Shown piece by piece: positions 1 to 56,382 of a stretch of DNA of 56,382 nt. Under the pieces are notes generated by a model. It had not been told where the DNA came from. It ran no database searches and worked only from the letters and a program-made list of their open reading frames with translations. Both the position numbers and the translations under genes were made by a program. Source of the DNA: Xanthobacteraceae bacterium (GTDB lineage Bacteria; Pseudomonadota; Alphaproteobacteria; Rhizobiales; Xanthobacteraceae); contig JAIESR010000127.1 in NCBI GenBank assembly GCA_019745775.1, forward strand, positions 1 through 56,382. Reading direction: 5' to 3'. Every line of letters starts with the position of its first letter. The stretch's first letter is position 1.

Positions 1-624
1 CGTTTCGCCCGTGGTTCCGGCGGCGCCGGCCGGGGTATGTGTTTCCGGCGGTTCCCTCAGGAAGATCAGGGCCAGCGGAATGATCGTGGCCGCCGCGAAC
101 AGGCCGTAGGCCACCATCGTCGTGCGCCAGCCGAAAATGGCGATCGCGCGTTCGAAGATCGGCGGCCACACCGTGCCGGCGAGATAGAGCCCGCTCGAGA
201 GCAGCGCGAGCGCCGAGCCGCGGCGGCGGTCGAACCACTGACTGACATAGACATAGAGCGGCGCGTTGAGGCCGGCGGTGCCGAGCAACCCGACAAAGAT
301 GCCGTGACCAAGATAAAGCTGCCAGAGTTCGCCGAAGGTCGAGATCCAGAGCCCGATGCAGATCGACACAGCGCCGAAGATCACCGTCTTGCGGACACCG
401 TAGCGGTGGGCGAGCGGCCCCATCATCAGGCCGCCGAAGGAACTGCCGAACCAGGCCAGCGAGCTTGCCAGCGACGGCCCCGAGCGGGCGCCGCCGAGGT
501 CGGCAGCGATCGTCTTCAGGCCGACCGCCACGATCCAAAGCGCGCCAAACGCAACGGCGCAGCACACGAGCGACATGCTCGCGACCACCCAGGAGGTTCG
601 CGTCTCGATGCTTGGCGTGCTCAC
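1..624 (-). CDS. MFS transporter, partial (C-terminus beyond window)
   Basis: This is the N-terminal 208 codons of a major facilitator superfamily permease that runs off the left edge. Reading starts at a GTG at 622-624. The translation alternates hydrophobic helices with short basic loops. The loop between helices 2 and 3 carries the MFS signature G-P-L-A-H-R-Y-G-V-R-K, and a second basic loop (WFDRRRGSAL) follows helix 4. This pattern resembles the oxalate/formate and monocarboxylate antiporter branch. It probably exports or imports a small organic acid at the inner membrane, but the substrate cannot be read from the sequence. The next gene (hisG) lies 122 bp upstream on the same strand. 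Confidence 0.85.
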   Translation of the reverse strand, partial: MSTPSIETRTSWVVASMSLVCCAVAFGALWIVAVGLKTIAADLGGARSGPSLASSLAWFGSSFGGLMMGPLAHRYGVRKTVIFGAVSICIGLWISTFGELWQLYLGHGIFVGLLGTAGLNAPLYVYVSQWFDRRRGSALALLSSGLYLAGTVWPPIFERAIAIFGWRTTMVAYGLFAAATIIPLALIFLREPPETHTPAGAAGTTGET

Positions 625-694
625 GTCAGGTCCCGGCGATGACCGCCACGGCGGGGCCGCAGCAGGTCGGCTTTAGCGGGAGAGAGGTCTCAAG

Positions 695-717
695 TCCATT
701 GCAGCACGGGCAATGGA
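695..717. repeat. Hairpin between hisG and the MFS gene
   Basis: A perfect 8-bp inverted repeat, TCCATTGC at 695-702 and GCAATGGA at 710-717, with a 7-nt loop. It sits just downstream of hisG on the minus strand and may end or stabilise the hisZ-hisG transcript. There is no T-run, so it is not a standard intrinsic terminator. Confidence 0.4.
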
Positions 718-746
718 GCAATGCACGACGCTGTTTCGCGACAACG

Positions 747-1724
747 TCAGCGCTTCAGGCCCGCCTCGAGCTTCTCGAAGAGCGGATTGTCGCGTGCGAA
801 CACGTAGTCGAGGCCGGTGACGGTCACGCCGCCTGCGCCCTTGGCGCGCAGGAAGCTCGCCAGCCCATGCACCTTCGACGGCGGGCAGTGCAGCGTCAGC
901 ATGCCGGACGAGGTCGGGCCGCCGAGCGGGGCGACCACACCGAAGCGCTCGCGCGCCTCCGCCAGCATGGCGTCGTTGCAGTCGGTGAAGCGCGTGCGTA
1001 CCTCGCGGAACGCCCGCGCGCGCGCCTCCGAGGCGATGCGGTCGAGGATGTCGCGCGCGATGTCGCGGTGCTCCTCGCTCCAGTCGGCGCCCTTGGAGGC
1101 GACGAGGTTCGCCTGCGAGCGCAGGATCACGCCATCTTCGACGATCTTGAGGCCGTTGGCGGCGAGGGTCGATCCGGTCGAGGTGATGTCGACGATCAGC
1201 TCGGCGGTGCCGGTCGCCGGCGCCGCTTCGGTCGCGCCCGAGCTTTCGACGATGCGATAGTCGGTGATGCCGTGCCTGCCGAAGAAGCCGCGGGTGAGAT
1301 TGAGATACTTGGTCGCGACCCGCATCTTGCGGTCATGCTTGATGCGGAACGCGGTCGCCACGTCGTCGAGATCGGCCATGCTGTTGACGTCGATCCAGGC
1401 CTGCGGCACCGCAACGATCACATTCGCGTCGCCGAAGCCGAGCGCTTCGAGCAGCACGACCTTGGCGTCGGGATCGGGCATCTCCTCGCGCACCAGGTCT
1501 TCGCCGGTGACGCCGAAGTGCACGGTGCCCTGCGCCAGGAGGAGCGTGATCTCGGAGGCCGAGAGATAGGCGACTTCGACTCCAGGCAGGCCCTTGATGG
1601 CGCCGCGGTAGTCGCGCTCGCCGCGGGGCTTCACCAGTTCGAGGCCCGCGCGCGCGAAGAAGGCGTCGGTGTGCTCCTGCAGGCGGCCCTTGGCGGGCAC
1701 CGCGATGACGAAGGCGCCGTTCAT
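747..1724 (-). CDS. hisG: ATP phosphoribosyltransferase HisG
   Basis: Catalyses the first step of histidine biosynthesis, ATP + PRPP to phosphoribosyl-ATP, in the cytosol. The 325-residue protein starts at [15 protein letters not shown], and the PRPP-binding signature [15 protein letters not shown] lies near residue 178. The start at 1724 overlaps the hisZ stop in an ATGA, so the two are translationally coupled; an ATG 12 codons upstream would extend into hisZ and is less likely. The protein is as long as the long-form HisG, with a C-terminal segment resembling the ACT-like regulatory domain, although HisZ is present next door (HisZ usually accompanies the short form). Confidence 0.95.
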
Positions 1725-2875
1725 GACGCGCTCCCGCAGGCGATCAGCCGTTCGATCCACACGCCGAGCCCCACCGCCGGGATCGGCGTCGTCGACCCCA
1801 GCCGGCTCATGAGCTTGTCGTAGCGGCCGCCGGCGACCAGCGGCGCCTCGATGCGCCCGGACGGATCGTGCAGGCGGAATTCGAAACCGGTGTAGTAGTC
1901 GAGCCCGATGAAGAAACGCGTCGAGACGCGGATGCGCGTGACATCGACGCCGCGCGCCGCGAGGAATCCGGTGCGGCTCTCGAACAGATCGAGCGCGGCG
2001 TTCATGTTGACATCGGCATCGCGCGCGAGCGTACGCAGTTCGGCGGCGACCTTGTCGGGATCGCCGGTGATCCAGAGGAAGCGCTCGATCAGCTGCGCCA
2101 TCTCATGCGGCAGCGAGGTATGCGAGCCGAGCGCTGCCTGTTCGAGAAAGCGGTCGGCGATCTCTTCGACCGAGCGGCCGCCGACGGCATTGATGCCGGC
2201 AATCGAGAGGAGATCGATCACCAGTGCGTGCGCCGCCTTCGGTTCGGAGCGCGCCATCGCGGCGAGCATGCCTTCGTATTCAGAGCGCGCGCCCGCGGGC
2301 TTGATGGCGAGCACGTCAAGATCGCGCTCGAGACGGCCGGCGCGGTTGAAAGCCTTCACCAGGCGCCGCTTCCACGCCGGCGCGAGGTCGAGGCCTTCGA
2401 TCAGCGCGGTGAACAGGCCGACGTCGCCCATGCGGATCTCGGGCGCGGCGACGCCGAACTCGGCGATCGCGTCGAGCCCGAGCGAGAGCATCTCGGCATC
2501 GGCGGCGGCGGTGTCGGTGCGGCCGAATGATTCGACGCCGGCCTGCAGGAATTCGCCGGGCCCGTCGTCGCCCTGGCGGAACACTGGGCCGAGATAACAG
2601 AAGCCGGCCGCCTGGCCGGCCTGGGCCGAGGCCAGATAGTCGCGCGACACCGCGATGGTGAAATCCGGCCGCAGGCAGAGTTCCTTGCCGCGCCGGTCCG
2701 TGGTCAGGAACATGCGCTGGCGGATGTCCTCGCCCGACAGGTCGAGAAATGGCTCCGCCGGCTGGATCAGCGCCGGCAAGACCCGCCGATAGCCGGCGCG
2801 CGCATAGGCGGCGACAAGCGCCTGCGCCCGCGCATCGGGCTCGATCGTCTCGGATATGGTCGCGGCGTCGCTCAT
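1721..2875 (-). CDS. hisZ: ATP phosphoribosyltransferase regulatory subunit HisZ
   Basis: A histidyl-tRNA-synthetase paralogue that forms a hetero-oligomer with HisG and provides allosteric regulation by histidine. The 384 residues show class II synthetase-fold features ([59 protein letters not shown]) but no C-terminal anticodon-binding domain. I chose the ATG at 2875 (MSDAATIS); 26 further codons are open upstream but do not look conserved. It is first in a two-gene operon with hisG. No hisS is adjacent, unlike the hisS-hisZ-hisG order I recall from related genomes. Confidence 0.93.
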
Positions 2876-3007
2876 GGCACGGTTTGGTTGCACCGCGATG
2901 TAACATGGTTCATGCGCAATTTTCGATGAATTGTGACGGTCATCCCGGCGCAAATCGCGTGATGGACTTAACGGAATGGGTTTTTCTCCGCACCAGTAGG
3001 GAGACCG

Positions 3008-3775
3008 TTAACCCTCCGCCGCCTCCCGCCAGTCCCCCAGCACCGCGCCGACCAGCGCCAGCGCCGCCACCGCGGCGGTGTCGGCGCGGAGAATGCGGGG
3101 CCCGAGCGCGAGCCGGACCACATTGGGCAGGGCGGTCAGCGCCGCGCGTTCGTGCTCCGCGAAGCCGCCCTCGGGCCCGATCAGTACGGCGAGCGGTGGG
3201 CTCTCGGTGCCCCTGCGCGCCGACGCCAGCGCCGCCACCGGATCGCGCACGTCGGCGGCTTCGTCGCAGAAAACCAGCACCCGCGATGGCTCGCGCGTGG
3301 CGATCATGCGATCAAACGCAACGGGCTCGGCGACCTCCGGGATGTTGAGGATGCCGCATTGCTCGGCGGCCTCGATCGCGTTCGCACGCATGCGTTCGAG
3401 ATTGATGCGGCCGACCTGGCCGTGCTGCATCGTGATCGGCTGCAACCGCGACGCGCCCATCTCGACCGCCTTCTGCACCATGTAGTCGAGGCGGGCGTGC
3501 TTGAGCGGCGCGAACAGGTAGTGCAGGTCGCGCGGCTTTGTCTGCGGCCGTGTCTGTTCGCCGACGACGAGCACGGCGGAGCGCTTGCCGCTGTCGGCGA
3601 GCGCCGCGCGCCACTCGCCGTCGCGGCCGTTGAACACCAGCACGCCGTCGCCGGCCTTCAGCCGCAGGACGTTCTTGAGGTAGTTCGCCTGTGCGCCGTC
3701 GAGCGTCAGCCGCGCGCCGGCGGCGAGCGGGGCGTCGATGAACAGGCGCGGCGAGCGGAAATCGTAGCGCGGCAT
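3008..3775 (-). CDS. rsmE: 16S rRNA (uracil-1498-N3)-methyltransferase RsmE
   Basis: Methylates N3 of U1498 in the decoding region of 16S rRNA using S-adenosylmethionine. The 255-residue protein has an N-terminal PUA-like domain ([20 protein letters not shown]) and a C-terminal SPOUT knot with the family motifs [12 protein letters not shown] and [16 protein letters not shown]. The start at 3775 ([12 protein letters not shown]) matches family N-termini; the frame stays open 54 codons upstream through non-conserved residues. It is a single gene on the minus strand, 132 bp upstream of hisZ. Confidence 0.95.
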
Positions 3776-3843
3776 GGCCTTGGAATGCCGCGTTATCGCC
3801 CCAATGAAAAGGCCCGGCTGACGCCCAATCGGCCACGCGGCAT

Positions 3844-3871
3844 GGTGTCTTGGACGGGGTGTCTTGGACGG
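3844..3871. repeat. Two tandem copies of a 14-bp unit upstream of rsmE
   Basis: GGTGTCTTGGACGG occurs twice head to tail (3844-3857 and 3858-3871) in the 267-bp space between the divergent rsmE and the small secreted-protein gene at 4043. It is a local duplication in a likely promoter region. Nothing else recognisable was found in this space. Confidence 0.7.
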
Positions 3872-4042
3872 GCGAATTTTTGTACAAGACCGGCGGATAG
3901 CGCCGTCATGACCGGCCGGGCCTGTGGCCCCAAACATTAATTCGGCAAAAACGCCGTGTTATTGCCCTATTGAAAAGCCTGTTAATATGGCTTGGGGCGA
4001 GATGGTTCGCCGGTGATTCTGTCCGGCGTGGAGGAACTAGGG

Positions 4043-4579
4043 ATGATCATCTGCCGGGCCCTGCTGGCGGTCGGGATCGTGGTTTCGACGATCCCCTATG
4101 CTGGGGCGCAATTTGGCGGCATGCCGGGGATGCCGGGGAGCGGCATGCCGGGCGCCGGATTTGGCGGTCCGCCGCAAGGCCCGCCGCCCAAGTGCGCGGC
4201 GCTGCTGGCGATCCGCGATGAACTACAGAAGCATGGTCAGGCGATCTCGGCCGCCAACGACAAGAAGGCCGACGTGAAAGTCGCCTGCGGCCTGTTCCGC
4301 AAGTACATCGCGACCGAAGCCAAGATGATCAAGATGCTGGAAGTGGATGGTCCGAGCTGTGGCGCCGGCCCGCAGGTCGTGCAGCAGGTCCGGGGCAGCC
4401 ACGCCCAGGCCCAGAAGATCGGCAAGCAGGTTTGCGATGCCGCCGCACGCGGCCCGGCGCCGTCCGGGCCGACGCTGAGCGACGCGCTCGGCACCACGCC
4501 GGCGTTGCCCGATACGCGCGACAGGAAGGGCGCCGGCACTTTCGAGACCCTGACCGGTAATCCATTCCAGCAGCGATGA
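4043..4579 (+). CDS. Small secreted protein of unknown function
   Basis: A 178-residue protein with an N-terminal signal peptide (MIICRALLAVGIVVSTIPYAGAQ). This is followed by a Gly/Met/Pro-rich segment with GMPGMPG-type repeats, then a mostly helical domain with four spaced cysteines and the sequence KYIATEAKMIKMLE. I chose the ATG at 4043 because GAGGAAC lies just upstream and the signal peptide begins there. The stop overlaps the ubiA start (ATGA), so the two are probably co-transcribed. Similar Gly/Met-rich exported proteins are common hypothetical proteins in Bradyrhizobium-type genomes. No function can be assigned. Confidence 0.8.
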   Translation: MIICRALLAVGIVVSTIPYAGAQFGGMPGMPGSGMPGAGFGGPPQGPPPKCAALLAIRDELQKHGQAISAANDKKADVKVACGLFRKYIATEAKMIKMLEVDGPSCGAGPQVVQQVRGSHAQAQKIGKQVCDAAARGPAPSGPTLSDALGTTPALPDTRDRKGAGTFETLTGNPFQQR

Positions 4580-5511
4580 GCGACGCGGCCGGCCGCGTCG
4601 CCGATTCAACAGGAAACTGGGTCGATCACCTCGCGCCGGCCTGGCTGCGGCCGTATCTGCGGCTCGCAAGACTTGATCGTCCTATTGGTTCCTGGCTGCT
4701 CCTGATCCCGTGCTGGTGGTCGCTCGGCCTCGCGTCGATCCATTCGGGTCAGATTGTCAGCGTCTGGCATGTGACGCTGTTCTTCATCGGCGCCTTCGCC
4801 ATGCGCGGCGCCGGCTGCACCTGGAACGACATCGTCGACCGCGATCTCGATGCCATGGTCGAGCGCACGCGCTCGCGGCCGATCCCGTCCGGACAAGTGA
4901 GCGTGCAGGCCGCCGCCGTCTTTCTGGTCGCGCAGGCGCTGATCGGGCTGGCGGTGCTCTTGCAGTTCAACAGCTTCACGATCTGGACCGGCATCGCCTC
5001 GCTCGCCATCGTCGCGGTCTATCCGTTCATGAAGCGCGTCACCTACTGGCCGCAGATCGTGCTCGGCCTCGCCTTCTCCTGGGGCGCGCTGATGGGATGG
5101 CCGGCAACCTTCGCGCGGCTGGATTGGCCGGCGCTGGTGCTCTACGCGGCGTCGATCGCCTGGGTGATCGGCTACGACACCATCTATGCGCATCAGGACC
5201 GCGAAGACGACGCGCTGATCGGCATCAAGTCGACGGCGATCCTGTTCGGCGAGAACACCAGGCCGTTGCTCGCCGTGTTCTACACGCTCGCAGTCGCGCT
5301 GATGGCGGTCGCTGGCTGGGGCGCCGGCGCTGGCATGGTGTTCTCGCTCGGGCTCTTGGCCTTCGCCGCGCAGCTGTCGTGGCAGATCGGCCGTTTCCGC
5401 ACCGGCGATCCGGAGCTCTGCCTGAAGCTGTTCAAATCGAACCGCGACGCCGGGCTGATCCTGTTCGCGGCGATGGTGCTCGACGTGGTGCTGCGGCGCG
5501 CGGTCGCGTGA
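4576..5511 (+). CDS. ubiA: 4-hydroxybenzoate polyprenyltransferase UbiA
   Basis: An integral membrane prenyltransferase that attaches the polyprenyl tail to 4-hydroxybenzoate in ubiquinone biosynthesis. The 311 residues contain about eight to nine hydrophobic helices. The two Mg-diphosphate-binding Asp-rich motifs are visible: NDIVDRDLD (about residues 84-92) and YDTIYAHQDREDD (about 199-211). The conserved RPIGSWLLL segment is in the first helix region. It overlaps the upstream secreted-protein gene by 4 bp. Confidence 0.95.
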   Translation: MSDAAGRVADSTGNWVDHLAPAWLRPYLRLARLDRPIGSWLLLIPCWWSLGLASIHSGQIVSVWHVTLFFIGAFAMRGAGCTWNDIVDRDLDAMVERTRSRPIPSGQVSVQAAAVFLVAQALIGLAVLLQFNSFTIWTGIASLAIVAVYPFMKRVTYWPQIVLGLAFSWGALMGWPATFARLDWPALVLYAASIAWVIGYDTIYAHQDREDDALIGIKSTAILFGENTRPLLAVFYTLAVALMAVAGWGAGAGMVFSLGLLAFAAQLSWQIGRFRTGDPELCLKLFKSNRDAGLILFAAMVLDVVLRRAVA

Positions 5512-5593
5512 GCCGCGATATCCTCCGGTTGCGCCTGATTCTGCGCCTCGCTACGCTTGAAGAAAAGTTGCGTCTTGCCTGGGAGGAATGGCC

Positions 5594-6595
5594 ATGTCGT
5601 TTGCCGATCTAGTCAGCCGTCGCGCCTTGCCGTTGGTGGTGGCTGCCATTGCCGCAACGCTTGCCGCCGCGCCGGCCTTCGCCCAGTCGGCCGCACAGTG
5701 GCCGCAGCGGCCGGTGCGGCTCCTGGTGACGGTCGGCGCCGGTGGCGCCGCCGACACGCTGTCGCGCAACATGGCGAACGGCTTCCAGCAGTTGACCGGC
5801 CAGACGCTGGTCGTGGAGAACCGCCCCGGCGCCGGCGGCACGATCGCCGGCGCGGCGGTCGCGCGCGAAAAGCCCGACGGCTACACGCTGTTCCTCGCCG
5901 AAGTCGGGCCCAATGCGGTGTCGCATGTGCTGTCGCCGAACGTCGGCTACGATCCGCACACTGCCTTCACGCCGATCGTCCACGCCGCCAACTTCCCGGC
6001 GGTGATACTGATCCGCCCGGGCCTGCCCTATAAGACGCTCGCCGAATTCATCGCCGCGGCGAAGAAGCAGCCGGGCAAGTTCAACTACTCGTCGGCCGGC
6101 ATGGGCAACTGGACGCACCTGTTCATGGCCTATCTCAACAGCCGCGCCGGCATCGACCAGGTCAATGTGGTCTATCGCTCGGGCGCTGAGATGCTCACCG
6201 CGCTGCTGCGCGACGATGCCGACACCGCGATCATCACGGTCTCGACCGCGCTCGGTCAGATCAAGGAGGGCAAGGTACGCGCGCTCGCCGGCGCTTCGGC
6301 GCGGCCGATGCCGCAGTTGCCGGATACCCCGCCAGCGGCGCAGGCGATCCCGGGCTTCGATCTCAGCGTCTGGCATGGCATCGCCGGGCCGGCCGGCATG
6401 GACCCGGCGCTGGTCGCGCGCATCAACGGCGTGTTCAACGATGTGCTCAAGCTTCCGACCGTGCGCGCGGCCATCACCGGCGCGCAGGCCGCCGACATCA
6501 TCGGCGGCACGCCGCAGGAGTTCGACGCCTTCATCAAGAGCGAGCTCAAGCGCTGGCCGGAGGTGGTGAAGGCCGCCGGCATCAAGGCGCAGTAG
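5594..6595 (+). CDS. TTT-family (Bug) solute-binding protein
   Basis: A periplasmic binding protein of the tripartite tricarboxylate transporter TctC/Bug family. It has a signal peptide (to about AAPAFAQ) and then the family pattern: WPQRPVRLLVTVGAGGAADTLSR, ENRPGAGGTIAGAAVAREKPDGYT, NYSSAGMGNWTHL. The start at 5594 is preferred over an ATG two codons upstream because GGAGG at 5582-5586 is then 7 nt away. No TctA/TctB membrane subunits are nearby, so it is an orphan receptor. The ligand is unknown; the family binds mostly carboxylates and related small acids. Confidence 0.9.
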   Translation: MSFADLVSRRALPLVVAAIAATLAAAPAFAQSAAQWPQRPVRLLVTVGAGGAADTLSRNMANGFQQLTGQTLVVENRPGAGGTIAGAAVAREKPDGYTLFLAEVGPNAVSHVLSPNVGYDPHTAFTPIVHAANFPAVILIRPGLPYKTLAEFIAAAKKQPGKFNYSSAGMGNWTHLFMAYLNSRAGIDQVNVVYRSGAEMLTALLRDDADTAIITVSTALGQIKEGKVRALAGASARPMPQLPDTPPAAQAIPGFDLSVWHGIAGPAGMDPALVARINGVFNDVLKLPTVRAAITGAQAADIIGGTPQEFDAFIKSELKRWPEVVKAAGIKAQ

Positions 6596-6604
6596 GCTTT
6601 CAGA

Positions 6605-7198
6605 TCAGCTCCGCGCGATGATCTCGCGCGCGTCGCGGTGCACGGTCGCACCGTCAATCGATCGCCCGGGCTTGCGCCGCATCAGGATAGAAGGCCGCCG
6701 GCTCCTGATCGCCGAACGCCGGCGGCGCCGCCCGGTGGGGGAGGCGACGCGGACGGCACCCATGCGGTCGAACGCTTCGCGCAAGCGTCCGTCCGCTTCG
6801 GCGACCAGGAGCGGCATGCCTAGCACCTGCGCCCACGACTGCCATTCGGCCACGATGTCCGTGCTGTCGTCGGCGCTGAAAAGAGGAAGCGAGAGACCTT
6901 GATCGCGATGCTCGAGCACGATCGACACCGCGCCCGGCGCATCGCCTTCGGGCGGGGTCATCCGGAGTGCCACGCCGAGATAGGCGGAAACCGGCAGGTT
7001 GACCGCCATCTTGATGCCGCCGACCGAGCGGCGCACCACGACCCGCTCCCGAGTCAGTTCGACGGTGCGCAAGCGCCCGTCGGCCGCCTTGTCGGTAGCC
7101 GTGAACTGCACGGGAAGAGAAAATGGGTCGAGCCGCTCGACACGGCTCGACCCAGCAGGCGTGACCCTGCCGACTAGTGCTTGACGCCTCACGAACAT
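6605..7198 (-). CDS. DUF6101 family protein
   Basis: A 197-residue soluble protein without signal peptide or membrane segment. The core VELTRERVVVRRSVGGIKMAV followed by NLPVSAYLGVALRM and the acidic middle part match the conserved hypothetical family annotated as DUF6101 in Rhizobiales, from recall. The C-terminus is strongly basic (GRRRRRSAIRSRRPS). The start at 7198 (MFVRRQALVGR) was chosen; upstream in-frame codons look non-conserved. It lies convergent to the upstream binding-protein gene and divergent from pmbA, as I recall from related genomes. Function unknown. Confidence 0.75.
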   Translation of the reverse strand: MFVRRQALVGRVTPAGSSRVERLDPFSLPVQFTATDKAADGRLRTVELTRERVVVRRSVGGIKMAVNLPVSAYLGVALRMTPPEGDAPGAVSIVLEHRDQGLSLPLFSADDSTDIVAEWQSWAQVLGMPLLVAEADGRLREAFDRMGAVRVASPTGRRRRRSAIRSRRPSILMRRKPGRSIDGATVHRDAREIIARS

Positions 7199-7419
7199 GC
7201 TCCCCGCCGGGTTTTCCCCAGTCGTTGGCCCCCGTCGGAGTTTCGCCCCCGATCGTTGCCGCAAACATGCCGCAAAGCCTTCGGAATCCGCTTAATGTTC
7301 CTGGTTAATCTGCGGTATCAGTTGTGTCCCATGGACTCATGCTTGACGGGGCGTTGCCGCGTTTCGTCAATTTGCCGTCAACGCCTACCAATCACGCCAA
7401 AGGCAGTCAGATTCCCCGC

Positions 7420-8775
7420 ATGTCCTCATCTTCGTTGCTCGACCAGTCCGCGCTTTCCGATCTTGCCGACCGCCTCGTTTCCGCGGCGCGCCGTGCCGGC
7501 GCCGATGCCGCCGACGCGGTCGCGGTGCGCTCGATGTCGCTGCATGTTGGCGTGCGCGAAGGCGCCGTCGATCAGTCCGAGCGCTCCGAGAGCGACGACG
7601 TCGGGCTGCGCGTCTTCGTCGGCCGCCGCACCGCCGTGGTCTCGACCAACGACATCGCCGGCGACGTGGCGCCGCTCGCCAAGCGCGCGGTGGCGATGGC
7701 GAAGGTCGCGCCCGAGGACAAATTCGCCGGCCTCGCCGATCCCGCGATGCTCGCGACGACATTTCCCGATCTCGATCTGCTCGACCCCGAACTGCCACCG
7801 GTCGCCGTGCTCGAAGAACGCGCCTTGCGCACCGAGGCGGCGGGCCTTGCGGTCAAAGGCGTCACCAAATCGGAGGGCGCCGCCGCGCAGGCCAGCATCG
7901 GCGGCATGGTGCTGGCGACCAGTGGCGGCTTCCGCGGCGCCTATCTCGTCTCCCGGTACGGCGTCTCGATGTCGGCAATCGCCGGCGAAGGCACCGCGAT
8001 GGAAACCGACTACGACTATTCGAGCGCGCTGCACTCGGCCGATCTGGAAGCGCCGGAGAAGGTCGGCCGCACCGCCGGTGAACGTGCGGTGGCGCGGCTC
8101 AATCCGCGCAAGGTCGCGACCACCAAGGTGCCGATCATCTACGACAAGCGGGTCGCCAGCTCGCTGGTCGGGCATCTCGCCAGCGCCGTCAACGGGGCTT
8201 CGGTCGCGCGCAAGACAAGCTTCCTCAAGGACAAGCGCGGCGAGCGGCTGTTCCGCGCCGGCATCAACATCATCGACGATCCGCTGCGCAAGCGCGGGCA
8301 GCGCTCGCGGCCGTTCGACGGCGAGGGCGTCGCCGGCAAACGGCTGGCGCTGATCGAGGACGGCGTGCTGATGTCGTGGCTGCTCGACAGTGCGACCGCG
8401 CGCGAGCTTTCGCTCGCCACCACCGGCCACGCGTCGCGCGGCGTCTCATCGGCGCCGTCGCCGGGCGCGAGCAATCTCTATCTCGAGGCCGGTACGATGA
8501 GTCCCGAGGAGCTGATGGCCGATATCGGCGAGGGATTCTTCGTCACCGGTTTGATCGGCATGGGCGTCAACCAGGTTACCGGCGACTACAGCCGCGGTGC
8601 GTCGGGCTTCTGGATCGAGAAGGGCAAGCCGACCTATCCGGTGAGCGAGGTCACGATCGCGGGCAACCTCATCGACATGTTCGCTAGCCTTACCCCGGCG
8701 AGCGACCTCGAGTTCAAGCACGCCGTCGATGCGCCGACCGTCCGCGTGGAGGGCCTTACCGTTGCCGGCCGGTGA
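7420..8775 (+). CDS. pmbA: TldD/PmbA family metallopeptidase-like protein (PmbA)
   Basis: 451 residues of the TldD/PmbA (modulator of DNA gyrase) family; the TldD-PmbA complex in enterobacteria is a protease that matures peptides such as microcin B17. Visible family blocks are SESDDVGLRVFVGRRTAVVS, a central region ending VPIIYDKRVASSLVGHL, and the C-terminal ASRGVSSAPSPGASNLYLE and NQVTGDYSRGASGFWIEKG. It lacks the metal-binding HExxxH of TldD, as expected for PmbA. The start at 7420 (MSSSSLLDQ) is preferred over an in-frame GTG at 7324. The next gene overlaps its 3' end. Confidence 0.93.
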   Translation: MSSSSLLDQSALSDLADRLVSAARRAGADAADAVAVRSMSLHVGVREGAVDQSERSESDDVGLRVFVGRRTAVVSTNDIAGDVAPLAKRAVAMAKVAPEDKFAGLADPAMLATTFPDLDLLDPELPPVAVLEERALRTEAAGLAVKGVTKSEGAAAQASIGGMVLATSGGFRGAYLVSRYGVSMSAIAGEGTAMETDYDYSSALHSADLEAPEKVGRTAGERAVARLNPRKVATTKVPIIYDKRVASSLVGHLASAVNGASVARKTSFLKDKRGERLFRAGINIIDDPLRKRGQRSRPFDGEGVAGKRLALIEDGVLMSWLLDSATARELSLATTGHASRGVSSAPSPGASNLYLEAGTMSPEELMADIGEGFFVTGLIGMGVNQVTGDYSRGASGFWIEKGKPTYPVSEVTIAGNLIDMFASLTPASDLEFKHAVDAPTVRVEGLTVAGR

Positions 8776-9562
8776 CCGTGCCACCGAACGCGACGTCCTG
8801 GCCGCGGCCGTGCGGGAGGCCGGCGCGCTTGCGCTCAAGACCTTCCGGGGCCCGATGCGGCAATGGACCAAAGGCAAGTCTTCGCCGGTGAGCGAGGCCG
8901 ACATCGCCGTCGACGCGCTGCTGCGTGAAAAACTCGGGGGTGCGTTCCCGACTTATGGCTGGCTCTCGGAGGAGACCGAGGACGATCCGCAGCGGCTCCA
9001 TGCGGACGCGGTCTGGATCGTCGATCCGATCGACGGCACGCGCGCCTACCTCGACGGCCGCGAGGATTGGGTCGTCTGTGTCGCGCTTGCCGCCAGCGGC
9101 CGGCCCCGGCTTGCGGCGCTCTATGCGCCGGTGACTGATGAGTTCTTTTTCGCGGTGGCAGGCGAGGGCGCGACCTGCAATGGGGTGCCGATCGAGGTCC
9201 GGCCGGGAACCGGGCTGGAAGGCACCAAGCTCCTCGGCCCCAAGCGGTTTCTCGGCTCGCTCGCGGAACTGCATCCGTCGGTGGTGCCGCTTCCCCGGGT
9301 CGGCTCGCTGGCGCTGCGGCTTGCCCGGGTCGCGCAGGGCGCGGTCGATATCACCATCGTCAGCGGCAACAGCCACGACTGGGACCTTGCGGCCGCCGAC
9401 CTGTTGGTGCACGAAGCCGGCGGCGCGCTGACTGATATCGATGGCGAGCGCTTAGTCTATAATTGCCCGCAGCCGGTGCACGCGCTGCTGGTCGCCGCGA
9501 GCCGGTCACGCCATGGCACGGCGCTTGCTCTCATCCAGGAACGCCGGGCGCAGTTCGTCTGA
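8762..9562 (+). CDS. Inositol monophosphatase family / CysQ-type 3'(2'),5'-bisphosphate nucleotidase
   Basis: A Mg-dependent phosphatase of the IMPase/FBPase fold. It carries the metal-site motifs LSEETEDD, WIVDPIDGTRAYLDG and the C-terminal WDLAAADLLVHEAGGALTD. Substrate could be 3'-phosphoadenosine 5'-phosphate (CysQ) or an inositol/sugar phosphate; the sequence alone does not decide. The likely start is a TTG at 8762, since GGAGGG at 8748-8753 is well placed; an ATG at 8729 is the alternative. Either start overlaps pmbA, which implies coupled translation. Confidence 0.88.
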   Translation: MPAGDRATERDVLAAAVREAGALALKTFRGPMRQWTKGKSSPVSEADIAVDALLREKLGGAFPTYGWLSEETEDDPQRLHADAVWIVDPIDGTRAYLDGREDWVVCVALAASGRPRLAALYAPVTDEFFFAVAGEGATCNGVPIEVRPGTGLEGTKLLGPKRFLGSLAELHPSVVPLPRVGSLALRLARVAQGAVDITIVSGNSHDWDLAAADLLVHEAGGALTDIDGERLVYNCPQPVHALLVAASRSRHGTALALIQERRAQFV

Positions 9563-9602
9563 CGCCGGTTGCCGTGGCGACGGAGAACACTCGAGGATTT
9601 CG

Positions 9603-9851
9603 ATGGCTGAACAACCGCAACAATTGTTGCATCTGGTCTTTGGCGGCGAGTTGTCCGACCTCGACCGCACCGAGTTCAGGGACCTCAACAAGCTCGAGAT
9701 TGTTGGGATTTATCCGAACTATGCGACTGCTTATGCAGCTTGGAAAGCGAAGGCGCAGCAAACGGTTGATAACGCTCACATGCGTTATTTCATCGTCCAC
9801 ATGCACCGTCTGCTCGATCCCGAGACGGATACAACGCGCGGCAAGGCTTGA
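9603..9851 (+). CDS. DUF4170 family protein
   Basis: An 82-residue conserved alphaproteobacterial protein. The pattern LHLVFGGEL...VGIYPNYATAYAAWKAKAQQTVDNA followed by MRYFIVHMHRLLDP fits the DUF4170 family. Homologues usually lie directly upstream of waaA, as here, which hints at a link with Kdo/lipid A assembly, although no biochemical role is known to me. It starts at ATG 9603, 40 bp after the phosphatase gene, and is probably in the same transcript. Confidence 0.85.
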   Translation: MAEQPQQLLHLVFGGELSDLDRTEFRDLNKLEIVGIYPNYATAYAAWKAKAQQTVDNAHMRYFIVHMHRLLDPETDTTRGKA

Positions 9852-9994
9852 TTGGTTGCGCGGTTTTATGCAACGCGACGGGCTGCACCCGCTCAGTTGG
9901 CAGGAACCGACAATGAACGTCTTCCATGTCAAGTCTGGCAGGGTGAGGCCATTGCCGCTACTGTGAGCAAGGCCTGAGTCGTCGGAGAGTTGCG

Positions 9995-11326
9995 TTGTCC
10001 CAGGGGGTCGTCGAAAGGCCAATAGCGGCGGAGCGATTGCCGCTCGCGTTGCGTGCCTATCGGCTGGCAACGTCGGCGGGCTCGCCATTGGCCGGATTCC
10101 TGCTGTCGAACCGCCTCAAGCGCGGCAAGGAAGATGCTGCGCGTCTTGGCGAACGTCGTGGCGAAGCCAGCCTCCCGCGACCGGACGGTCCGCTGGTCTG
10201 GATCCATGGCGCCAGTGTCGGCGAGGTCGCCGCGATCATTCCGCTGATCGAGCGGATCGCGGCGAAGGAATTCAACGTCCTGCTCACGTCGGGCACGGTG
10301 ACGTCGGCCAAGCTCGCCGGTCAGTGGCTGCCGCCGGGCGTCATCCATCAATACGTGCCGCTCGATGCGCCGCGCTTCGCCGCGCGCTTCCTCAATCACT
10401 GGAAGCCCGACCTCGGCCTGTTCACCGAATCCGACTTGTGGCCGAACCTGATCCTGATGAGCGCGGAGCGGCACATCCCGCTGATTCTGGTGAACGGCCG
10501 CGTCTCGGAGCGCTCCTACAACCGCTGGCGCTACGCGCCCGGCATGATAGCGGCGCTGCTGAAGCGCTTCGATCTCTGCCTCGCGCAGACCGCTGCCTAT
10601 GCCGCGCGCTACCGCGATCTCGGTGCGCCGCGCATCTCGACCACCGGCAACCTCAAGCTCGACGTGCCGGAGCCGGCGGCCGATCAGGACAGCCTGCGCA
10701 AGCTGCAGGCGGCGATCGGCAGCCGCACCACCATCGCCGCAGCCTCGACACATGCCGGCGAAGAGATGCCGCTGATCGAAACGCACCGGCGCCTGCGCCA
10801 TACCTTCCCGCGACTGCTCACGATCATCGCACCGCGGCATCCGGATCGCGGGCCCGGGATCGTCGAGATCGCGCGCGACGCGGGCCTCTCCGCGTCGCTG
10901 CGTTCGCGCGGCCGGTTGCCGGAGCCGAACGACGACATCTACGTGGTCGATACGCTGGGCGAGCTCGGCCTCGTCTATCGGCTGGCACCGATCGTGTTCA
11001 TGGGCGGATCGCTGGCGAGCCATGGCGGGCAGAATCCGGTCGAGCCGATCAAGCTCGGTGCTGCCGTGCTGCACGGCCCGCATGTGTGGAACTTTGCCGA
11101 GCTCTACGAGGCGCTCGACACCGCGCGGGGAGCGGAATTGATCGGCGACGTCGGCAAGCTGACGGTGCGCGTCGGCGCGCTGCTCACCGATGCCAAGGAG
11201 CGGGCCGAAATCTCAAGCGCGGCGCGCGAGACCGTCGCCCGGCTCGGTGGTGCGCTCGATCGTACGCTCACCGCGCTCGATCCCTATTTCATGCAGATCC
11301 GGCTCGAGCGCCGCAGCCATGCGTGA
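9995..11326 (+). CDS. waaA: 3-deoxy-D-manno-octulosonic acid (Kdo) transferase
   Basis: Transfers Kdo from CMP-Kdo to lipid IVA at the cytoplasmic face of the inner membrane. The 443-residue GT-B-fold protein shows the family motifs WIHGASVGEV, TSGTVTSAKLA, FTESDLWPNLI, and the C-terminal nucleotide-sugar site MGGSLASHGGQNPVEPI. The predicted start is a TTG at 9995 with a GGAGAG ribosome site about 6 nt upstream; no nearby ATG fits. The stop lies 8 bp inside lpxK, which points to a lipid A operon. Confidence 0.95.
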   Translation: MSQGVVERPIAAERLPLALRAYRLATSAGSPLAGFLLSNRLKRGKEDAARLGERRGEASLPRPDGPLVWIHGASVGEVAAIIPLIERIAAKEFNVLLTSGTVTSAKLAGQWLPPGVIHQYVPLDAPRFAARFLNHWKPDLGLFTESDLWPNLILMSAERHIPLILVNGRVSERSYNRWRYAPGMIAALLKRFDLCLAQTAAYAARYRDLGAPRISTTGNLKLDVPEPAADQDSLRKLQAAIGSRTTIAAASTHAGEEMPLIETHRRLRHTFPRLLTIIAPRHPDRGPGIVEIARDAGLSASLRSRGRLPEPNDDIYVVDTLGELGLVYRLAPIVFMGGSLASHGGQNPVEPIKLGAAVLHGPHVWNFAELYEALDTARGAELIGDVGKLTVRVGALLTDAKERAEISSAARETVARLGGALDRTLTALDPYFMQIRLERRSHA

Positions 11327-12323
11327 GCCACCTTTCTGGTGGCGGCAGGGCGGCGTTGCGGCGGCCCTGCTGGCACCATTCGCGGCGGTCTATGGCGCGA
11401 TGGCGGCGCGGCGCATGGCGCGCGCGGGTGCCAAGGCGAGCGTGCCGGTCATCTGCATCGGCAATCCGACCGTCGGCGGCGCCGGCAAGACGCCGACGGC
11501 GCTGGCAGTGGCGCAGATGCTCAAGGCGGGCGGCGAGATGCCGGTGTTCCTGAGCCGCGGTTATGGCGGGCAGCTCGTCGGGCCGGTGCGGGTCGATCCC
11601 TCGCAGCACGGCGCGTCCGACGTCGGCGACGAGCCGCTGCTGTTGGCGCGCACGGCGCCCACCATCGTCGCGCATGACCGCTTCGCGGGCGCGCAGGCGG
11701 CGGCCGCGGTTGGCGCGAGCGTCATCGTGATGGATGATGGCTTTCAGAACCCGTCGCTGGCCAAGGATGTCTCCGTGCTGATTGTCGACGGCAAACGCGG
11801 CATCGGCAACGGCCGGGTCATTCCGGCCGGACCGTTACGCGCGCCGCTCCTGGTCCAACTCGACCGCGCGCAGGCACTGGTGGTAGTCGGGGAAGGCGAG
11901 CTGGCAGATGTCTTGAGCAAAGCCCGCCAGCGCACGCTGCCGGTGTTCCGTGCGCGGCTCACGCCTGATCCAAGCTTTGTCGCGTCGCTGGCCGGCAAGC
12001 GCGTGCTCGCTTTTGCCGGTATCGGCGATCCGGAAAAATTCTTTGTGACGTTGCGCAACATTGGCGTCACGCTGGCCGCGACCCGGCGTTTCGACGATCA
12101 CCATCGCTACACGCGCACCGATGTGCAGGCGCTGTGCGACGAAGCCGAACGCGCCGGCCTTGGGCTGGTGACGACAGAGAAGGACGTCGCGCGCATGCAG
12201 CGCGACGAAGATGTTGCTGAACTCGCTGCGCGCGCACGTGCGCTGCCGGTGACGCTGACGTTCGACGACGAGGCAGGGTTTTCGCGTTTGCTAAGGGAGC
12301 AGATCCGTCAGCGCTTGGCCTGA
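11319..12323 (+). CDS. lpxK: Tetraacyldisaccharide 4'-kinase LpxK
   Basis: Phosphorylates the 4' position of the lipid A disaccharide precursor using ATP, on the inner membrane. The 334-residue protein begins with a hydrophobic membrane-associated segment and then has a Walker A motif, GNPTVGGAGKTPTAL (about residues 49-63). It also has FLSRGYGG, VMDDGFQN (Walker B region) and VTTEKDVARM near the C-terminus. It overlaps waaA by 8 bp. Its 3' end overlaps the convergent DUF2093 gene by 16 bp. Confidence 0.96.
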   Translation: MREPPFWWRQGGVAAALLAPFAAVYGAMAARRMARAGAKASVPVICIGNPTVGGAGKTPTALAVAQMLKAGGEMPVFLSRGYGGQLVGPVRVDPSQHGASDVGDEPLLLARTAPTIVAHDRFAGAQAAAAVGASVIVMDDGFQNPSLAKDVSVLIVDGKRGIGNGRVIPAGPLRAPLLVQLDRAQALVVVGEGELADVLSKARQRTLPVFRARLTPDPSFVASLAGKRVLAFAGIGDPEKFFVTLRNIGVTLAATRRFDDHHRYTRTDVQALCDEAERAGLGLVTTEKDVARMQRDEDVAELAARARALPVTLTFDDEAGFSRLLREQIRQRLA

Positions 12324-12535
12324 TTGGGGAAGTGCCGCTGCAGCACGACCTCGGGCGAGACATAAGCTTCCTGCAGGTCGACGCTCCAATATTTCAGTTC
12401 CTCGAGCGGAATCGGCGTGCCGGTGACGGCGCAGCGCACGAAAGCGCCCGGCCGCAGCACGCGGAAGTCCCCATCGAGGTATTTGACCTCGGCCTCGCCG
12501 GCCATCGGTGAGGAGCGATCGAAACGGTTCAACAC
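12308..12535 (-). CDS. DUF2093 domain-containing protein
   Basis: A 75-residue protein matching the small alphaproteobacterial family DUF2093: LNRFDRSSP, VKYLDGDFRVLRPGAFVRCA, GTPIPLEELKYWSVDLQEAY. The start is a GTG at 12535 with a GGCGGAG ribosome site 8 nt upstream; the frame stays open a further 29 codons but the family begins at LNRFDRSSP. It is convergent with lpxK and overlaps its end. Function unknown. Confidence 0.88.
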   Translation of the reverse strand: MLNRFDRSSPMAGEAEVKYLDGDFRVLRPGAFVRCAVTGTPIPLEELKYWSVDLQEAYVSPEVVLQRHFPNQAKR

Positions 12536-12719
12536 GTCAAAATCTCCGCCGCGGTACCGGCCAGGGGTGCTCCGGCGACGGAGGCAACCAGGCGCGATCC
12601 TATAAATAGTCATGGGTACCACCGATTGTCACCCGATTCCGGTGTGGAACCATGGTCGCAAGGTGCACAAGCGGTAAGCGGCCCCTTGTAGGGCGGTTTT
12701 TCGTCGGAACAGGACGGGC

Positions 12720-14231
12720 CTAGAACAGGCTTCCCTGGCCCTCGTCGGGCCCTGGGCGTCGTCGCCGCCGCGGCCTTGGTGGCACCACCGGCGACAGCGC
12801 GGGCGCGCCTTCGGCCGCGGCCCGCACCCGTCCGTCGGCGAATTCGATATCGAGGCGCCGACCGGCTTCGACCGCCGCCGCGCGGCGCAGCGGAGTGCCG
12901 TCGAGCCCGCGAACCAGCGCAAAGCCGCGTTCCAGCACGCCGCGATAGGAGAACGCGGTCAGGAGTTGGCCAGCCCGCTCCAGCCTCAGGTCGCGGTTGT
13001 CGAGCAGGTTCTCGATGGCGCGCTGGGCGCGCTCGGCGAAGACGTGGAGCCGGTCGCGGTGGCGCGCGATCCCGACCATGCGGGTATCCCGATACGTCTT
13101 GAGCGCCGTCGCGAGCCGGCGCTGCAACGTGTCGAGGCGCTCCCGGCGGCGCTCCACCAGCGCGCCGAGCAGCCGCGGTGTAGCGCGGCCTGCGATCTGC
13201 GAGAACTTCACCCGGTCGATCTGGGTGTTGGCGATCAGCGCGCGCGGCAAGCGCGCGGCCGCATGGTCGAGCCGCTGGCGCGCCAGTGCGAGCAGCTCAT
13301 CGGCGCTTGGCAGCGCACGCGCGGCCGCGCGCAGCTCGGTGCGGCGAGCGTCCTGACTACGCTGCCAGCCGGAAATCGATCGGCGCACCAGACTGTCGAT
13401 ACGAACCAGCAGCTCGGCGCGCACCGGCACCGCCATCTCGGCCGCGGCGGTCGGCGTCGGCGCGCGCACGTCGGCGGCGAAGTCGATCAGCGTCACGTCG
13501 GTCTCGTGGCCGACGGCGGAAATGAGCGGGATCATGCTCTCGGCCGCGGCGCGCACGACGATCTCTTCGTTGAACGACCAGAGGTCCTCGAGCGAGCCGC
13601 CGCCGCGCGCGACGATCAGCAGATCGGGACGCGGGATGCGCCCGCCGAGCGCGTTGAAACCGCGGATCGCCGCCGCGACCTGCTCGGCCGAGCCTTCGCC
13701 CTGCACCTTCACCGGCCACACCAGCACGTGCCGCGGGAAGCGGTCGTGCAGGCGATGAAGGATGTCGCGGATTACCGCACCGGTCGGCGAGGTGATCACC
13801 CCGATCGTCGACGGCAGGAACGGCAGGAGCTGCTTGCGTGACGGATCGAACAGGCCTTCGGCGGCGAGCTTGCGTTTTCTCTCCTCGACCAGCGCCATCA
13901 AAGCGCCGAGCCCGGCAGGCTCGAGCGTGTCGATCACGATCTGGTACTTCGACTGGCCAGGATAGGTGGTGACGCGGCCGGTGACGACGACCTCGAGGCC
14001 GGCCTCGAGCTTGAGCTTGATGCGGCTCGCGGTGGTGCGCCAGATCACGCCCGCGAGGCAAGCCTTGTCGTCCTTGAGGTCGAGATAGACGTGGCCCGAG
14101 GAGTGATACTTGACATTGCCGAGCTCGCCGCGCACGCGCACGCGATCGAACGCGTCCTCGATGGTGCGCTTGAGCGAAGCCGACAGTTCCGAGACCGTCA
14201 GCTCGATGAGATTGAGGCGCGGTTCGTCCAT
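12720..14231 (-). CDS. xseA: Exodeoxyribonuclease VII large subunit
   Basis: Large subunit of exonuclease VII, which degrades single-stranded DNA to oligonucleotides with XseB. The 503 residues have an N-terminal OB-fold ([19 protein letters not shown]), then the catalytic core with [33 protein letters not shown] and [14 protein letters not shown], a long coiled-coil region, and the C-terminal domain with [12 protein letters not shown]. The tail is basic and proline-rich. No xseB lies in the window. The 184-bp space to the DUF2093 gene holds no recognisable gene. Confidence 0.96.
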
Positions 14232-14288
14232 CCGTGTCGGTTCCAGGGCTTGCGCCCGGACATCAAGCCATAGATGGCACCGATTCGC

Positions 14289-15257
14289 TCAATTCGCCAC
14301 CGCCGCGTCGATGGCGGGGCAGGCACGCTTTTCGACCGGCAGTTCGTAGGCACCCAGATTGCTCTTGTCGACCACGACGGTGCGCAGGATCGCCTCCTTG
14401 GGCACGCTCTCCTTGCGGATCAGACGGATGGCCAGTTGCGCCGCGACGCAGCCCTCGATGAAGCCGTTGTAGTCGCCGCTCGCGACCATCTGCCCCGATT
14501 TGATGACATCGACGGCATCGCGGCTGGCGTTGATGCCGACCACCAGCGCGGTGCGCCGGTTGGGCCCGAGCGCGTCGAGCGCGCCGAGCGCCATCGGATC
14601 GTTGGCGGCGAGGATGCCGTCGATCTGCGGGTATTTCCGCAGCAGGGTGATCATCAGGTCGGCGGCCGGCTTACGCGCATAGTTGGCGCTTTGCGACGTC
14701 AGGACCTTCACGTTTGGAAATTCTTTGAGCGCGTCATTGAAGCCTTGAATGCGCGCCATGCTCGAGGCGACCTTGGGCGGGCCTTCCAGGATGATGACAG
14801 TGCCGCTGCCATTCATCGCCTTGAACAGCGCCTGTGCGGTCGCGCGCGCGATCGCGCGATCGTCGCTGCCGACATAGGCGGCGGCGTTGCCGCCGGCGAG
14901 CCGGTCGTTGACGTTGACCACCGGAATCCCGGCGGCGGTGAATTTCGATACGATCGGCACCAGCGCCTTGGGATCGGTCGGCGTGAACACGACAGCGTCC
15001 GGCTTCGAGCGTAGCGCCTCCTCGGCCAGCGATGTCTGCTGCGCCACATTGTCGGCGCTGGTCGGGATGAAATTGAACACCAGCATCTTCTCGGCGCGCG
15101 CCGCAGTCTCGGCGCCAATGCGGATCGAGCGGGCGACCGGATTGCCCTGGCTCTTGGTGAACACGGCGATCGTCTGCGCGTCCGCAGGAGCGGAGCCAAG
15201 CCCGAGGGGCAGCAGGATCGCAACCGCCGCGGCACAGGCGGCACTCTGACGCATCAT
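14289..15257 (-). CDS. Sugar-type ABC transporter substrate-binding protein (Peripla_BP_4)
   Basis: A 322-residue periplasmic binding protein of the RbsB/LacI-fold class. It has a signal peptide to about residue 27 (SAPADAQ), then TIAVFTKSQGNPVARSIRIG, the lobe-1 segment DAVVFTPTDPKALVPIV, GIPVVNVNDR, and in lobe 2 DGILAANDPMALGALDAL. GGAGG lies 6 nt upstream of the ATG at 15257. The family usually works with an ATPase and permease, but neither is adjacent, so this is an orphan. The ligand is unknown. Confidence 0.88.
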   Translation of the reverse strand: MMRQSAACAAAVAILLPLGLGSAPADAQTIAVFTKSQGNPVARSIRIGAETAARAEKMLVFNFIPTSADNVAQQTSLAEEALRSKPDAVVFTPTDPKALVPIVSKFTAAGIPVVNVNDRLAGGNAAAYVGSDDRAIARATAQALFKAMNGSGTVIILEGPPKVASSMARIQGFNDALKEFPNVKVLTSQSANYARKPAADLMITLLRKYPQIDGILAANDPMALGALDALGPNRRTALVVGINASRDAVDVIKSGQMVASGDYNGFIEGCVAAQLAIRLIRKESVPKEAILRTVVVDKSNLGAYELPVEKRACPAIDAAVAN

Positions 15258-15319
15258 AAGGGTCCTCCCGATACCTTTTTCTTGCCTGGACTATAGCCGA
15301 GCCCAGGCCATGGAGAAAC

Positions 15320-16369
15320 TCAACGTTGGCCGATCGCCGCTTTCGCCGCCGCGATCACCTCGGGCGGCGATTTGAACATGCGCTCGACCATGTCCTGTAA
15401 GGTCGCGCCCTCGACCAGCTTGATTTCGAGCTGCTGCTTGTCGGCCTCCGCCAGGAAGTCGGGATCGGCGACGGCGCGGGCGAATGCGCCGCGCAGGGCC
15501 GCAACCCGCACCGCCGGAACGCCGGGCGGCGCGGCGAACGGCCGACCCATCGCCTGCTGCGACAAGATTAGCTCCAAGGCGTCGCGTTCGCGGTCGTTGC
15601 GGGCGAGGTCGGTCACCAGCGGCACGTGCTGCAACTCGGGATGCTTCCCGGTCGCGAATTGCACGGCGATGTAGATCTTATTGTCGCGGATCCAGTCGCC
15701 GCGCGCGGCCTTGGCCGCCGACCAGGTCCAGCCGCAACGTCCGTCGGTCTCGCCGCGCTCCATCGCGAGGCTCAGGTCGTTGACGCCGGGATAGCCGGTG
15801 ACGACCTTGAATTTGGTGCCGAGAAGATTGTTGAGGATACGCGGGAATACATCGGACTCGGCGCCCGGAGCATTCGCGGCAAAGGTGAGAGGACGCGCCA
15901 TGAAGGCGTCGATGGTCCGCACGCCGACGCCATGCCATACCGCGCAGATCGACACCTCGTTGTTGGCGCTGCCGATCCAGTTGAGCTCGACCGGACTAAA
16001 GTTGGCGCCGGCACGGCCGAGCAGGCGGTCCATCGCCACCGAGCGCGAGAACAGACCGAACATGGTGCCGTCGCGCGGCAGCACGTTGTAGAGCTCGCTG
16101 ACGAGATTGAGGCTGGCGGCGCCGGGCTTGTGCCGTACCGTGATCTGCGGCTGTCCCGGCATGTACCTCGCCATGAAGCGGGCGACGAGCCGCGCATAGA
16201 CGTCGTAGCCGCCGCCCGGCGGGTAGCCGACGAACAGGCTGAGATTCTTGCCCTTGTAGAAGTCCGCGACCTCGTCGGCCGCGGCCGGCTGCGCACCGGC
16301 CAGCAGCGCGACGGCAAGAGTCATGATGATTGAGGTACGCTGCGTCGATTGCACGATCAGGATGTCCAC
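15320..16369 (-). CDS. TTT-like solute-binding protein, cysteine-bearing subfamily (copy 1)
   Basis: A periplasmic protein distantly related to TctC/Bug receptors. After the signal peptide (ending QPAAADE) it has VADFYKGKNLSLFVGYPPGGG, YDVYARLVARFMARYMPG, ICAVWHGVG and DGRCGWTWSAAK. The same layout and both cysteines recur in the proteins at 41760 and 47142. The start is uncertain: a GTG at 16369 gives a better signal peptide (VDILIVQSTQRTSIIMTL) but overlaps the DUF1232 gene by 13 bp; an ATG at 16324 is the alternative. No transporter membrane genes are adjacent. Confidence 0.82.
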   Translation of the reverse strand: MDILIVQSTQRTSIIMTLAVALLAGAQPAAADEVADFYKGKNLSLFVGYPPGGGYDVYARLVARFMARYMPGQPQITVRHKPGAASLNLVSELYNVLPRDGTMFGLFSRSVAMDRLLGRAGANFSPVELNWIGSANNEVSICAVWHGVGVRTIDAFMARPLTFAANAPGAESDVFPRILNNLLGTKFKVVTGYPGVNDLSLAMERGETDGRCGWTWSAAKAARGDWIRDNKIYIAVQFATGKHPELQHVPLVTDLARNDRERDALELILSQQAMGRPFAAPPGVPAVRVAALRGAFARAVADPDFLAEADKQQLEIKLVEGATLQDMVERMFKSPPEVIAAAKAAIGQR

Positions 16370-16770
16370 CAGCGCCAGAACCACCAGCTGGCCCAAATCA
16401 TGGCCGCAATCCAGATCAGGACAATGACCGCCGCCGCGGTCATGCTGCGCGGTTTCGCCGCAACCGTCGTAGCCTGCTGGCGGAATTCCGCCAGCAGGGC
16501 GCCGGGGATCAGCGCGACCACGAGCAGGATGCCCAACGGGACAATCACGAGGTCGTCCAGATAGCCGAACACGGGCACGAAATCCGGGATCAGGTCGATC
16601 GGGCTGAGCGCATAGGCCGCGACCGCCATGGCCAGCGCCTTGGCGTACCAGGGCACGCGCGGGTCGCGCGCCGCGATGAATAGCGCGAGCACGTCGCGCT
16701 TGATCGCGTGCGCCCATTGCTCTGCGCGCTCGAGCATGGTCGGGCCGTGTGTTGCGCCCGGGACCGTCAT
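16357..16770 (-). CDS. DUF1232 (YkvA-like) membrane protein
   Basis: A protein of about 137 residues with the DUF1232 core DPRVPWYAKALAMAVAAYAL-SPIDLIPDF and YLDDLVIVPLGILL, followed by one or two C-terminal hydrophobic helices ending in a Trp-rich tail (WASWWFWRWW). It is predicted in the inner membrane; the family has no established function. The start could be the ATG at 16770 or the ATG at 16737 (MLERAEQWA), which resembles family N-termini more closely. It is divergent from the protease gene at 16995. Confidence 0.85.
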   Translation of the reverse strand: MTVPGATHGPTMLERAEQWAHAIKRDVLALFIAARDPRVPWYAKALAMAVAAYALSPIDLIPDFVPVFGYLDDLVIVPLGILLVVALIPGALLAEFRQQATTVAAKPRSMTAAAVIVLIWIAAMIWASWWFWRWWTS

Positions 16771-16994
16771 CGCGAGCCAGGCGCTCCCAATTGCTTCACC
16801 AGTCGGTAGAGGAATTCTTTGCTGGCGTAGCGATAACACATGCGCATTGATTCCAGAGCCATGGTTGCAAAGTCGTGAATGCGACAGAGTAGCTCTGTAT
16901 GATGGCATTGTCTGCCCTCGTTCCTGGAGACATCGGGCGGGGTGCGCTATATCTGCGTGCGCCCGGGCGATGGAGCGCGTTCTTCGGAGGTGTC

Positions 16995-18101
16995 ATGCGT
17001 GGCGGTTCGCGAGTCCTCATCATCATCATTGTCCTCGTCGCCGCCATTTATCTGCTGCGGCCGACCATCGACCGTCTGCTGTTTGCGGAGACGAAGCCGC
17101 GCGCGGTTGAGGTCCGCGGCAATCTGGCGGACTTCGAGAAGCTGACGGTCGATATCTTCCAGCGCGCGGCGCCTTCGGTCGTGCAGGTGGCGGGGCGGGC
17201 CGCGGCCGCAAGCCCGGAGATGTTCGCCGAGCAGGAAAACGGCGGCGGTGGCGCACAGAGCGGCACCGGCTTCGTCTGGGACCGTGCCGGCCACATCGTC
17301 ACCAACAACCACGTGGTGCAAGGCGCCGCCGACCTTCAAGTGCGCTTTTCGACAGGCGAGATCGCGCGCGCACAGCTGGTCGGCGGCTCCGCCAACTACG
17401 ACCTTGCCGTCATCCGCGTGACCGACGTGCGCAACCTGCCGCCGCCGTTGCCGATCGGCACGTCGGCCGACCTCAAAGTCGGTCAGGCGGCGTTCGCGAT
17501 CGGAAATCCGTTCGGGCTCGATCAGTCGCTGACGACCGGAATCATCAGCGCGCTCAGCCGGCGCCTGCCGACCAGCGGCGGGCGCGAGGTCGCGAACGTC
17601 ATTCAGACCGACGCCGCGATCAACCCCGGCAATTCCGGTGGCCCGCTGCTCGATTCAGCGGGGAGACTGATCGGCGTGAACACCGCAATCTACTCGCCCT
17701 CGGGTGCCTATGCCGGCATCGGCTTCGCCATCCCGGTCGATGTGGTCAATCGCGTGGTGCCGCAGCTCATCCGCAATGGCCGCGTTCCGATCCCGGGCAT
17801 CGGCATCCAGGCCGGCAGCGAGGCGATGGGGAGCAAGGCCGGCGTCAGTGGCGTGCCGATCATCCGCACAGTGCCCGGTTCGCCGGCCGACCGTGCCGGG
17901 TTGCGCGGCGCGAATCTGCAGACCGGCCAGCTCGGTGACGTCATCGTCGGCGTCAATGGCAAGCCGGTTCAGCGTCTCGCCGAGCTCACCGAGCTCTTGG
18001 AGCAGGCAGGCGTGGGCGCGACCGTACAGCTTGAGATCATGCGCGGCGGCAGCCGCACCACGATTCCGGTGCAGGTCGCCGATATTGGTTTGACTCGTTA
18101 G
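16995..18101 (+). CDS. HtrA/DegP-like membrane-anchored serine protease
   Basis: A 368-residue trypsin-fold protease with an N-terminal membrane anchor (residues 7-21) and therefore a periplasmic catalytic domain. The triad is visible: His106 in TNNHVV, Asp136 in NYDLAVIRV, Ser214 in PGNSGGPLLD. One PDZ domain follows (about residues 265-365, with SPADRAGLRG and LGDVIVGVNGKPV). It probably degrades or processes misfolded envelope proteins, as DegS/DegP types do; a single PDZ and an anchor are the DegS layout. GGAGG lies 4 nt upstream of the ATG. Open codons upstream to 16899 are probably untranslated. Confidence 0.92.
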   Translation: MRGGSRVLIIIIVLVAAIYLLRPTIDRLLFAETKPRAVEVRGNLADFEKLTVDIFQRAAPSVVQVAGRAAAASPEMFAEQENGGGGAQSGTGFVWDRAGHIVTNNHVVQGAADLQVRFSTGEIARAQLVGGSANYDLAVIRVTDVRNLPPPLPIGTSADLKVGQAAFAIGNPFGLDQSLTTGIISALSRRLPTSGGREVANVIQTDAAINPGNSGGPLLDSAGRLIGVNTAIYSPSGAYAGIGFAIPVDVVNRVVPQLIRNGRVPIPGIGIQAGSEAMGSKAGVSGVPIIRTVPGSPADRAGLRGANLQTGQLGDVIVGVNGKPVQRLAELTELLEQAGVGATVQLEIMRGGSRTTIPVQVADIGLTR

Positions 18102-18143
18102 CGCCTGCTCCCGAAGACGTCTCCCGCATTTGAGGAACAGTCG

Positions 18144-19760
18144 ATGACCATGACCCGCCGCGGTCTGCTGAGCACCATGGCCAGTCTGGGTGGCGCCGGC
18201 GCGGCTTACGAGACGCTGGTGCTGTTCGATTTCCTGAAGCCCCCGCCGACGATGGCTGCGGGGCTTTCGCTGCCGAGCGACGCCGGCACGGGGCGCACGG
18301 TCGCGATTCTCGGCGCCGGCGTCGGGGGGCTGTGCGCGGCCTACGAGCTCGACCGCGCCGGCTATGACGTCACGATTCTCGAGGCCTCGAACCGTACCGG
18401 GGGTCGCAACCTCACGCTCCGCCGCGGCGACGTGCTGAAAGAGATGCACACGCCGGCGCAGGTGTGTCAGTTCGATGAAGGACTCTACCTCAATGTAGGG
18501 CCGGGGCGCATCGCGCACCACCATGTCCACGTCATCGACTACTGCCGCCAGTTCGGCGTCACGCTGCAACCGTACATTTTCACCAGCCGGGCCAACCGCG
18601 TGCATACCGGCCATGTAGGCAACGGCCGCACGTGGCAGATGCGCCAGGCGGTGCACGATCTTCAAGGCCACATCGCCGAGATGCTCAGCAAGTGCGTGAG
18701 CACGCAAGGAATCGACCTGCCGCTGACCAAGACCGATGTCGAGAAATTCCAGGACCTGCTGATGAATTTCGGCGGGCTCACCAGGTCGGTGCAGTCGGGC
18801 ACGACGAGCTATTCCTACGAGAACCAGACCGGGCGCGGCGGCTTCGAACGCTCGCACGGCGTCGGCAACAAGCCGCTGGTTCCGCTCAGCCCGCTCAAGC
18901 TCGATGAGATCCTGCGCTCGGACCTCTGGAACGATTTCATCTTCCGCGACACCGAGATCATGTGGCAGGCGTCGTTGCTGGAGCCTGCCGGCGGCATGGA
19001 CCATTTTGTTAAGGCGTTCGCGCGCCAATCGCTTGCACGAAGGAACGGCACAATCGATGCGCTGGTGCGGCTCAACGCCAAGGTGACGGCGATCGAGGTG
19101 GGCAACGATCGCGTTACCGTTGCGTATGACGACGGCGGCGCGACACGCACGCTCGCCGCCGACTACTGCATCTCGACCATCCCGATGCCGGTCTTCAAGA
19201 ACCTCAAGACCAATCTTTCCGCCGGCTACATGAATGCGGCGCGCAACCTGCCGGTCGAAGCGTCGGGCAAGGTCGGCTGGCAGGCGGAGCGGTTCTGGGA
19301 GACGCGCGACCAGATCTACGGCGGCATCTCCTGGACCACCGATACCATCCGGCAGATCTGGTATCCGTCGTGGGGCTTCCTCGGTCAGAAGGGCATGCTC
19401 ACCGGCGCCTACATGTATGGAAAGACCGCGGAGGCATTCAACGCGCGGCCGGTCGAGGAGCGGCTGCATATTGCGCGCGAGCAAGGCGAGCGGCTGCACG
19501 AGGGCTTCGGCAAATATGTCGAGCACGGCATCGCGATCGGCTGGGACCGGATGGAGCATTTCGGTTTCGCCTGGGCCGACGAAACCGATCCGGCGTTCGG
19601 CGACAATGCGGAGCTGCTCGCGACGCCGCAGGGGCGCTTCCATCAGGCCGGCGACCAGATCACGTTCTGGAGCGGCTGGCAGGAGGGTGCCATCATCAGC
19701 GCCTGGGAGGCGGTGAAGTCGATCGACCGGCAGTCCAATCCGACCGCCAAGCGGGGATGA
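18144..19760 (+). CDS. Flavin monoamine oxidase family / FAD-dependent oxidoreductase, probably exported
   Basis: 538 residues. The N-terminus MTMTRRGLLSTMASLGGAGA resembles a Tat-type leader with a single RR. An FAD-binding Rossmann motif follows: VAILGAGVGGLCAAYELD (about 53-70) with LEASNRTGGRN (about 79-89). The C-terminal FAD-contact segment of amine oxidases is present as FWSGWQEGAIISAWEA. The family oxidises amines or amino acids to imines, releasing hydrogen peroxide. The substrate is unknown. GAGGAAC precedes the ATG. The next gene, 40 bp downstream on the same strand, is the frameshifted decarboxylase-like gene. Confidence 0.85.
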   Translation: MTMTRRGLLSTMASLGGAGAAYETLVLFDFLKPPPTMAAGLSLPSDAGTGRTVAILGAGVGGLCAAYELDRAGYDVTILEASNRTGGRNLTLRRGDVLKEMHTPAQVCQFDEGLYLNVGPGRIAHHHVHVIDYCRQFGVTLQPYIFTSRANRVHTGHVGNGRTWQMRQAVHDLQGHIAEMLSKCVSTQGIDLPLTKTDVEKFQDLLMNFGGLTRSVQSGTTSYSYENQTGRGGFERSHGVGNKPLVPLSPLKLDEILRSDLWNDFIFRDTEIMWQASLLEPAGGMDHFVKAFARQSLARRNGTIDALVRLNAKVTAIEVGNDRVTVAYDDGGATRTLAADYCISTIPMPVFKNLKTNLSAGYMNAARNLPVEASGKVGWQAERFWETRDQIYGGISWTTDTIRQIWYPSWGFLGQKGMLTGAYMYGKTAEAFNARPVEERLHIAREQGERLHEGFGKYVEHGIAIGWDRMEHFGFAWADETDPAFGDNAELLATPQGRFHQAGDQITFWSGWQEGAIISAWEAVKSIDRQSNPTAKRG

Positions 19761-19799
19761 GACCGGCGCGGACAAGAAATGCAACAAGGGAGCAGGGGC

Positions 19800-19860
19800 A
19801 TGCAACTCACCATCGCGCTCGAGCGCTACGACCCGGCACTTTCCGTTCTTCGACGGCACC
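19800..19860 (+). other. Displaced 5' end of the downstream gene (single-base frameshift)
   Basis: An ATG at 19800 opens MQLTIALERYD, a typical N-terminus of 4,5-dihydroxyphthalate-decarboxylase-like proteins. After TACGAC the run CCC at 19832-19834 puts the reading in the wrong frame. With one C fewer it would continue RHFPFFDGTVKPPKG directly into the downstream frame. This is a +1 frameshift, either a real mutation or a base-call error. Confidence 0.75.
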
Positions 19861-20769
19861 GTGAAGCCGCCCAAGGGCATCGAGCTCAAGACCATGCAGG
19901 TCGGGCAGTCGAGCGCGGCGCGTGACGGCATCGACCGGCACGGCCGCATGCTCAAGGGCGAATTCGACGTCGCCGAGTTCTCGATGTCGACCTACCTGAT
20001 GGCGATCGATCGGAAGCTCCCGATCACTGGCGTGCCGATCTTTCCGCGCCGGCTGTTCAGCGCCGGTCTGTTCTTCGTGCGCGCCGACTCAGCCTTGACG
20101 ACGCCCGCCGACCTCAAGGGCAAGCGCGTCGCGATCCGCGCGTTCCAGACCACGCTGTCGCTGCTCGCCAAAGGCGACCTCAAGTTCGAATACGGCGTGC
20201 CGTGGGAGGACATCCACTGGCTGCTGGAGGACGAGGAGAAGATCGCGTTCACGCCGAAGCCGGGCGTCGAGATCGAGACGCTGCCGAAAGGCACCGACGT
20301 CGGCCATCTGCTGCGTGACGGCAAGGCCGACGCCGTAATCCAGCCGCATCCGCCGGATTCGATCATGCTTGGCGAGGTGCCGGTGCGCCGCCTGTTCGCC
20401 GATGCCGATGCCGAGGAGCTGCGCTACTTCAAGAAATACGGCTATTGGCCAATCATGCACATCATGGCGATCCGCAACGACGCGGTGGCGCGCGATCCCG
20501 GCCTGCCGCGCGCGGTGATGGCGATGTACGGCGAAGCCCGCGCGCTGGCGAAGGAGTATTTCTCCGACCCGAATTTCTCGAGCCTCGCCTTCGGGCGGCG
20601 CTACTTCGAGCGTGAGCAGGAGAAATTCGGCGCTGACATCTGGCCGAGCGGGCTCGCCGCCAACCGCAAGAACCTCGAACAGTTCATCATGTATTCGCGC
20701 GACCAGGGCCTGATCAAAGGCGACTTCGCGGTCGACGACCTGTTCGAAAAATCGGTGCGGGATACCTAG
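19861..20769 (+). CDS. 4,5-dihydroxyphthalate decarboxylase-like / NMT1-type binding protein, frameshifted N-terminus
   Basis: The intact part begins at GTG 19861 and encodes 302 residues (KPPKGIELKTMQVGQSS, GEFDVAEFSMSTYLMA, ADLKGKRVAIRAFQTTLS, then a helical C-terminal lobe). This is a type-2 periplasmic-binding-protein fold without signal peptide, as in proteins annotated as 4,5-dihydroxyphthalate decarboxylase. The first 20 or so residues lie in another frame from ATG 19800 (insertion in CCC at 19832-19834). The protein may still be made from the internal GTG without its first strand, or the gene is inactivated. Its stop TAG and the opposing stop of the next gene share one CTAG. Confidence 0.8.
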   Translation: MKPPKGIELKTMQVGQSSAARDGIDRHGRMLKGEFDVAEFSMSTYLMAIDRKLPITGVPIFPRRLFSAGLFFVRADSALTTPADLKGKRVAIRAFQTTLSLLAKGDLKFEYGVPWEDIHWLLEDEEKIAFTPKPGVEIETLPKGTDVGHLLRDGKADAVIQPHPPDSIMLGEVPVRRLFADADAEELRYFKKYGYWPIMHIMAIRNDAVARDPGLPRAVMAMYGEARALAKEYFSDPNFSSLAFGRRYFEREQEKFGADIWPSGLAANRKNLEQFIMYSRDQGLIKGDFAVDDLFEKSVRDT

Positions 20770-22142
20770 GCCTGCAACAAAGGCCGCAGCTCGCGCACGG
20801 AGCGCAGCGACCCGAGACCAGCGATGGCCTGAACCAGGCCCTGCGCCTTGGCGTCGCCGGAGACGGGCGCGACCAGATCGATCGCCTTGGTCTCGATCTC
20901 CTTGGTGGTCATCGGATTGTCGGGCGTGCCGCGCACCGCCACCGCGTGGTGGCGCACCTTGCGCCCGTCGGTAAGCTCCACCTCGACGATGCCCTGGCGC
21001 GCCGGCTTCGCCACCGTCAGCTCGCCGCTGCCCACCAGCTCGACGTTCTTGCGCACCGCCTGCACCGCGGGGTCGGCCATGCGCTCGTGGTCGTGCACGC
21101 TGGCGAAGGTGACGGTGCCGTCGACGATCGACATCGCGACCAGATGCTGCACGCAGACGTCGGGCATGTGGCCGTTATTGACGATGTGCATGCGATCGTC
21201 CGGCATGGTGATGACGACGCGCCTGGCATTGGCCGGCGTCACGCCGTGCTCGTCGATCAGCGCCTGCGTCGCATCGAGCACCGACTGGATCGGCGAGCCG
21301 ACGCACCACTTCTTGATCGAGGCCTCCAGGACCTCGAAGCGCTGGCCGAGCGCGTCGGTGATGATGTCCGGATTTGCCTTGAGCGCGAAGCCGTCGAAGA
21401 AATTGCCCTGGCCGGTGAACGGCTCCTCGACGCCGGTCATGCCGGAATGGACCATCATGGCGCCGGCAACGCCGTTGCGTGCGCCCATGCCGCCGAAATC
21501 GAACGCTTTCTCGACGTGGTCGCTGTCGCGATACCAGTAGGGACAGCCCGACGCCTGTTGCGCGGCGTAGGAGAGCACGTAGCGCACCTTCACCGGATCG
21601 AAACGAAGCAGCGCCGCCGCGGCGGCCGCCGCGCCGAAGTTGACGCCGAGCGTGTGGGTCGAGTGGGTGGCGGCGTTCGGGTTCGGATAGCCCAGCGCCA
21701 TGTTGAAGCGGGTGCCGATGTCGTAGCCGAGCGCGACGGCGCGCAGGAGGTCGGCGCCGCTGCGGTTGGCGAATTCGGCGACCGCGAGCGCGGCCGGCAC
21801 GACGCCGCAGCCCGGATGCCAGCGGCCGCGCAGATGTGAATCATCGGTCTCGTCGGCGTGGCCGCCCATGGCGTTGGCGAGCGCCGCGCTCTCGACGGGC
21901 ACCACCGCCGACGAGCCGATCAGCGTCGCCTCGGTCGCGCCGCCCAGCCGCTTGACGTAGTTGATGGCAAGCTCGCCGGCGCGCAGCCGCGAGCCCGAGA
22001 TAATGGCGGCGAGCGAATCCAGGATGTGGTGGCCGGTCTTCTCCGCCACCTGCGGCGGCAGCTCGCGGGTGGCGGCGGCGGAAATATATTCGGACAGCGC
22101 CCGGGTCATCGGGGTGACTTGGTTGTCGGCCTTGCTGCTCAT
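20766..22142 (-). CDS. MmgE/PrpD family protein (copy 1)
   Basis: 458 residues of the family that includes 2-methylcitrate dehydratase PrpD and cis-aconitate decarboxylase. Visible blocks are ILDSLAAIISGSRLRAGELA, the active-site-region segment ADETDDSHLRGRWHPGCG with VVPAALAVAE, and HTLGVNFGAAAAAA. The usual reaction is dehydration, decarboxylation or epimerisation of a small di- or tricarboxylate; the substrate is unknown. It is convergent with the gene at 19861 and divergent from the SDR gene at 22331. A second family member lies at 23087. Confidence 0.9.
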   Translation of the reverse strand: MSSKADNQVTPMTRALSEYISAAATRELPPQVAEKTGHHILDSLAAIISGSRLRAGELAINYVKRLGGATEATLIGSSAVVPVESAALANAMGGHADETDDSHLRGRWHPGCGVVPAALAVAEFANRSGADLLRAVALGYDIGTRFNMALGYPNPNAATHSTHTLGVNFGAAAAAAALLRFDPVKVRYVLSYAAQQASGCPYWYRDSDHVEKAFDFGGMGARNGVAGAMMVHSGMTGVEEPFTGQGNFFDGFALKANPDIITDALGQRFEVLEASIKKWCVGSPIQSVLDATQALIDEHGVTPANARRVVITMPDDRMHIVNNGHMPDVCVQHLVAMSIVDGTVTFASVHDHERMADPAVQAVRKNVELVGSGELTVAKPARQGIVEVELTDGRKVRHHAVAVRGTPDNPMTTKEIETKAIDLVAPVSGDAKAQGLVQAIAGLGSLRSVRELRPLLQA

Positions 22143-22330
22143 TTGAAGTTGTCTCCCGGCCAGCGTGACGACTCGCGGCTCGCTAGTTAGAAGACGCGGA
22201 TGGCGGGCACAATAGGGCGTTCACGCCGGTCTTCGACGGGCTATGCCCGGCTATGCCTATCTGCATTGCGCAGGGGGCGTGCAGCCGCTATCGGTGATCA
22301 CACGCGGGGTAGATCAGTTGGAGGGATCAG

Positions 22331-23077
22331 TTGGCTACGGAACGTCCATTGGAAGGCAAGGTCGCGATCGTCACCGGCGGTGTTCGGCGTCTCGGCAAGG
22401 GCATGGCGCTGGCATTCGCCCGGGATGGCGCCTCGGTCGTCATCAATGCGCGCTCCTCGCGCGACGAGGCGGAGAAGGCCGCCCAGGAGGTTGAGGCTGC
22501 CGGCGGCAAGGCGATGGTCTGCCTTGCCGACGTTACCGACGAGGCCGCGGTCAACAAGATGGTCGATGCCACCGTGGCGAAATTCGGCCGCGTCGACATC
22601 CTCATCAACAACGCGGCCAACCGCGCCGAAGCGCCGTTCCTGGAGATGACCTTCAAGCAATGGCGCGACATCCTCGGCGTCATCCTCGACGGCGCGTTCC
22701 TGTGCTCGCATGCGGTGCTGCCGCACATGGTCAAGAACAAATTCGGCCGCATCATCAGCATGGGCGGGGTGTCGAGCCATCTCGGCGCGCCCGGCCGCGC
22801 CCATGTCGGCGCCGGCAAGGCCGGCATCGTCGGCTTCACCCGCGCGCTGGCGTCGGAATTCGCGCCGCACGGCATCACGGTGAACTGCATCGTACCGGGC
22901 CGCATCGGCGGCCAGCGCTCGGCGACCTCGGGGCAGGGCATCGGCCACAATCCGCCGGTCGGCCGCGAAGGCACCTTCGACGACGTGTCGTCGCTGGTGC
23001 GGCTCCTGTGCCAGCCGGACAACGGCTACATCACCGGACAGACCATTCACGTGAGCGGCGGCCTGTTCATGCCGTAA
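22331..23077 (+). CDS. SDR family oxidoreductase-like protein lacking the catalytic Ser/Tyr
   Basis: A 248-residue Rossmann-fold protein with the SDR cofactor motif VTGGVRRLGKG (about 14-24), the NNAA motif (93-96) and the C-terminal NGYITGQTIHVSGGLFMP. In the active site, ISMGGVSSHLGAPGRAHVGAGKAG aligns with the FabG segment of the catalytic triad. The Tyr position is Val159 and the Ser position is Gly146; only Lys163 remains. It may therefore not be a standard dehydrogenase. The start is TTG 22331 with GGAGGG five nt upstream. It is probably co-transcribed with the MmgE/PrpD gene 9 bp downstream. Confidence 0.88.
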   Translation: MATERPLEGKVAIVTGGVRRLGKGMALAFARDGASVVINARSSRDEAEKAAQEVEAAGGKAMVCLADVTDEAAVNKMVDATVAKFGRVDILINNAANRAEAPFLEMTFKQWRDILGVILDGAFLCSHAVLPHMVKNKFGRIISMGGVSSHLGAPGRAHVGAGKAGIVGFTRALASEFAPHGITVNCIVPGRIGGQRSATSGQGIGHNPPVGREGTFDDVSSLVRLLCQPDNGYITGQTIHVSGGLFMP

Positions 23078-23086
23078 GGGCGCGCG

Positions 23087-24469
23087 ATGGCTTCACAACC
23101 GGCAACCAAATCCGATTACGGCGCGGCGCCGCTTGGGCTCAACGTCACGCGCGACCTCGCGGCGTTCCTCGCGCGCTTCCGCTTCGAGGACCTGCCGGAG
23201 GCGGCCGTCCACGAAGCCCGCCGTGGCGTGCTCGACTGGATCGGTTGCGCGCTCGCCGGCAGCAATCATCCAACGGTCGGAAAGCTGTTGCCGGTGCTGA
23301 AGGCGCTGAACGCGCAGCCGCAGGCGACGGTGTTCGCGCACAATCTCAAGCTCGGCATGACCGAGGCGGCGCTCGCCAACGGCCAGATGGGTCACATGCT
23401 CGATTTCGACGACACCCACATGGGCGGCGTCGTGCTGCATGCGTCGTCGCCGATCCTCGCTGCGCTGTTCGCGCTGGCCGAGCGCGGCACCTATGACGGC
23501 CGCGCGCTGACCTGCGCCTACGCAGCCGGGTTCGAAGCCGGCGTGCGCGCCGGGCAATCCGCGCCCGGCCACCACGATGGCGGCTGGCATCTCACGGGTA
23601 CGCTCGGTACGATCGCCGCCGGCGCCGCGTGTGCCAAGCTGCTCGGCCTCGACGCCCAGCAGATGACGCATGCGCTCGGCATCGCCGCGACGCAATCCGC
23701 CGGCATGCAGCAGAACCGCGGCACCATGTGCAAGTCGTTCCATGCCGGGCGCGCGGCCTCGAACGGGCTGCTCGCGGCGTTGCTGGCGCAACAAGGCTTC
23801 GACTCGTCGGAGGAGATCATCGAGGGCAAGCGCGGCTTCGCGCGCATCTACAGCAATGTCGCGAAGCCGGAACTCGTGCTCGACCAACTCGGCACGCGCT
23901 GGGAGATCGCCCGCAACGGCTATAAGCCCTATGCCTGCGGCGTCGTTTTGCATCCGATCCTCGACGCCATGGTTGCGCTCGGCGAGCAGCGCGCGCTCAA
24001 GCCCGACGCCATCGCGCGCATCGAGGCGAAGGTGCATCCGATCGCGGTGCGCATCACCGGCCTGGGTGATCCCAAGACTGGGCTGCAATCGAAGTTCAGC
24101 ATCTATCACGCCGGTGCGGTCGCCTATCTCGATCGGGTCGCCGGCATCACCCAGTTCTCCGACGCGCGCGCGTCGGCGCCCGACGTGGTCGCGCTGCGCG
24201 GCAAGATCGAGGTCACAACCGACGAAGGTTTTCGCAAGGACGAGGCGCATGCGACGCTGGTGACGGCGTCGGGCGAGCGCGTCGGGGCGCATGTCGACCA
24301 TGCGTCAGGCACGGTCGACAATCCGATGTCGGATCGCGCCATCGAGAACAAGTTTCTCGCCAATGCTACGCCTGCGGTCGGCGAGGAGCGCGCGCGGCAA
24401 ATCGCCGCGACGGCGTGGAAGCTCGACAAGCTTCCCGACGTGCGCACGCTCGTCGGTCTTTGCGCTTGA
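23087..24469 (+). CDS. MmgE/PrpD family protein (copy 2)
   Basis: 460 residues, same family as the protein at 20766 but clearly divergent. Blocks are RGVLDWIGCALAGSNHPTVG, MLDFDDTHMGGVVLHASSP, HLTGTLGTIAAGAACAKLLG and GYKPYACGVVLHPILDA. It probably acts on a small carboxylic acid by dehydration, decarboxylation or isomerisation. It follows the SDR-like gene by 9 bp and is 83 bp ahead of a TTT binding protein, so these three plus-strand genes may form one catabolic transcript in which the receptor delivers the substrate. Confidence 0.9.
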   Translation: MASQPATKSDYGAAPLGLNVTRDLAAFLARFRFEDLPEAAVHEARRGVLDWIGCALAGSNHPTVGKLLPVLKALNAQPQATVFAHNLKLGMTEAALANGQMGHMLDFDDTHMGGVVLHASSPILAALFALAERGTYDGRALTCAYAAGFEAGVRAGQSAPGHHDGGWHLTGTLGTIAAGAACAKLLGLDAQQMTHALGIAATQSAGMQQNRGTMCKSFHAGRAASNGLLAALLAQQGFDSSEEIIEGKRGFARIYSNVAKPELVLDQLGTRWEIARNGYKPYACGVVLHPILDAMVALGEQRALKPDAIARIEAKVHPIAVRITGLGDPKTGLQSKFSIYHAGAVAYLDRVAGITQFSDARASAPDVVALRGKIEVTTDEGFRKDEAHATLVTASGERVGAHVDHASGTVDNPMSDRAIENKFLANATPAVGEERARQIAATAWKLDKLPDVRTLVGLCA

Positions 24470-24552
24470 AGCGGGCGATGTGGTCGGCCAGCATGCCGGC
24501 CGACAAGCGCGTCCAGACGCGCGTCAACGCGCCATAGGGAAGGAAATCGGCC

Positions 24553-25524
24553 ATGCGAGCTGTCGTTGCTGCCAGCGCCGTCGCTTTGATCGTTGGCGGA
24601 AGCGCGCCGGCGCTGGCGCAATTCAAGCCGACCAAGCCGATCGAGATCGTGGTGCACAACGGCCCGGGCTCCGGCCCCGACATCTTTGGTCGCACCGTCG
24701 CGCAGTCGATCGAGCAGGAGAAGCTCGCGCCGGTGCGTTTCCAGGTGTCGAACAAAGTCGGAGGCGGCGGCGTCACGGCGGCGAACTACATGGTCGAGCG
24801 CAGGGGCGATTCGCACGTGCTCGCCGCCTTCACCAGCGTGTGGATGACCAATCCGCTGGTGCAGCAGGCGGCGTCGACCAAGGTCGTCGACATGACGCCC
24901 ATTGCACGCCTTGTCGTTGAACCGGCGGTGATCGTCGTGCGCGCGGATTCGCCATTCAAGACACTGCGCGACGTCATGAATGCGGCGCTCAAGGAAGGCT
25001 CGAAGATCCGGCAGGCCGGCGGCTCGCCGCTCGCGCGCGACGCGCTGGTGCGCCAGTTGCTGATGGTGGAGAGCGGCGGCAAGTGGGCGTTCGTCTCGTT
25101 CCCCGCCGCCAGTGAGCGCCTCGCCGCGCTGCTCGGCGGCCATGTCGACTTCCTGCTGGTCGAGCCGCCGGAGGCCGGCGAGTTGATCCGCGCCGGCAAG
25201 CTGCGCGCCGTGGTGCAGATCGCCGAGAAGCGATTGCCCGGCTTCGAGGACGTCCCGACGCTGCCGGAGGCCGGCTTCAAGATACCGAACGTCCCGCAGG
25301 CGCGCGGCATCGTCGGCCCGCCCGGCATGCCGGCCGACGCGGTCGCGTACTATCAGGACATGCTCGCGAAGATGTCGCGCTCGCCGACCTGGCAGAAGTT
25401 CCTGGCCGGCAACCAGCTCGACGATGCCTATCTCGATGCGAAGGCGACGACGGCGTTCCTCGGCGACTACGAGGATCAGCTGCGCAAGATCCTGATCCAG
25501 AGCGGCCAGAAGCTGGTGCGTTAG
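24553..25524 (+). CDS. TTT-family (Bug) solute-binding protein
   Basis: 323 residues with a signal peptide (to about SAPALAQ) and the TctC/Bug pattern FKPTKPIEIVVHNGPGSGPD-IFGRTVAQ, SNKVGGGGVTAANYM, SFPAASERLAALLGGHVDFL, GIVGPPGMPADAV. GGAAGG precedes the ATG. It closes the SDR-like/MmgE-PrpD group. No TctA/TctB is present. The ligand is probably a carboxylate metabolised by the two upstream enzymes, by context only. Confidence 0.9.
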   Translation: MRAVVAASAVALIVGGSAPALAQFKPTKPIEIVVHNGPGSGPDIFGRTVAQSIEQEKLAPVRFQVSNKVGGGGVTAANYMVERRGDSHVLAAFTSVWMTNPLVQQAASTKVVDMTPIARLVVEPAVIVVRADSPFKTLRDVMNAALKEGSKIRQAGGSPLARDALVRQLLMVESGGKWAFVSFPAASERLAALLGGHVDFLLVEPPEAGELIRAGKLRAVVQIAEKRLPGFEDVPTLPEAGFKIPNVPQARGIVGPPGMPADAVAYYQDMLAKMSRSPTWQKFLAGNQLDDAYLDAKATTAFLGDYEDQLRKILIQSGQKLVR

Positions 25525-25550
25525 GTAAGGCGGGGCATGCTTGCTTCGTC

Positions 25551-25587
25551 ACCTCTCCCCGCGTCGCACACGCATGCGAGGAGAGGT
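25551..25587. repeat. Intergenic palindrome
   Basis: ACCTCTCC (25551-25558) and GGAGAGGT (25580-25587) form a perfect 8-bp outer stem; the interior (CGCGTCGCACACGCATGCG) can also pair partly. It lies between convergent genes and resembles the short CCTCTCC/GGAGAGG intergenic palindromes found widely in Bradyrhizobium-type genomes. It could act as a bidirectional terminator. Confidence 0.55.
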
Positions 25588-25630
25588 CGGCCTCCCAGTG
25601 GCGAGGCGGGCGGCATAACACGAAATGCCG

Positions 25631-25981
25631 TCATCCCAACTGGGCACGGCCGAAGCCAGGCTCGACCGATAGCTGGAGGAAAGCACGCAGCTCCATTTCG
25701 CGGAGCTGCCGGCGGATGCTGCGTTTGCGCACTTGTACTCCGGCGGCTGCGAGGTCGGCCGCGACTTTCGCAACCACATCGTCGTGGCCTGCTTCGTCAA
25801 AATCGGCGAAATGCACGCTCCAGGCATAGGCCTCGGCATCTGCCCCGGTTAGACCGAGCCGGCCAGCAGCCCATAATCCGAGCAGCACGTTGCGGCGCGC
25901 AGTCAGCCCTTCGCGGGTTTCGCAATCGATAAGCAGCGGATCGCTACTTCTTGCATCCGTGCCCACCTCAAGCATACTCAT
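25631..25981 (-). CDS. Divergent paralogue of ATPase inhibitor subunit zeta (DUF1476)
   Basis: A 116-residue protein. Its centre TARRNVLLGLWAAGRLGLTG, then DAEAYAWSVHFADFDEAG, HDDVVAKVAADLAAAGV and IRRQLREMELRAFLQL, aligns with the alphaproteobacterial F1-ATPase zeta inhibitor (canonical TARRNKLLGLWAAEKLGLSG, from recall). The canonical N-terminal inhibitory stretch (FEKKFAHDEE) is replaced by an unrelated sequence with acidic and Cys residues, so it may bind F1 without inhibiting, or bind something else. No atp genes are nearby. A canonical zeta gene presumably exists elsewhere in the genome. Confidence 0.75.
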   Translation of the reverse strand: MSMLEVGTDARSSDPLLIDCETREGLTARRNVLLGLWAAGRLGLTGADAEAYAWSVHFADFDEAGHDDVVAKVAADLAAAGVQVRKRSIRRQLREMELRAFLQLSVEPGFGRAQLG

Positions 25982-26238
25982 TTGTTCCGTTCCTGATGCC
26001 GGCGGGATGCGTTCGTGTCCGACATCGCGAGAGCGCCGGCGGCTCTCGCCAGAGGGGCCCGGACTTCAGCTATGCCATCAAGGTGACGGACCGAACCGCG
26101 CTTTGCAATTCGATAGTTCCAATGAAGTCCATTTACGGTCTCAATGGTCGTTGGCCATTCTCTCGCGCCCAGGAGTTTATGCGGACGGCCACGTCTCGCG
26201 TTGCGAGAGCTGATCACCATCAGGCCGACGAAAAGCCG
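25982..26238. other. 257-bp intergenic region with no recognisable gene
   Basis: The space lies between the start of the zeta-like gene and the end of the amidase gene. An 80-codon frame on the minus strand (25978-26220) shows no family resemblance, and I see no RNA gene or strong hairpin. It is less GC-rich than its surroundings and may hold the promoter of the zeta-like gene. Confidence 0.4.
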
Positions 26239-27522
26239 TCAGTGAGCGAGCTTCTCCATCACCCAGCGGGCGCAGGCGAACAGCGCATCGTCGCGGTAAC
26301 GCGGCGCGACCAGCTGGATGCCGACCGGCAGCCCCTGCGGCCCGGCATGGGTCGGCAGTGACATCGCGGGCCCGTTCAGCACCGTCCAGAACTGCTGGAA
26401 CGCCGGCTCGCCGGTGAAGTTCAGACCTTTTGGTGCCTCGCCCTTCACGCAGGGTGAAATGATCGCGTCGATGCCGCCATAGGCGTCGTCGATGCGTGCG
26501 CGGCAACGCTCGGCAAGTTGCAGGGCCGCGACATAGTCTTCGTGCTTCATCGCGAAGCCCTTCTTGACGCGATCGCCGAGCACCTTGCTGATCTTGTCCG
26601 GATGATGCTGCCAGTCGGCAGCCATACTCTTCGAGCGCTCGTAATTGTTGATGGTCTCGCGCGCCGTGTAATAAAGCTTCTCGAATTCCTCAGGCAGCAC
26701 GATCTCCTTCACCGGCGCGCCGGCGGCTGCGAGCCGCTTCGCCGCGTCCTCGACCGCGTGCTTGGTGGCGTCGTCGGCGGTGTCCCACAGCGGCGTGCGG
26801 CAGAGCCCGAGCCGGGGCGGGGTATCGCGTTTGAAGAAAGCCGGCGGCTTATTGATGAGGACGGCGGTGACGAGCTCGGCATCGTCGATCGTGCGCGTGA
26901 GCAGGCCGATGGTGTCGAGCGTCTCGGCCGCGAAGCAGATGCCCTGCCGGTTGATCAAATTGAACGTCGGCTTGTAGCCGACGCAGCCGCAGAACGCCGC
27001 CGGCCGCAGCACCGAGCCGCCGGTCTGCGTGCCATAGGCGACCGGCACCATGAAATCGGCGACCGCCGCGGCCGAGCCCGACGACGAGCCGCCCGGCGTG
27101 TGCGCGGGATTGTGCGGGTTGGCGGTCGGTCCCGGAAACATGCCGGCGAACTCGGCGGTGACGGTCTTCCCGAGGATCACCGCGCCGGCCATGCGCGCGA
27201 GCGCGACGCAGGCGGCGTCGCCGTGCGATCGGTGGGCCTTGTAGAGCGGCGAGCCCATCTCGGTGGGCAGGTGCTCGGTGTTGATGATGTCCTTCACGCC
27301 GATCGGCACGCCGTGCAGCGGGCCCTTCGACGACGGCATGCGGTCGAGCGCACGCGCCTGCATCAGCGCGTAGTCGGGATCGATGGTGGCGAAGGCGTGG
27401 ATCGTCGGCTCGCGCGCCGCGATCCGGTCGAGGCAGTCGCGCACGACTGCCTCGGCGGTGAACTTCTTGGCGGCGATGCCTTTGGCGACGTCGGCGGCGG
27501 AGAGCTTGTTGAGATCGGGCAT
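26239..27522 (-). CDS. Amidase (amidase-signature family)
   Basis: 427 residues of the amidase-signature family, which hydrolyses amides by a Ser-cisSer-Lys triad. Visible are Lys77 in GVPIGVKDIIN, the cis-Ser in TPGGSSSGSAAAVA (about 142-155) and the nucleophile Ser170 in GTQTGGSVLRPAAFCG. No signal peptide, so cytosolic. The substrate is unknown; the family includes GatA, indoleacetamide and allophanate hydrolases. It is shorter than GatA and has no gatB/gatC partner. The downstream neighbours on the minus strand lie across a 121-bp gap from a TcuA-type flavoprotein. Confidence 0.9.
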   Translation of the reverse strand: MPDLNKLSAADVAKGIAAKKFTAEAVVRDCLDRIAAREPTIHAFATIDPDYALMQARALDRMPSSKGPLHGVPIGVKDIINTEHLPTEMGSPLYKAHRSHGDAACVALARMAGAVILGKTVTAEFAGMFPGPTANPHNPAHTPGGSSSGSAAAVADFMVPVAYGTQTGGSVLRPAAFCGCVGYKPTFNLINRQGICFAAETLDTIGLLTRTIDDAELVTAVLINKPPAFFKRDTPPRLGLCRTPLWDTADDATKHAVEDAAKRLAAAGAPVKEIVLPEEFEKLYYTARETINNYERSKSMAADWQHHPDKISKVLGDRVKKGFAMKHEDYVAALQLAERCRARIDDAYGGIDAIISPCVKGEAPKGLNFTGEPAFQQFWTVLNGPAMSLPTHAGPQGLPVGIQLVAPRYRDDALFACARWVMEKLAH

Positions 27523-27559
27523 TTGAAAGTGCCTCTACGAATTCAGGACCGCTTACGTG

Positions 27560-27578
27560 CTCGCGGTCGCTCCGCGAG
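27560..27578. repeat. Intergenic hairpin upstream of the amidase gene
   Basis: A perfect 7-bp stem, CTCGCGG (27560-27566) and CCGCGAG (27572-27578), with a 5-nt loop. It is followed by a degenerate CCTCTACCCTCCTCCGGGGAG element related to the other GC-rich palindromes of the window. Confidence 0.5.
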
Positions 27579-27643
27579 TTCACCTCTACCCTCCTCCGGG
27601 GAGAGGGAGCGCACCGAGTTCGCGGCGCGCTCAGTACTCCAAA

Positions 27644-29125
27644 TTAGTTCGCCTTTGCGCGGCCGGCCGCGGTGCCGGCGATCTTGCCGAACACCGAACC
27701 GGAGCAGAGCCCCGAGCCGCCCGGGTAGTTGAAGTAGAAGATGCCGCCGACGAGCTCGCCCGCGGCGTAGAGACCGCGGATCGGCTGGTAGTCGGTGTTC
27801 AGCACTTCGCAGTCGGTGTTCACGCGCAGCCCGCCGAAGGTGAAGGTGATCCCGCAGGTCACGGCGTAGCCTTCATAGGGCGGCGTATCGAGCGTGTTCG
27901 CCCAGTTCGACTTGTTGATCGCGAGGCCCTTGGTGCAGCGGCCGTCCTTGACGTTCGGATTGAACGGTATGTCGGTCTGCACCGCCTTGTTCCACTCGGC
28001 GACGGTCTTGATGAACTCGGCCGCGTTGACGCCCTCGAGCTTCGACGCGAATTCCTCGATGGTGTTGCCGGTCACCTTGGTGATCTGACGAATGCGGTAT
28101 TCGTCGCGTTGCAGGTGCTTGGTCTTCTGGTCGAATACCTGCCAGGCGAATTGACCCGGCTGCTCCAACACAACGCGGCCGTACTTCGCATAGGTGTAGT
28201 TGCGGAAGTCGGCGCCTTCGTCGACGAAGCGCTTGCCGGTGGCGTTGATCAGCATCGCAAACGGATATGAGTGCTTCTGGAACTGGTCGCCGACCGCGAG
28301 GTCGCCAAACTCGGGGGCGTTCATCTCCCACTGCACCGCGTGGCAGCCTGACCAGTTGCCGCACGGGCTCGCGCCGATCTCCAGCGCCATGCGGATGCCG
28401 TCGCCGGTGTTGAAGCGGGTGCCGCGCACCTTGGCGAGGTCCCAGCCGGGGCCGAGATAGCGCGTGCGCCATTCCGGGTTGGCCTGGAAACCGCCCGACG
28501 CGAGGATCACCGCCTTGCCACGGATCTCGCTCTCGCGGCCGTCGTGGCGGACACGCACGCCCTCGACGCGGTCGCCGGTGTGGATCAGCGACAGTGCGCG
28601 GGTCTGGTAGCGGATCTCGATACCGCGCTTCCTGGCGGACTCGGTCAGCATTTGGACGAGGCCGGGGCCGCCGCCGACCGATTCGATCGTCAGGCCGCCC
28701 CAGAACTTGAACTTGCCGTCGATCTTGAACGCCTGCCGGCCATAGATCGGGATGAAGCGCACGCCCTTCTCGCGCATCCAGTTGAGCGTGTCGAAGCTGC
28801 GGGTGACCAGCAGCTCGACCAGGTCGGGATTGGCGCGGTTCTGCGTGACGCGCGCCATGTCGTCGAAGAACTGGTCGGCGGTGTAGGTGCCGAAATCGGT
28901 CTCCTCGATTTCCTTCGGTGTCAGGTCCGGGATCAGCGTCTTGATGTCGTCGACGCCGTTGTAGACCACGCGGATCGAGCCCGCGGTGAAGCGGCTGTTG
29001 CCGCCGGCTTCGTCCTCCGGGGCGGCCTCCAGCACCACCACCTTCGCGCCTTGTTCCTGTGCCGCCAGCGCCGCGCAGAACGCCGCATTGCCGCCACCCA
29101 CTACGATCACGTCGTACTCAGCCAT
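27644..29125 (-). CDS. tcuA: FAD-dependent tricarballylate dehydrogenase-like protein TcuA
   Basis: A 493-residue flavoprotein of the fumarate reductase/succinate dehydrogenase flavoprotein family. The N-terminal Rossmann motif is DVIVVGGGNAAFCAALAAQE with VVVLEAAPEDEAGGNSRFT. Further family blocks are GKAVILASGGFQANPEW, NTGDGIRMALEIGA and the C-terminal GLYAAGELVGGIFYFNYPGG. TcuA oxidises tricarballylate to cis-aconitate. No tcuB or tcuC is adjacent, so the substrate could be another polycarboxylate or a steroid-like ketone. The start at 29125 has GGTGGAAG upstream; a GTG at 29140 is the alternative. Confidence 0.85.
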   Translation of the reverse strand: MAEYDVIVVGGGNAAFCAALAAQEQGAKVVVLEAAPEDEAGGNSRFTAGSIRVVYNGVDDIKTLIPDLTPKEIEETDFGTYTADQFFDDMARVTQNRANPDLVELLVTRSFDTLNWMREKGVRFIPIYGRQAFKIDGKFKFWGGLTIESVGGGPGLVQMLTESARKRGIEIRYQTRALSLIHTGDRVEGVRVRHDGRESEIRGKAVILASGGFQANPEWRTRYLGPGWDLAKVRGTRFNTGDGIRMALEIGASPCGNWSGCHAVQWEMNAPEFGDLAVGDQFQKHSYPFAMLINATGKRFVDEGADFRNYTYAKYGRVVLEQPGQFAWQVFDQKTKHLQRDEYRIRQITKVTGNTIEEFASKLEGVNAAEFIKTVAEWNKAVQTDIPFNPNVKDGRCTKGLAINKSNWANTLDTPPYEGYAVTCGITFTFGGLRVNTDCEVLNTDYQPIRGLYAAGELVGGIFYFNYPGGSGLCSGSVFGKIAGTAAGRAKAN

Positions 29126-29154
29126 TTTGCTTCCACCCACTCCATCTTTTGATC

Positions 29155-29266
29155 CGTCATCCTGAGGTGGCTGCGAAGCAGCCCTCGAAGGACACGGGTA
29201 CTGTCCAGGCCGCCATCCTTCGAGGCTCCCCCCGGATCAAGTCCGGGGTCGCACCTCAAGATGACG
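29155..29266. repeat. Rhizobiales-type intergenic palindromic repeat
   Basis: A nested inverted repeat. Outer arms are CGTCATCCTGAGGTG (29155-29169) and CACCTCAAGATGACG (29252-29266), inner arms CCTCGAAGGA (29183-29192) and TCCTTCGAGG (29216-29225), with a further hairpin CCCCGGA/TCCGGGG at 29230-29248. This layout (CATCCTGAGGTG...CCTCGAAGGATG) matches a repeat family that I recall as dispersed in many copies in Bradyrhizobium and Rhodopseudomonas genomes. It fills the space between the TcuA-like and pyrC genes. Confidence 0.8.
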
Positions 29267-29294
29267 GGGAAAGGGCGTTATTGCCCGCCCTAAT

Positions 29295-30341
29295 TCAATT
29301 GGCAACCACGCGCCACTCGATCGTTTCGCCGCCGCGGTAAACCAGGGCTTTCTCATCGGGACCGGCGACCTTGACCTCCTCGGGGGCGGTCCAGGGCGAC
29401 TTTTCGAGCGTGATCCGTTCCTCGTTGGGCGGGAGCTTGTAGTGCTTGGGTCCGTTGAGCGAGGCGAAGGCTTCGAGCTTGTCGAGCGCGCCTTCCTCCT
29501 CGAACACCTTGGCGTAGCACTCGATCGCGACCGGCGCGTTGAAGATGCCGGGGATGCCGTTGAGTGCGAGCTTCCTCGCCACCGGGTGCGGCGCGGAGTC
29601 GGTTCCGAGGAAATAGCAGGCCTCGCCGGAGGTCGCGGCCTTGCGCAGGGCGTCGCGGTCCCGGGCGGTCTTGATGACCGGCATTACATACATGTAGGGC
29701 TTCAGGCCCCAGCCGAACCAGTCGGTGCGGGTCAGGACCATGTGATACGGCGTGATGGTGCCGCCGACCTGCGGCGCCGCGCTCTTCACGTAGTCGACGC
29801 CCTCTTTCGAGGACAGATGCTCGAGGATCATGCGCAGCCCGGGGAACTGCCGCGTCCACTTCGACAGATAACGCTCGATGAACATCGCCTCGCGGTCGAA
29901 GATGTCGATGGCGGGATCGACGTCCTCGCCGTGCATCAGGAACGGCATGTCGATCTTTTCCATGCGCTCGAGCACGCGCATCACCTTCTTGTAGTCGGTG
30001 ACGCCGGCGGCGGAATTGGTGGTGGCGTTGGCGGGGTAGAGCTTCACCCCGGTGAACACGCCTTCCTTGAAGCCGCGTTCGACGTCGTCGGGATCGGTGT
30101 CGTCGGTGAGGTAGCAGGTGATCAACGGCTTGAAGGTCGAGCCCTTCGGCAGCGCCGCCACGGCGCGCTCGCGGTAGGCGATCCCATCCTTGGTGGTGGT
30201 CACCGGCGGGATCAGGTTCGGCATCAGGATGGCGCGGCCGAAGTTCCTGGCGGTATAGGGCAGCACCGCCTTGAGCATCTCGCCGTCGCGGACGTGCAGG
30301 TGCCAGTCGTCGGGTTTGCGGATGGTAAGGCGGGTGGTCAT
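29295..30341 (-). CDS. pyrC: Dihydroorotase PyrC (E. coli type)
   Basis: A zinc amidohydrolase interconverting N-carbamoyl-aspartate and dihydroorotate. The 348-residue length and motifs match the E. coli-type enzyme: metal ligands in DWHLHVRDG, the carboxylated lysine in TGVKLYPANATTNS, HGEDVDP, LEHLSSKEGVDYV and FLGTDSAPHP. The start at 30341 gives MTTRLTIRKPDDWH. It lies divergent from a TPR-dioxygenase gene, with pyrK and pyrD beyond. It could serve de novo pyrimidine synthesis or, in reverse, dihydroorotate breakdown. Confidence 0.94.
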   Translation of the reverse strand: MTTRLTIRKPDDWHLHVRDGEMLKAVLPYTARNFGRAILMPNLIPPVTTTKDGIAYRERAVAALPKGSTFKPLITCYLTDDTDPDDVERGFKEGVFTGVKLYPANATTNSAAGVTDYKKVMRVLERMEKIDMPFLMHGEDVDPAIDIFDREAMFIERYLSKWTRQFPGLRMILEHLSSKEGVDYVKSAAPQVGGTITPYHMVLTRTDWFGWGLKPYMYVMPVIKTARDRDALRKAATSGEACYFLGTDSAPHPVARKLALNGIPGIFNAPVAIECYAKVFEEEGALDKLEAFASLNGPKHYKLPPNEERITLEKSPWTAPEEVKVAGPDEKALVYRGGETIEWRVVAN

Positions 30342-30447
30342 GGGGCTCAACCTAACGCGCCGTGTGCCAAAATCAAAATTTTTTCCAATTTTTGTACGGA
30401 TGGCTCCCTGAGGTGAGCGGCTGCTACATAGGACCGCGGAGCGTCAC

Positions 30448-31761
30448 ATGGCGAAGTCATCAGCCGAATTTCGCGCGCTTGTCGCCGATGCCCTGGCCAA
30501 GTTCCAAGGTGGGCGAGCGGCGGAAGCCGAGAGCGCCTATCGGGCTGCGCTGGCGATGGCGCCCGGCGATCCCGCGGTCACCCACAATCTCGGTGCGGCC
30601 ATCGCCGCGCAGGGCCGTCACCGGGACGCGCTCGGCTGTTTCGAGGCGGCGCTCTTCGCCGATCCCGACTTCGTTTCGGCGCACTACAACAAAGCCGTTG
30701 CGCTGATGGCACTTGGCGAGGCGCAGGGCGCGATCAAATCCTTCAGCCGCGCCGCGGCGCGCGAGCCGCAGCATTACCAGGCGCATCGCGCGCTTGGCTT
30801 CCTCTGGTTGGCGCAAGGTGAGCGGGGCAGGGCGCTCGATCATTTCGCACGGACCTATGAGCTCCGGCGCGGCGACGACAGAACCACCATCGCGCTGAAG
30901 TCGCTGACGACCACGGCGCGCCACAAGCTCGAGCACGATGCCGAACAATTCCTCTATCTGGCGCAGCGCCTGCGCGACCGTCGGCGTTTCGATCTGCTCG
31001 CGCGGAGCTATGGCGAAATCGCGAAGCAGATGTCGACCGAGGTGACCGCCCTGTCCGGTGCGCATCTCGAAGCGCTCGGCGAGGACTACAACACGCCGAT
31101 CCATCTGCGCGCTGCGCCCGAGCTTTCGGAGCCCGTCGTCAACGAACGGGCGGATCGCCTCGCGCTGACCGCCGCTTTTGAGCGAGGCGGCGCGGTCGCC
31201 GTGAACGATCTGTTGACGCCGCAAGCGCTCCAGGCATTGCGGCAATTTCTGCTGGAGAGCACGATCTGGCATGACTTCTCCCATATCGAGGGCTTCGTCG
31301 CGTCCTATCTCGAAGACGGGCTCGCGTGCCCGCTGCTCCTCCAGATCGCGGACGAGTTGCGTAGCGCGTTTCCCGAGGTTCTCGGCAAGCATCCGCTGTC
31401 CCAGGCCTGGGCCTTTAAAGGACTACGGCCGCAGTCGGCGGTCGACGTGCATGCCGACGCTGCGACCATCAGCGTCAATTTCTGGGTCACACCGTCGGAG
31501 GCCAATCTCGCCCCCGAACGGGGCGGTCTGGTCGTGTGTCGCGCGCCGCCGCCGGATGATTGGGAGATCAAGGATTACGACGCCGACCAGGCGCGGATCG
31601 TAACATTTTTGGAACAAAAAGCCATTGATAGCCTTATCGTGCCCTATCGCGAGAACCGTGCCGTGCTTTTCCGGTCGCGCCTTTTCCACCACTCGGACCG
31701 GCCGGAATTTGTCTCAACTTATGAGAATCACAGGATAAATCTGACGCTTCTGTACGGATAG
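30448..31761 (+). CDS. TPR protein fused to a putative 2-oxoglutarate/Fe(II)-dependent dioxygenase domain
   Basis: 437 residues. The N-terminal third has about three to four tetratricopeptide repeats (for example AESAYRAALAMAPGDPAVTH, ALGCFEAALFADPDFVSAHY, AIKSFSRAAAREPQHYQAHR). The C-terminal region (about 250-437) has the spacing of a double-stranded beta-helix dioxygenase: His335-x-Asp337 in VDVHADAATISVNFWVTP, a distal His at 414/415 in RLFHHSD, and Arg429 in NHRINLTLLYG. TPRs would bind a protein partner; the oxygenase domain may hydroxylate it or a small molecule. It sits between pyrC and pyrK. Confidence 0.8.
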   Translation: MAKSSAEFRALVADALAKFQGGRAAEAESAYRAALAMAPGDPAVTHNLGAAIAAQGRHRDALGCFEAALFADPDFVSAHYNKAVALMALGEAQGAIKSFSRAAAREPQHYQAHRALGFLWLAQGERGRALDHFARTYELRRGDDRTTIALKSLTTTARHKLEHDAEQFLYLAQRLRDRRRFDLLARSYGEIAKQMSTEVTALSGAHLEALGEDYNTPIHLRAAPELSEPVVNERADRLALTAAFERGGAVAVNDLLTPQALQALRQFLLESTIWHDFSHIEGFVASYLEDGLACPLLLQIADELRSAFPEVLGKHPLSQAWAFKGLRPQSAVDVHADAATISVNFWVTPSEANLAPERGGLVVCRAPPPDDWEIKDYDADQARIVTFLEQKAIDSLIVPYRENRAVLFRSRLFHHSDRPEFVSTYENHRINLTLLYG

Positions 31762-31850
31762 ATGGTGCATCTGGGCGACTCCGACATGAATGCGGTTCCA
31801 TGCTGTTCCAAAATTGACACATTGGTCCGTCCTCCCTATAAACGCCAAGG

Positions 31851-32723
31851 ATGACGACCCCCGACCCGAACGAGAACTACACCGACGCCGCCCTGCGGAT
31901 TGGCGACGTCGATCCCTATCCGCAGCGCCTCGTCGGCGAGTTCATCGGCATCGTGACACGCAACGATTGGGTGAACGACGAATACAAGCACGTGGTGCTC
32001 AAGGTGCACGAGCACGCGACCAAGGCCTATGCCGGTCAGATGTTTCACCTGCTGTGCCCCTCGCCGGACGGCGCCGAGGTGTGGATGCGCCGTCCGATGA
32101 GCGTCTACCGGGTCGACAAGACGGCGGGCGAGGTCGAATTTCTCTACAAGAGCGAAGGCCGCGGCACGCGCGGCATGGCGACGTTGCAGCCGGGCGACGA
32201 GTTCAACATCGCGGGCCCGCTCGGCGTCGGCTTCAAGTTGCAGCCCTCGTGGAAGAACATCGTGGTGCTCGGGCGTGGCGTCGGGCTCGCGACGTTGGCG
32301 CCGCTCTCGCAGCTCGCAGCGGAAAACGGCGTCGGCGTCACCGCGATCCTGAGCGCGCGGCATGAAGGCGTCGTGATGTCGAAGGAGCTATTCGATGATC
32401 TCGGCGCGCACACCATCACCGTGCTCGACTCCGACGGCAGCAGCGACGTCGAGAATGTCGAGCGGATCCTCGAAACGCTGATCGCGCAGGGCAAGACGGA
32501 CGCCTTCTTCACCTGCGGCTCCAACCGGCTCCTGAAGCTGATGCAGCGGCTCGGGAAGAAGCACGGCATCCCCGGCCAGGTCGCCATGGAGCAGATCATG
32601 GTCTGCGGTTTCGGCGCCTGCTACGTCTGCGTGCGCACCTTCGAGGTCGACGGCAAGCGCGTGCTCAAGCGCGTCTGCCGGGACGGCCCGGTCTTCAACA
32701 TGCAGGAGGCGGTCGGATGGTAG
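31851..32723 (+). CDS. pyrK: Dihydroorotate dehydrogenase B electron-transfer subunit PyrK
   Basis: A 290-residue ferredoxin-reductase-fold protein. It has the FAD-binding motif RRPMSVYRVD (80-89), an NAD-binding segment VVLGRGVGLATLAPL (138-152), and a C-terminal 2Fe-2S site with Cys252, Cys257, Cys260 and Cys276 (C-x4-C-x2-C-x15-C), as in PyrK. It carries electrons between the PyrD FMN and NAD. Its last 7 bp overlap pyrD, so the two subunits are made together. Related sulfide dehydrogenase/NfnA subunits share the fold, but the pyrD neighbour settles the call. Confidence 0.92.
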   Translation: MTTPDPNENYTDAALRIGDVDPYPQRLVGEFIGIVTRNDWVNDEYKHVVLKVHEHATKAYAGQMFHLLCPSPDGAEVWMRRPMSVYRVDKTAGEVEFLYKSEGRGTRGMATLQPGDEFNIAGPLGVGFKLQPSWKNIVVLGRGVGLATLAPLSQLAAENGVGVTAILSARHEGVVMSKELFDDLGAHTITVLDSDGSSDVENVERILETLIAQGKTDAFFTCGSNRLLKLMQRLGKKHGIPGQVAMEQIMVCGFGACYVCVRTFEVDGKRVLKRVCRDGPVFNMQEAVGW

Positions 32724-33664
32724 ATCTCACCGTCAAGATCGGCGACATCACGCTGCAAAATCCGGTGCAGCCGGCGTCCGGCGCGTTTTCCTGGGAATAC
32801 AACGACGTCATCGATCTCAACCGGCTCGGCGCGCTGGTCGCCAAGACCATCTGCCGCGAGCCGCGGCTCGGCAATCCGACGCCGCGCATGGCCGAGACCG
32901 AGGCCGGCATCATCCAGTCGATCGGGCTGCCGGGGAAGGGCATCGAATATTTCGTCGAGCACATCGTTCCCGAATACGCCCGGTTCACGCCGCCGCTGGT
33001 GGTCAGCGTCTCGTCGGAATCGATCGAGGATTTTGCCGCGCTCGCCGAAGAGCTGAGCGTGCCGGACGTCGACGTCATCGAGGCCAACATCTCGTGCCCG
33101 ACCCGCAACGCGACCGGCGGCAATTTCGCGATGCACGAGGACTACACCCGCGACTGCATCACCGCGATCCGCGCCAAGACCAGGAAGCCTTTGTGGGTGA
33201 AGCTCTCGCCCAACGCCGGCGACATCGTGTCGATCGCGCGGGCGGCGGAAGACGCCGGCGCCGATGCGCTGGTCATCGCCAACACGTTCCTGTCGCTGAA
33301 GATCCGCACCGACAATTTCCGCCCCGCCCTCGGCAACAAGTTCGGCGGCCTCGTTTCGCCGGCGCTGAAGCCGATCGTGCTGCGAATGGTCTACCAGGTG
33401 GCCAAGGCGGTCAAAATCCCGATCATCGGCATCGGCGGCGTCACCAAGGCCGAGGATGTGGTCGAATACATGCTCGCGGGCGCGACCGCGGTCGGCATCG
33501 GCTATGCAGGCTTCCGCAACCCGACCGCGCTGATCTCGATCATCGACGATCTCGCCGCCTGGTGCGACGAGCGCGGCATCAAGAAGGTGACCGAGCTGAT
33601 CGGCGCCGTGCGCGACCAGGACATGGAGATGGACACGCTCAATGCCGCTTCGGCGGGCGTGTAG
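32717..33664 (+). CDS. pyrD: Dihydroorotate dehydrogenase, class 1B catalytic subunit
   Basis: A 315-residue FMN-binding TIM barrel. The active-site base is a cysteine, Cys127 in IEANISCPTRN, which marks class 1 enzymes (class 2 uses Ser). Other family blocks are VQPASGAFSWEYND, PLWVKLSPNAGDIVSIARAA, and the FMN-phosphate site IIGIGGVTKAEDVVEYMLAG. Paired with PyrK it forms an NAD-linked, cytosolic enzyme. Proteobacteria normally use the membrane class 2 enzyme for de novo synthesis, so this may be an accessory or catabolic copy. Preliminary-type dihydropyrimidine dehydrogenases are related and cannot be fully excluded. Confidence 0.88.
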   Translation: MVDLTVKIGDITLQNPVQPASGAFSWEYNDVIDLNRLGALVAKTICREPRLGNPTPRMAETEAGIIQSIGLPGKGIEYFVEHIVPEYARFTPPLVVSVSSESIEDFAALAEELSVPDVDVIEANISCPTRNATGGNFAMHEDYTRDCITAIRAKTRKPLWVKLSPNAGDIVSIARAAEDAGADALVIANTFLSLKIRTDNFRPALGNKFGGLVSPALKPIVLRMVYQVAKAVKIPIIGIGGVTKAEDVVEYMLAGATAVGIGYAGFRNPTALISIIDDLAAWCDERGIKKVTELIGAVRDQDMEMDTLNAASAGV

Positions 33665-33668
33665 GCGT

Positions 33669-34550
33669 CTATCCCGTTCGCGCGAGCTGTTCGTGCATGA
33701 ACGCGACGGCCTGCGAGCCCTTGATGGCGCGCTGCCACAGTTCCTTGGCCATCTTCTCGTGCAGCGCCAGCGCCTCCGGTGCTGACGTGATCATCGCAAC
33801 ACCGACGCGGATGTTGGGCTGCTCGCCGAGCCGGAATGGGGACAACGCCAGCACCTGGCGGTCGGGCTGGCGGAAGATCTGGAAGCTCGCATGCGGCAGC
33901 GTGTCGGGCACGATGCCGATCTGCACGCCGATCGGCTCGTCCGCCATCATGGCGGCGAAATGCTCGGCCTCGGCGCGGGCGAGCTTGCGGCGCTCCTTCA
34001 ACGTCGCCTCGGGCAGGTCGTAGCGCCCGGCCATGCCGTTGCGCAGGAAGCGCTCCATCTCGGTGGCGGAGATCAGGTTGACGATGCCCGGCTGGCGCTT
34101 GCGGTAGCTCTCCTTGCGCTGGCGCAGCACCGCCATCAGCTCGTCGACCTGGGCGAGCGCGCGGGCGCGGCCTTCGTAGGTCTCGGGAATATTCTCGCGC
34201 AGCACGTCGGCGAGCGTGCGATCGAAGGTGTCGGAGGCCAAGAGATACGAGATCGGTCCGGCGAGCACGATGATGTGCTCGGAGGTTTCCTCGATCTGGC
34301 GCATGCGCTCGAAATAGGCCAGCGACGAGGCGACATATTCGACGCCGACCCCGAGCAGGGTCGGCACCGAGACGCCAAGCAACTCGGAGAGCTTTTCGAG
34401 CGTCTCGATCTTCGCAAGTTCGCCTTTCTCGAAACGATAGAGCGCTGTTCTTGAAATGCCGAGCCGGCTCGCGATCTCGTCGGCGGACAGCCCGGAGCCG
34501 AGGCGGAACGCCTTCAGCCGGTTTCCGATATCGTCGAAGCGGATGGGCAT
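33669..34550 (-). CDS. XRE-family transcriptional regulator
   Basis: A 293-residue protein with an N-terminal helix-turn-helix: LKAFRLGSGLSADEIASRLGI followed by SRTALYRFEKGE (about residues 12-44). A longer sensor-like C-terminal domain follows, without a recognisable cupin motif. It is convergent with pyrD (4-bp gap) and lies upstream of the Mo-hydroxylase FeS/FAD pair at 34825-36194 on the same strand, so it may control either group. Its effector is unknown. Confidence 0.88.
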   Translation of the reverse strand: MPIRFDDIGNRLKAFRLGSGLSADEIASRLGISRTALYRFEKGELAKIETLEKLSELLGVSVPTLLGVGVEYVASSLAYFERMRQIEETSEHIIVLAGPISYLLASDTFDRTLADVLRENIPETYEGRARALAQVDELMAVLRQRKESYRKRQPGIVNLISATEMERFLRNGMAGRYDLPEATLKERRKLARAEAEHFAAMMADEPIGVQIGIVPDTLPHASFQIFRQPDRQVLALSPFRLGEQPNIRVGVAMITSAPEALALHEKMAKELWQRAIKGSQAVAFMHEQLARTG

Positions 34551-34601
34551 GCTTGATGTGCCCTATGTGTGGGGCACTGCAGATGCCACTCGACGGATCT
34601 G

Positions 34602-34760
34602 CTCCCTCCCCCCTTGAGGGGGAGGGGTGGGGAGGGGGTTAACTGCAAACTCCGCGCGTGCGGTCACCCCCCTCCGCAGCCGACGCTTGGCGTCGGCGTC
34701 CTTAGTGCCAAGAACGGCGGCCGAAGGCCGCCTATGCCCTCCCCCGCAAGGGGGGAGGGG
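34602..34760. repeat. Cluster of GC-rich intergenic palindromes
   Basis: Four hairpins fill the 274-bp space between the regulator and the FeS subunit gene. They are CCCTCCCCC-TTGA-GGGGGAGGG (about 34604-34626), GCCGACGC/GCGTCGGC (34679-34697), GGCGGCC/GGCCGCC (34716-34732) and CCCTCCCCC-GCAA-GGGGGG (34737-34755). The first and last are a related family that recurs at 39240-39362. They may be a decayed short mobile repeat. Confidence 0.65.
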
Positions 34761-34824
34761 ACGTTGTGGCGCGAGCCTTTGCATCTTCAAAGACCGAGTC
34801 CGCATGTCGGTCCTTCGTTGCGTT

Positions 34825-35310
34825 CTACCGCGCCGCCTGCAACCGCTTCGCCGCATCGAGTGCGGCGGCGACGATGTTCTGGTAGCCGGTGCAGCGGCAG
34901 AGATTGCCGGAGATCGCAATGCGCACGTCCTGCTCGGTCGGGTCCGGATTGTCACGCAGGAATTCGGTGAGCGTGGTCAGCATCCCCGGCGTGCAGAAGC
35001 CGCATTGCAGGCCGTGATTGTCGCGGAAGGCTTCCTGCAATGGGCTCAATTCCTTGTCGGAAGGTGCAAGCCCTTCGACCGTGACGATGTCGTGGCCGTC
35101 GGCCTGCACCGCCAGCATCAGGCAGGAGCGCGCCGTCATGCCGTCGAGCAGAATGGTGCAGGCGCCGCAGACACCATGCTCGCAGCCGAGATGCGTGCCC
35201 GTTAGCCCAAGCGTATGGCGGATGAAGTCGGCGAGGGTCAGCCGCACTTCGGCTTCCGCCTCGTAGCGCTTGCCGTTGACGGTGAGGGCAACCTTGCGTT
35301 TGTCGGTCAT
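34825..35310 (-). CDS. Molybdenum hydroxylase small subunit, (2Fe-2S)-binding (CoxS/XdhA-type), copy 1
   Basis: A 161-residue iron-sulfur subunit of the xanthine dehydrogenase/CO dehydrogenase family. The plant-ferredoxin-type cluster uses GCEHGVCGACTILLDG plus the later RSCLM cysteine. The second, helical-domain cluster uses LQCGFCTPGM and GNLCRCTGYQNI. It relays electrons from the molybdenum centre to FAD. Start 35310 (MTDKRKVAL) overlaps the stop of the FAD-subunit gene in an ATGA. No molybdopterin subunit follows on this strand; the gene at 42937 is a candidate partner. Confidence 0.93.
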   Translation of the reverse strand: MTDKRKVALTVNGKRYEAEAEVRLTLADFIRHTLGLTGTHLGCEHGVCGACTILLDGMTARSCLMLAVQADGHDIVTVEGLAPSDKELSPLQEAFRDNHGLQCGFCTPGMLTTLTEFLRDNPDPTEQDVRIAISGNLCRCTGYQNIVAAALDAAKRLQAAR

Positions 35311-36194
35311 GGGCCGCCCTGGTGCTTGGTGTGACTCTTGAGCCGTGCGCGCGCCGCTTCGAGCGCGCGGCGCGACATCACGGTCGCGAGATGCTGCCGG
35401 TAGGACGCCGGCGCGTGAATGTCGTCGAGCGCTTCGTATTTGCGGCACGCCTCGCAGGCTTCGCGCAGCAGCTTGTCGCTCGGCAACTGGCCGATAAGCG
35501 CCTGCTCGACTTCGGTGGCGCGTACCGGCGCGACGCCGATGCCGCCTAGCGTCACCGAGGCGCGCGTGATGTTGCCCGCGGCGTCTTCGGTGAGCAGCGC
35601 TGCCGCCGAGACGATGGCGAAGTCGCCATGCCGCCGCGAGAACTCGACAAAGCCGTAGGCATGGCCATCCGGCCAGGACGGGAAATGTACGGTGGTGACG
35701 AGCTCGTTCAGCTCTATCGCGGGCGTCATGAACGCGACCGGGAAGGCGGCGAATTCGATCTGTCGCGTGCCGTTAGGCCCCTGCACTGTCACCGTGGCGT
35801 CCATCGCGGCGGCGACGGTCACGAGCTCGGCCGACGGATCGAGATGACAGAGCGAGCCGCCGATGGTGCCGCGGTTGCGGGTCTGGCGGTGGCCGACATG
35901 CTGGATCGCCTCGTGCATCAGCGGGATGCGCTTGCGCACCACGTCGGAGAACTCGATGTCGCGCTGGCGCGTCATGGCGGCGATCTCCAGCGCCCCGTTC
36001 GCCTCGCGGATGTAGGAGAGGCCATCGACCCTGTTGAGGTCGATGATGTGGTCCGGCTGCACGAACCGCATGTTGAGCATCGGCATCATCGACTGCCCGC
36101 CCGCGAGGAGCTTGGCGTTGTCGAGCTTGCCGAGCAGGGCGACGGCATCGCCGACGGTGCGTGGGTCGTGGTAGCTGAAAGGCGGTGGCTTCAT
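35307..36194 (-). CDS. Molybdenum hydroxylase medium subunit, FAD-binding (CoxM-type), copy 1
   Basis: A 295-residue FAD subunit. The FAD-binding segments are KLLAGGQSMMPMLNMRFVQP (about 29-48) and the family block RNRGTIGGSLCHLDPSAEL (about 103-121). The C-terminal CO-dehydrogenase flavoprotein domain has VTLGGIGVAPVRATEVE. It overlaps the downstream FeS gene by 4 bp. It is divergent from a second FAD-subunit gene at 36351 across a 156-bp AT-richer spacer. Confidence 0.93.
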   Translation of the reverse strand: MKPPPFSYHDPRTVGDAVALLGKLDNAKLLAGGQSMMPMLNMRFVQPDHIIDLNRVDGLSYIREANGALEIAAMTRQRDIEFSDVVRKRIPLMHEAIQHVGHRQTRNRGTIGGSLCHLDPSAELVTVAAAMDATVTVQGPNGTRQIEFAAFPVAFMTPAIELNELVTTVHFPSWPDGHAYGFVEFSRRHGDFAIVSAAALLTEDAAGNITRASVTLGGIGVAPVRATEVEQALIGQLPSDKLLREACEACRKYEALDDIHAPASYRQHLATVMSRRALEAARARLKSHTKHQGGP

Positions 36195-36350
36195 TGCTAA
36201 ACTGCTTTAAGGCGTCGAGCCTTTACATAACAGGAAAAGCGTGCCTGAATCCAAAAAATAGTAAAAGTCCCAAATATGGAACGCGCGCGGGCGGCGCCCG
36301 CGCCCGAAAAGATCAGACGGGCGAGTGCCTGGACGGATAAAAAAGAGACC
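36195..36350. promoter_or_regulatory. Divergent intergenic region between the two Mo-hydroxylase operons
   Basis: 156 bp separate two divergent FAD-subunit genes. The middle (about 36240-36280) is A/T-rich for this genome (CCAAAAAATAGTAAAAG). It is followed by a perfect palindrome GCGCGGGC/GCCCGCGC (36285-36303) with a 3-nt loop, a possible operator or leader hairpin. It probably holds both promoters; no exact -35/-10 can be assigned. Confidence 0.45.
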
Positions 36351-37205
36351 ATGAAACCCGCCTCTTTCCGTTACCACGCGCCGAAGACGCTCGATGAAGC
36401 GGTCGCGGTGCTGGCGGAGGTTGCTCCCGATGACGGCCGGGTACTGGCGGGCGGGCAGAGCCTGGTGCCGATCATGGCGTTCCGGCTGGCGAAGCCGACG
36501 CATCTGGTCGACATCAACGGCATCAAGGAACTGGCGCAGATCAAGGTCGATGGCGGCAAGCTCCGCATCGGCGCCTGCGTGCGGCATGCGGCATTCTACG
36601 AGCCGGTGTGCGACGGTCCACTCGGCCGCTTGCTCGCCACCGTCGTGCGCAGCATCGCCCACCACCCGATCCGCACCCGTGGCACCTTCTGCGGCAGTGT
36701 GGCGCATGCCGATCCGGCATCGGAGTGGTGCGCGGTGGTGGCGACGCTCGACGGCGAGATGGTGGCGCAGAGCCAGCGCGGCGAGCGCATCATTCCCGCC
36801 AAGGACTATTTCGCCGGGATCATGACCACCACCCTGCAGGAGGACGAACTGCTCACCGAGGTGCGGCTGCCGATGCCGGCGCCGGACACGCGCGTCGGTT
36901 TCCAGGAATTTTCGCGGCGTGCCGGCGATTTCGCGCTGAGCATGGCGGTCACGATCTATCGCCTCGAAGGTGGCAAAATCGCCGACCCGCGCGTCGGCAT
37001 CGGCGGCGCCGAGCCGCGTGCGCGCCGCATCGCCGAGGCCGAAGCCGCGCTCAGGGGTAAGCAGCCCGGTGCTGACGTGTTTAACGCCGCGGGCGAAGCC
37101 GCCGCCGCGGCGATCGACCCGCTTGAGGATATCCATACCGGCGCCGAGTATCGGCGCGATCTCGTCCGCGCCATGACCCGCCGCGCGCTCGACAGCGCGG
37201 CTTAG
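36351..37205 (+). CDS. Molybdenum hydroxylase medium subunit, FAD-binding (CoxM-type), copy 2
   Basis: A 284-residue FAD subunit, a paralogue of the product at 35307. It has the FAD motifs RVLAGGQSLVPIMAFRLA (about 27-44) and RTRGTFCGSVAHADPASEW (about 104-122) and the C-terminal domain with RVGIGGAEPRARRIAEAE. ATG 36351 follows AAAGAGA. It is the first gene of a plus-strand operon continuing with ubiD (21-bp gap), an FeS subunit and a molybdopterin subunit, so it should supply the flavin centre of that enzyme. Confidence 0.93.
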   Translation: MKPASFRYHAPKTLDEAVAVLAEVAPDDGRVLAGGQSLVPIMAFRLAKPTHLVDINGIKELAQIKVDGGKLRIGACVRHAAFYEPVCDGPLGRLLATVVRSIAHHPIRTRGTFCGSVAHADPASEWCAVVATLDGEMVAQSQRGERIIPAKDYFAGIMTTTLQEDELLTEVRLPMPAPDTRVGFQEFSRRAGDFALSMAVTIYRLEGGKIADPRVGIGGAEPRARRIAEAEAALRGKQPGADVFNAAGEAAAAAIDPLEDIHTGAEYRRDLVRAMTRRALDSAA

Positions 37206-37226
37206 GCGCAGGAAGGAAAAACACCG

Positions 37227-38693
37227 ATGAATCGGCCATCCGATCTGAAGTCCGCGTCGCTCACCAATGCGCCGAAGCAGGACCTGCGCACCTGGATCTC
37301 GCAGCTCGAAGCCGCCGACGAGGTGCAGCATGTGCGCGGCGCCGACCGCGATCGCGAGATCGGCGGCATCGTCGATTTCTACCAGCGCAAGGCCGGCAAC
37401 CGCGCGGTGCTGTTCGACGACGTGCCCGGCTTTCCGACCGGCTATCGGGTGCTGGCGAACATCCTGACCTCGACCAAGCGCATCAAGATGACACTCGGCC
37501 TGCCGGCGGATGCGACCGACATGGACCTGATCGGCCATTGGCGCAAGTACATGAAGGAAGCGAAGATGATCCCGCCGGTCGAGGTGCCGACCGGGCTATT
37601 GATGCAGAACGTCTATCGCGGCGACGACATCGACCTCACCAAGATCCCGGCGCCGAAGTGGCACGAGCACGACGGCGGCTACTACATCGGCACCGGCGAC
37701 ATGGTGATCATGCGCCACCCCGACACCGGCTGGATCAACTACGGCGCCTACCGGGTGCAGGTGCACGGCAAGAAGCTCGCGTCGGTGATGTGCTCCAAGG
37801 GCAAGCACGGCAACCTGATCCTCAACCGCTACAAGGAGCTCGGCCAGAAATGTCCGGTGGCGGTGATCTGCGGCATGCACCCGGCGCTGTTCATGGTGGC
37901 GGGGCTCGAGATTCCGTACGGCAAGAACGAGTACGACGCAGCCGGCGGCCTGCTGGGCGAGCCGGTCGAGACCATTCCGGGGCCGGTGACCGGATTGCCG
38001 ATTCCGGCCAATGCCGAGATCGCATTCGAGGGCTACGTGTCCTTGGACGATCTGATCGACGAAGGCCCGCTCGGCGAGTGGACCGGCTACTACGCCGGCG
38101 GCCACAAGAAGGAGCCGGCGATTCGGGTCGAGAGCTTCATGCATCGCGACAATCCGGTGCTGCTCGGCGCGATGCCCGGCGTGCCGCCGGACGACGACAG
38201 CTACTATCGCTGCACGTTCCGCTCCGGTGCGGTGTGGAACCAGCTTGAAGCCGCCGGCGTGCCGGAGGTGAAGGGCGTGTGGTCGCACGAGACCGGCGGC
38301 AGCCGGCTCTGGCTCAACGTGTCGATCAAGCAGATGTATCCTGGCCACTCCAAGCAGGCCGGCCTCATTGCGTCGCAGTGCCACGCCGGCGCCTACGCCA
38401 ACCGTTTCGTGGTGGTGGTCGATGACGATATCGACCCCTCCGACATGAACAAGGTGATGTGGGCGATGTGCACGCGGTTCGATCCGCGCGAGGGCCTCGA
38501 GGTGCTGCGCGGCTGCTGGAGCACCGTGCTCGATCCGATGTGCTACAGCGAGACCGACCCGCGCAACGCGCGCGTGGTGATCGATGCCTGCAAGCCGTTC
38601 AGCCGCCGCGACACCTTCCCGAGGGTGGCGCGCAACTCGGCCGAGCTCGATCAGCACATCCTGACGCGGTTCAAGGACGTCCTGCCGCGCTGA
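37227..38693 (+). CDS. UbiD family decarboxylase
   Basis: A 488-residue member of the UbiD family, which (de)carboxylates aromatic, heteroaromatic or unsaturated acids with prenylated FMN. Family blocks are LLMQNVYRGDDIDLTKIPAP, GYYIGTGDMVIMRHPDTG, and the catalytic-region EGPLGEWTGYYAGGHKKEP (about 278-296). It lies inside a Mo-hydroxylase operon, and its stop overlaps the next start (TGATG). That placement suggests hydroxylation and decarboxylation of the same ring substrate. It needs prFMN from a UbiX-type enzyme; no ubiX is in the window. GGAAGG precedes the ATG. Confidence 0.93.
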   Translation: MNRPSDLKSASLTNAPKQDLRTWISQLEAADEVQHVRGADRDREIGGIVDFYQRKAGNRAVLFDDVPGFPTGYRVLANILTSTKRIKMTLGLPADATDMDLIGHWRKYMKEAKMIPPVEVPTGLLMQNVYRGDDIDLTKIPAPKWHEHDGGYYIGTGDMVIMRHPDTGWINYGAYRVQVHGKKLASVMCSKGKHGNLILNRYKELGQKCPVAVICGMHPALFMVAGLEIPYGKNEYDAAGGLLGEPVETIPGPVTGLPIPANAEIAFEGYVSLDDLIDEGPLGEWTGYYAGGHKKEPAIRVESFMHRDNPVLLGAMPGVPPDDDSYYRCTFRSGAVWNQLEAAGVPEVKGVWSHETGGSRLWLNVSIKQMYPGHSKQAGLIASQCHAGAYANRFVVVVDDDIDPSDMNKVMWAMCTRFDPREGLEVLRGCWSTVLDPMCYSETDPRNARVVIDACKPFSRRDTFPRVARNSAELDQHILTRFKDVLPR

Positions 38694-39178
38694 TGAGTGA
38701 CAAAGTCGACATCACGCTCGATATCAACGGTGCGGCGCACGCGATCAGCGTCGAGCCGCGCAAGACCTTGGTCGACGCCATCCGCGACGACTGCGGCCAG
38801 ACCGGCACCCACATCGGCTGCGAGCACGGCGTCTGCGGCACCTGCACCATCATCCTCGACGGCGAGGCGATCCGCTCCTGCCTCATGTTCGCGGTCCAGG
38901 CCGACGGCAGGAAGATCCGCACCGTCGAGGGACTGGCCGACGGCGAGACGCTGCATCCCTTGCAGCAGGCGTTCATCGATCACCACGGGCTGCAATGCGG
39001 TTTCTGTACACCCGGCTTCCTGATGCTGGCGGCGAACGCGCTGGAGCACAATCCGGATATCGGCGACGGCGAACTGCTCGACGTGCTCGCGTCGAACCTG
39101 TGCCGCTGCACCGGCTATCAGAACATCATCAAGGCGGTGCGCGCCGCCCGCGACACCATGCGCGGCGCCAAGGTTTGA
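38693..39178 (+). CDS. Molybdenum hydroxylase small subunit, (2Fe-2S)-binding (CoxS-type), copy 2
   Basis: 161 residues. The cluster-1 ligands are in GCEHGVCGTCTIILDG and RSCLMF, and the cluster-2 ligands in LQCGFCTPGF and SNLCRCTGYQNI. It is closely similar to the product at 34825. The ATG overlaps the ubiD stop by one base, which ties decarboxylase and hydroxylase expression together. The molybdopterin subunit follows after 228 bp that carry a palindromic repeat. Confidence 0.94.
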   Translation: MSDKVDITLDINGAAHAISVEPRKTLVDAIRDDCGQTGTHIGCEHGVCGTCTIILDGEAIRSCLMFAVQADGRKIRTVEGLADGETLHPLQQAFIDHHGLQCGFCTPGFLMLAANALEHNPDIGDGELLDVLASNLCRCTGYQNIIKAVRAARDTMRGAKV

Positions 39179-39239
39179 GCACGTGAGGCAACAACAATTC
39201 TCGATGATGTCGTGTGATGTGAGTACGGCGCTTGGGTTC

Positions 39240-39362
39240 CCCTCCACCCATTCGCGCAGCGAATGGCGGGGAGGGGTCAGGGGTAGGGGGTACTCTTCTG
39301 TCATATCCACCCCCCACCCCCGACCCCTCCCCGCCGCTTCGCGGGGGGAGGGGGGTGGAGAG
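39240..39362. repeat. Nested GC-rich palindromic repeat inside the Mo-hydroxylase operon
   Basis: A roughly 120-bp element. A small hairpin CCATTCGC/GCGAATGG (39248-39266) is followed by long complementary arms, GGGGAGGGGTCAGGGGTAGG (from 39268) against CCCCCGACCCCTCCCC (39317-39332). Outer ends are CTCCACCC and GGGTGGAG. It is related to the element at 34602-34760. It separates the FeS and molybdopterin genes and may attenuate or stabilise the transcript. Confidence 0.7.
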
Positions 39363-39406
39363 ACCGAGTTCGCTATCAAAGAACAACAATCATCATCGAG
39401 TGCTCG

Positions 39407-41770
39407 ATGACTCACGGCGGCAACGGTCACGACTATCCGACGCCGCCACCGGCGTCGGAACGGCGCGTGCTCGGGCACGCAGTGACCCGTATCGAGGACA
39501 GGCCGCTGGTCACGGGCCGCGGCCGCTACGCCGGCGACATCAATTTTCCGCACCAGCTTCACATGCGGGTGGTGCGCTCGCCCAAGGCGCACGGCAGGAT
39601 CATCTCGGTCGATGCGTCGGTCGCGCTGAAGATGCCGGGCGTGGTCGCGGTCTGGACCAACGACGACATCGCCGATCTTTCGCCGATCGACTTCCGCGCC
39701 GACAAGAACGCCACCGGCATCCGTGAATTCCGCCAGCCGGCGCTGGCGAAGACCTATGTGCGCTATATCGGCGACCCGGTGGCGGCAGTATTCGCCGACG
39801 ACCCGTATGTGGCGGAAGACGCCGCCGAGCACGTCGCGCTCGCGATCGAGGAATTGCCGGTGGTCATGTCCGCAAGCGATCCGCCCGGCGAGTTCGAGCC
39901 CGGCCGCTCTAGCGAAGCGATCGTGCTGCACCACAGCTTCGGCGATATTGAAGCGGCGTTCAAGAATGCGCACGCCGTGGTCGAGATCGACGTCCAGACC
40001 GGCCGTCACTCCGGCGTGCCCATGGAGACCCGCGGGGCAATCGGCGTCTACGACGCGGCGAAGGATCTGCTGGAGCTGCACGGCGCCGCGAAAATCCCGC
40101 ATCGCAATCGCGAAACGCTCTGTCGCATGCTCAAGCGCAGCCCGTCGTCGCTGCACGTGCACGAGAGCCACGTCGGCGGCGGCTTTGGCATCCGCGGCGA
40201 GCTCTATCCCGAGGACCTTCTGGTCCTCGTGGCAGCGATGCGGTTCAAGCGGCCGGTCAAATGGATCGAGGACCGCCGCGAGCACCTGATGTGCGCCAAC
40301 CAGGGCCGCGAGCAGCGTCACCTCGCGCGCATCGCGGTCGACAAAAACGGCCACATCCTCGGCATCGAAGATGAGATCTTCCACGACCAGGGCGCCTATA
40401 TCCGCACCCACGGCGTAAACGTCCCGAACCGCACCATGTGCATGATGACCGGCGCCTACAAAGTGCCGGCCTATCGGGCCAAGGCGCGCGTGCGCCTCAC
40501 CAACAAGACGCCGGCGGCCACGTATCGGGCTCCAGGACGATATGAGAGCACGTTCGTGCGTTCGCGCCTGATGGATGCGGTGGCGGCGAAGCTTGGTCTC
40601 GATCCCGTCGAGGTGCGGCGGCGCAATCTCATCACCGCAGACGAGCTGCCCTACGTCATCGCCTTCAACGAGCCCGGCATCGAGGAGCTCGAATTCGATT
40701 CCGGAGACTATCCGGCACTGCTGGACAAGGCGCTCAAGGCGTTCGGATGGGACAAGCTCCAGGCCGTTATGAAGCGCCGGCGCGCGGCGGGCGAGCTGGT
40801 CGGTGCCGGCGTCGCGATCTTCATGGAGGAAAGCGGGCGCGGTCCCAGCGACAATGCCAGGATCAAGGTCGACCCCGATGGCGACGTCGAGCTGATCACC
40901 GGCGGCGCGTCGCTGGGGCAGGGGTTCGAGACTTCGATGGCGCAAATCTGCGCCGAGGCGCTGGGCGTCGACTACCAGCGCGTGCGCGTGATCCACGGCC
41001 AGACCGACCTGATCGACCACGGCATCGGCGCGCATGCGGCGCGCGCGACCGTGCTTACGGGCGGCGCCGTGCATGTCACCGCGACTATGGTGCGCGAGAA
41101 GGCGATCGAATTTGCCGCCGAGCTGCTACAGACGCCCGCGGCCGATCTCGACATCGTCGACGGCATGGTGATGCGCCGCGGCGCCAAGGACGGCGGTCCG
41201 TCGATCTCGCTCGGCGATATAGCCAAGCGCGTCGCGCCGGGCTCAAAGCTCCTGCGCGGACGCGATCCACAGCTTGCCGCGCACGGCTGGTACAACACCG
41301 ACCACACCGTGTTTCCCTATGGCGTGCACCTCGCCGTCGTGCGGGTCGATCGCGACACCGGCAAGGTCGCGGTCGAGCGCTTCATGGTCGCCTACGACGT
41401 CGGCCGCGCGGTGAATCCGCTGTTGATCGAAGGGCAGCTGGTCGGCGGCTGCGTGCAGGGTCTCGGCGGTGCACTGTCGGAGGAGTTCGTCTACGACGAG
41501 TCGGGCGAGCCATTGTCCGCGACCTTCGCCGATTATCTGATGCCGACGCTGCATGAGGTGCCGGACGTCGAGGTGCTGCTCACCGAGGACGCGCCGTCGC
41601 CGCGCCATCCGCTCGGGCTGAAGGGTGCCGGCGAGGGCGGCATCAACGGCGCCGGCGGCGTAATCGCCTCCGCGATCGACGACGCGCTGCAGATGCCGGG
41701 CGCGATCACGCGCCTGCCGGTGACGCCGCAGCGGATCCGGGAGTTGCTGCGCAGGCGCGCTACGGCTTGA
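39407..41770 (+). CDS. Molybdenum hydroxylase large subunit, molybdopterin-binding (copy 1)
   Basis: A 787-residue member of the xanthine dehydrogenase/aldehyde oxidase/CoxL family holding the Mo-pyranopterin cofactor. It has an N-terminal hammerhead domain (VLGHAVTRIEDRPLVTGRGR), HVGGGFGIRGELYPEDLLV, the active-site loop ATYRAPGRYEST, GGASLGQGFETSMAQI and the catalytic glutamate, about residue 743, in LGLKGAGEGGINGAGG. The loop lacks the AYxCSFR of form I CO dehydrogenase, so it is a hydroxylase of another substrate. It is the last gene of the FAD-ubiD-FeS-Mo group and ends 11 bp inside the convergent binding-protein gene. Confidence 0.93.
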   Translation: MTHGGNGHDYPTPPPASERRVLGHAVTRIEDRPLVTGRGRYAGDINFPHQLHMRVVRSPKAHGRIISVDASVALKMPGVVAVWTNDDIADLSPIDFRADKNATGIREFRQPALAKTYVRYIGDPVAAVFADDPYVAEDAAEHVALAIEELPVVMSASDPPGEFEPGRSSEAIVLHHSFGDIEAAFKNAHAVVEIDVQTGRHSGVPMETRGAIGVYDAAKDLLELHGAAKIPHRNRETLCRMLKRSPSSLHVHESHVGGGFGIRGELYPEDLLVLVAAMRFKRPVKWIEDRREHLMCANQGREQRHLARIAVDKNGHILGIEDEIFHDQGAYIRTHGVNVPNRTMCMMTGAYKVPAYRAKARVRLTNKTPAATYRAPGRYESTFVRSRLMDAVAAKLGLDPVEVRRRNLITADELPYVIAFNEPGIEELEFDSGDYPALLDKALKAFGWDKLQAVMKRRRAAGELVGAGVAIFMEESGRGPSDNARIKVDPDGDVELITGGASLGQGFETSMAQICAEALGVDYQRVRVIHGQTDLIDHGIGAHAARATVLTGGAVHVTATMVREKAIEFAAELLQTPAADLDIVDGMVMRRGAKDGGPSISLGDIAKRVAPGSKLLRGRDPQLAAHGWYNTDHTVFPYGVHLAVVRVDRDTGKVAVERFMVAYDVGRAVNPLLIEGQLVGGCVQGLGGALSEEFVYDESGEPLSATFADYLMPTLHEVPDVEVLLTEDAPSPRHPLGLKGAGEGGINGAGGVIASAIDDALQMPGAITRLPVTPQRIRELLRRRATA

Positions 41771-42776
41771 TCGCGACGCGCGCCTCTTCGACGATGTCCT
41801 TGGGCGTGGCGTAGAGTTCCGCAACGAGCTTCGCGACGTCTTCGCCCGACACCGGGTTGACCTCGAGCTTGAGCTTGTCGGCCTCCGCGAGGAAGGCCGG
41901 GTCCTTCAGCGTCGCGTCGAAGGCGCGGCGCAGTGCTTCCGCGCGGTCGGCCGGCACCCCGGGCGGTGCCGCAAACGGCCGGCCCATGGTCTGGCGGCTG
42001 GTGACGAGCTTGAGGATCTGCTTCTGCCGGTCGTTGGCGAATTCGTGGATGGTCGGAACGTGCTGCAGCTCCGGCGCCTTCACGTCCGACATATGGAACA
42101 GGTAGTTCAGCTTCTTCTCCGGTATCCAGGACGGCCGCGTCGACTTAATGCTCGACCACGACCAGCCGCAGCGGCCGTCAACCTCACCGCGTTCGATGGC
42201 AAGGATGATGTCCGAGGTACCGTGATAGCCGGTGACCAGCTTGAGCTTGACGCCGAACACGTTACGCACGAACGCGGCATAGGTGTCTGGATCGGAGCCG
42301 GCGCCCTCGCCGCCGACCGCGAAACCGAACTTCAGGGCATCCTGCCAGGTCTTGACCGGCGACGTGTGCCAGGTGGCGCACAGCGAAATCTCGTTGGAGC
42401 CGCTGCCGAGCCAAGTGAACTTGGCGGCGTCGAATTGCACACGGGCGGTGCCGATCAGCGGCTCGATCGCGAGGCCGCGGCCGAAGGTGCCGAACACGGT
42501 GCCGTCCTTTGCCGCCACGTTGTAGATGTTGTTTGCGGCGTTGAGGCTGCCGGCGCCGGTGATGTTCTGGACGATGAAGTTCGGGTTGCCGGGGAGATGC
42601 CTGCCCATGTGACGGGCAAGCGCGCGGGCGTAGATGTCGTAGCCGCCGCCGGCGGTATACCCGACGATCACGGTCACGTTCTTGCCCTTGTAGAAGTCCG
42701 CGACGGATTGCGCCTGCGCACCAGCCGGCCCCGCCAATGCGATGATGCCCAATCCCAATGCCGCCAATCCGCGCAT
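41760..42776 (-). CDS. TTT-like solute-binding protein, cysteine-bearing subfamily (copy 2)
   Basis: A 338-residue periplasmic protein. The signal peptide ends near AGPAGAQAQ. It then has SVADFYKGKNVTVIVGYTAG, YDIYARALARHMGRHLPG, ISLCATWHTSPV and DGRCGWSWSSIK. Start 42776 has GGAGGGGG upstream. It is a paralogue of the products at 15320 and 47142. It is convergent with one Mo-hydroxylase large-subunit gene and divergent from the other, so it could deliver the enzyme substrate, by context. No membrane subunits are adjacent. Confidence 0.85.
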   Translation of the reverse strand: MRGLAALGLGIIALAGPAGAQAQSVADFYKGKNVTVIVGYTAGGGYDIYARALARHMGRHLPGNPNFIVQNITGAGSLNAANNIYNVAAKDGTVFGTFGRGLAIEPLIGTARVQFDAAKFTWLGSGSNEISLCATWHTSPVKTWQDALKFGFAVGGEGAGSDPDTYAAFVRNVFGVKLKLVTGYHGTSDIILAIERGEVDGRCGWSWSSIKSTRPSWIPEKKLNYLFHMSDVKAPELQHVPTIHEFANDRQKQILKLVTSRQTMGRPFAAPPGVPADRAEALRRAFDATLKDPAFLAEADKLKLEVNPVSGEDVAKLVAELYATPKDIVEEARVAIKP

Positions 42777-42936
42777 ATTCCCCCTCCATTCCAGGTGGCC
42801 GCGACCTTGCAATGGTCATGCCAGGGCGTCAACGCGGCACAGATTCAACATGCTCTAGACGCTCGCCTTTGGCGGTGGCATGAGGCAATCTGACACGCAG
42901 TCGAGCGACGTTCTGATCAAGGGCAAGAGGTGCGCA

Positions 42937-45276
42937 GTGGCGGGTCAATGGGCAATAGGTCAATCGGTCCCGCGGTTCGAAGACCCGCGGCTGGTCCGGG
43001 GCGAAGGCAACTACGTCGGCGATATGATGTTTCCGGGCACCGTCCCCGGCTATGTGCTGCGCTCGCCGCACGCGCACGCGAAGATCAGGAAGATCGACGT
43101 GTCCAAGGCCAAGGCCGCGCCCGGCGTGCTGGCGGTGCTGACCGGCGAGGACTGGGACAATTCCGGCTTCGGCGATCTGCCGGTACCGTCGGGGCCCAAG
43201 CGCCGCGACGGTTCGCCGCTGTATAAGCCGCGCTATCGCGCGCTGGCGCGCGACCGCGTGCGCTGGGTCGGCGACTACGTCGCCTTCGTGGTGGCAGAGA
43301 CCGCGCACCAGGCGATGGATGCCGCCGAACTGATCGAGGTCGATTACGAGCCGCTGCCCGCGATCGTCTCCGCCGAGGAAGCGATCAAGCCGGGCGCGCC
43401 GCTGGTTTGGGACGACTGCCCGAACAACATCTGCTTCGTGCATCTCGAAGGCGACAAGGCCAAGACCGACGCCGCCTTCGCCAACGCCGCCCACGTGGTC
43501 AAGCACCGCTTCGTCATCAACCGTGTGACGGCGGCGAGCATGGAGCCGCGCGGCTCCATCGGCGTCTATCGCCCCTACGACGATCACTACACGATCTACA
43601 CCACGCTCCAGCGCAACTTCACCTTCCGCGAGGAGCTGTGCAAATTCGTGCTCAAGGTGCCGGAGCACAAGGTGCGCGTCGTATCGGGCGACATCGGCGG
43701 TTCGTTCGGCATGAAGAGCGCGGTCTACAACGAGGTCGCGCTGGTGTTGTGGGCGGCGAAAGTCACCGGCCGGCCGGTGAAATGGATCAGCACGCGCTCG
43801 GAGGCGTTCCTTTCCGACGGGCAGGCGCGCGACAACGTCACCGAGGCCGAGCTTGCGCTCGACAAGGACGGACACTTCCTCGGCTTGCGCGTCAACATCA
43901 TCGCCAATGTTGGCGCTTTTCTTCAGGTCGGCGGGCAGTCGTTCGTCGGCAATCTCGGCACGCTGGCGGGCGTCTATAGGACGCCGGCGGTGTACGTGGA
44001 CGTGACGGCGGCGCTGACCAACACCAACCCGGTACGCCCGTATCGCGGCAACGGCCGTCCCGAGGCGGCCTATGTGATCGAGCGCATGGTCGACCTCGCG
44101 GCCGACGAGCTTGGCATCGACCCGGCGGCGCTGCGGCGGAAGAATTCGATCCCGCCGAACGCGATGCCCTACAAGACCGGGCTCACCTTCACCTACGACT
44201 CCGGCGAGTTCGCGAAGAACATGGACGAGGCCCTGCACATGGCCGACGCCGACGGCTTCGCGAAACGCCGTGCGGAGTCGCGCCGGCGTGGCAAATTGCG
44301 CGGGCTCGGCATGTCGAACACGATCGAGCGTGCGGCGGCGCCCAGCACCGAAGGTGCAGAGATCCGTTTCGACCGCGGCGGCGGGATCACGCTGTTCTCG
44401 GGCTCGAACAACCAGGGACAGGGTCACGAGACCGCGTTCAAGCAGATCGTCTGCGACCGTCTCGGCGTCGACCCGAAAGACATCACCTATATCTCGGGCG
44501 ATACCGACACGGTGTTCTATGGCGAGGGTACCGGCGGCTCGCGCTCTGCCACGCTTGGCGGCTCCGCAGTCGCTGCTGCCTCCGACAAGGTTATCGCCAA
44601 GGGCAAGCAGATCGCCGCGCACGTGCTCAAGGTCGGCATCGAGGATATCAAGTTCGAGGACGGCATCTTCTCGTCACCGAAGTCGAACCAGACGATGACC
44701 ATCGGCGACGTGGCGCGCACCGCCAACAACCCGGCCAAGCTGCCGAAGGGTATGGAGGTGGGGCTGACAGCCACGTCGATCTTCTATGCGGACGTCGAGA
44801 ATTTCCCGAACGGTGCACATGTTTGCGAGGTCGAGATCGACGAGGAGACCGGCCAGATCGACATCGTGCGCTACAGCGTCGTCGACGACGTCGGCGTCGT
44901 GATCAATCCACTCCTGGTCTACGGCCAGATCACCGGTGGCGTGGCGCAAGGCATTGGGCAGATCCTGATGGAGGATATCCACTTCGACCGCGATTCCGGC
45001 CAGCTCGTCACCGGTTCGTTCATGGACTATGCCATGCCGCGGGCTGACAATATTAGCGCGCTCAACATCCACTCGAACCCGGTGCCGACGCCGACCAATC
45101 CGCTCGGCGTGAAAGGATGCGGCGAGGCCGGCTGCGTCGGCGCGATGCCGGCGGTCGCGAACGCTATCGTCGACGCGCTGTCGGTTTACGGCGTGCGCCA
45201 CATCGAGATGCCGGCGACGCCGGAGCGGGTCTGGCGCGCGATTCAGACTGCACGGCCGCCCGTCGCGGCGGAGTAG
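42937..45276 (+). CDS. Molybdenum hydroxylase large subunit, molybdopterin-binding (copy 2)
   Basis: A 779-residue paralogue of the protein at 39407. Blocks are GQSVPRFEDPRLVRGEGNYV, DIGGSFGMKSAVYNEVAL, the active-site loop RPYRGNGRPEAAYV, SGSNNQGQGHETAFKQI and the catalytic Glu, about residue 730, in LGVKGCGEAGCVGAM. I chose GTG 42937, with AGAGG 6 nt upstream, since family proteins start near AGQWAIGQS; an ATG at 42880 is possible. It has no adjacent FeS/FAD genes. It could use the pair at 34825-36194 or share those of copy 1. An SLC13 permease follows. Confidence 0.92.
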   Translation: MAGQWAIGQSVPRFEDPRLVRGEGNYVGDMMFPGTVPGYVLRSPHAHAKIRKIDVSKAKAAPGVLAVLTGEDWDNSGFGDLPVPSGPKRRDGSPLYKPRYRALARDRVRWVGDYVAFVVAETAHQAMDAAELIEVDYEPLPAIVSAEEAIKPGAPLVWDDCPNNICFVHLEGDKAKTDAAFANAAHVVKHRFVINRVTAASMEPRGSIGVYRPYDDHYTIYTTLQRNFTFREELCKFVLKVPEHKVRVVSGDIGGSFGMKSAVYNEVALVLWAAKVTGRPVKWISTRSEAFLSDGQARDNVTEAELALDKDGHFLGLRVNIIANVGAFLQVGGQSFVGNLGTLAGVYRTPAVYVDVTAALTNTNPVRPYRGNGRPEAAYVIERMVDLAADELGIDPAALRRKNSIPPNAMPYKTGLTFTYDSGEFAKNMDEALHMADADGFAKRRAESRRRGKLRGLGMSNTIERAAAPSTEGAEIRFDRGGGITLFSGSNNQGQGHETAFKQIVCDRLGVDPKDITYISGDTDTVFYGEGTGGSRSATLGGSAVAAASDKVIAKGKQIAAHVLKVGIEDIKFEDGIFSSPKSNQTMTIGDVARTANNPAKLPKGMEVGLTATSIFYADVENFPNGAHVCEVEIDEETGQIDIVRYSVVDDVGVVINPLLVYGQITGGVAQGIGQILMEDIHFDRDSGQLVTGSFMDYAMPRADNISALNIHSNPVPTPTNPLGVKGCGEAGCVGAMPAVANAIVDALSVYGVRHIEMPATPERVWRAIQTARPPVAAE

Positions 45277-45278
45277 CG

Positions 45279-45299
45279 GCCGGGGCGATAAGCCCCGGC
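45279..45299. repeat. Hairpin between the Mo-subunit and SLC13 genes
   Basis: A perfect 8-bp stem, GCCGGGGC (45279-45286) and GCCCCGGC (45292-45299), with loop GATAA. It starts 2 bp after the upstream stop. There is no T-run, so it may be an mRNA-stabilising or factor-dependent termination structure. A second GC-rich inverted repeat (CCTTG...CAAGG) follows at about 45306-45332. Confidence 0.55.
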
Positions 45300-45357
45300 G
45301 TGGAACCTTGCGCGCGCCGCGCGCGTTCAAGGCGCGGGACGAAAGCACGCGCATCCC

Positions 45358-47139
45358 ATGACCACACCGCAGATTCTCGCGTTCGCCATCATCGGCATGA
45401 TGATGGCGCTCTTCGTTTGGGGGCGGCTGCGCTACGATCTTGTCGCCGTGCTGGCGCTACTCGCGGGGATCGCCGCGGGCGTCGTGCCCTATGACAAGGC
45501 ATTCTCCGGCTTCTCCGACGATATCGTGATTATCGTCGCGTCCGCGCTGCTGGTCAGCGCGGCAGTGCAGCGCTCCGGCGTCGTTGAGACCCTGCTGCGG
45601 CCGATTGCGCCGCGGCTCACCACGACGACGAAGCAGGTCGCCGTGCTGGCGGGAGTGGTGGCGCTGCTCTCTGCCTTCGTAAAGAACATCGGCGCGCTGG
45701 CGATGCTGATGCCGGCCGCATTCCAGATCGCTCGCAAGAACAAGACGCCGGTGGCCTATCTTTTGATGCCGATGGCGTTCGCCGCGCTGCTCGGCGGCAT
45801 CGTCACGCTGGTCGGCACCTCGCCCAACGTGATCGTCGCGCGGATGCGCGAGGAGCTTGTCGGCACGCCGTTTTCCATGTTCGACTTCACGCCGGTCGGC
45901 GCCTGCCTTGCGCTCGGCGGCGTGATCTTCCTCGCTTTCGGCTGGCAGTTCCTGCCCGGCAACCGCAAGGGCGCCGCGTCGATGGACGAGGCCTTCAACC
46001 TCGAGGGTTACACCACCGAGGTCACGATTCCCGAGGGCTCGCCGCTTGCCGGCAAGACCGTTGGCGACGTCGCAAAGCTGTCGGAGGGCGAGGTCGAGGT
46101 GCTGGCGCTGCTGCGCATACGAGATCGCCTCCATGAGCCGCCGGTAGCAACGAAGCTGCGCGCCAATCAAAAGCTCATTCTGATGGGCCAACCGGACGCG
46201 TTGAAGCGCCTGACCGATGCCGCCGGGCTCAAGCTCGTGCGTGACGACGAAACCGGCAAAATCGACGCGCCGGACGACGACATCGGCGTGATGGAAGCGA
46301 TCGTGACGGCGGACTCGCCGCTGGTCGACCGATCGGTGACGCAATACCGGCTGCACGACCATCACAACGTCAATCTCCTGGCGGTAAGCCGGAACGGACG
46401 CCGCATCATGCAGCGTATCGGCTCGACCAAGCTAAAGCCTGGCGACGTGATCGTGCTGCAGGGCGACCTCAACACGCTGCCGGAGACCCTCGGCGAATTG
46501 CGCCTCCTGCCGTTGGCGCAACGCAACGTGCAGCTCGGCCGCGGCCGCCGCGGCTGGCTGCCGGTGGCCGTGCTGGCCGCTGCGATGGTGCTGATGGGGT
46601 TCGGCGTGGTGCCGGTCGCCATTGCCTTTTTTGGCGCGGCGGTGGTGATCCTGCTGATCCGGGCGCTGACACTGCGCGAAGCCTACGACGTGATCGAGTG
46701 GCCGCTGTTGGTGATGCTGGGCGCGCTTATCCCGGTGAGTGACGCGCTGCGTACCACCGGCGGCACCGACCTGATCGCGGCCTGGCTTTCGGCATTCTCG
46801 CAGGGCCTGCCGCCGATGGGCGCCCTGGCGCTGATGATGGCGGCGGCGATGGCGGTGACGCCATTTCTCAACAACGCCGCAACCGTCCTGGTGATGGCGC
46901 CGATCGCCGCCGGCTTCGCTAAGAACCTGGGCTACAATCCCGACTCGTTCCTGATGGCGGTTGCGATCGGTGCGGCCTGCGATTTCCTCACGCCGATCGG
47001 CCACCAGTGTAACACGCTGGTGATGAGCGCGGGCGGCTACCGCTTCGGTGACTATGCGCGGCTCGGATTGCCGCTGTCGATCTTCGTGCTGGTCGTCGGC
47101 GTACCGCTGATCGCGCTGGTCTGGCCGTTCGCGCGATAG
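45358..47139 (+). CDS. SLC13/DASS-type permease with two RCK_C (TrkA_C) domains
   Basis: A 593-residue membrane protein. An N-terminal half of about five to six helices has the permease motif GTSPNVIVARM. A cytosolic insert carries two TrkA-C-like domains (about residues 215-295 and 305-385, with EVTIPEGSPLAGKTVGDVA and VTADSPLVDRSVTQYRL). A C-terminal half has FLNNAATVLVMAPIAAGFA and FLTPIGHQCNTLVMSAGGYR. The family moves sulfate, dicarboxylates or related anions with sodium or protons. It may import the substrate of the adjacent Mo-hydroxylase, or an anion; the substrate is unknown. Confidence 0.9.
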   Translation: MTTPQILAFAIIGMMMALFVWGRLRYDLVAVLALLAGIAAGVVPYDKAFSGFSDDIVIIVASALLVSAAVQRSGVVETLLRPIAPRLTTTTKQVAVLAGVVALLSAFVKNIGALAMLMPAAFQIARKNKTPVAYLLMPMAFAALLGGIVTLVGTSPNVIVARMREELVGTPFSMFDFTPVGACLALGGVIFLAFGWQFLPGNRKGAASMDEAFNLEGYTTEVTIPEGSPLAGKTVGDVAKLSEGEVEVLALLRIRDRLHEPPVATKLRANQKLILMGQPDALKRLTDAAGLKLVRDDETGKIDAPDDDIGVMEAIVTADSPLVDRSVTQYRLHDHHNVNLLAVSRNGRRIMQRIGSTKLKPGDVIVLQGDLNTLPETLGELRLLPLAQRNVQLGRGRRGWLPVAVLAAAMVLMGFGVVPVAIAFFGAAVVILLIRALTLREAYDVIEWPLLVMLGALIPVSDALRTTGGTDLIAAWLSAFSQGLPPMGALALMMAAAMAVTPFLNNAATVLVMAPIAAGFAKNLGYNPDSFLMAVAIGAACDFLTPIGHQCNTLVMSAGGYRFGDYARLGLPLSIFVLVVGVPLIALVWPFAR

Positions 47140-47141
47140 CG

Positions 47142-48170
47142 CTATTTGCCGCTACCTTCCGAGATCGCGGCCTTGGTCGCCGCGATCACGTCCGGTGATG
47201 TGGCGTAGAGTTCGGCGATCAGCTTGTCGATCTCGGCGCCGCTCATCGGATTGATGTCGAGGCGGCGCTGCTGCGCTTCCGCGAGGTACTCCGGGTCCTT
47301 CATGGTGGCGTCGAAGGCGGTGCGCAGTGCGTCGGCGCGCTCCTTGGGCAGGTCCGGCGGCGCGGTGAACGGCCAGCCCATCTGCTGCCGGCTCAGCACC
47401 AGTTTGAGGATTTGCCGCTCGCGGTCGTTGCGGGTGAGATCGAAGATCAGTGGCACGTCGCTGAGCTCGCTGTTCTTGTGCAGTGCCATCTGCAGCGCGA
47501 GGTTGATGCGCTTGTTCTTGAGCCAGTCGGGCTTGGTGATCTTGATGCTCGACCACGACCAGCCGCAGCGGCCGTCGACCTCGCCGCGCTCCATCGCAAG
47601 ATTGATCTCGTTGCCGCCGGGATAGCCGGAGACGAGCCTGACCTTCACGCCGAAGATGCTGCGGATCATGGTCGCGAACATGTCCGGGTCGGAGCCCGAG
47701 CCTTCGCCGCCGACGGTGAAGTCGGTCTTGAGCATGTCGTCCCAGCTCTTCACTTTCGAGGTGTGCCAGGTCGCGCAAAGGCTGACCTGATCGCTGACGC
47801 TGCCGATCCAGGTGTAGCGCCGTGCGTCGTATTGTGTCGGGCTGCCGCCGATCAGCGGCTCCATCGCCATGCCGCGCCCGACGATGCCGATCGCGGTGCC
47901 GTCCTTCGGCGCGACGTTGTAGAGGAAGTTCGCGAGCCGCAGCGAGCCGGCGCCCGCCATGTTCTGCGCCACGATGTTGGGGTTGCCGGGGATATGTTTA
48001 CCCATGTGGCGGGCGAGCACGCGCGCGTTGAGGTCGTAGCCGCCGCCGGCGGTGTAGCCGATCAGCATTTGGATCGTCTTGCCGCGATAGAAGTCGGCAA
48101 CGGATTGTGCATGCGCTGGCACCATCGCCAGCAGCAACGTCATGACACCCAACACCAGAAGAGCAATCAT
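47142..48170 (-). CDS. TTT-like solute-binding protein, cysteine-bearing subfamily (copy 3)
   Basis: A 342-residue paralogue of the products at 15320 and 41760. The signal peptide ends at about VPAHAQ, then SVADFYRGKTIQMLIGYTAG, YDLNARVLARHMGKHIPG, VSLCATWHTSKV and DGRCGWSWSSIK. The start at 48170 gives a good leader (MIALLVLGVMTLLLAM). It is convergent with the SLC13 permease (2-bp gap). Ligand unknown; no membrane partner adjacent. Confidence 0.86.
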   Translation of the reverse strand: MIALLVLGVMTLLLAMVPAHAQSVADFYRGKTIQMLIGYTAGGGYDLNARVLARHMGKHIPGNPNIVAQNMAGAGSLRLANFLYNVAPKDGTAIGIVGRGMAMEPLIGGSPTQYDARRYTWIGSVSDQVSLCATWHTSKVKSWDDMLKTDFTVGGEGSGSDPDMFATMIRSIFGVKVRLVSGYPGGNEINLAMERGEVDGRCGWSWSSIKITKPDWLKNKRINLALQMALHKNSELSDVPLIFDLTRNDRERQILKLVLSRQQMGWPFTAPPDLPKERADALRTAFDATMKDPEYLAEAQQRRLDINPMSGAEIDKLIAELYATSPDVIAATKAAISEGSGK

Positions 48171-48377
48171 CTCGAGCCCCTATGTCCCTCAGTCAGTGCA
48201 ATTCTGCACGCCAAAGAGGGCCATGCAAAATAGATGCCTGTGACATAGCAGCCCGTCTTCGCGCCATAGCGCGTCGAAGACGCGCGTAGACGCGCTTTAT
48301 GCGCTTCGACGGGCACCCGCTACGAGCGCGCCTGCCCGCCGAAGCTTCAGCGAAGGCGGGTGAACGTCCAGCGTGGG

Positions 48378-48454
48378 TGGCAAGGGCGGCAGGATTCGAA
48401 CCCGCGGTCTCCGGGTTGGAACCGGATGCTTTGGCCAGGCTAAGCTACGCCCCT
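48378..48454 (-). tRNA. tRNA-Trp (CCA)
   Basis: On the minus strand a full cloverleaf can be folded: acceptor AGGGGCG/CGCCCTT (one G-U), D-stem GCTT/AAGC, anticodon stem TCCGG/CCGGA with loop TTCCAAC (anticodon CCA), T-stem GCGGG/CCTGC with loop TTCGAAT. G73 and CCA are encoded. The D-loop AGCCTGGCCA is unusual for a bacterial tRNA-Trp. First of ten tRNA genes up to 51466. Confidence 0.88.
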
Positions 48455-48468
48455 ATCGGGAGCACTAT

Positions 48469-48542
48469 TGGAACCTGCGCGCGGTTACGATCCGCGTTCT
48501 CCGGGGCCACAACCCGACGCTCTTCCATTGAGCTACACAGGC
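48469..48542 (-). tRNA. tRNA-His (GTG), atypical
   Basis: Acceptor GCCTGTG/CGCAGGT with wobbles, D-stem GCTC/GAGC, anticodon stem TCGGG/CCCGG with loop TTGTGGC (anticodon GTG), T-stem CGCGG/CCGCG with loop ATCGTAA, then T73 and CCA. It has neither an encoded G-1 nor C73. Loss of these occurs in many alphaproteobacteria, but T73 is unusual. It lies 14 bp from the Trp gene. Confidence 0.85.
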
Positions 48543-48554
48543 ACGATGAATCGT

Positions 48555-48584
48555 CTGCCCGTCGCGCCTATGCGCAGCGGGCAG
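48555..48584. repeat. Hairpin upstream of tRNA-His
   Basis: CTGCCCG (48555-48561) pairs with CGGGCAG (48578-48584); the interior CGCGC/GCGC can extend the stem with mismatches. It lies between tRNA-His and the secreted-protein gene at 48617 and may separate the two transcripts. Confidence 0.5.
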
Positions 48585-48616
48585 CTTTCATGACGAACTA
48601 AAGCAGGTGTCGGCGA

Positions 48617-49672
48617 TCAGTGTCCGGGCACGCCGGTATTCTTCTCGAGCCACGTCGCCCATTGTTTGAGCTTGGCATCCGGCACGATCGGGAAGCCGGG
48701 GTAGTCCTGGTAGAGCTCGATCGAACTCGCGCCGTAGGAGATACCCATCTTGATGGTGCCGTCGAAATCCTTGGGCGTCCTCACATAGGTCTGGAATTCG
48801 ATCTCGGGACCAAGCTGCTTCATGTAAGCGTAGAGCGGATAGAGCGGTTTCGGCAGGTCGGTATCGAGGTCGTGGTTGTCGAGCACGCAGCGGCGGCCGA
48901 CGGCTTTGCGACAGTTGAGCATCACCTGCTTGGTGAAGGCGACGTCGCCGTTCCCCTGGTTAGGGCCGGTCCGCAGCGGATTGACCGTGAGCACCAGCCG
49001 CGACTCCTTCCATGCCGCGTAGTCGGCGACCGCGTTGCTCAGGCAGTTCTTGTAGGCCGCGTCGTTGAAGCCCGCGGCGCGCAGCGGCGCCGCCACGTCG
49101 GGCGGAACGACGAACGGCTCCGCCGTGTACGACATGCATTGCGTCATCGACACTTCCTTGATCAGCGGCCACTTGTCGTAGCGCGCTGCAAGCTGCTGTT
49201 GCAGGTGCGCCCATGCCTGCCGGTAGGCCGGCAACCAGAAGCGCCCGACGACGCGCGGCACGCCGTTGTGGACGGTCTGGATCGGATCGCCGCCGATCTG
49301 CTTGGCCCAATCCGGCGCTTCGAAGCCGCCCCAGATCCGCAGCTTGACGCCGAGCGGCTTCTGCGGATTGCGTTCATTGTAGGCACGCACCTGCGCCATG
49401 GCCTGGTCGATCGCGCTGTGATCGAAGTCGGAGGCGGAGGTCGGCTGCAATTGTTTCCACGTTGCGACCACGACGAGACCGCCGAAAATCCCGGGCTTTG
49501 CGCTGAGCGGCTCCAGCGTGTTGATTGGATCGCCACCGGCGCCGACAAATCGATAGGCGCCCATCGAAATTAGGCCGCGAAGTGGAGACTTGATGTCCTG
49601 CGCTTGCGCCGCGCCCGCCAGTGCGGTGAACACGATGCTGCCGGCCAAGAAGATCTCGCGATAGGCGGTCAT
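48617..49672 (-). CDS. Secreted protein, possible TIM-barrel glycoside-hydrolase-like, inside the tRNA array
   Basis: 351 residues with a signal peptide ending AGAAQAQ. The mature part has RGLISMGAYRFVGAGGDPI, GVKLRIWGGFEAPDWAKQIG, RVVGRFWLPAYRQAWAHL and a C-terminal YGASSIELYQDYPGFP. The order of strands and the Trp/Asp/Glu-rich segments resemble a beta/alpha barrel such as glycosidases, but I cannot place it in a named family. It is on the same strand as the tRNAs and sits between the Trp-His block and the Met-like/Gln/Glu block. Confidence 0.75.
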   Translation of the reverse strand: MTAYREIFLAGSIVFTALAGAAQAQDIKSPLRGLISMGAYRFVGAGGDPINTLEPLSAKPGIFGGLVVVATWKQLQPTSASDFDHSAIDQAMAQVRAYNERNPQKPLGVKLRIWGGFEAPDWAKQIGGDPIQTVHNGVPRVVGRFWLPAYRQAWAHLQQQLAARYDKWPLIKEVSMTQCMSYTAEPFVVPPDVAAPLRAAGFNDAAYKNCLSNAVADYAAWKESRLVLTVNPLRTGPNQGNGDVAFTKQVMLNCRKAVGRRCVLDNHDLDTDLPKPLYPLYAYMKQLGPEIEFQTYVRTPKDFDGTIKMGISYGASSIELYQDYPGFPIVPDAKLKQWATWLEKNTGVPGH

Positions 49673-49962
49673 GCGCTGCCTCTGATTTCTGAACGGGGAA
49701 CGAATGGACGAACATTCTTGCGATGTCGTTAGGATAGAGAATGCTGGTTTCCGAGCCTGCCGGCCTGGTTACCTGCAAACTTCAGGAATGCTTCGCATTC
49801 TATCGAGTGCCGTCTTTCACGGTTTTGGTTCGCGGTGGCGGGCCACGCGCCCGCTGATTTGCCCAGGCATAAGAAGGCATCGCGCGACGTCGCGCGTCGA
49901 CGTTTCTGAAGCGCTTCGACAGGCAACCGCCTCGGTGCCCACTGCAGCTCAAGCGAATTGGG
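49673..49962. other. 290-bp region without a clear gene inside the tRNA array
   Basis: No protein with recognisable features and no further complete tRNA cloverleaf could be folded here on either strand. A short palindrome lies around GAAGCGCTTC (about 49909-49918). The 5' side probably contains the promoter of the secreted-protein gene at 48617. Confidence 0.4.
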
Positions 49963-50036
49963 AGGTCGCAGGTCCGGGTGACGATCCCGGCTGTCGATCC
50001 TTATGAGGGATCGCTCCTCGCCAGCGAGGCCCTGCG
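49963..50036 (-). tRNA. tRNA-Met-like (CAT), atypical D-arm
   Basis: Anticodon stem GATCC/GGATC with loop CTCATAA (anticodon CAT), T-stem CCGGG/CCCGG with loop ATCGTCA, acceptor CGCAGGG/ACCTGCG (six pairs, G7 and A66 unpaired). Only 17 nt separate the acceptor from the anticodon stem, so a normal D-arm does not fit. A73 is followed by CCT, not CCA. It could be an elongator Met, an Ile2-type tRNA or a decayed copy. Confidence 0.65.
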
Positions 50037-50037
50037 T

Positions 50038-50111
50038 CGGTTCCCCCTCATGTATTCGAACCACGATCTCCGCATCCAAAGTGCAGCATCCTGCCGTTAG
50101 ACGAAGGTGGA
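50038..50111 (-). tRNA. tRNA-Gln (TTG)
   Basis: Acceptor TCCACCT/AGGGGGA (one A-G mismatch), D-stem GTCT/GGAT, anticodon stem CTGCA/TGCGG with loop CTTTGGA (anticodon TTG), T-arm CGTGG/ACATG with loop TTCGAAT (one mismatch). A73 is followed by CCG rather than CCA. It is only 1 bp from the Met-like gene. Confidence 0.78.
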
Positions 50112-50154
50112 CGCGTGTCGGTTCCGAATGTGCGCGGTGCATGCGTTTGCGAAC

Positions 50155-50229
50155 TGGTGCTCCCTGACGGTTTCGATCCGTCTTCTGCGGGGTGAAAATC
50201 CGCGATCCTAGCCAGTAGACGAAGGGAGC
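50155..50229 (-). tRNA. tRNA-Glu (TTC)
   Basis: Acceptor GCTCCCT/AGGGAGC perfect, D-stem GTCT/GGAT, anticodon stem GCGGA/CCCGC (one mismatch) with loop TTTTCAC (anticodon TTC), T-stem GACGG/CCGTC with loop ATCGAAA, A73 and encoded CCA. 43 bp upstream of tRNA-Gln(TTG) on the minus strand. Confidence 0.88.
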
Positions 50230-50376
50230 CGCGCACCGCCGATGCAATGGCGGTGTTCATGTCTGAACATCAGTTCATCGTGATGTATGCCCGCCGCCAA
50301 AATGCCACTGGCGTCCAACGGACAATTGATGCACATACGTTCCCCGGTGGATGACGATTCCAAGGGAGACCAATCA

Positions 50377-50673
50377 ATGCGAATGTTTTTCTCGGGTTTG
50401 GTGGTGGCCGCGGCCGTGGCGCTGAGTGCGCCCGCGATTGCCGCGTCGGTGATGAGCCCGGCGGGCGTTGCCGCGGCGGTCAATGACACCGGCGTCGTCG
50501 AACAGGTCGCGCATGGCTGCGGCGCCGGGTGGTGGCGCGGACCGGATGGCGTTGGACGCTGCCGGCCGATGCGCCGCGCCGGCGTGGTCGTTGTGCCGGG
50601 CGCGCCGGTCGTCGTGGTTCCCGGGCCCCGCTGGTGTCACCGCCCGTACTCGTCCCGCAACTTCCGCTGTTGA
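50377..50673 (+). CDS. Small secreted protein with GCG/CRP-type motif
   Basis: A 98-residue exported protein. The signal peptide (MRMFFSGLVVAAAVALSAPAIAA) is followed by the motif HGCGAGWWRGPDGVGRCRPM. This resembles the GCG...CRP(N) domain of short Rhizobiales hypothetical proteins. The tail is Val/Pro-rich, with VVVVPGAPVVVVPGP, and ends RNFRC. AAGGGAG (50362-50368) is 8 nt before the ATG. A clear intrinsic terminator follows at 50719. It is opposite in strand to the tRNA array, between the Glu and Ser genes. Function unknown. Confidence 0.8.
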   Translation: MRMFFSGLVVAAAVALSAPAIAASVMSPAGVAAAVNDTGVVEQVAHGCGAGWWRGPDGVGRCRPMRRAGVVVVPGAPVVVVPGPRWCHRPYSSRNFRC

Positions 50674-50718
50674 GCGCAGGCTCGCAGGATAGGGACTGCT
50701 ACCTGGTCCCGTAAGATT

Positions 50719-50745
50719 AGCCCGGCCGTGCCGGGCTTTTCTTTT
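50719..50745 (+). terminator. Intrinsic terminator after the small secreted-protein gene
   Basis: AGCCCGGC (50719-50726), loop CGT, GCCGGGCT (50730-50737), then TTTCTTTT to 50745: a perfect 8-bp GC-rich stem with a T-run, reading on the plus strand. It is 46 bp after the stop at 50673. Confidence 0.85.
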
Positions 50746-50806
50746 GGGTAAGAAATTCGCAACCGGCGGAGCGCACGCTTCCACTCGAACGAATCAGGAG
50801 TGTGCG

Positions 50807-50962
50807 ATGGCCCCCACGACGTACGCGGTCCAGATGACGGCCGCCGAGACCGCGCTCAAGCTTGCGCGCGACGCCGGAGATGTCGCCGCGATGTTGGCGG
50901 CGCTCGCGACGATCACTCGGCTTGTCCGGCAGCGGTATTGGGCGGCCAAGCTCGCGTCTTGA
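50807..50962 (+). CDS. Small helical protein of unknown function (51 aa)
   Basis: The ATG at 50807 follows AGGAG by 6 nt. The 51-residue product begins MAPTTYAVQMTAAETALKL and is Ala/Leu-rich and predicted amphipathic-helical, with a basic C-terminal part (TRLVRQRYWAAKLAS). It lies between a terminator and the tRNA-Ser gene, opposite in strand to the tRNAs. I do not recognise a family; the good ribosome site is the main support for it being real. Confidence 0.5.
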   Translation: MAPTTYAVQMTAAETALKLARDAGDVAAMLAALATITRLVRQRYWAAKLAS

Positions 50963-50984
50963 ATCTGTTACTGGCGAAGGTGGA

Positions 50985-51072
50985 TGGCGGAGGGTGCAGG
51001 GATCGAACCTGCGCGACCCTTGAGGTCTCGCCGCGTTAGCAGTGCGGTGCCTTTCCGCTCGGCCAACCCTCC
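50985..51072 (-). tRNA. tRNA-Ser (GCT)
   Basis: Acceptor GGAGGGT/ACCCTCC perfect, anticodon loop CTGCTAA (anticodon GCT), long variable arm (class II tRNA), T-stem GCAGG/CCTGC with loop TTCGATC, G73 and encoded CCA; 88 nt. The most canonical member of the array. Confidence 0.95.
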
Positions 51073-51102
51073 ATAAGCTAACCCTCCTTGACTTGATATG
51101 TG

Positions 51103-51179
51103 TGGAGCCCTCGGCAGGACTCGAACCCGCACGGTCCCGAGGTAGAAGCTCGGCGCTCTGTCCGTTGAGCTACGAGGGC
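51103..51179 (-). tRNA. tRNA-Arg (TCT)
   Basis: Acceptor GCCCTCG/CGAGGGC perfect, D-stem GCTC/GAGC, anticodon stem CCGAG/CTCGG with loop CTTCTAC (anticodon TCT), T-stem GCGGG/CCTGC with loop TTCGAGT, T73 and encoded CCA. Confidence 0.92.
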
Positions 51180-51224
51180 ATTGCTGTCGCAGGCTGGCTG
51201 GCGCGGCCGCGACGCCGCCCGAAC

Positions 51225-51296
51225 TGGTGGAGACAGCCGGTAACGCTCCGGCCGCGACGATCTTGCAAGGATCGTCTGCACCCTTGTGCTGTCCCC
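51225..51296 (-). tRNA. tRNA-Ala-like (TGC), shortened D-arm
   Basis: Acceptor GGGGACA/TGTCTCC (one G-U), anticodon stem CGATC/GATCG with loop CTTGCAA (anticodon TGC), T-stem GCCGG/CCGGC with loop AGCGTTA, A73 and encoded CCA. Only 15 nt lie between acceptor and anticodon stem (GCAC-AAGG-GTGC can pair), so positions 8-9 and the normal D-loop are missing. The G3-U70 pair required by alanyl-tRNA synthetase is present. Confidence 0.72.
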
Positions 51297-51303
51297 GTTG
51301 AAG

Positions 51304-51380
51304 TGGAGTGGCGGACGGGACTCGAACCCGCATCTACGCGATTTGCAGTCGCGGCCGTAACCAGTTCCGGTCACCGCCAC
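51304..51380 (-). tRNA. tRNA-Cys (GCA)
   Basis: Acceptor GTGGCGG/CCGCCAC perfect, anticodon stem CGCGA/TCGCG with loop CTGCAAA (anticodon GCA), T-stem GCGGG/CCCGT with loop TTCGAGT, T73 (the Cys identity base) and encoded CCA. It lies 7 bp from the Ala-like gene. The D-arm is non-standard for a host tRNA-Cys. Confidence 0.88.
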
Positions 51381-51392
51381 CTGATTGAACGG

Positions 51393-51466
51393 TGGATCCG
51401 GGAGCAGGACTCGAACCTGCATCGCAGCGTTCAGGGCGCCGCATCCTGCCGTTAGACGATCCTGGA
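51393..51466 (-). tRNA. tRNA-Gln (CTG) with C33
   Basis: Acceptor TCCAGGA/TCCCGGA (one A-C mismatch), D-stem GTCT/GGAT, anticodon stem CGGCG/CGCTG with loop CCCTGAA, T-stem GCAGG/CCTGC with loop TTCGAGT, T73 and encoded CCA. The anticodon is CTG, but the almost invariant U33 is C. Most upstream gene of the array. Confidence 0.82.
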
Positions 51467-51501
51467 GAATTGAGAAGGTGGGAAGAATGGCGGTTGCTCC
51501 G

Positions 51502-51531
51502 CCTTGCCCCCGGGGTTCCGGGCCCGCAAGG
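51502..51531. repeat. Hairpin upstream of the tRNA array
   Basis: CCTTGC (51502-51507) pairs with GCAAGG (51526-51531), and the interior CCC(C)GG/CCGGG can extend the stem. It lies in the 126-bp space between the first tRNA and the divergent hydrolase gene, where the array promoter should be. Confidence 0.5.
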
Positions 51532-51592
51532 ACTGTGAGATAGTCGCGGCCGACAATAACAATCAGCCGTTTGGAATCGGGGAGTCAGTTAA

Positions 51593-52786
51593 GTGGTAGA
51601 CCGCAGGAACGATCCGGCGTTTCTCTATTTCCCGGACAATTACCGCTGGTCGATGGGGCTCATGATCTGCCTCTCGGGCGCGCCGTGGGGCGGCGCCGAA
51701 ATCGACGAAGTCCATCGCGTCGGTCGCGCGCTCGCCGGCAAGGTCGGTGACGACGATGCCTGGTTCGCGGAATGGACGCGCATGGGAGATATGGTCGAAG
51801 CGCGCGGCCGTGCTGCCGAGAAGGACGGCCACAAGCACACCGCGGCGGCCTGTTTTCTGCGGGCGACGCGCTACTACCAGACCGGCGAGCGCTTCCTGCA
51901 GCCGAAGTCGCAGCGCGGCATGGACGTCTACGCCAAGTCGGTGAAGACATTCCGCGACGCCGCGGCGATCGTGCGCAGCCCGCGCATCGAGCACGTCGAG
52001 ATCCCGTATGTAGGCAAGAGTCTGCCGGCGCTGCTGGTGCATCCCGATCGCGAAGCGACCGGCGGGCGTCCGGCGCCGGCGATGGTCTATTTCGACGGCT
52101 TCGACGTCACCAAGGAGATTTGCTACGGCTACGCGGTGCCGGATCTCGCGGCGCGCGGCGTCGGCTGCCTGATCGTCGACGGTCCCGGCAATGGCGAGAG
52201 CGTGCGCTTCCGCAATCTGCCGCTGATCGCCGAGACCGAGCGCTATGCGACGCCGGTCTATGAGTATCTCGCCGGCCGTCCCGAGTTCGACCCCAAGCGC
52301 ATCGGCGTGATGGCGCTCAGCCTCGGCGGCTACTATGCGCCGCGCGCGGCCTCGCTCGAACCGCGCTACGCCTGCTGCATCGCCTGGGGCGCACAGTGGG
52401 ACTACCATGCGATCTGGAAGAAGCGGCTCGAGGATCTCGCCAGCGGCAAGGTGCTGTCGCTGTCGGTGCCGCCCGAGCACCTGCAATGGGTGCTTGGCGT
52501 CGACAGCCAGGAGGCCGCCCTCAAGGTGCTCGAGGGCTTCCGTCTCGACGGCATCGTGCAGAAAATGAAATGCCCGTTCCTGCTGCTGCATGGCGAGGGC
52601 GACGAGCAGATTTCGCTGTCGCTCGCCCACACCTTGTTCGATGCGGTGGGCTCGGCGCAGAAGACGCTGCGGGTGTTCAGCCGGGAGGAGGGCGGCCACC
52701 ACCACTGCCAGGTCGATAACATCACCATCGGCGTCCACACCATGTGGGATTGGGTGTGCGACGTGCTGGAGCCGGGTAGCCGATGA
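51593..52786 (+). CDS. Alpha/beta hydrolase (dienelactone-hydrolase/FrsA-like C-C or ester hydrolase)
   Basis: A 397-residue cytosolic protein with a helical N-terminal cap region (about 1-130) and an alpha/beta hydrolase core. The triad candidates are Ser243 in GVMALSLGGYYAP, Asp337 in LLHGEGDEQIS and His369-371 in EEGGHHHCQ. The layout resembles 2,6-dihydroxypseudooxynicotine hydrolase-type enzymes, which cleave C-C bonds beside ketones. The start is GTG 51593. Its stop overlaps ATG 52783, which supports an operon with the binding-protein and CocE-like genes. Confidence 0.85.
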   Translation: MVDRRNDPAFLYFPDNYRWSMGLMICLSGAPWGGAEIDEVHRVGRALAGKVGDDDAWFAEWTRMGDMVEARGRAAEKDGHKHTAAACFLRATRYYQTGERFLQPKSQRGMDVYAKSVKTFRDAAAIVRSPRIEHVEIPYVGKSLPALLVHPDREATGGRPAPAMVYFDGFDVTKEICYGYAVPDLAARGVGCLIVDGPGNGESVRFRNLPLIAETERYATPVYEYLAGRPEFDPKRIGVMALSLGGYYAPRAASLEPRYACCIAWGAQWDYHAIWKKRLEDLASGKVLSLSVPPEHLQWVLGVDSQEAALKVLEGFRLDGIVQKMKCPFLLLHGEGDEQISLSLAHTLFDAVGSAQKTLRVFSREEGGHHHCQVDNITIGVHTMWDWVCDVLEPGSR

Positions 52787-52797
52787 CGGGGGGTATC

Positions 52798-53562
52798 ATG
52801 AAGAATTTCGTGCGAAGGGTCGCCTTGTGCCTGGTGGCGTTTGCCTGGCTGGCGCCGGCCGGCGCTGCCGAGCTCAAGGTCTTGAGTGCCAATGGCATGC
52901 GCGAAGTCATGGAAGACCTGCGGCCCAAGTTCGAACTTGTAACCGGCCACAAGCTCACGATCGCGTTCGCGACGGTCGGCGTCATCGTGCAGCGCGTCGA
53001 GGGCGGCGAGACGGCCGATGTCGTGGTGGCGCCTCAACAGGGCATCGATCGTTTAGCGAAAGGCGGCCACGCCATCCCGGGCAGCATCACCGTGCTTGCA
53101 CGTTCCGGCATCGGGGTGGTCGTTCGCAAGGGCGCGCCGAAGCCTGATATCTCGACGCCCGAAGCATTGAGGCGCGCACTTCTCGCCGCAGCGTCGGTCA
53201 CCTGTCTCGATCCGGCCGCCGGCGGGCTCAGTGGCGTCCATTTCGCCAAGGTGCTCGATCGGCTTGGTATAGCCGATGAGATGAGACCGAAGTTGATCTT
53301 CCATCCCAATGCCAAGGCAGCGGGAGCACTGGTGGCGGATGGGAAGGCCGCCCTCGGCATCAATCTCGTCCAGGAGTTGATGCCGCTCCCGGGCATCGAA
53401 CTGGTCGGCCCGCTGCCGGGCGATCTACAGCTCAATGTCGTCTTCGCGGCAACGTTTATGACCGGAGCCAAGGATGCCGCAGCGTCCAAAGCATTGATCG
53501 AGTTTCTTCGGACGCCCGAAGCTGTGGCCGTGATCAAAGCCAAGGGCATGGAGCCGGGCTGA
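52798..53562 (+). CDS. ModA-like periplasmic substrate-binding protein
   Basis: A 254-residue exported protein with signal peptide MKNFVRRVALCLVAFAWLAP. The mature part follows the ModA/molybdate-type binding fold: ELKVLSANGMREVMEDLRPKFE, TADVVVAPQQGIDRLAKGG, GIGVVVRKGAPKPDISTPEA, ADGKAALGINLVQELMPLPG. Such single proteins are often annotated molybdate-type but may bind organic acids. I chose ATG 52798 after GGGGGG; an in-frame ATG at 52783 overlaps the upstream stop. No modBC genes are adjacent. Confidence 0.83.
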   Translation: MKNFVRRVALCLVAFAWLAPAGAAELKVLSANGMREVMEDLRPKFELVTGHKLTIAFATVGVIVQRVEGGETADVVVAPQQGIDRLAKGGHAIPGSITVLARSGIGVVVRKGAPKPDISTPEALRRALLAAASVTCLDPAAGGLSGVHFAKVLDRLGIADEMRPKLIFHPNAKAAGALVADGKAALGINLVQELMPLPGIELVGPLPGDLQLNVVFAATFMTGAKDAAASKALIEFLRTPEAVAVIKAKGMEPG

Positions 53563-53573
53563 GGGTGCTGACG

Positions 53574-55301
53574 ATGAAAAGCGAACAGCGCGACGGCATG
53601 CAGATCGATTGGGATGCGCCCATCGAAATGGATGACGGCGTGGTGCTGCGCGCCGACGTGTTCCGTCCCATCGGCAGCGGCAAGCATCCGGTGATCCTGA
53701 GCTACGGGCCTTATGCCAAAGGCCTCGCGTTCCAGGAAGGCTACAAGGGCAATTGGGAACGCCTGATCCAGGCCGCGCCGGAAGTGCTCGAAGGCTCGAC
53801 CAACAAATACCAGGTCTGGGAGCTGGTCGACCCCGAGAAGTGGGTGCCGGACGGCTACGTCTGCGTGCGCGTTGACTCACGTGGCGCGGGGCGCTCGCCT
53901 GGGTTTATCGACATCTGGTCGGCGCGCGAGGCGCAAGACATCTACCATTGCATCGAGTGGGCCGGCACGCAGCCGTGGTCGAGCGGCAAGGTCGGCATGA
54001 ACGGCATTTCCTATTTCGCCACCAACCAGTGGCAGGTCGGAGCGCTCAAGCCGCCGCATCTTGCCGCGCTCTGCATCTGGGAAGGTTTCGCCGACTATTA
54101 CCGGGAGCTCGCCCGGCACGGCGGCATCCTCTCGGGCTTCACCGCGAGCTGGTACAAGCGGCAGGTGCTGCGCGTGCAGCACGGCGTCGGCGAGAACGGT
54201 CCGAGGAGCCGCGTTACCGGCGAGCCGGTGGCGGGGCCGGAGACGTTGCCCGCTGAAGTGCTCGCGAAGAACGCCGCCGACGCGGGCGGCGAAATGCTGC
54301 AACGGCCGTTCATCGACGGCTATTACCGCGACCGCATGGTGGCGTTCGAGCAGATCGAAGCGCCGCTTCTCTCGGCCGCCAATTGGGGCGGTGTCGGCCT
54401 GCATCCGCGCGGCAACTTCGAAGGCTATCTGCGCGCCGGCTCCAGGCAGAAATGGCTCGAAGTTCACGGCGATACTCATTTCACGCATTTCTACAGCAGC
54501 TATGGAATGGCGCTGCAGAAGCGCTTCTTCGGCCACTTCCTCAAGGGCGAAGACACCGGCTGGGACCAGCAGCCGCGGGTCGCGCTCAACATCCGCCGCC
54601 CCGGCGAGCACTTCACGCTGCGGGGCGAGACCGAATGGCCGATCGCGCGCACGCAGTGGACCAAATACTACCTGCAGCCGGACGGGCAGGGCCTCGGCAC
54701 CGAAGCGCCGGCACGTGCGATGACACTCGCCTACGAAACCACCGGCGACGGCATCACCTTCCTGACGCCGCCGATGACGCAGGAGCTCGAAGTCACCGGA
54801 CCGGTCGCGGCGAAACTCTGGCTGTCGTCCGACACCACCGATGCCGACGTGTTCCTGGCGCTCCGGGTGTTCGATCCGTCAAGCAAGGAAGTCACGTTCA
54901 TCGGTTCCAACGATCCGCGCACACCGGTCGGCCTCGGCTGGCTGCGCGCCTCGCATCGCAAGCTCGATCCGAAAGAGACGCTGCCGTACCGGCCGTTCCA
55001 TACCCATGACGAAGCCTGGCCGCTCGAACCGGGCCAGCCGGTCGAACTCGACATCGAAATCTGGCCGACCTCGATCGTGGTGCCGCCGGGCTATCGGCTC
55101 GGTTTCACGGTGCGCGGCAAGGACTATGAGGTCGATGGCGCCGATGGCGGGTTCGCCAACGCGATGTACCCGATGAAGGGCGTCGGACCGTTCACGCATG
55201 CTGATCCGAGCGACCGTCCTCCCGACATATTCGGCGGCACCAACGTGCTACACTTCGCCGCCGAGAAGATGCCGTATCTGCTATTGCCGGTGATCCGATA
55301 A
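53574..55301 (+). CDS. CocE/NonD family hydrolase
   Basis: A 575-residue serine hydrolase of the cocaine esterase/X-Pro dipeptidyl-peptidase S15 family. The core opens with DDGVVLRADVFRP, then VRVDSRGAGRSPG and the nucleophile Ser146 in VGMNGISYFATNQW. A C-terminal jelly-roll domain (about 330-575) includes GPVAAKLWLSSDTTDADVFL and PPGYRLGFTVRGKDYE. It cleaves an ester or amide bond; the substrate is unknown. No signal peptide. The start at ATG 53574 has GAGGG upstream; a GTG at 53565 is possible. It follows the ModA-like gene by 11 bp. Confidence 0.92.
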   Translation: MKSEQRDGMQIDWDAPIEMDDGVVLRADVFRPIGSGKHPVILSYGPYAKGLAFQEGYKGNWERLIQAAPEVLEGSTNKYQVWELVDPEKWVPDGYVCVRVDSRGAGRSPGFIDIWSAREAQDIYHCIEWAGTQPWSSGKVGMNGISYFATNQWQVGALKPPHLAALCIWEGFADYYRELARHGGILSGFTASWYKRQVLRVQHGVGENGPRSRVTGEPVAGPETLPAEVLAKNAADAGGEMLQRPFIDGYYRDRMVAFEQIEAPLLSAANWGGVGLHPRGNFEGYLRAGSRQKWLEVHGDTHFTHFYSSYGMALQKRFFGHFLKGEDTGWDQQPRVALNIRRPGEHFTLRGETEWPIARTQWTKYYLQPDGQGLGTEAPARAMTLAYETTGDGITFLTPPMTQELEVTGPVAAKLWLSSDTTDADVFLALRVFDPSSKEVTFIGSNDPRTPVGLGWLRASHRKLDPKETLPYRPFHTHDEAWPLEPGQPVELDIEIWPTSIVVPPGYRLGFTVRGKDYEVDGADGGFANAMYPMKGVGPFTHADPSDRPPDIFGGTNVLHFAAEKMPYLLLPVIR

Positions 55302-55320
55302 TGCCCAAGGGAGGAGCCCG

Positions 55321-56292
55321 ATGGTCTCGTTAGTGCGTCTGTTCCTCATCCTCGTGGGAGTTGCGTTCGGCTTCGCCGTTGCCGCGCAGGACTATCCGAG
55401 CCGCACGGTCACGATCATCGTTCCTTATCCGGCCGGCGGTCCGACCGACCAGCTCGCGCGCGTGCTGGCGCCGAAATTCTCCGACAAGCTCGGGCAGAAT
55501 TTCATCGTCGAGAACATCAGCGGCGGCGGCACCACCATCGCGACGGGTCGCGTCGCGCGCGGCGCCCGGGACGGGCACACGCTGCTGCTTCACAACCTCC
55601 AGATCTCGGCGAATGTCGCGCTCTATCCGAAGCTTCCCTTCGATACCGAGAAGGAGCTCACGCCGGTCACTTTCATCAACCAGAACCCGCTGGTGCTGGT
55701 CGGTCGCAAGTCGCTTGAGGCGAATACGCTGCCCGAGCTCCTCGCCTTGATGAGGAAGTCTCAGTTGCGGATCGCGCATCCCGGTACCGGATCGACCGGC
55801 CATCTTGCGACCTCGTTGCTCGCCAAGGAGGCGAAGGTCGACTTTGTCGGCGTGCCCTATCGCGGCGCGGCGCCGGCCTTGCAGGACATCCTGGGGGGAC
55901 ACGTCGATCTGTTCTTCGCGACCCCGCAATCGGTGGTGCAGAGCGTCGCCAACGGATCGATGAAAGCCTACGGCATCACGGCGAAGGCGACGTCGCCGCA
56001 ATTCCCCAAGGTCGCGAGCTTCGTCGATGCGCTCGGGCCCAAACTCGAAATCCTCTACTGGCACGCCTTGTTCGTGCCGGCCGGGACGCCGCAGGGCGTG
56101 ATCGACAAGCTGAGCGGCGTGCTGCTCGGCGTGCTCGACGATCCGGCGGTCATCAAGGCCTGGGCGGAGACCGGCGTGGCACCGTTCGCCAAGGACCAGC
56201 GTTCGCCGAAGGCGGCGCAGGCGCTGATGCAGAGCGAGGTCGCGCGTTGGAGCCAGGTGGTGCGCGAGAACAACATCCAGCCGTCCGAGTGA
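55321..56292 (+). CDS. TTT-family (Bug) solute-binding protein
   Basis: A 323-residue periplasmic receptor with signal peptide (to about GFAVAAQ) and canonical TctC/Bug sequence: DYPSRTVTIIVPYPAGGPTD, QNFIVENISGGGTTIATGRV, RIAHPGTGSTGHLATSL, GVPYRGAAPALQDILGGHVD-LFFA. GGGAGG precedes the ATG. It is the last gene of the 51.6-56.3 kb group. It lacks TctA/TctB partners and probably serves the same catabolic route as the CocE-like hydrolase. The last 90 bp of the window hold no recognisable gene. Confidence 0.92.
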   Translation: MVSLVRLFLILVGVAFGFAVAAQDYPSRTVTIIVPYPAGGPTDQLARVLAPKFSDKLGQNFIVENISGGGTTIATGRVARGARDGHTLLLHNLQISANVALYPKLPFDTEKELTPVTFINQNPLVLVGRKSLEANTLPELLALMRKSQLRIAHPGTGSTGHLATSLLAKEAKVDFVGVPYRGAAPALQDILGGHVDLFFATPQSVVQSVANGSMKAYGITAKATSPQFPKVASFVDALGPKLEILYWHALFVPAGTPQGVIDKLSGVLLGVLDDPAVIKAWAETGVAPFAKDQRSPKAAQALMQSEVARWSQVVRENNIQPSE

Positions 56293-56382
56293 GCCGGCAC
56301 GCGCTGTGCCCTTCCTGAGAGAGGGGTGACAGTTCATTCCGGAGACATGGGTTACACAATCGGGCCTTTTGCGGGGAGCGCA

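What the first reader, a model, noticed from the sequence alone, without database searches (positions are those of the whole stretch)
48378..51466. Ten-gene tRNA array in an accessory region of a Rhizobiales-like chromosome
Seen: ten cloverleaf-forming genes, all on the minus strand, with anticodons CCA, GTG, CAT, TTG, TTC, GCT, TCT, TGC, GCA and CTG, in three tight blocks with spacings of 1-45 bp. They are interrupted by three protein genes. Known: dense mixed-isotype arrays away from rRNA operons are typical of large phages, plasmids and integrative elements, where tRNAs supplement codon supply or replace host tRNAs cut by anticodon nucleases. Inference: this may be a resident mobile-element-derived tRNA repository in the chromosome.
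Basis: partly seen in the sequence, partly recalled or inferred. Interest (0 to 1): 0.85.

Follow-up and report, generated by a model that had tools for sequence, protein, structure and literature searches.

The report
Orphaned phage tRNA array in chromosome
A bacterium of the family Xanthobacteraceae carries, among ordinary genes, the tail end of a large ready-made set of transfer-RNA genes whose order is the same as in certain large bacterial viruses, although no such virus was found beside it; this gives a test case for what such spare tRNA sets are for.

Summary
Ten minus-strand tRNA genes lie at 48378-51466: nine at ARAGORN's default, Ala-TGC only at a relaxed threshold but 93% identical to a homologue elsewhere. 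They are the 3' part of a larger array; 14 more genes are on contig C53 of the same genome, behind an insertion-sequence break. Twenty-three of these 24 genes follow one order of 37 slots (score 67.5; 500 shuffles: mean 24.3, maximum 37.5). The same order recurs in 11 IMG/VR viral records, six of which share one terminase family (one is the prophage of Bradyrhizobium sp. C9), and in five other genomes of the family, one a single 7.2-Mb contig. That terminase is absent from the window's genome, which has no tyrosine integrase on either array contig. In 20 of 21 slots the array gene is closer to an array homologue than to the host's own tRNA. Every window anticodon except Ala-TGC has another host copy; cloverleafs remain nearly intact. 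Best reading: a mobile-element-derived tRNA set that outlived its carrier, originally replacing host tRNAs destroyed by tRNA-cutting defences. The origin is well supported; the function, and whether the chromosome still uses it, are inferred. It is a new lineage of a known kind (tRNA arrays).

The parts
48378..48454 (-). tRNA-Trp(CCA), array slot 36 (3' end of array)
   Evidence: ARAGORN; Rfam 55.8 bits; order
48469..48542 (-). tRNA-His(GTG), slot 35; T-loop begins ATC
   Evidence: 50.6 bits
48617..49672 (-). 351-aa ORF inserted between His and Met, no Pfam or NCBIfam family
49964..50036 (-). tRNA-Met(CAT), slot 34; ends ACC rather than CCA, weak covariance score
   Evidence: not listed by Rfam; 78% to G208 homologue
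50039..50111 (-). tRNA-Gln(TTG), slot 33; ends ACC, lowest-scoring Rfam hit
   Evidence: 39.1 bits
50155..50229 (-). tRNA-Glu(TTC), slot 32; T-loop begins ATC as in G208 and G128
   Evidence: 43.1 bits
50377..50673 (+). 98-aa ORF, opposite strand, in the gap where slot 31 Gly(TCC) is missing; NCBIfam GCG_CRPN match just under its cut-off
   Evidence: related sequence in same-genus G002
50807..50962 (+). 51-aa ORF in the same gap, no Pfam match
50985..51072 (-). tRNA-Ser(GCT), slot 30; 85% to viral homologue L257, 53% to host copy
   Evidence: 51.8 bits
51103..51179 (-). tRNA-Arg(TCT), slot 28; 79% to viral homologue L260, 62% to host copy
   Evidence: 58.5 bits
51225..51296 (-). tRNA-Ala(TGC), displaced from slot 21; atypical T-loop
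   Evidence: ARAGORN -ps92; 93% to G208
51304..51380 (-). tRNA-Cys(GCA), slot 27
   Evidence: 49.4 bits
51393..51466 (-). tRNA-Gln(CTG), slot 26; C at position 33
   Evidence: 44.5 bits
51593..56292 (+). four accessory genes (alpha/beta hydrolase, solute-binding protein, S15 peptidase, TctC receptor) between this block and the contig end
   Evidence: Pfam
56339..56357 (+). left end of an IS481-like element that ends the contig; the other array half (contig C53) begins with a right end of the same element
   Evidence: family from plasmid relatives of the element

Best explanation
The ten genes are the 3' third of a tRNA array of about 37 slots that is carried by large phages (six related records of 102-132 kb; one is a prophage of Bradyrhizobium sp. 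C9, the other hosts are not named). A copy entered this lineage's chromosome; the phage is gone, and the array lacks 13 to 14 of the 37 slots (some of which other arrays lack too), has a GIY-YIG gene where the others have an HNH gene, and has been split by host genes and an IS481-like element. In the phage it most likely acts as a near-complete substitute tRNA set: its tRNAs differ from the host's in anticodon stem and loop, so they may keep translation running after host defences cut host tRNAs. In the chromosome the remaining genes still look able to fold and probably give a redundant spare set. Shown: the genes, fixed order, shared phage context, absence of that phage's terminase, redundancy, intact stems. 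Inferred: direction of transfer (phage to chromosome), replacement function, and any present expression or use. My estimates: mobile-element origin 0.9; replacement of cleaved tRNAs as original role 0.5.
For: Order: 23 of 24 genes in order, score 67.5 against 500 shuffles with maximum 37.5; three unrelated-array comparators stay below their own shuffle maxima. Phage context: record G678 carries terminase, portal, head protease, major head protein, tape measure, tail fibre and integrase by PHROGs; its terminase is in 6 of 17 other genomes or records searched at 59-96% (five viral records and the Bradyrhizobium sp. C9 genome) but not in G000, G006, G016, G208 or G308, with only a 24% match in G128. 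No tyrosine integrase at E<=1e-6 on the array contigs of G000, G208 or G128; nearest about 1.3 Mb away in G308 and about 90 kb in G016. Descent: 20 of 21 slots nearest to an array homologue, mean best 73.4% against 58.5% to the host copy. Integrity: mean 20.7 stem pairs in G000's array, 20.3-21.1 in viral arrays, 19.9-20.5 in the other chromosomal arrays, 21.7 in host tRNAs; CCA encoded in 21 of 23; against G208, 120 of 130 base pairs changed on both sides still pair. Loops: 16 of 21 anticodon loops differ from the host's; C33 in 4 of 23 array tRNAs and 0 of 48 host tRNAs. Redundancy.
Against: No phage of G000's own array clade was found; the tree joins G000 to chromosomal arrays of G128, G208 and G006 (support 95) beside, not inside, the main phage clade, and its deep branches are weak (35-55), so a chromosomal ancestor copied into phages is not excluded. 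Five of the 11 viral records (G674, G675, G679, G682, G684) lack that terminase; G682 and G674 have phage-like replication genes near the array, G675 gave no PHROG hit in two proteins tried, G679 and G684 were not annotated. An integrase was seen in only three of the six related records, above Pfam's cut-off in one, so 'temperate' is shown for few. Divergent anticodon loops are expected of any divergent tRNAs and do not show nuclease resistance; C33 is absent from the G308 and L259 arrays (0 of 25, 0 of 31). T-loops start TTC in only 18 of 23 G000 array genes against 48 of 48 host genes. Of 31 base pairs changed on one side against G208, 16 are broken. Fourteen slots are missing, so decay without function is possible. 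No expression data.
Confidence: 0.72

Rival explanations
1. Neutral relic: the array was left behind by a lost prophage and is decaying; the intact cloverleafs only mean the capture is recent. (This rival concerns the present state in the chromosome and is compatible with the phage origin, so the odds overlap.)
For: Fourteen of 37 slots missing; five of the six inserts of 0.5 kb or more sit where a slot is missing or displaced; Tyr-like and Leu-like copies on C53 are degenerate; two window genes lack an encoded CCA; opposite-strand genes split the array.
Against: The remaining 24 genes keep about as many stem pairs as arrays in phages (23 genes measured); Ala-TGC shows paired changes in the T-stem relative to G208, although these may predate capture; five other genomes of the family also keep a copy.
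Confidence: 0.45
2. Domesticated stress set: the host keeps the array as a silent second tRNA set switched on during translational stress, as described for the trn operon of Anabaena PCC 7120.
For: Near-complete isotype coverage (18 isotypes in the ordered slots; 19 with the displaced Ala), redundancy, precedent in PMC10272220 (passages read).
Against: Not one operon here: genes on the other strand and an IS divide it. No regulator identified. Patchy presence in the genus.
Confidence: 0.15
3. Codon supplementation: the array supplies tRNAs for codons rare in the host.
For: Phages are often said to carry tRNAs for this reason (named as the most widely accepted hypothesis in the abstract of PMC10264068).
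Against: The array duplicates nine of ten host anticodons in the window, and the phage records G678 and G681 are 61-63% GC against 66% in the window, so there is little obvious mismatch; codon usage itself was not computed.
Confidence: 0.1
4. Assembly or binning artefact: array contigs come from a contaminating phage or organism.
For: Draft of 147 contigs, 2.72% contamination estimate.
Against: The block lies inside a 56-kb contig of ordinary metabolic genes, C53 carries a purD-type gene (GARS domains), and a separate genome, G308, has the same array in a single 7.2-Mb contig.
Confidence: 0.04

Closest known systems
tRNA array units of Mycobacterium chromosomes, prophages, phages and plasmids (Morgado and Vicente 2018, PMC5966550; passages read)
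   Same: Dozens of clustered tRNA genes in a conserved order shared by chromosomes, prophages and plasmids; HNH endonuclease is the most widespread protein gene inside; horizontal transfer inferred.
   Different: Order differs: plasmid pCBMA213_1 scores 31.5 against its shuffles with mean 27.7 and maximum 40.5. Here the host group is Xanthobacteraceae, HNH has a fixed slot, and G000 lacks it.
tRNA array of Acidiphilium multivorum JZ-6 plasmid unnamed1 (NZ_CP041717.1)
   Same: Alphaproteobacterial plasmid with about 38 tRNAs, a GIY-YIG gene and an HNH gene inside the array.
   Different: Order not shared (score 36.0, shuffle maximum 40.5); HNH 51% identical to the G208 array HNH.
trn operon of Anabaena PCC 7120 delta plasmid (PMC10272220; passages read)
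   Same: Redundant second tRNA set of 26 genes outside the housekeeping set.
   Different: Reported as one silent operon under TrcR control; here split, no regulator known. Gene order could not be compared because the record was not held.
tRNA array and mobile segment of Acidithiobacillus ferrooxidans and A. ferrivorans (recalled; PMC5468388 seen in search listings only)
   Same: Large redundant tRNA array linked to integrative elements (recalled).
   Different: Not compared here at sequence or order level.
Phage tRNAs proposed to evade anticodon nucleases (van den Berg et al. 2023, PMC10264068; abstract and results section read)
   Same: Phages with about 33 tRNAs whose anticodon loops differ from the host's.
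   Different: Their argument uses known nuclease sites; no nuclease of this host has been mapped here.

Membership tests
tRNA array unit (at least 20 tRNA genes, at least 2 per kb; definition of Tran et al. 2016 as quoted in PMC5966550) | 20 or more tRNA genes in one region | tested here: not met
   10 on C113 and 14 on C53 as assembled; 24 if the two contigs adjoin, which order and IS ends suggest but do not prove
tRNA array unit (same definition) | density of at least 2 tRNA genes per kb | tested here: met
   10 genes in 3.09 kb in the window and 14 in 5.4 kb on C53; the joined region with the 4.9 kb between would be under 2 per kb, so not met if joined
The conserved-order array lineage described here | gene order of the 37 slots | tested here: met
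   23 of 24 genes in order, 67.5 against a shuffle maximum of 37.5
The conserved-order array lineage described here | HNH endonuclease just before slot 15 Arg(CCG) | tested here: not met
   GIY-YIG protein at that place on C53; HNH present there in G016, G128, G208, G308 and at the contig edge of G006
Resident prophage | phage structural genes near the array | tested here: not met
   G678-type terminase absent from all of G000; window flanks tested are metabolic and transport genes or without family. Unrelated phage types were not searched for
Integrative element with tyrosine integrase | integrase on the array contigs | tested here: not met
   11 PF00589 matches in G000 at E<=1e-6, none on C113 or C53; serine integrases not searched
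Anabaena-type trn stress operon | single transcription unit repressed in normal growth | not testable with these tools
   No expression data; opposite-strand ORFs inside make one transcript unlikely
Anticodon-nuclease-resistant phage tRNAs | resistance of the tRNAs to host tRNA-cutting enzymes | not testable with these tools
   Only sequence divergence shown: 16 of 21 loops differ, C33 in 4 of 23

The most novel reading that the evidence does not exclude
Chromosomes in this family repeatedly capture phage tRNA arrays and keep them after the phage is lost because a cut-resistant second tRNA set protects the cell itself: it lets the host survive its own tRNA-cutting defences and toxins, or those of competitors, so that a phage counter-defence becomes a host immunity gene set. 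The recurrent C33 anticodon loops and the A54 T-loops shared within this clade would be the resistance marks.
Probability: 0.2. Interest if true: 0.85.

Novelty: new member of a known kind. Interest (0 to 1): 0.6.

Why it matters
Why phages and plasmids carry whole tRNA sets has been debated for decades. Here one fixed-order set can be followed across several phage types and six genomes of one family without the phage's terminase (one only with a remote 24% match), next to relatives that lack the set. That makes the question testable in one bacterial family: remove the array and ask whether it changes phage growth, survival of tRNA-cutting toxins, or translation under stress. It also gives a way to date and compare capture, loss and retention of individual tRNAs, since most slots have homologues in phages, in chromosomes and in the host's own set.

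Tried and rejected
DNA search with the 3.1-kb block in 61 genomes, own included: 23 of 61 matched at E<=0.001, mostly by short or single-tRNA hits; beyond the window itself only the G016 hit covered two adjacent array tRNAs. DNA searches with the G016 array gave 41 plasmid and 66 phage records (the best 30 of each listed): no place covered 80% of the query and the listed ones covered at most 9%, mainly the HNH gene or single tRNAs. An order-wide search with eight tRNAs (43 of 397 matched at E<=1e-12) hit the window and otherwise the stretch of the Gly gene; those loci were not inspected. tRNA counting over 391 family genomes scored only 12 candidates per genome, so it gives no prevalence; the smaller run of 16 genomes does give counts. 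Prevalence, above all of HNH-less arrays such as G000's, is unknown. Association with TctC genes was set aside as uninformative, these receptors being common in the stretches seen. The G685 contig C68 fetched around two integrases was not the array contig. No record for the Anabaena delta plasmid was held under the accession tried. tRNA-dependent lysogeny (PMC10865867, abstract read) was considered: it explains one phage tRNA replacing a disrupted host gene, not a whole set. PMC12803027 (passages) adds mycobacterial linear plasmids with arrays. A claim that this lineage is unreported rests only on two library searches with no paper found: 'tRNA array' with 'Bradyrhizobium' and 'tRNA gene cluster' with 'prophage' and 'Bradyrhizobium'; most subscription papers are not in that library. 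One protein of the window (51 aa) was first given to NCBIfam in a wrong frame and was redone with Pfam.

Weak points told plainly: the 37-slot list was compiled by eye after seeing all arrays, G000's included, so the order test guards against chance but not against my choice of consensus. Pair counts use MAFFT alignments and ARAGORN structures of one partner. Rows set aside: L255 (contained in L172) was left out of the tree and identities; Acidiphilium, pCBMA213_1 and Phosso were left out as unrelated in order. G006 has a partial array (contig edge), and G006 and G208 have contamination estimates of 6% and 9%. Several viral loci were cut by the 8-kb flank, so their missing 3' slots are not evidence of absence.
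Full report
What is there. The window is the whole of contig C113 (56,382 bp) of a 6.3-Mb, 147-contig genome, G000. ARAGORN finds nine tRNA genes at 48378-51466, all on the minus strand; Ala-TGC at 51225-51296 appears at a relaxed threshold and is backed by 93% identity to an array Ala-TGC in genome G208. Eight pass Rfam's cut-off with 39.1-58.5 bits; Met and Ala are not listed even at E<=1. The genes form blocks with gaps of 2-45 bp, separated by gaps of 1421 and 755 bp that hold a 351-aa ORF on the same strand and two small ORFs on the opposite strand. The family name Xanthobacteraceae rests on a same-genus genome, G006, whose array contig is letter for letter the record L203, titled uncultured Xanthobacteraceae bacterium.

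The other half. An RF00005 search of the genome gave 70 tRNAs. Fourteen array genes are called in a second cluster on contig C53 (17,842 bp), again all on minus: Arg-GCG, Asn-GTT, Phe-GAA, Gly-GCC, Ser-CGA, Arg-CCG, Pro-CGG, Asp-GTC, Lys-CTT, Ile-GAT, Val-GAC, Val-TAC, Leu-CAG, Thr-CGT, with two further degenerate Tyr-like and Leu-like copies. The host set outside the two clusters comprises 48 ARAGORN genes with 42 anticodons and holds another copy of every window anticodon except Ala-TGC. Ile-GAT was also missing from that host set, and both are usually in rRNA operons (recalled), so the draft may lack them.

Conserved order. Genome G016, same family but another genus, has a tight array whose order matches; further arrays were found in G208, G128, G308 and, partly, G006. 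An HNH endonuclease gene sits just before Arg-CCG in G016, G208, G128 and G308 and at the contig edge in G006. With those HNH proteins as the query, 17 of 32 viral stretches were confirmed; 11 of the 17 (L252-L262) carry the same tRNA order, five carry tRNAs in orders that look different and were not scored, and one has none. Against a 37-slot list compiled from these arrays, G000 places 23 of 24 genes in order (score 67.5; 500 shuffles mean 24.3, maximum 37.5); only Ala-TGC is displaced. The other 17 lineage rows (L255 and L172 being one prophage) scored 30.0 to 108.0, each above its own shuffle maximum, while three comparators (Acidiphilium plasmid, mycobacterial plasmid pCBMA213_1, Sinorhizobium phage Phosso) stayed below theirs.

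Phage link. Record G678 (111 kb, the contig of L256) encodes terminase, portal, head protease, major head protein, tape-measure protein, tail fibre and a tyrosine integrase by PHROGs. Of 17 other genomes or records searched, its terminase is present in five viral records (G676, G677, G680, G681, G683) and in the Bradyrhizobium sp. C9 genome at 59-96%, and has no match in G000, G006, G016, G208 or G308; G128 has one remote 24% match. G677 holds L255, which lies entirely within L172 of Bradyrhizobium sp. C9, so this record is a prophage of a named host; the hosts of the others are not named. Pfam's integrase model finds a match in G677, G678 and G681, over its cut-off only in G681. Two viral records without that terminase, G674 and G682, have phage-like replication genes near the array, so the array seems shared by unlike phages. 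No tyrosine integrase lies on the array contigs of G000, G208 or G128, and the flanks tested are ordinary and unlike each other: TctC, transporters and peptidases in G000, amidohydrolases and a molybdopterin enzyme in G308, a prolyl oligopeptidase and GMC oxidoreductase in G208, a TctC receptor and a hydroxyacid dehydrogenase in G128, TctC and a TPR regulator in G016. G308 is one contig of 7.2 Mb, so there the array is chromosomal.

Descent and integrity. In 20 of 21 slots with a host copy, the G000 array gene is nearest to an array homologue (mean best 73.4%, host 58.5%); His is the exception and Gln-CTG is nearly a tie (58 against 57%). A tree of concatenated slots joins G000 with G128, G208 and G006 (95), and puts the chromosomal array of G308 in one clade with L172, L254, L256-L259 and L261 (100; its place inside that clade 47); deeper branches are weak. 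Host tRNAs average 21.7 stem pairs, the G000 array 20.7, viral arrays 20.3-21.1, the other chromosomal arrays 19.9-20.5. Between G000 and G208, 130 base pairs changed on both sides and 120 still pair; of 31 changed on one side, 15 still pair. So the surviving genes are structurally sound, though the changes may date from the phage stage.

Presence in relatives. Rfam counts: same genus G002 43 and G007 42 against G000 70 (the other five same-genus drafts, 69-93% complete, had 15-33); G017 38 and G084 43 against G128 65 and G208 61 of the same genus; G312 47 and G030 47 against G308 67. The array is thus an accessory feature. Its true prevalence was not measured.

What G000 has changed. Fourteen of 37 slots are empty; slot 21 is Ala, displaced rather than lost, slot 18 has a degenerate Tyr-like copy, and slots 5 and 9 are empty in many other arrays too. 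Of six inserts of 0.5 kb or more, five coincide with an empty slot: the small ORFs where Gly-TCC should be, a TctC gene where Glu-CTC should be, a thiamine-pyrophosphate enzyme where Leu-CAA should be, a small ORF where Ala should be, and the IS element and four genes where Pro-TGG should be; the sixth, between Met and His, does not. At the HNH place there is a GIY-YIG protein (PF01541), the only match to itself in this genome at E<=1e-5. Contig C113 ends in the left end and C53 begins with the right end of one repeated element, consistent with C113, one element copy and C53 being adjacent, but such ends occur at ten other contig ends.

How it most likely works. The phage arrays cover 16-20 isotypes in the loci seen and duplicate ordinary anticodons, which suits a substitute set better than codon supplementation. 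Of 21 anticodon loops compared, 16 differ from the host's beside the anticodon, and 128 of 210 adjoining stem positions differ. Position 33, T in 48 of 48 host tRNAs, is C in 4 of 23 default-called G000 array tRNAs and in some tRNAs of most, not all, other arrays. Van den Berg et al. (PMC10264068) argue that anticodon-loop changes protect phage tRNAs from anticodon nucleases (abstract and results read). I therefore favour replacement of cleaved host tRNAs as the original role; nothing here demonstrates it. In the chromosome, a spare set or a relic are both open.

Comparison with known systems. Mycobacterial tRNA array units show the same spread over chromosomes, prophages and plasmids, with HNH as the commonest protein gene (PMC5966550, passages), so this is a new member of a known kind, in a group where two library searches found no report. 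By the quoted definition the G000 pieces fall short of 20 genes on one contig. The Anabaena trn operon (PMC10272220, passages) is the functional parallel with experiments that I saw, but G000's array is not one operon.

Noticed in passing
window 56339-56357; L292, L290, L291, L296, L300; L306, L307, L310: A repeated IS481-like element breaks contigs of this genome. Its right end is seen at five contig ends and in 5 of 5 lies about 10 bp past the 3' end of a tRNA-Ser or tRNA-Arg gene in one orientation; of six rhizobial plasmid copies examined (of 84 records with a match), 3 have a tRNA-Arg or tRNA-Ser at the same distance and 3 have none. The transposase of two plasmid copies matches NCBIfam IS481 near its cut-off; the element's interior is not in this assembly. 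It looks like a tRNA-gene-targeting insertion sequence.
   Followed up: partly
L009:1912-3256 and window 51393-51466; other arrays: C instead of T at position 33 of the anticodon loop in 4 of 23 default-called array tRNAs (Val-GAC, Ile-GAT, Gly-GCC, Gln-CTG), 0 of 48 host tRNAs, and recurrent in phage and plasmid arrays of other orders, though absent from G308 and L259.
   Followed up: partly
window 48469-48542, 50155-50229; L009:3104-3178; arrays of G208, G128, G006: T-loops starting ATC instead of TTC (position 54) are frequent in the G000, G208, G128 and G006 arrays and rare in most viral ones; shared at the Ile and Glu slots by G000, G208 and G128; absent from 48 host tRNAs.
   Followed up: partly
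L252:11395-12981 and L288:1248-2612: A Ro60-type RNA-binding protein (TROVE domain) is encoded next to the tRNA array in two viral records.
   Followed up: no
L262:13226-13615: One viral array holds a tmRNA gene between Arg-CCT and Ser-GCT.
   Followed up: no
L011:11324-11467 (G000 contig C110): Two adjacent tRNA-like stretches pass Rfam (59 and 43.9 bits) but ARAGORN calls neither; possibly another small foreign or decayed tRNA pair.
   Followed up: no
L069 (G312): An HNH gene 61% identical to the G016 array HNH with no tRNA within the fetched 3.4 kb; four chromosomal HNH relatives seen are 53-56%.
   Followed up: no
window 26010-26070, minus strand: Rfam terC RNA (RF03067) above its gathering score.
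   Followed up: no
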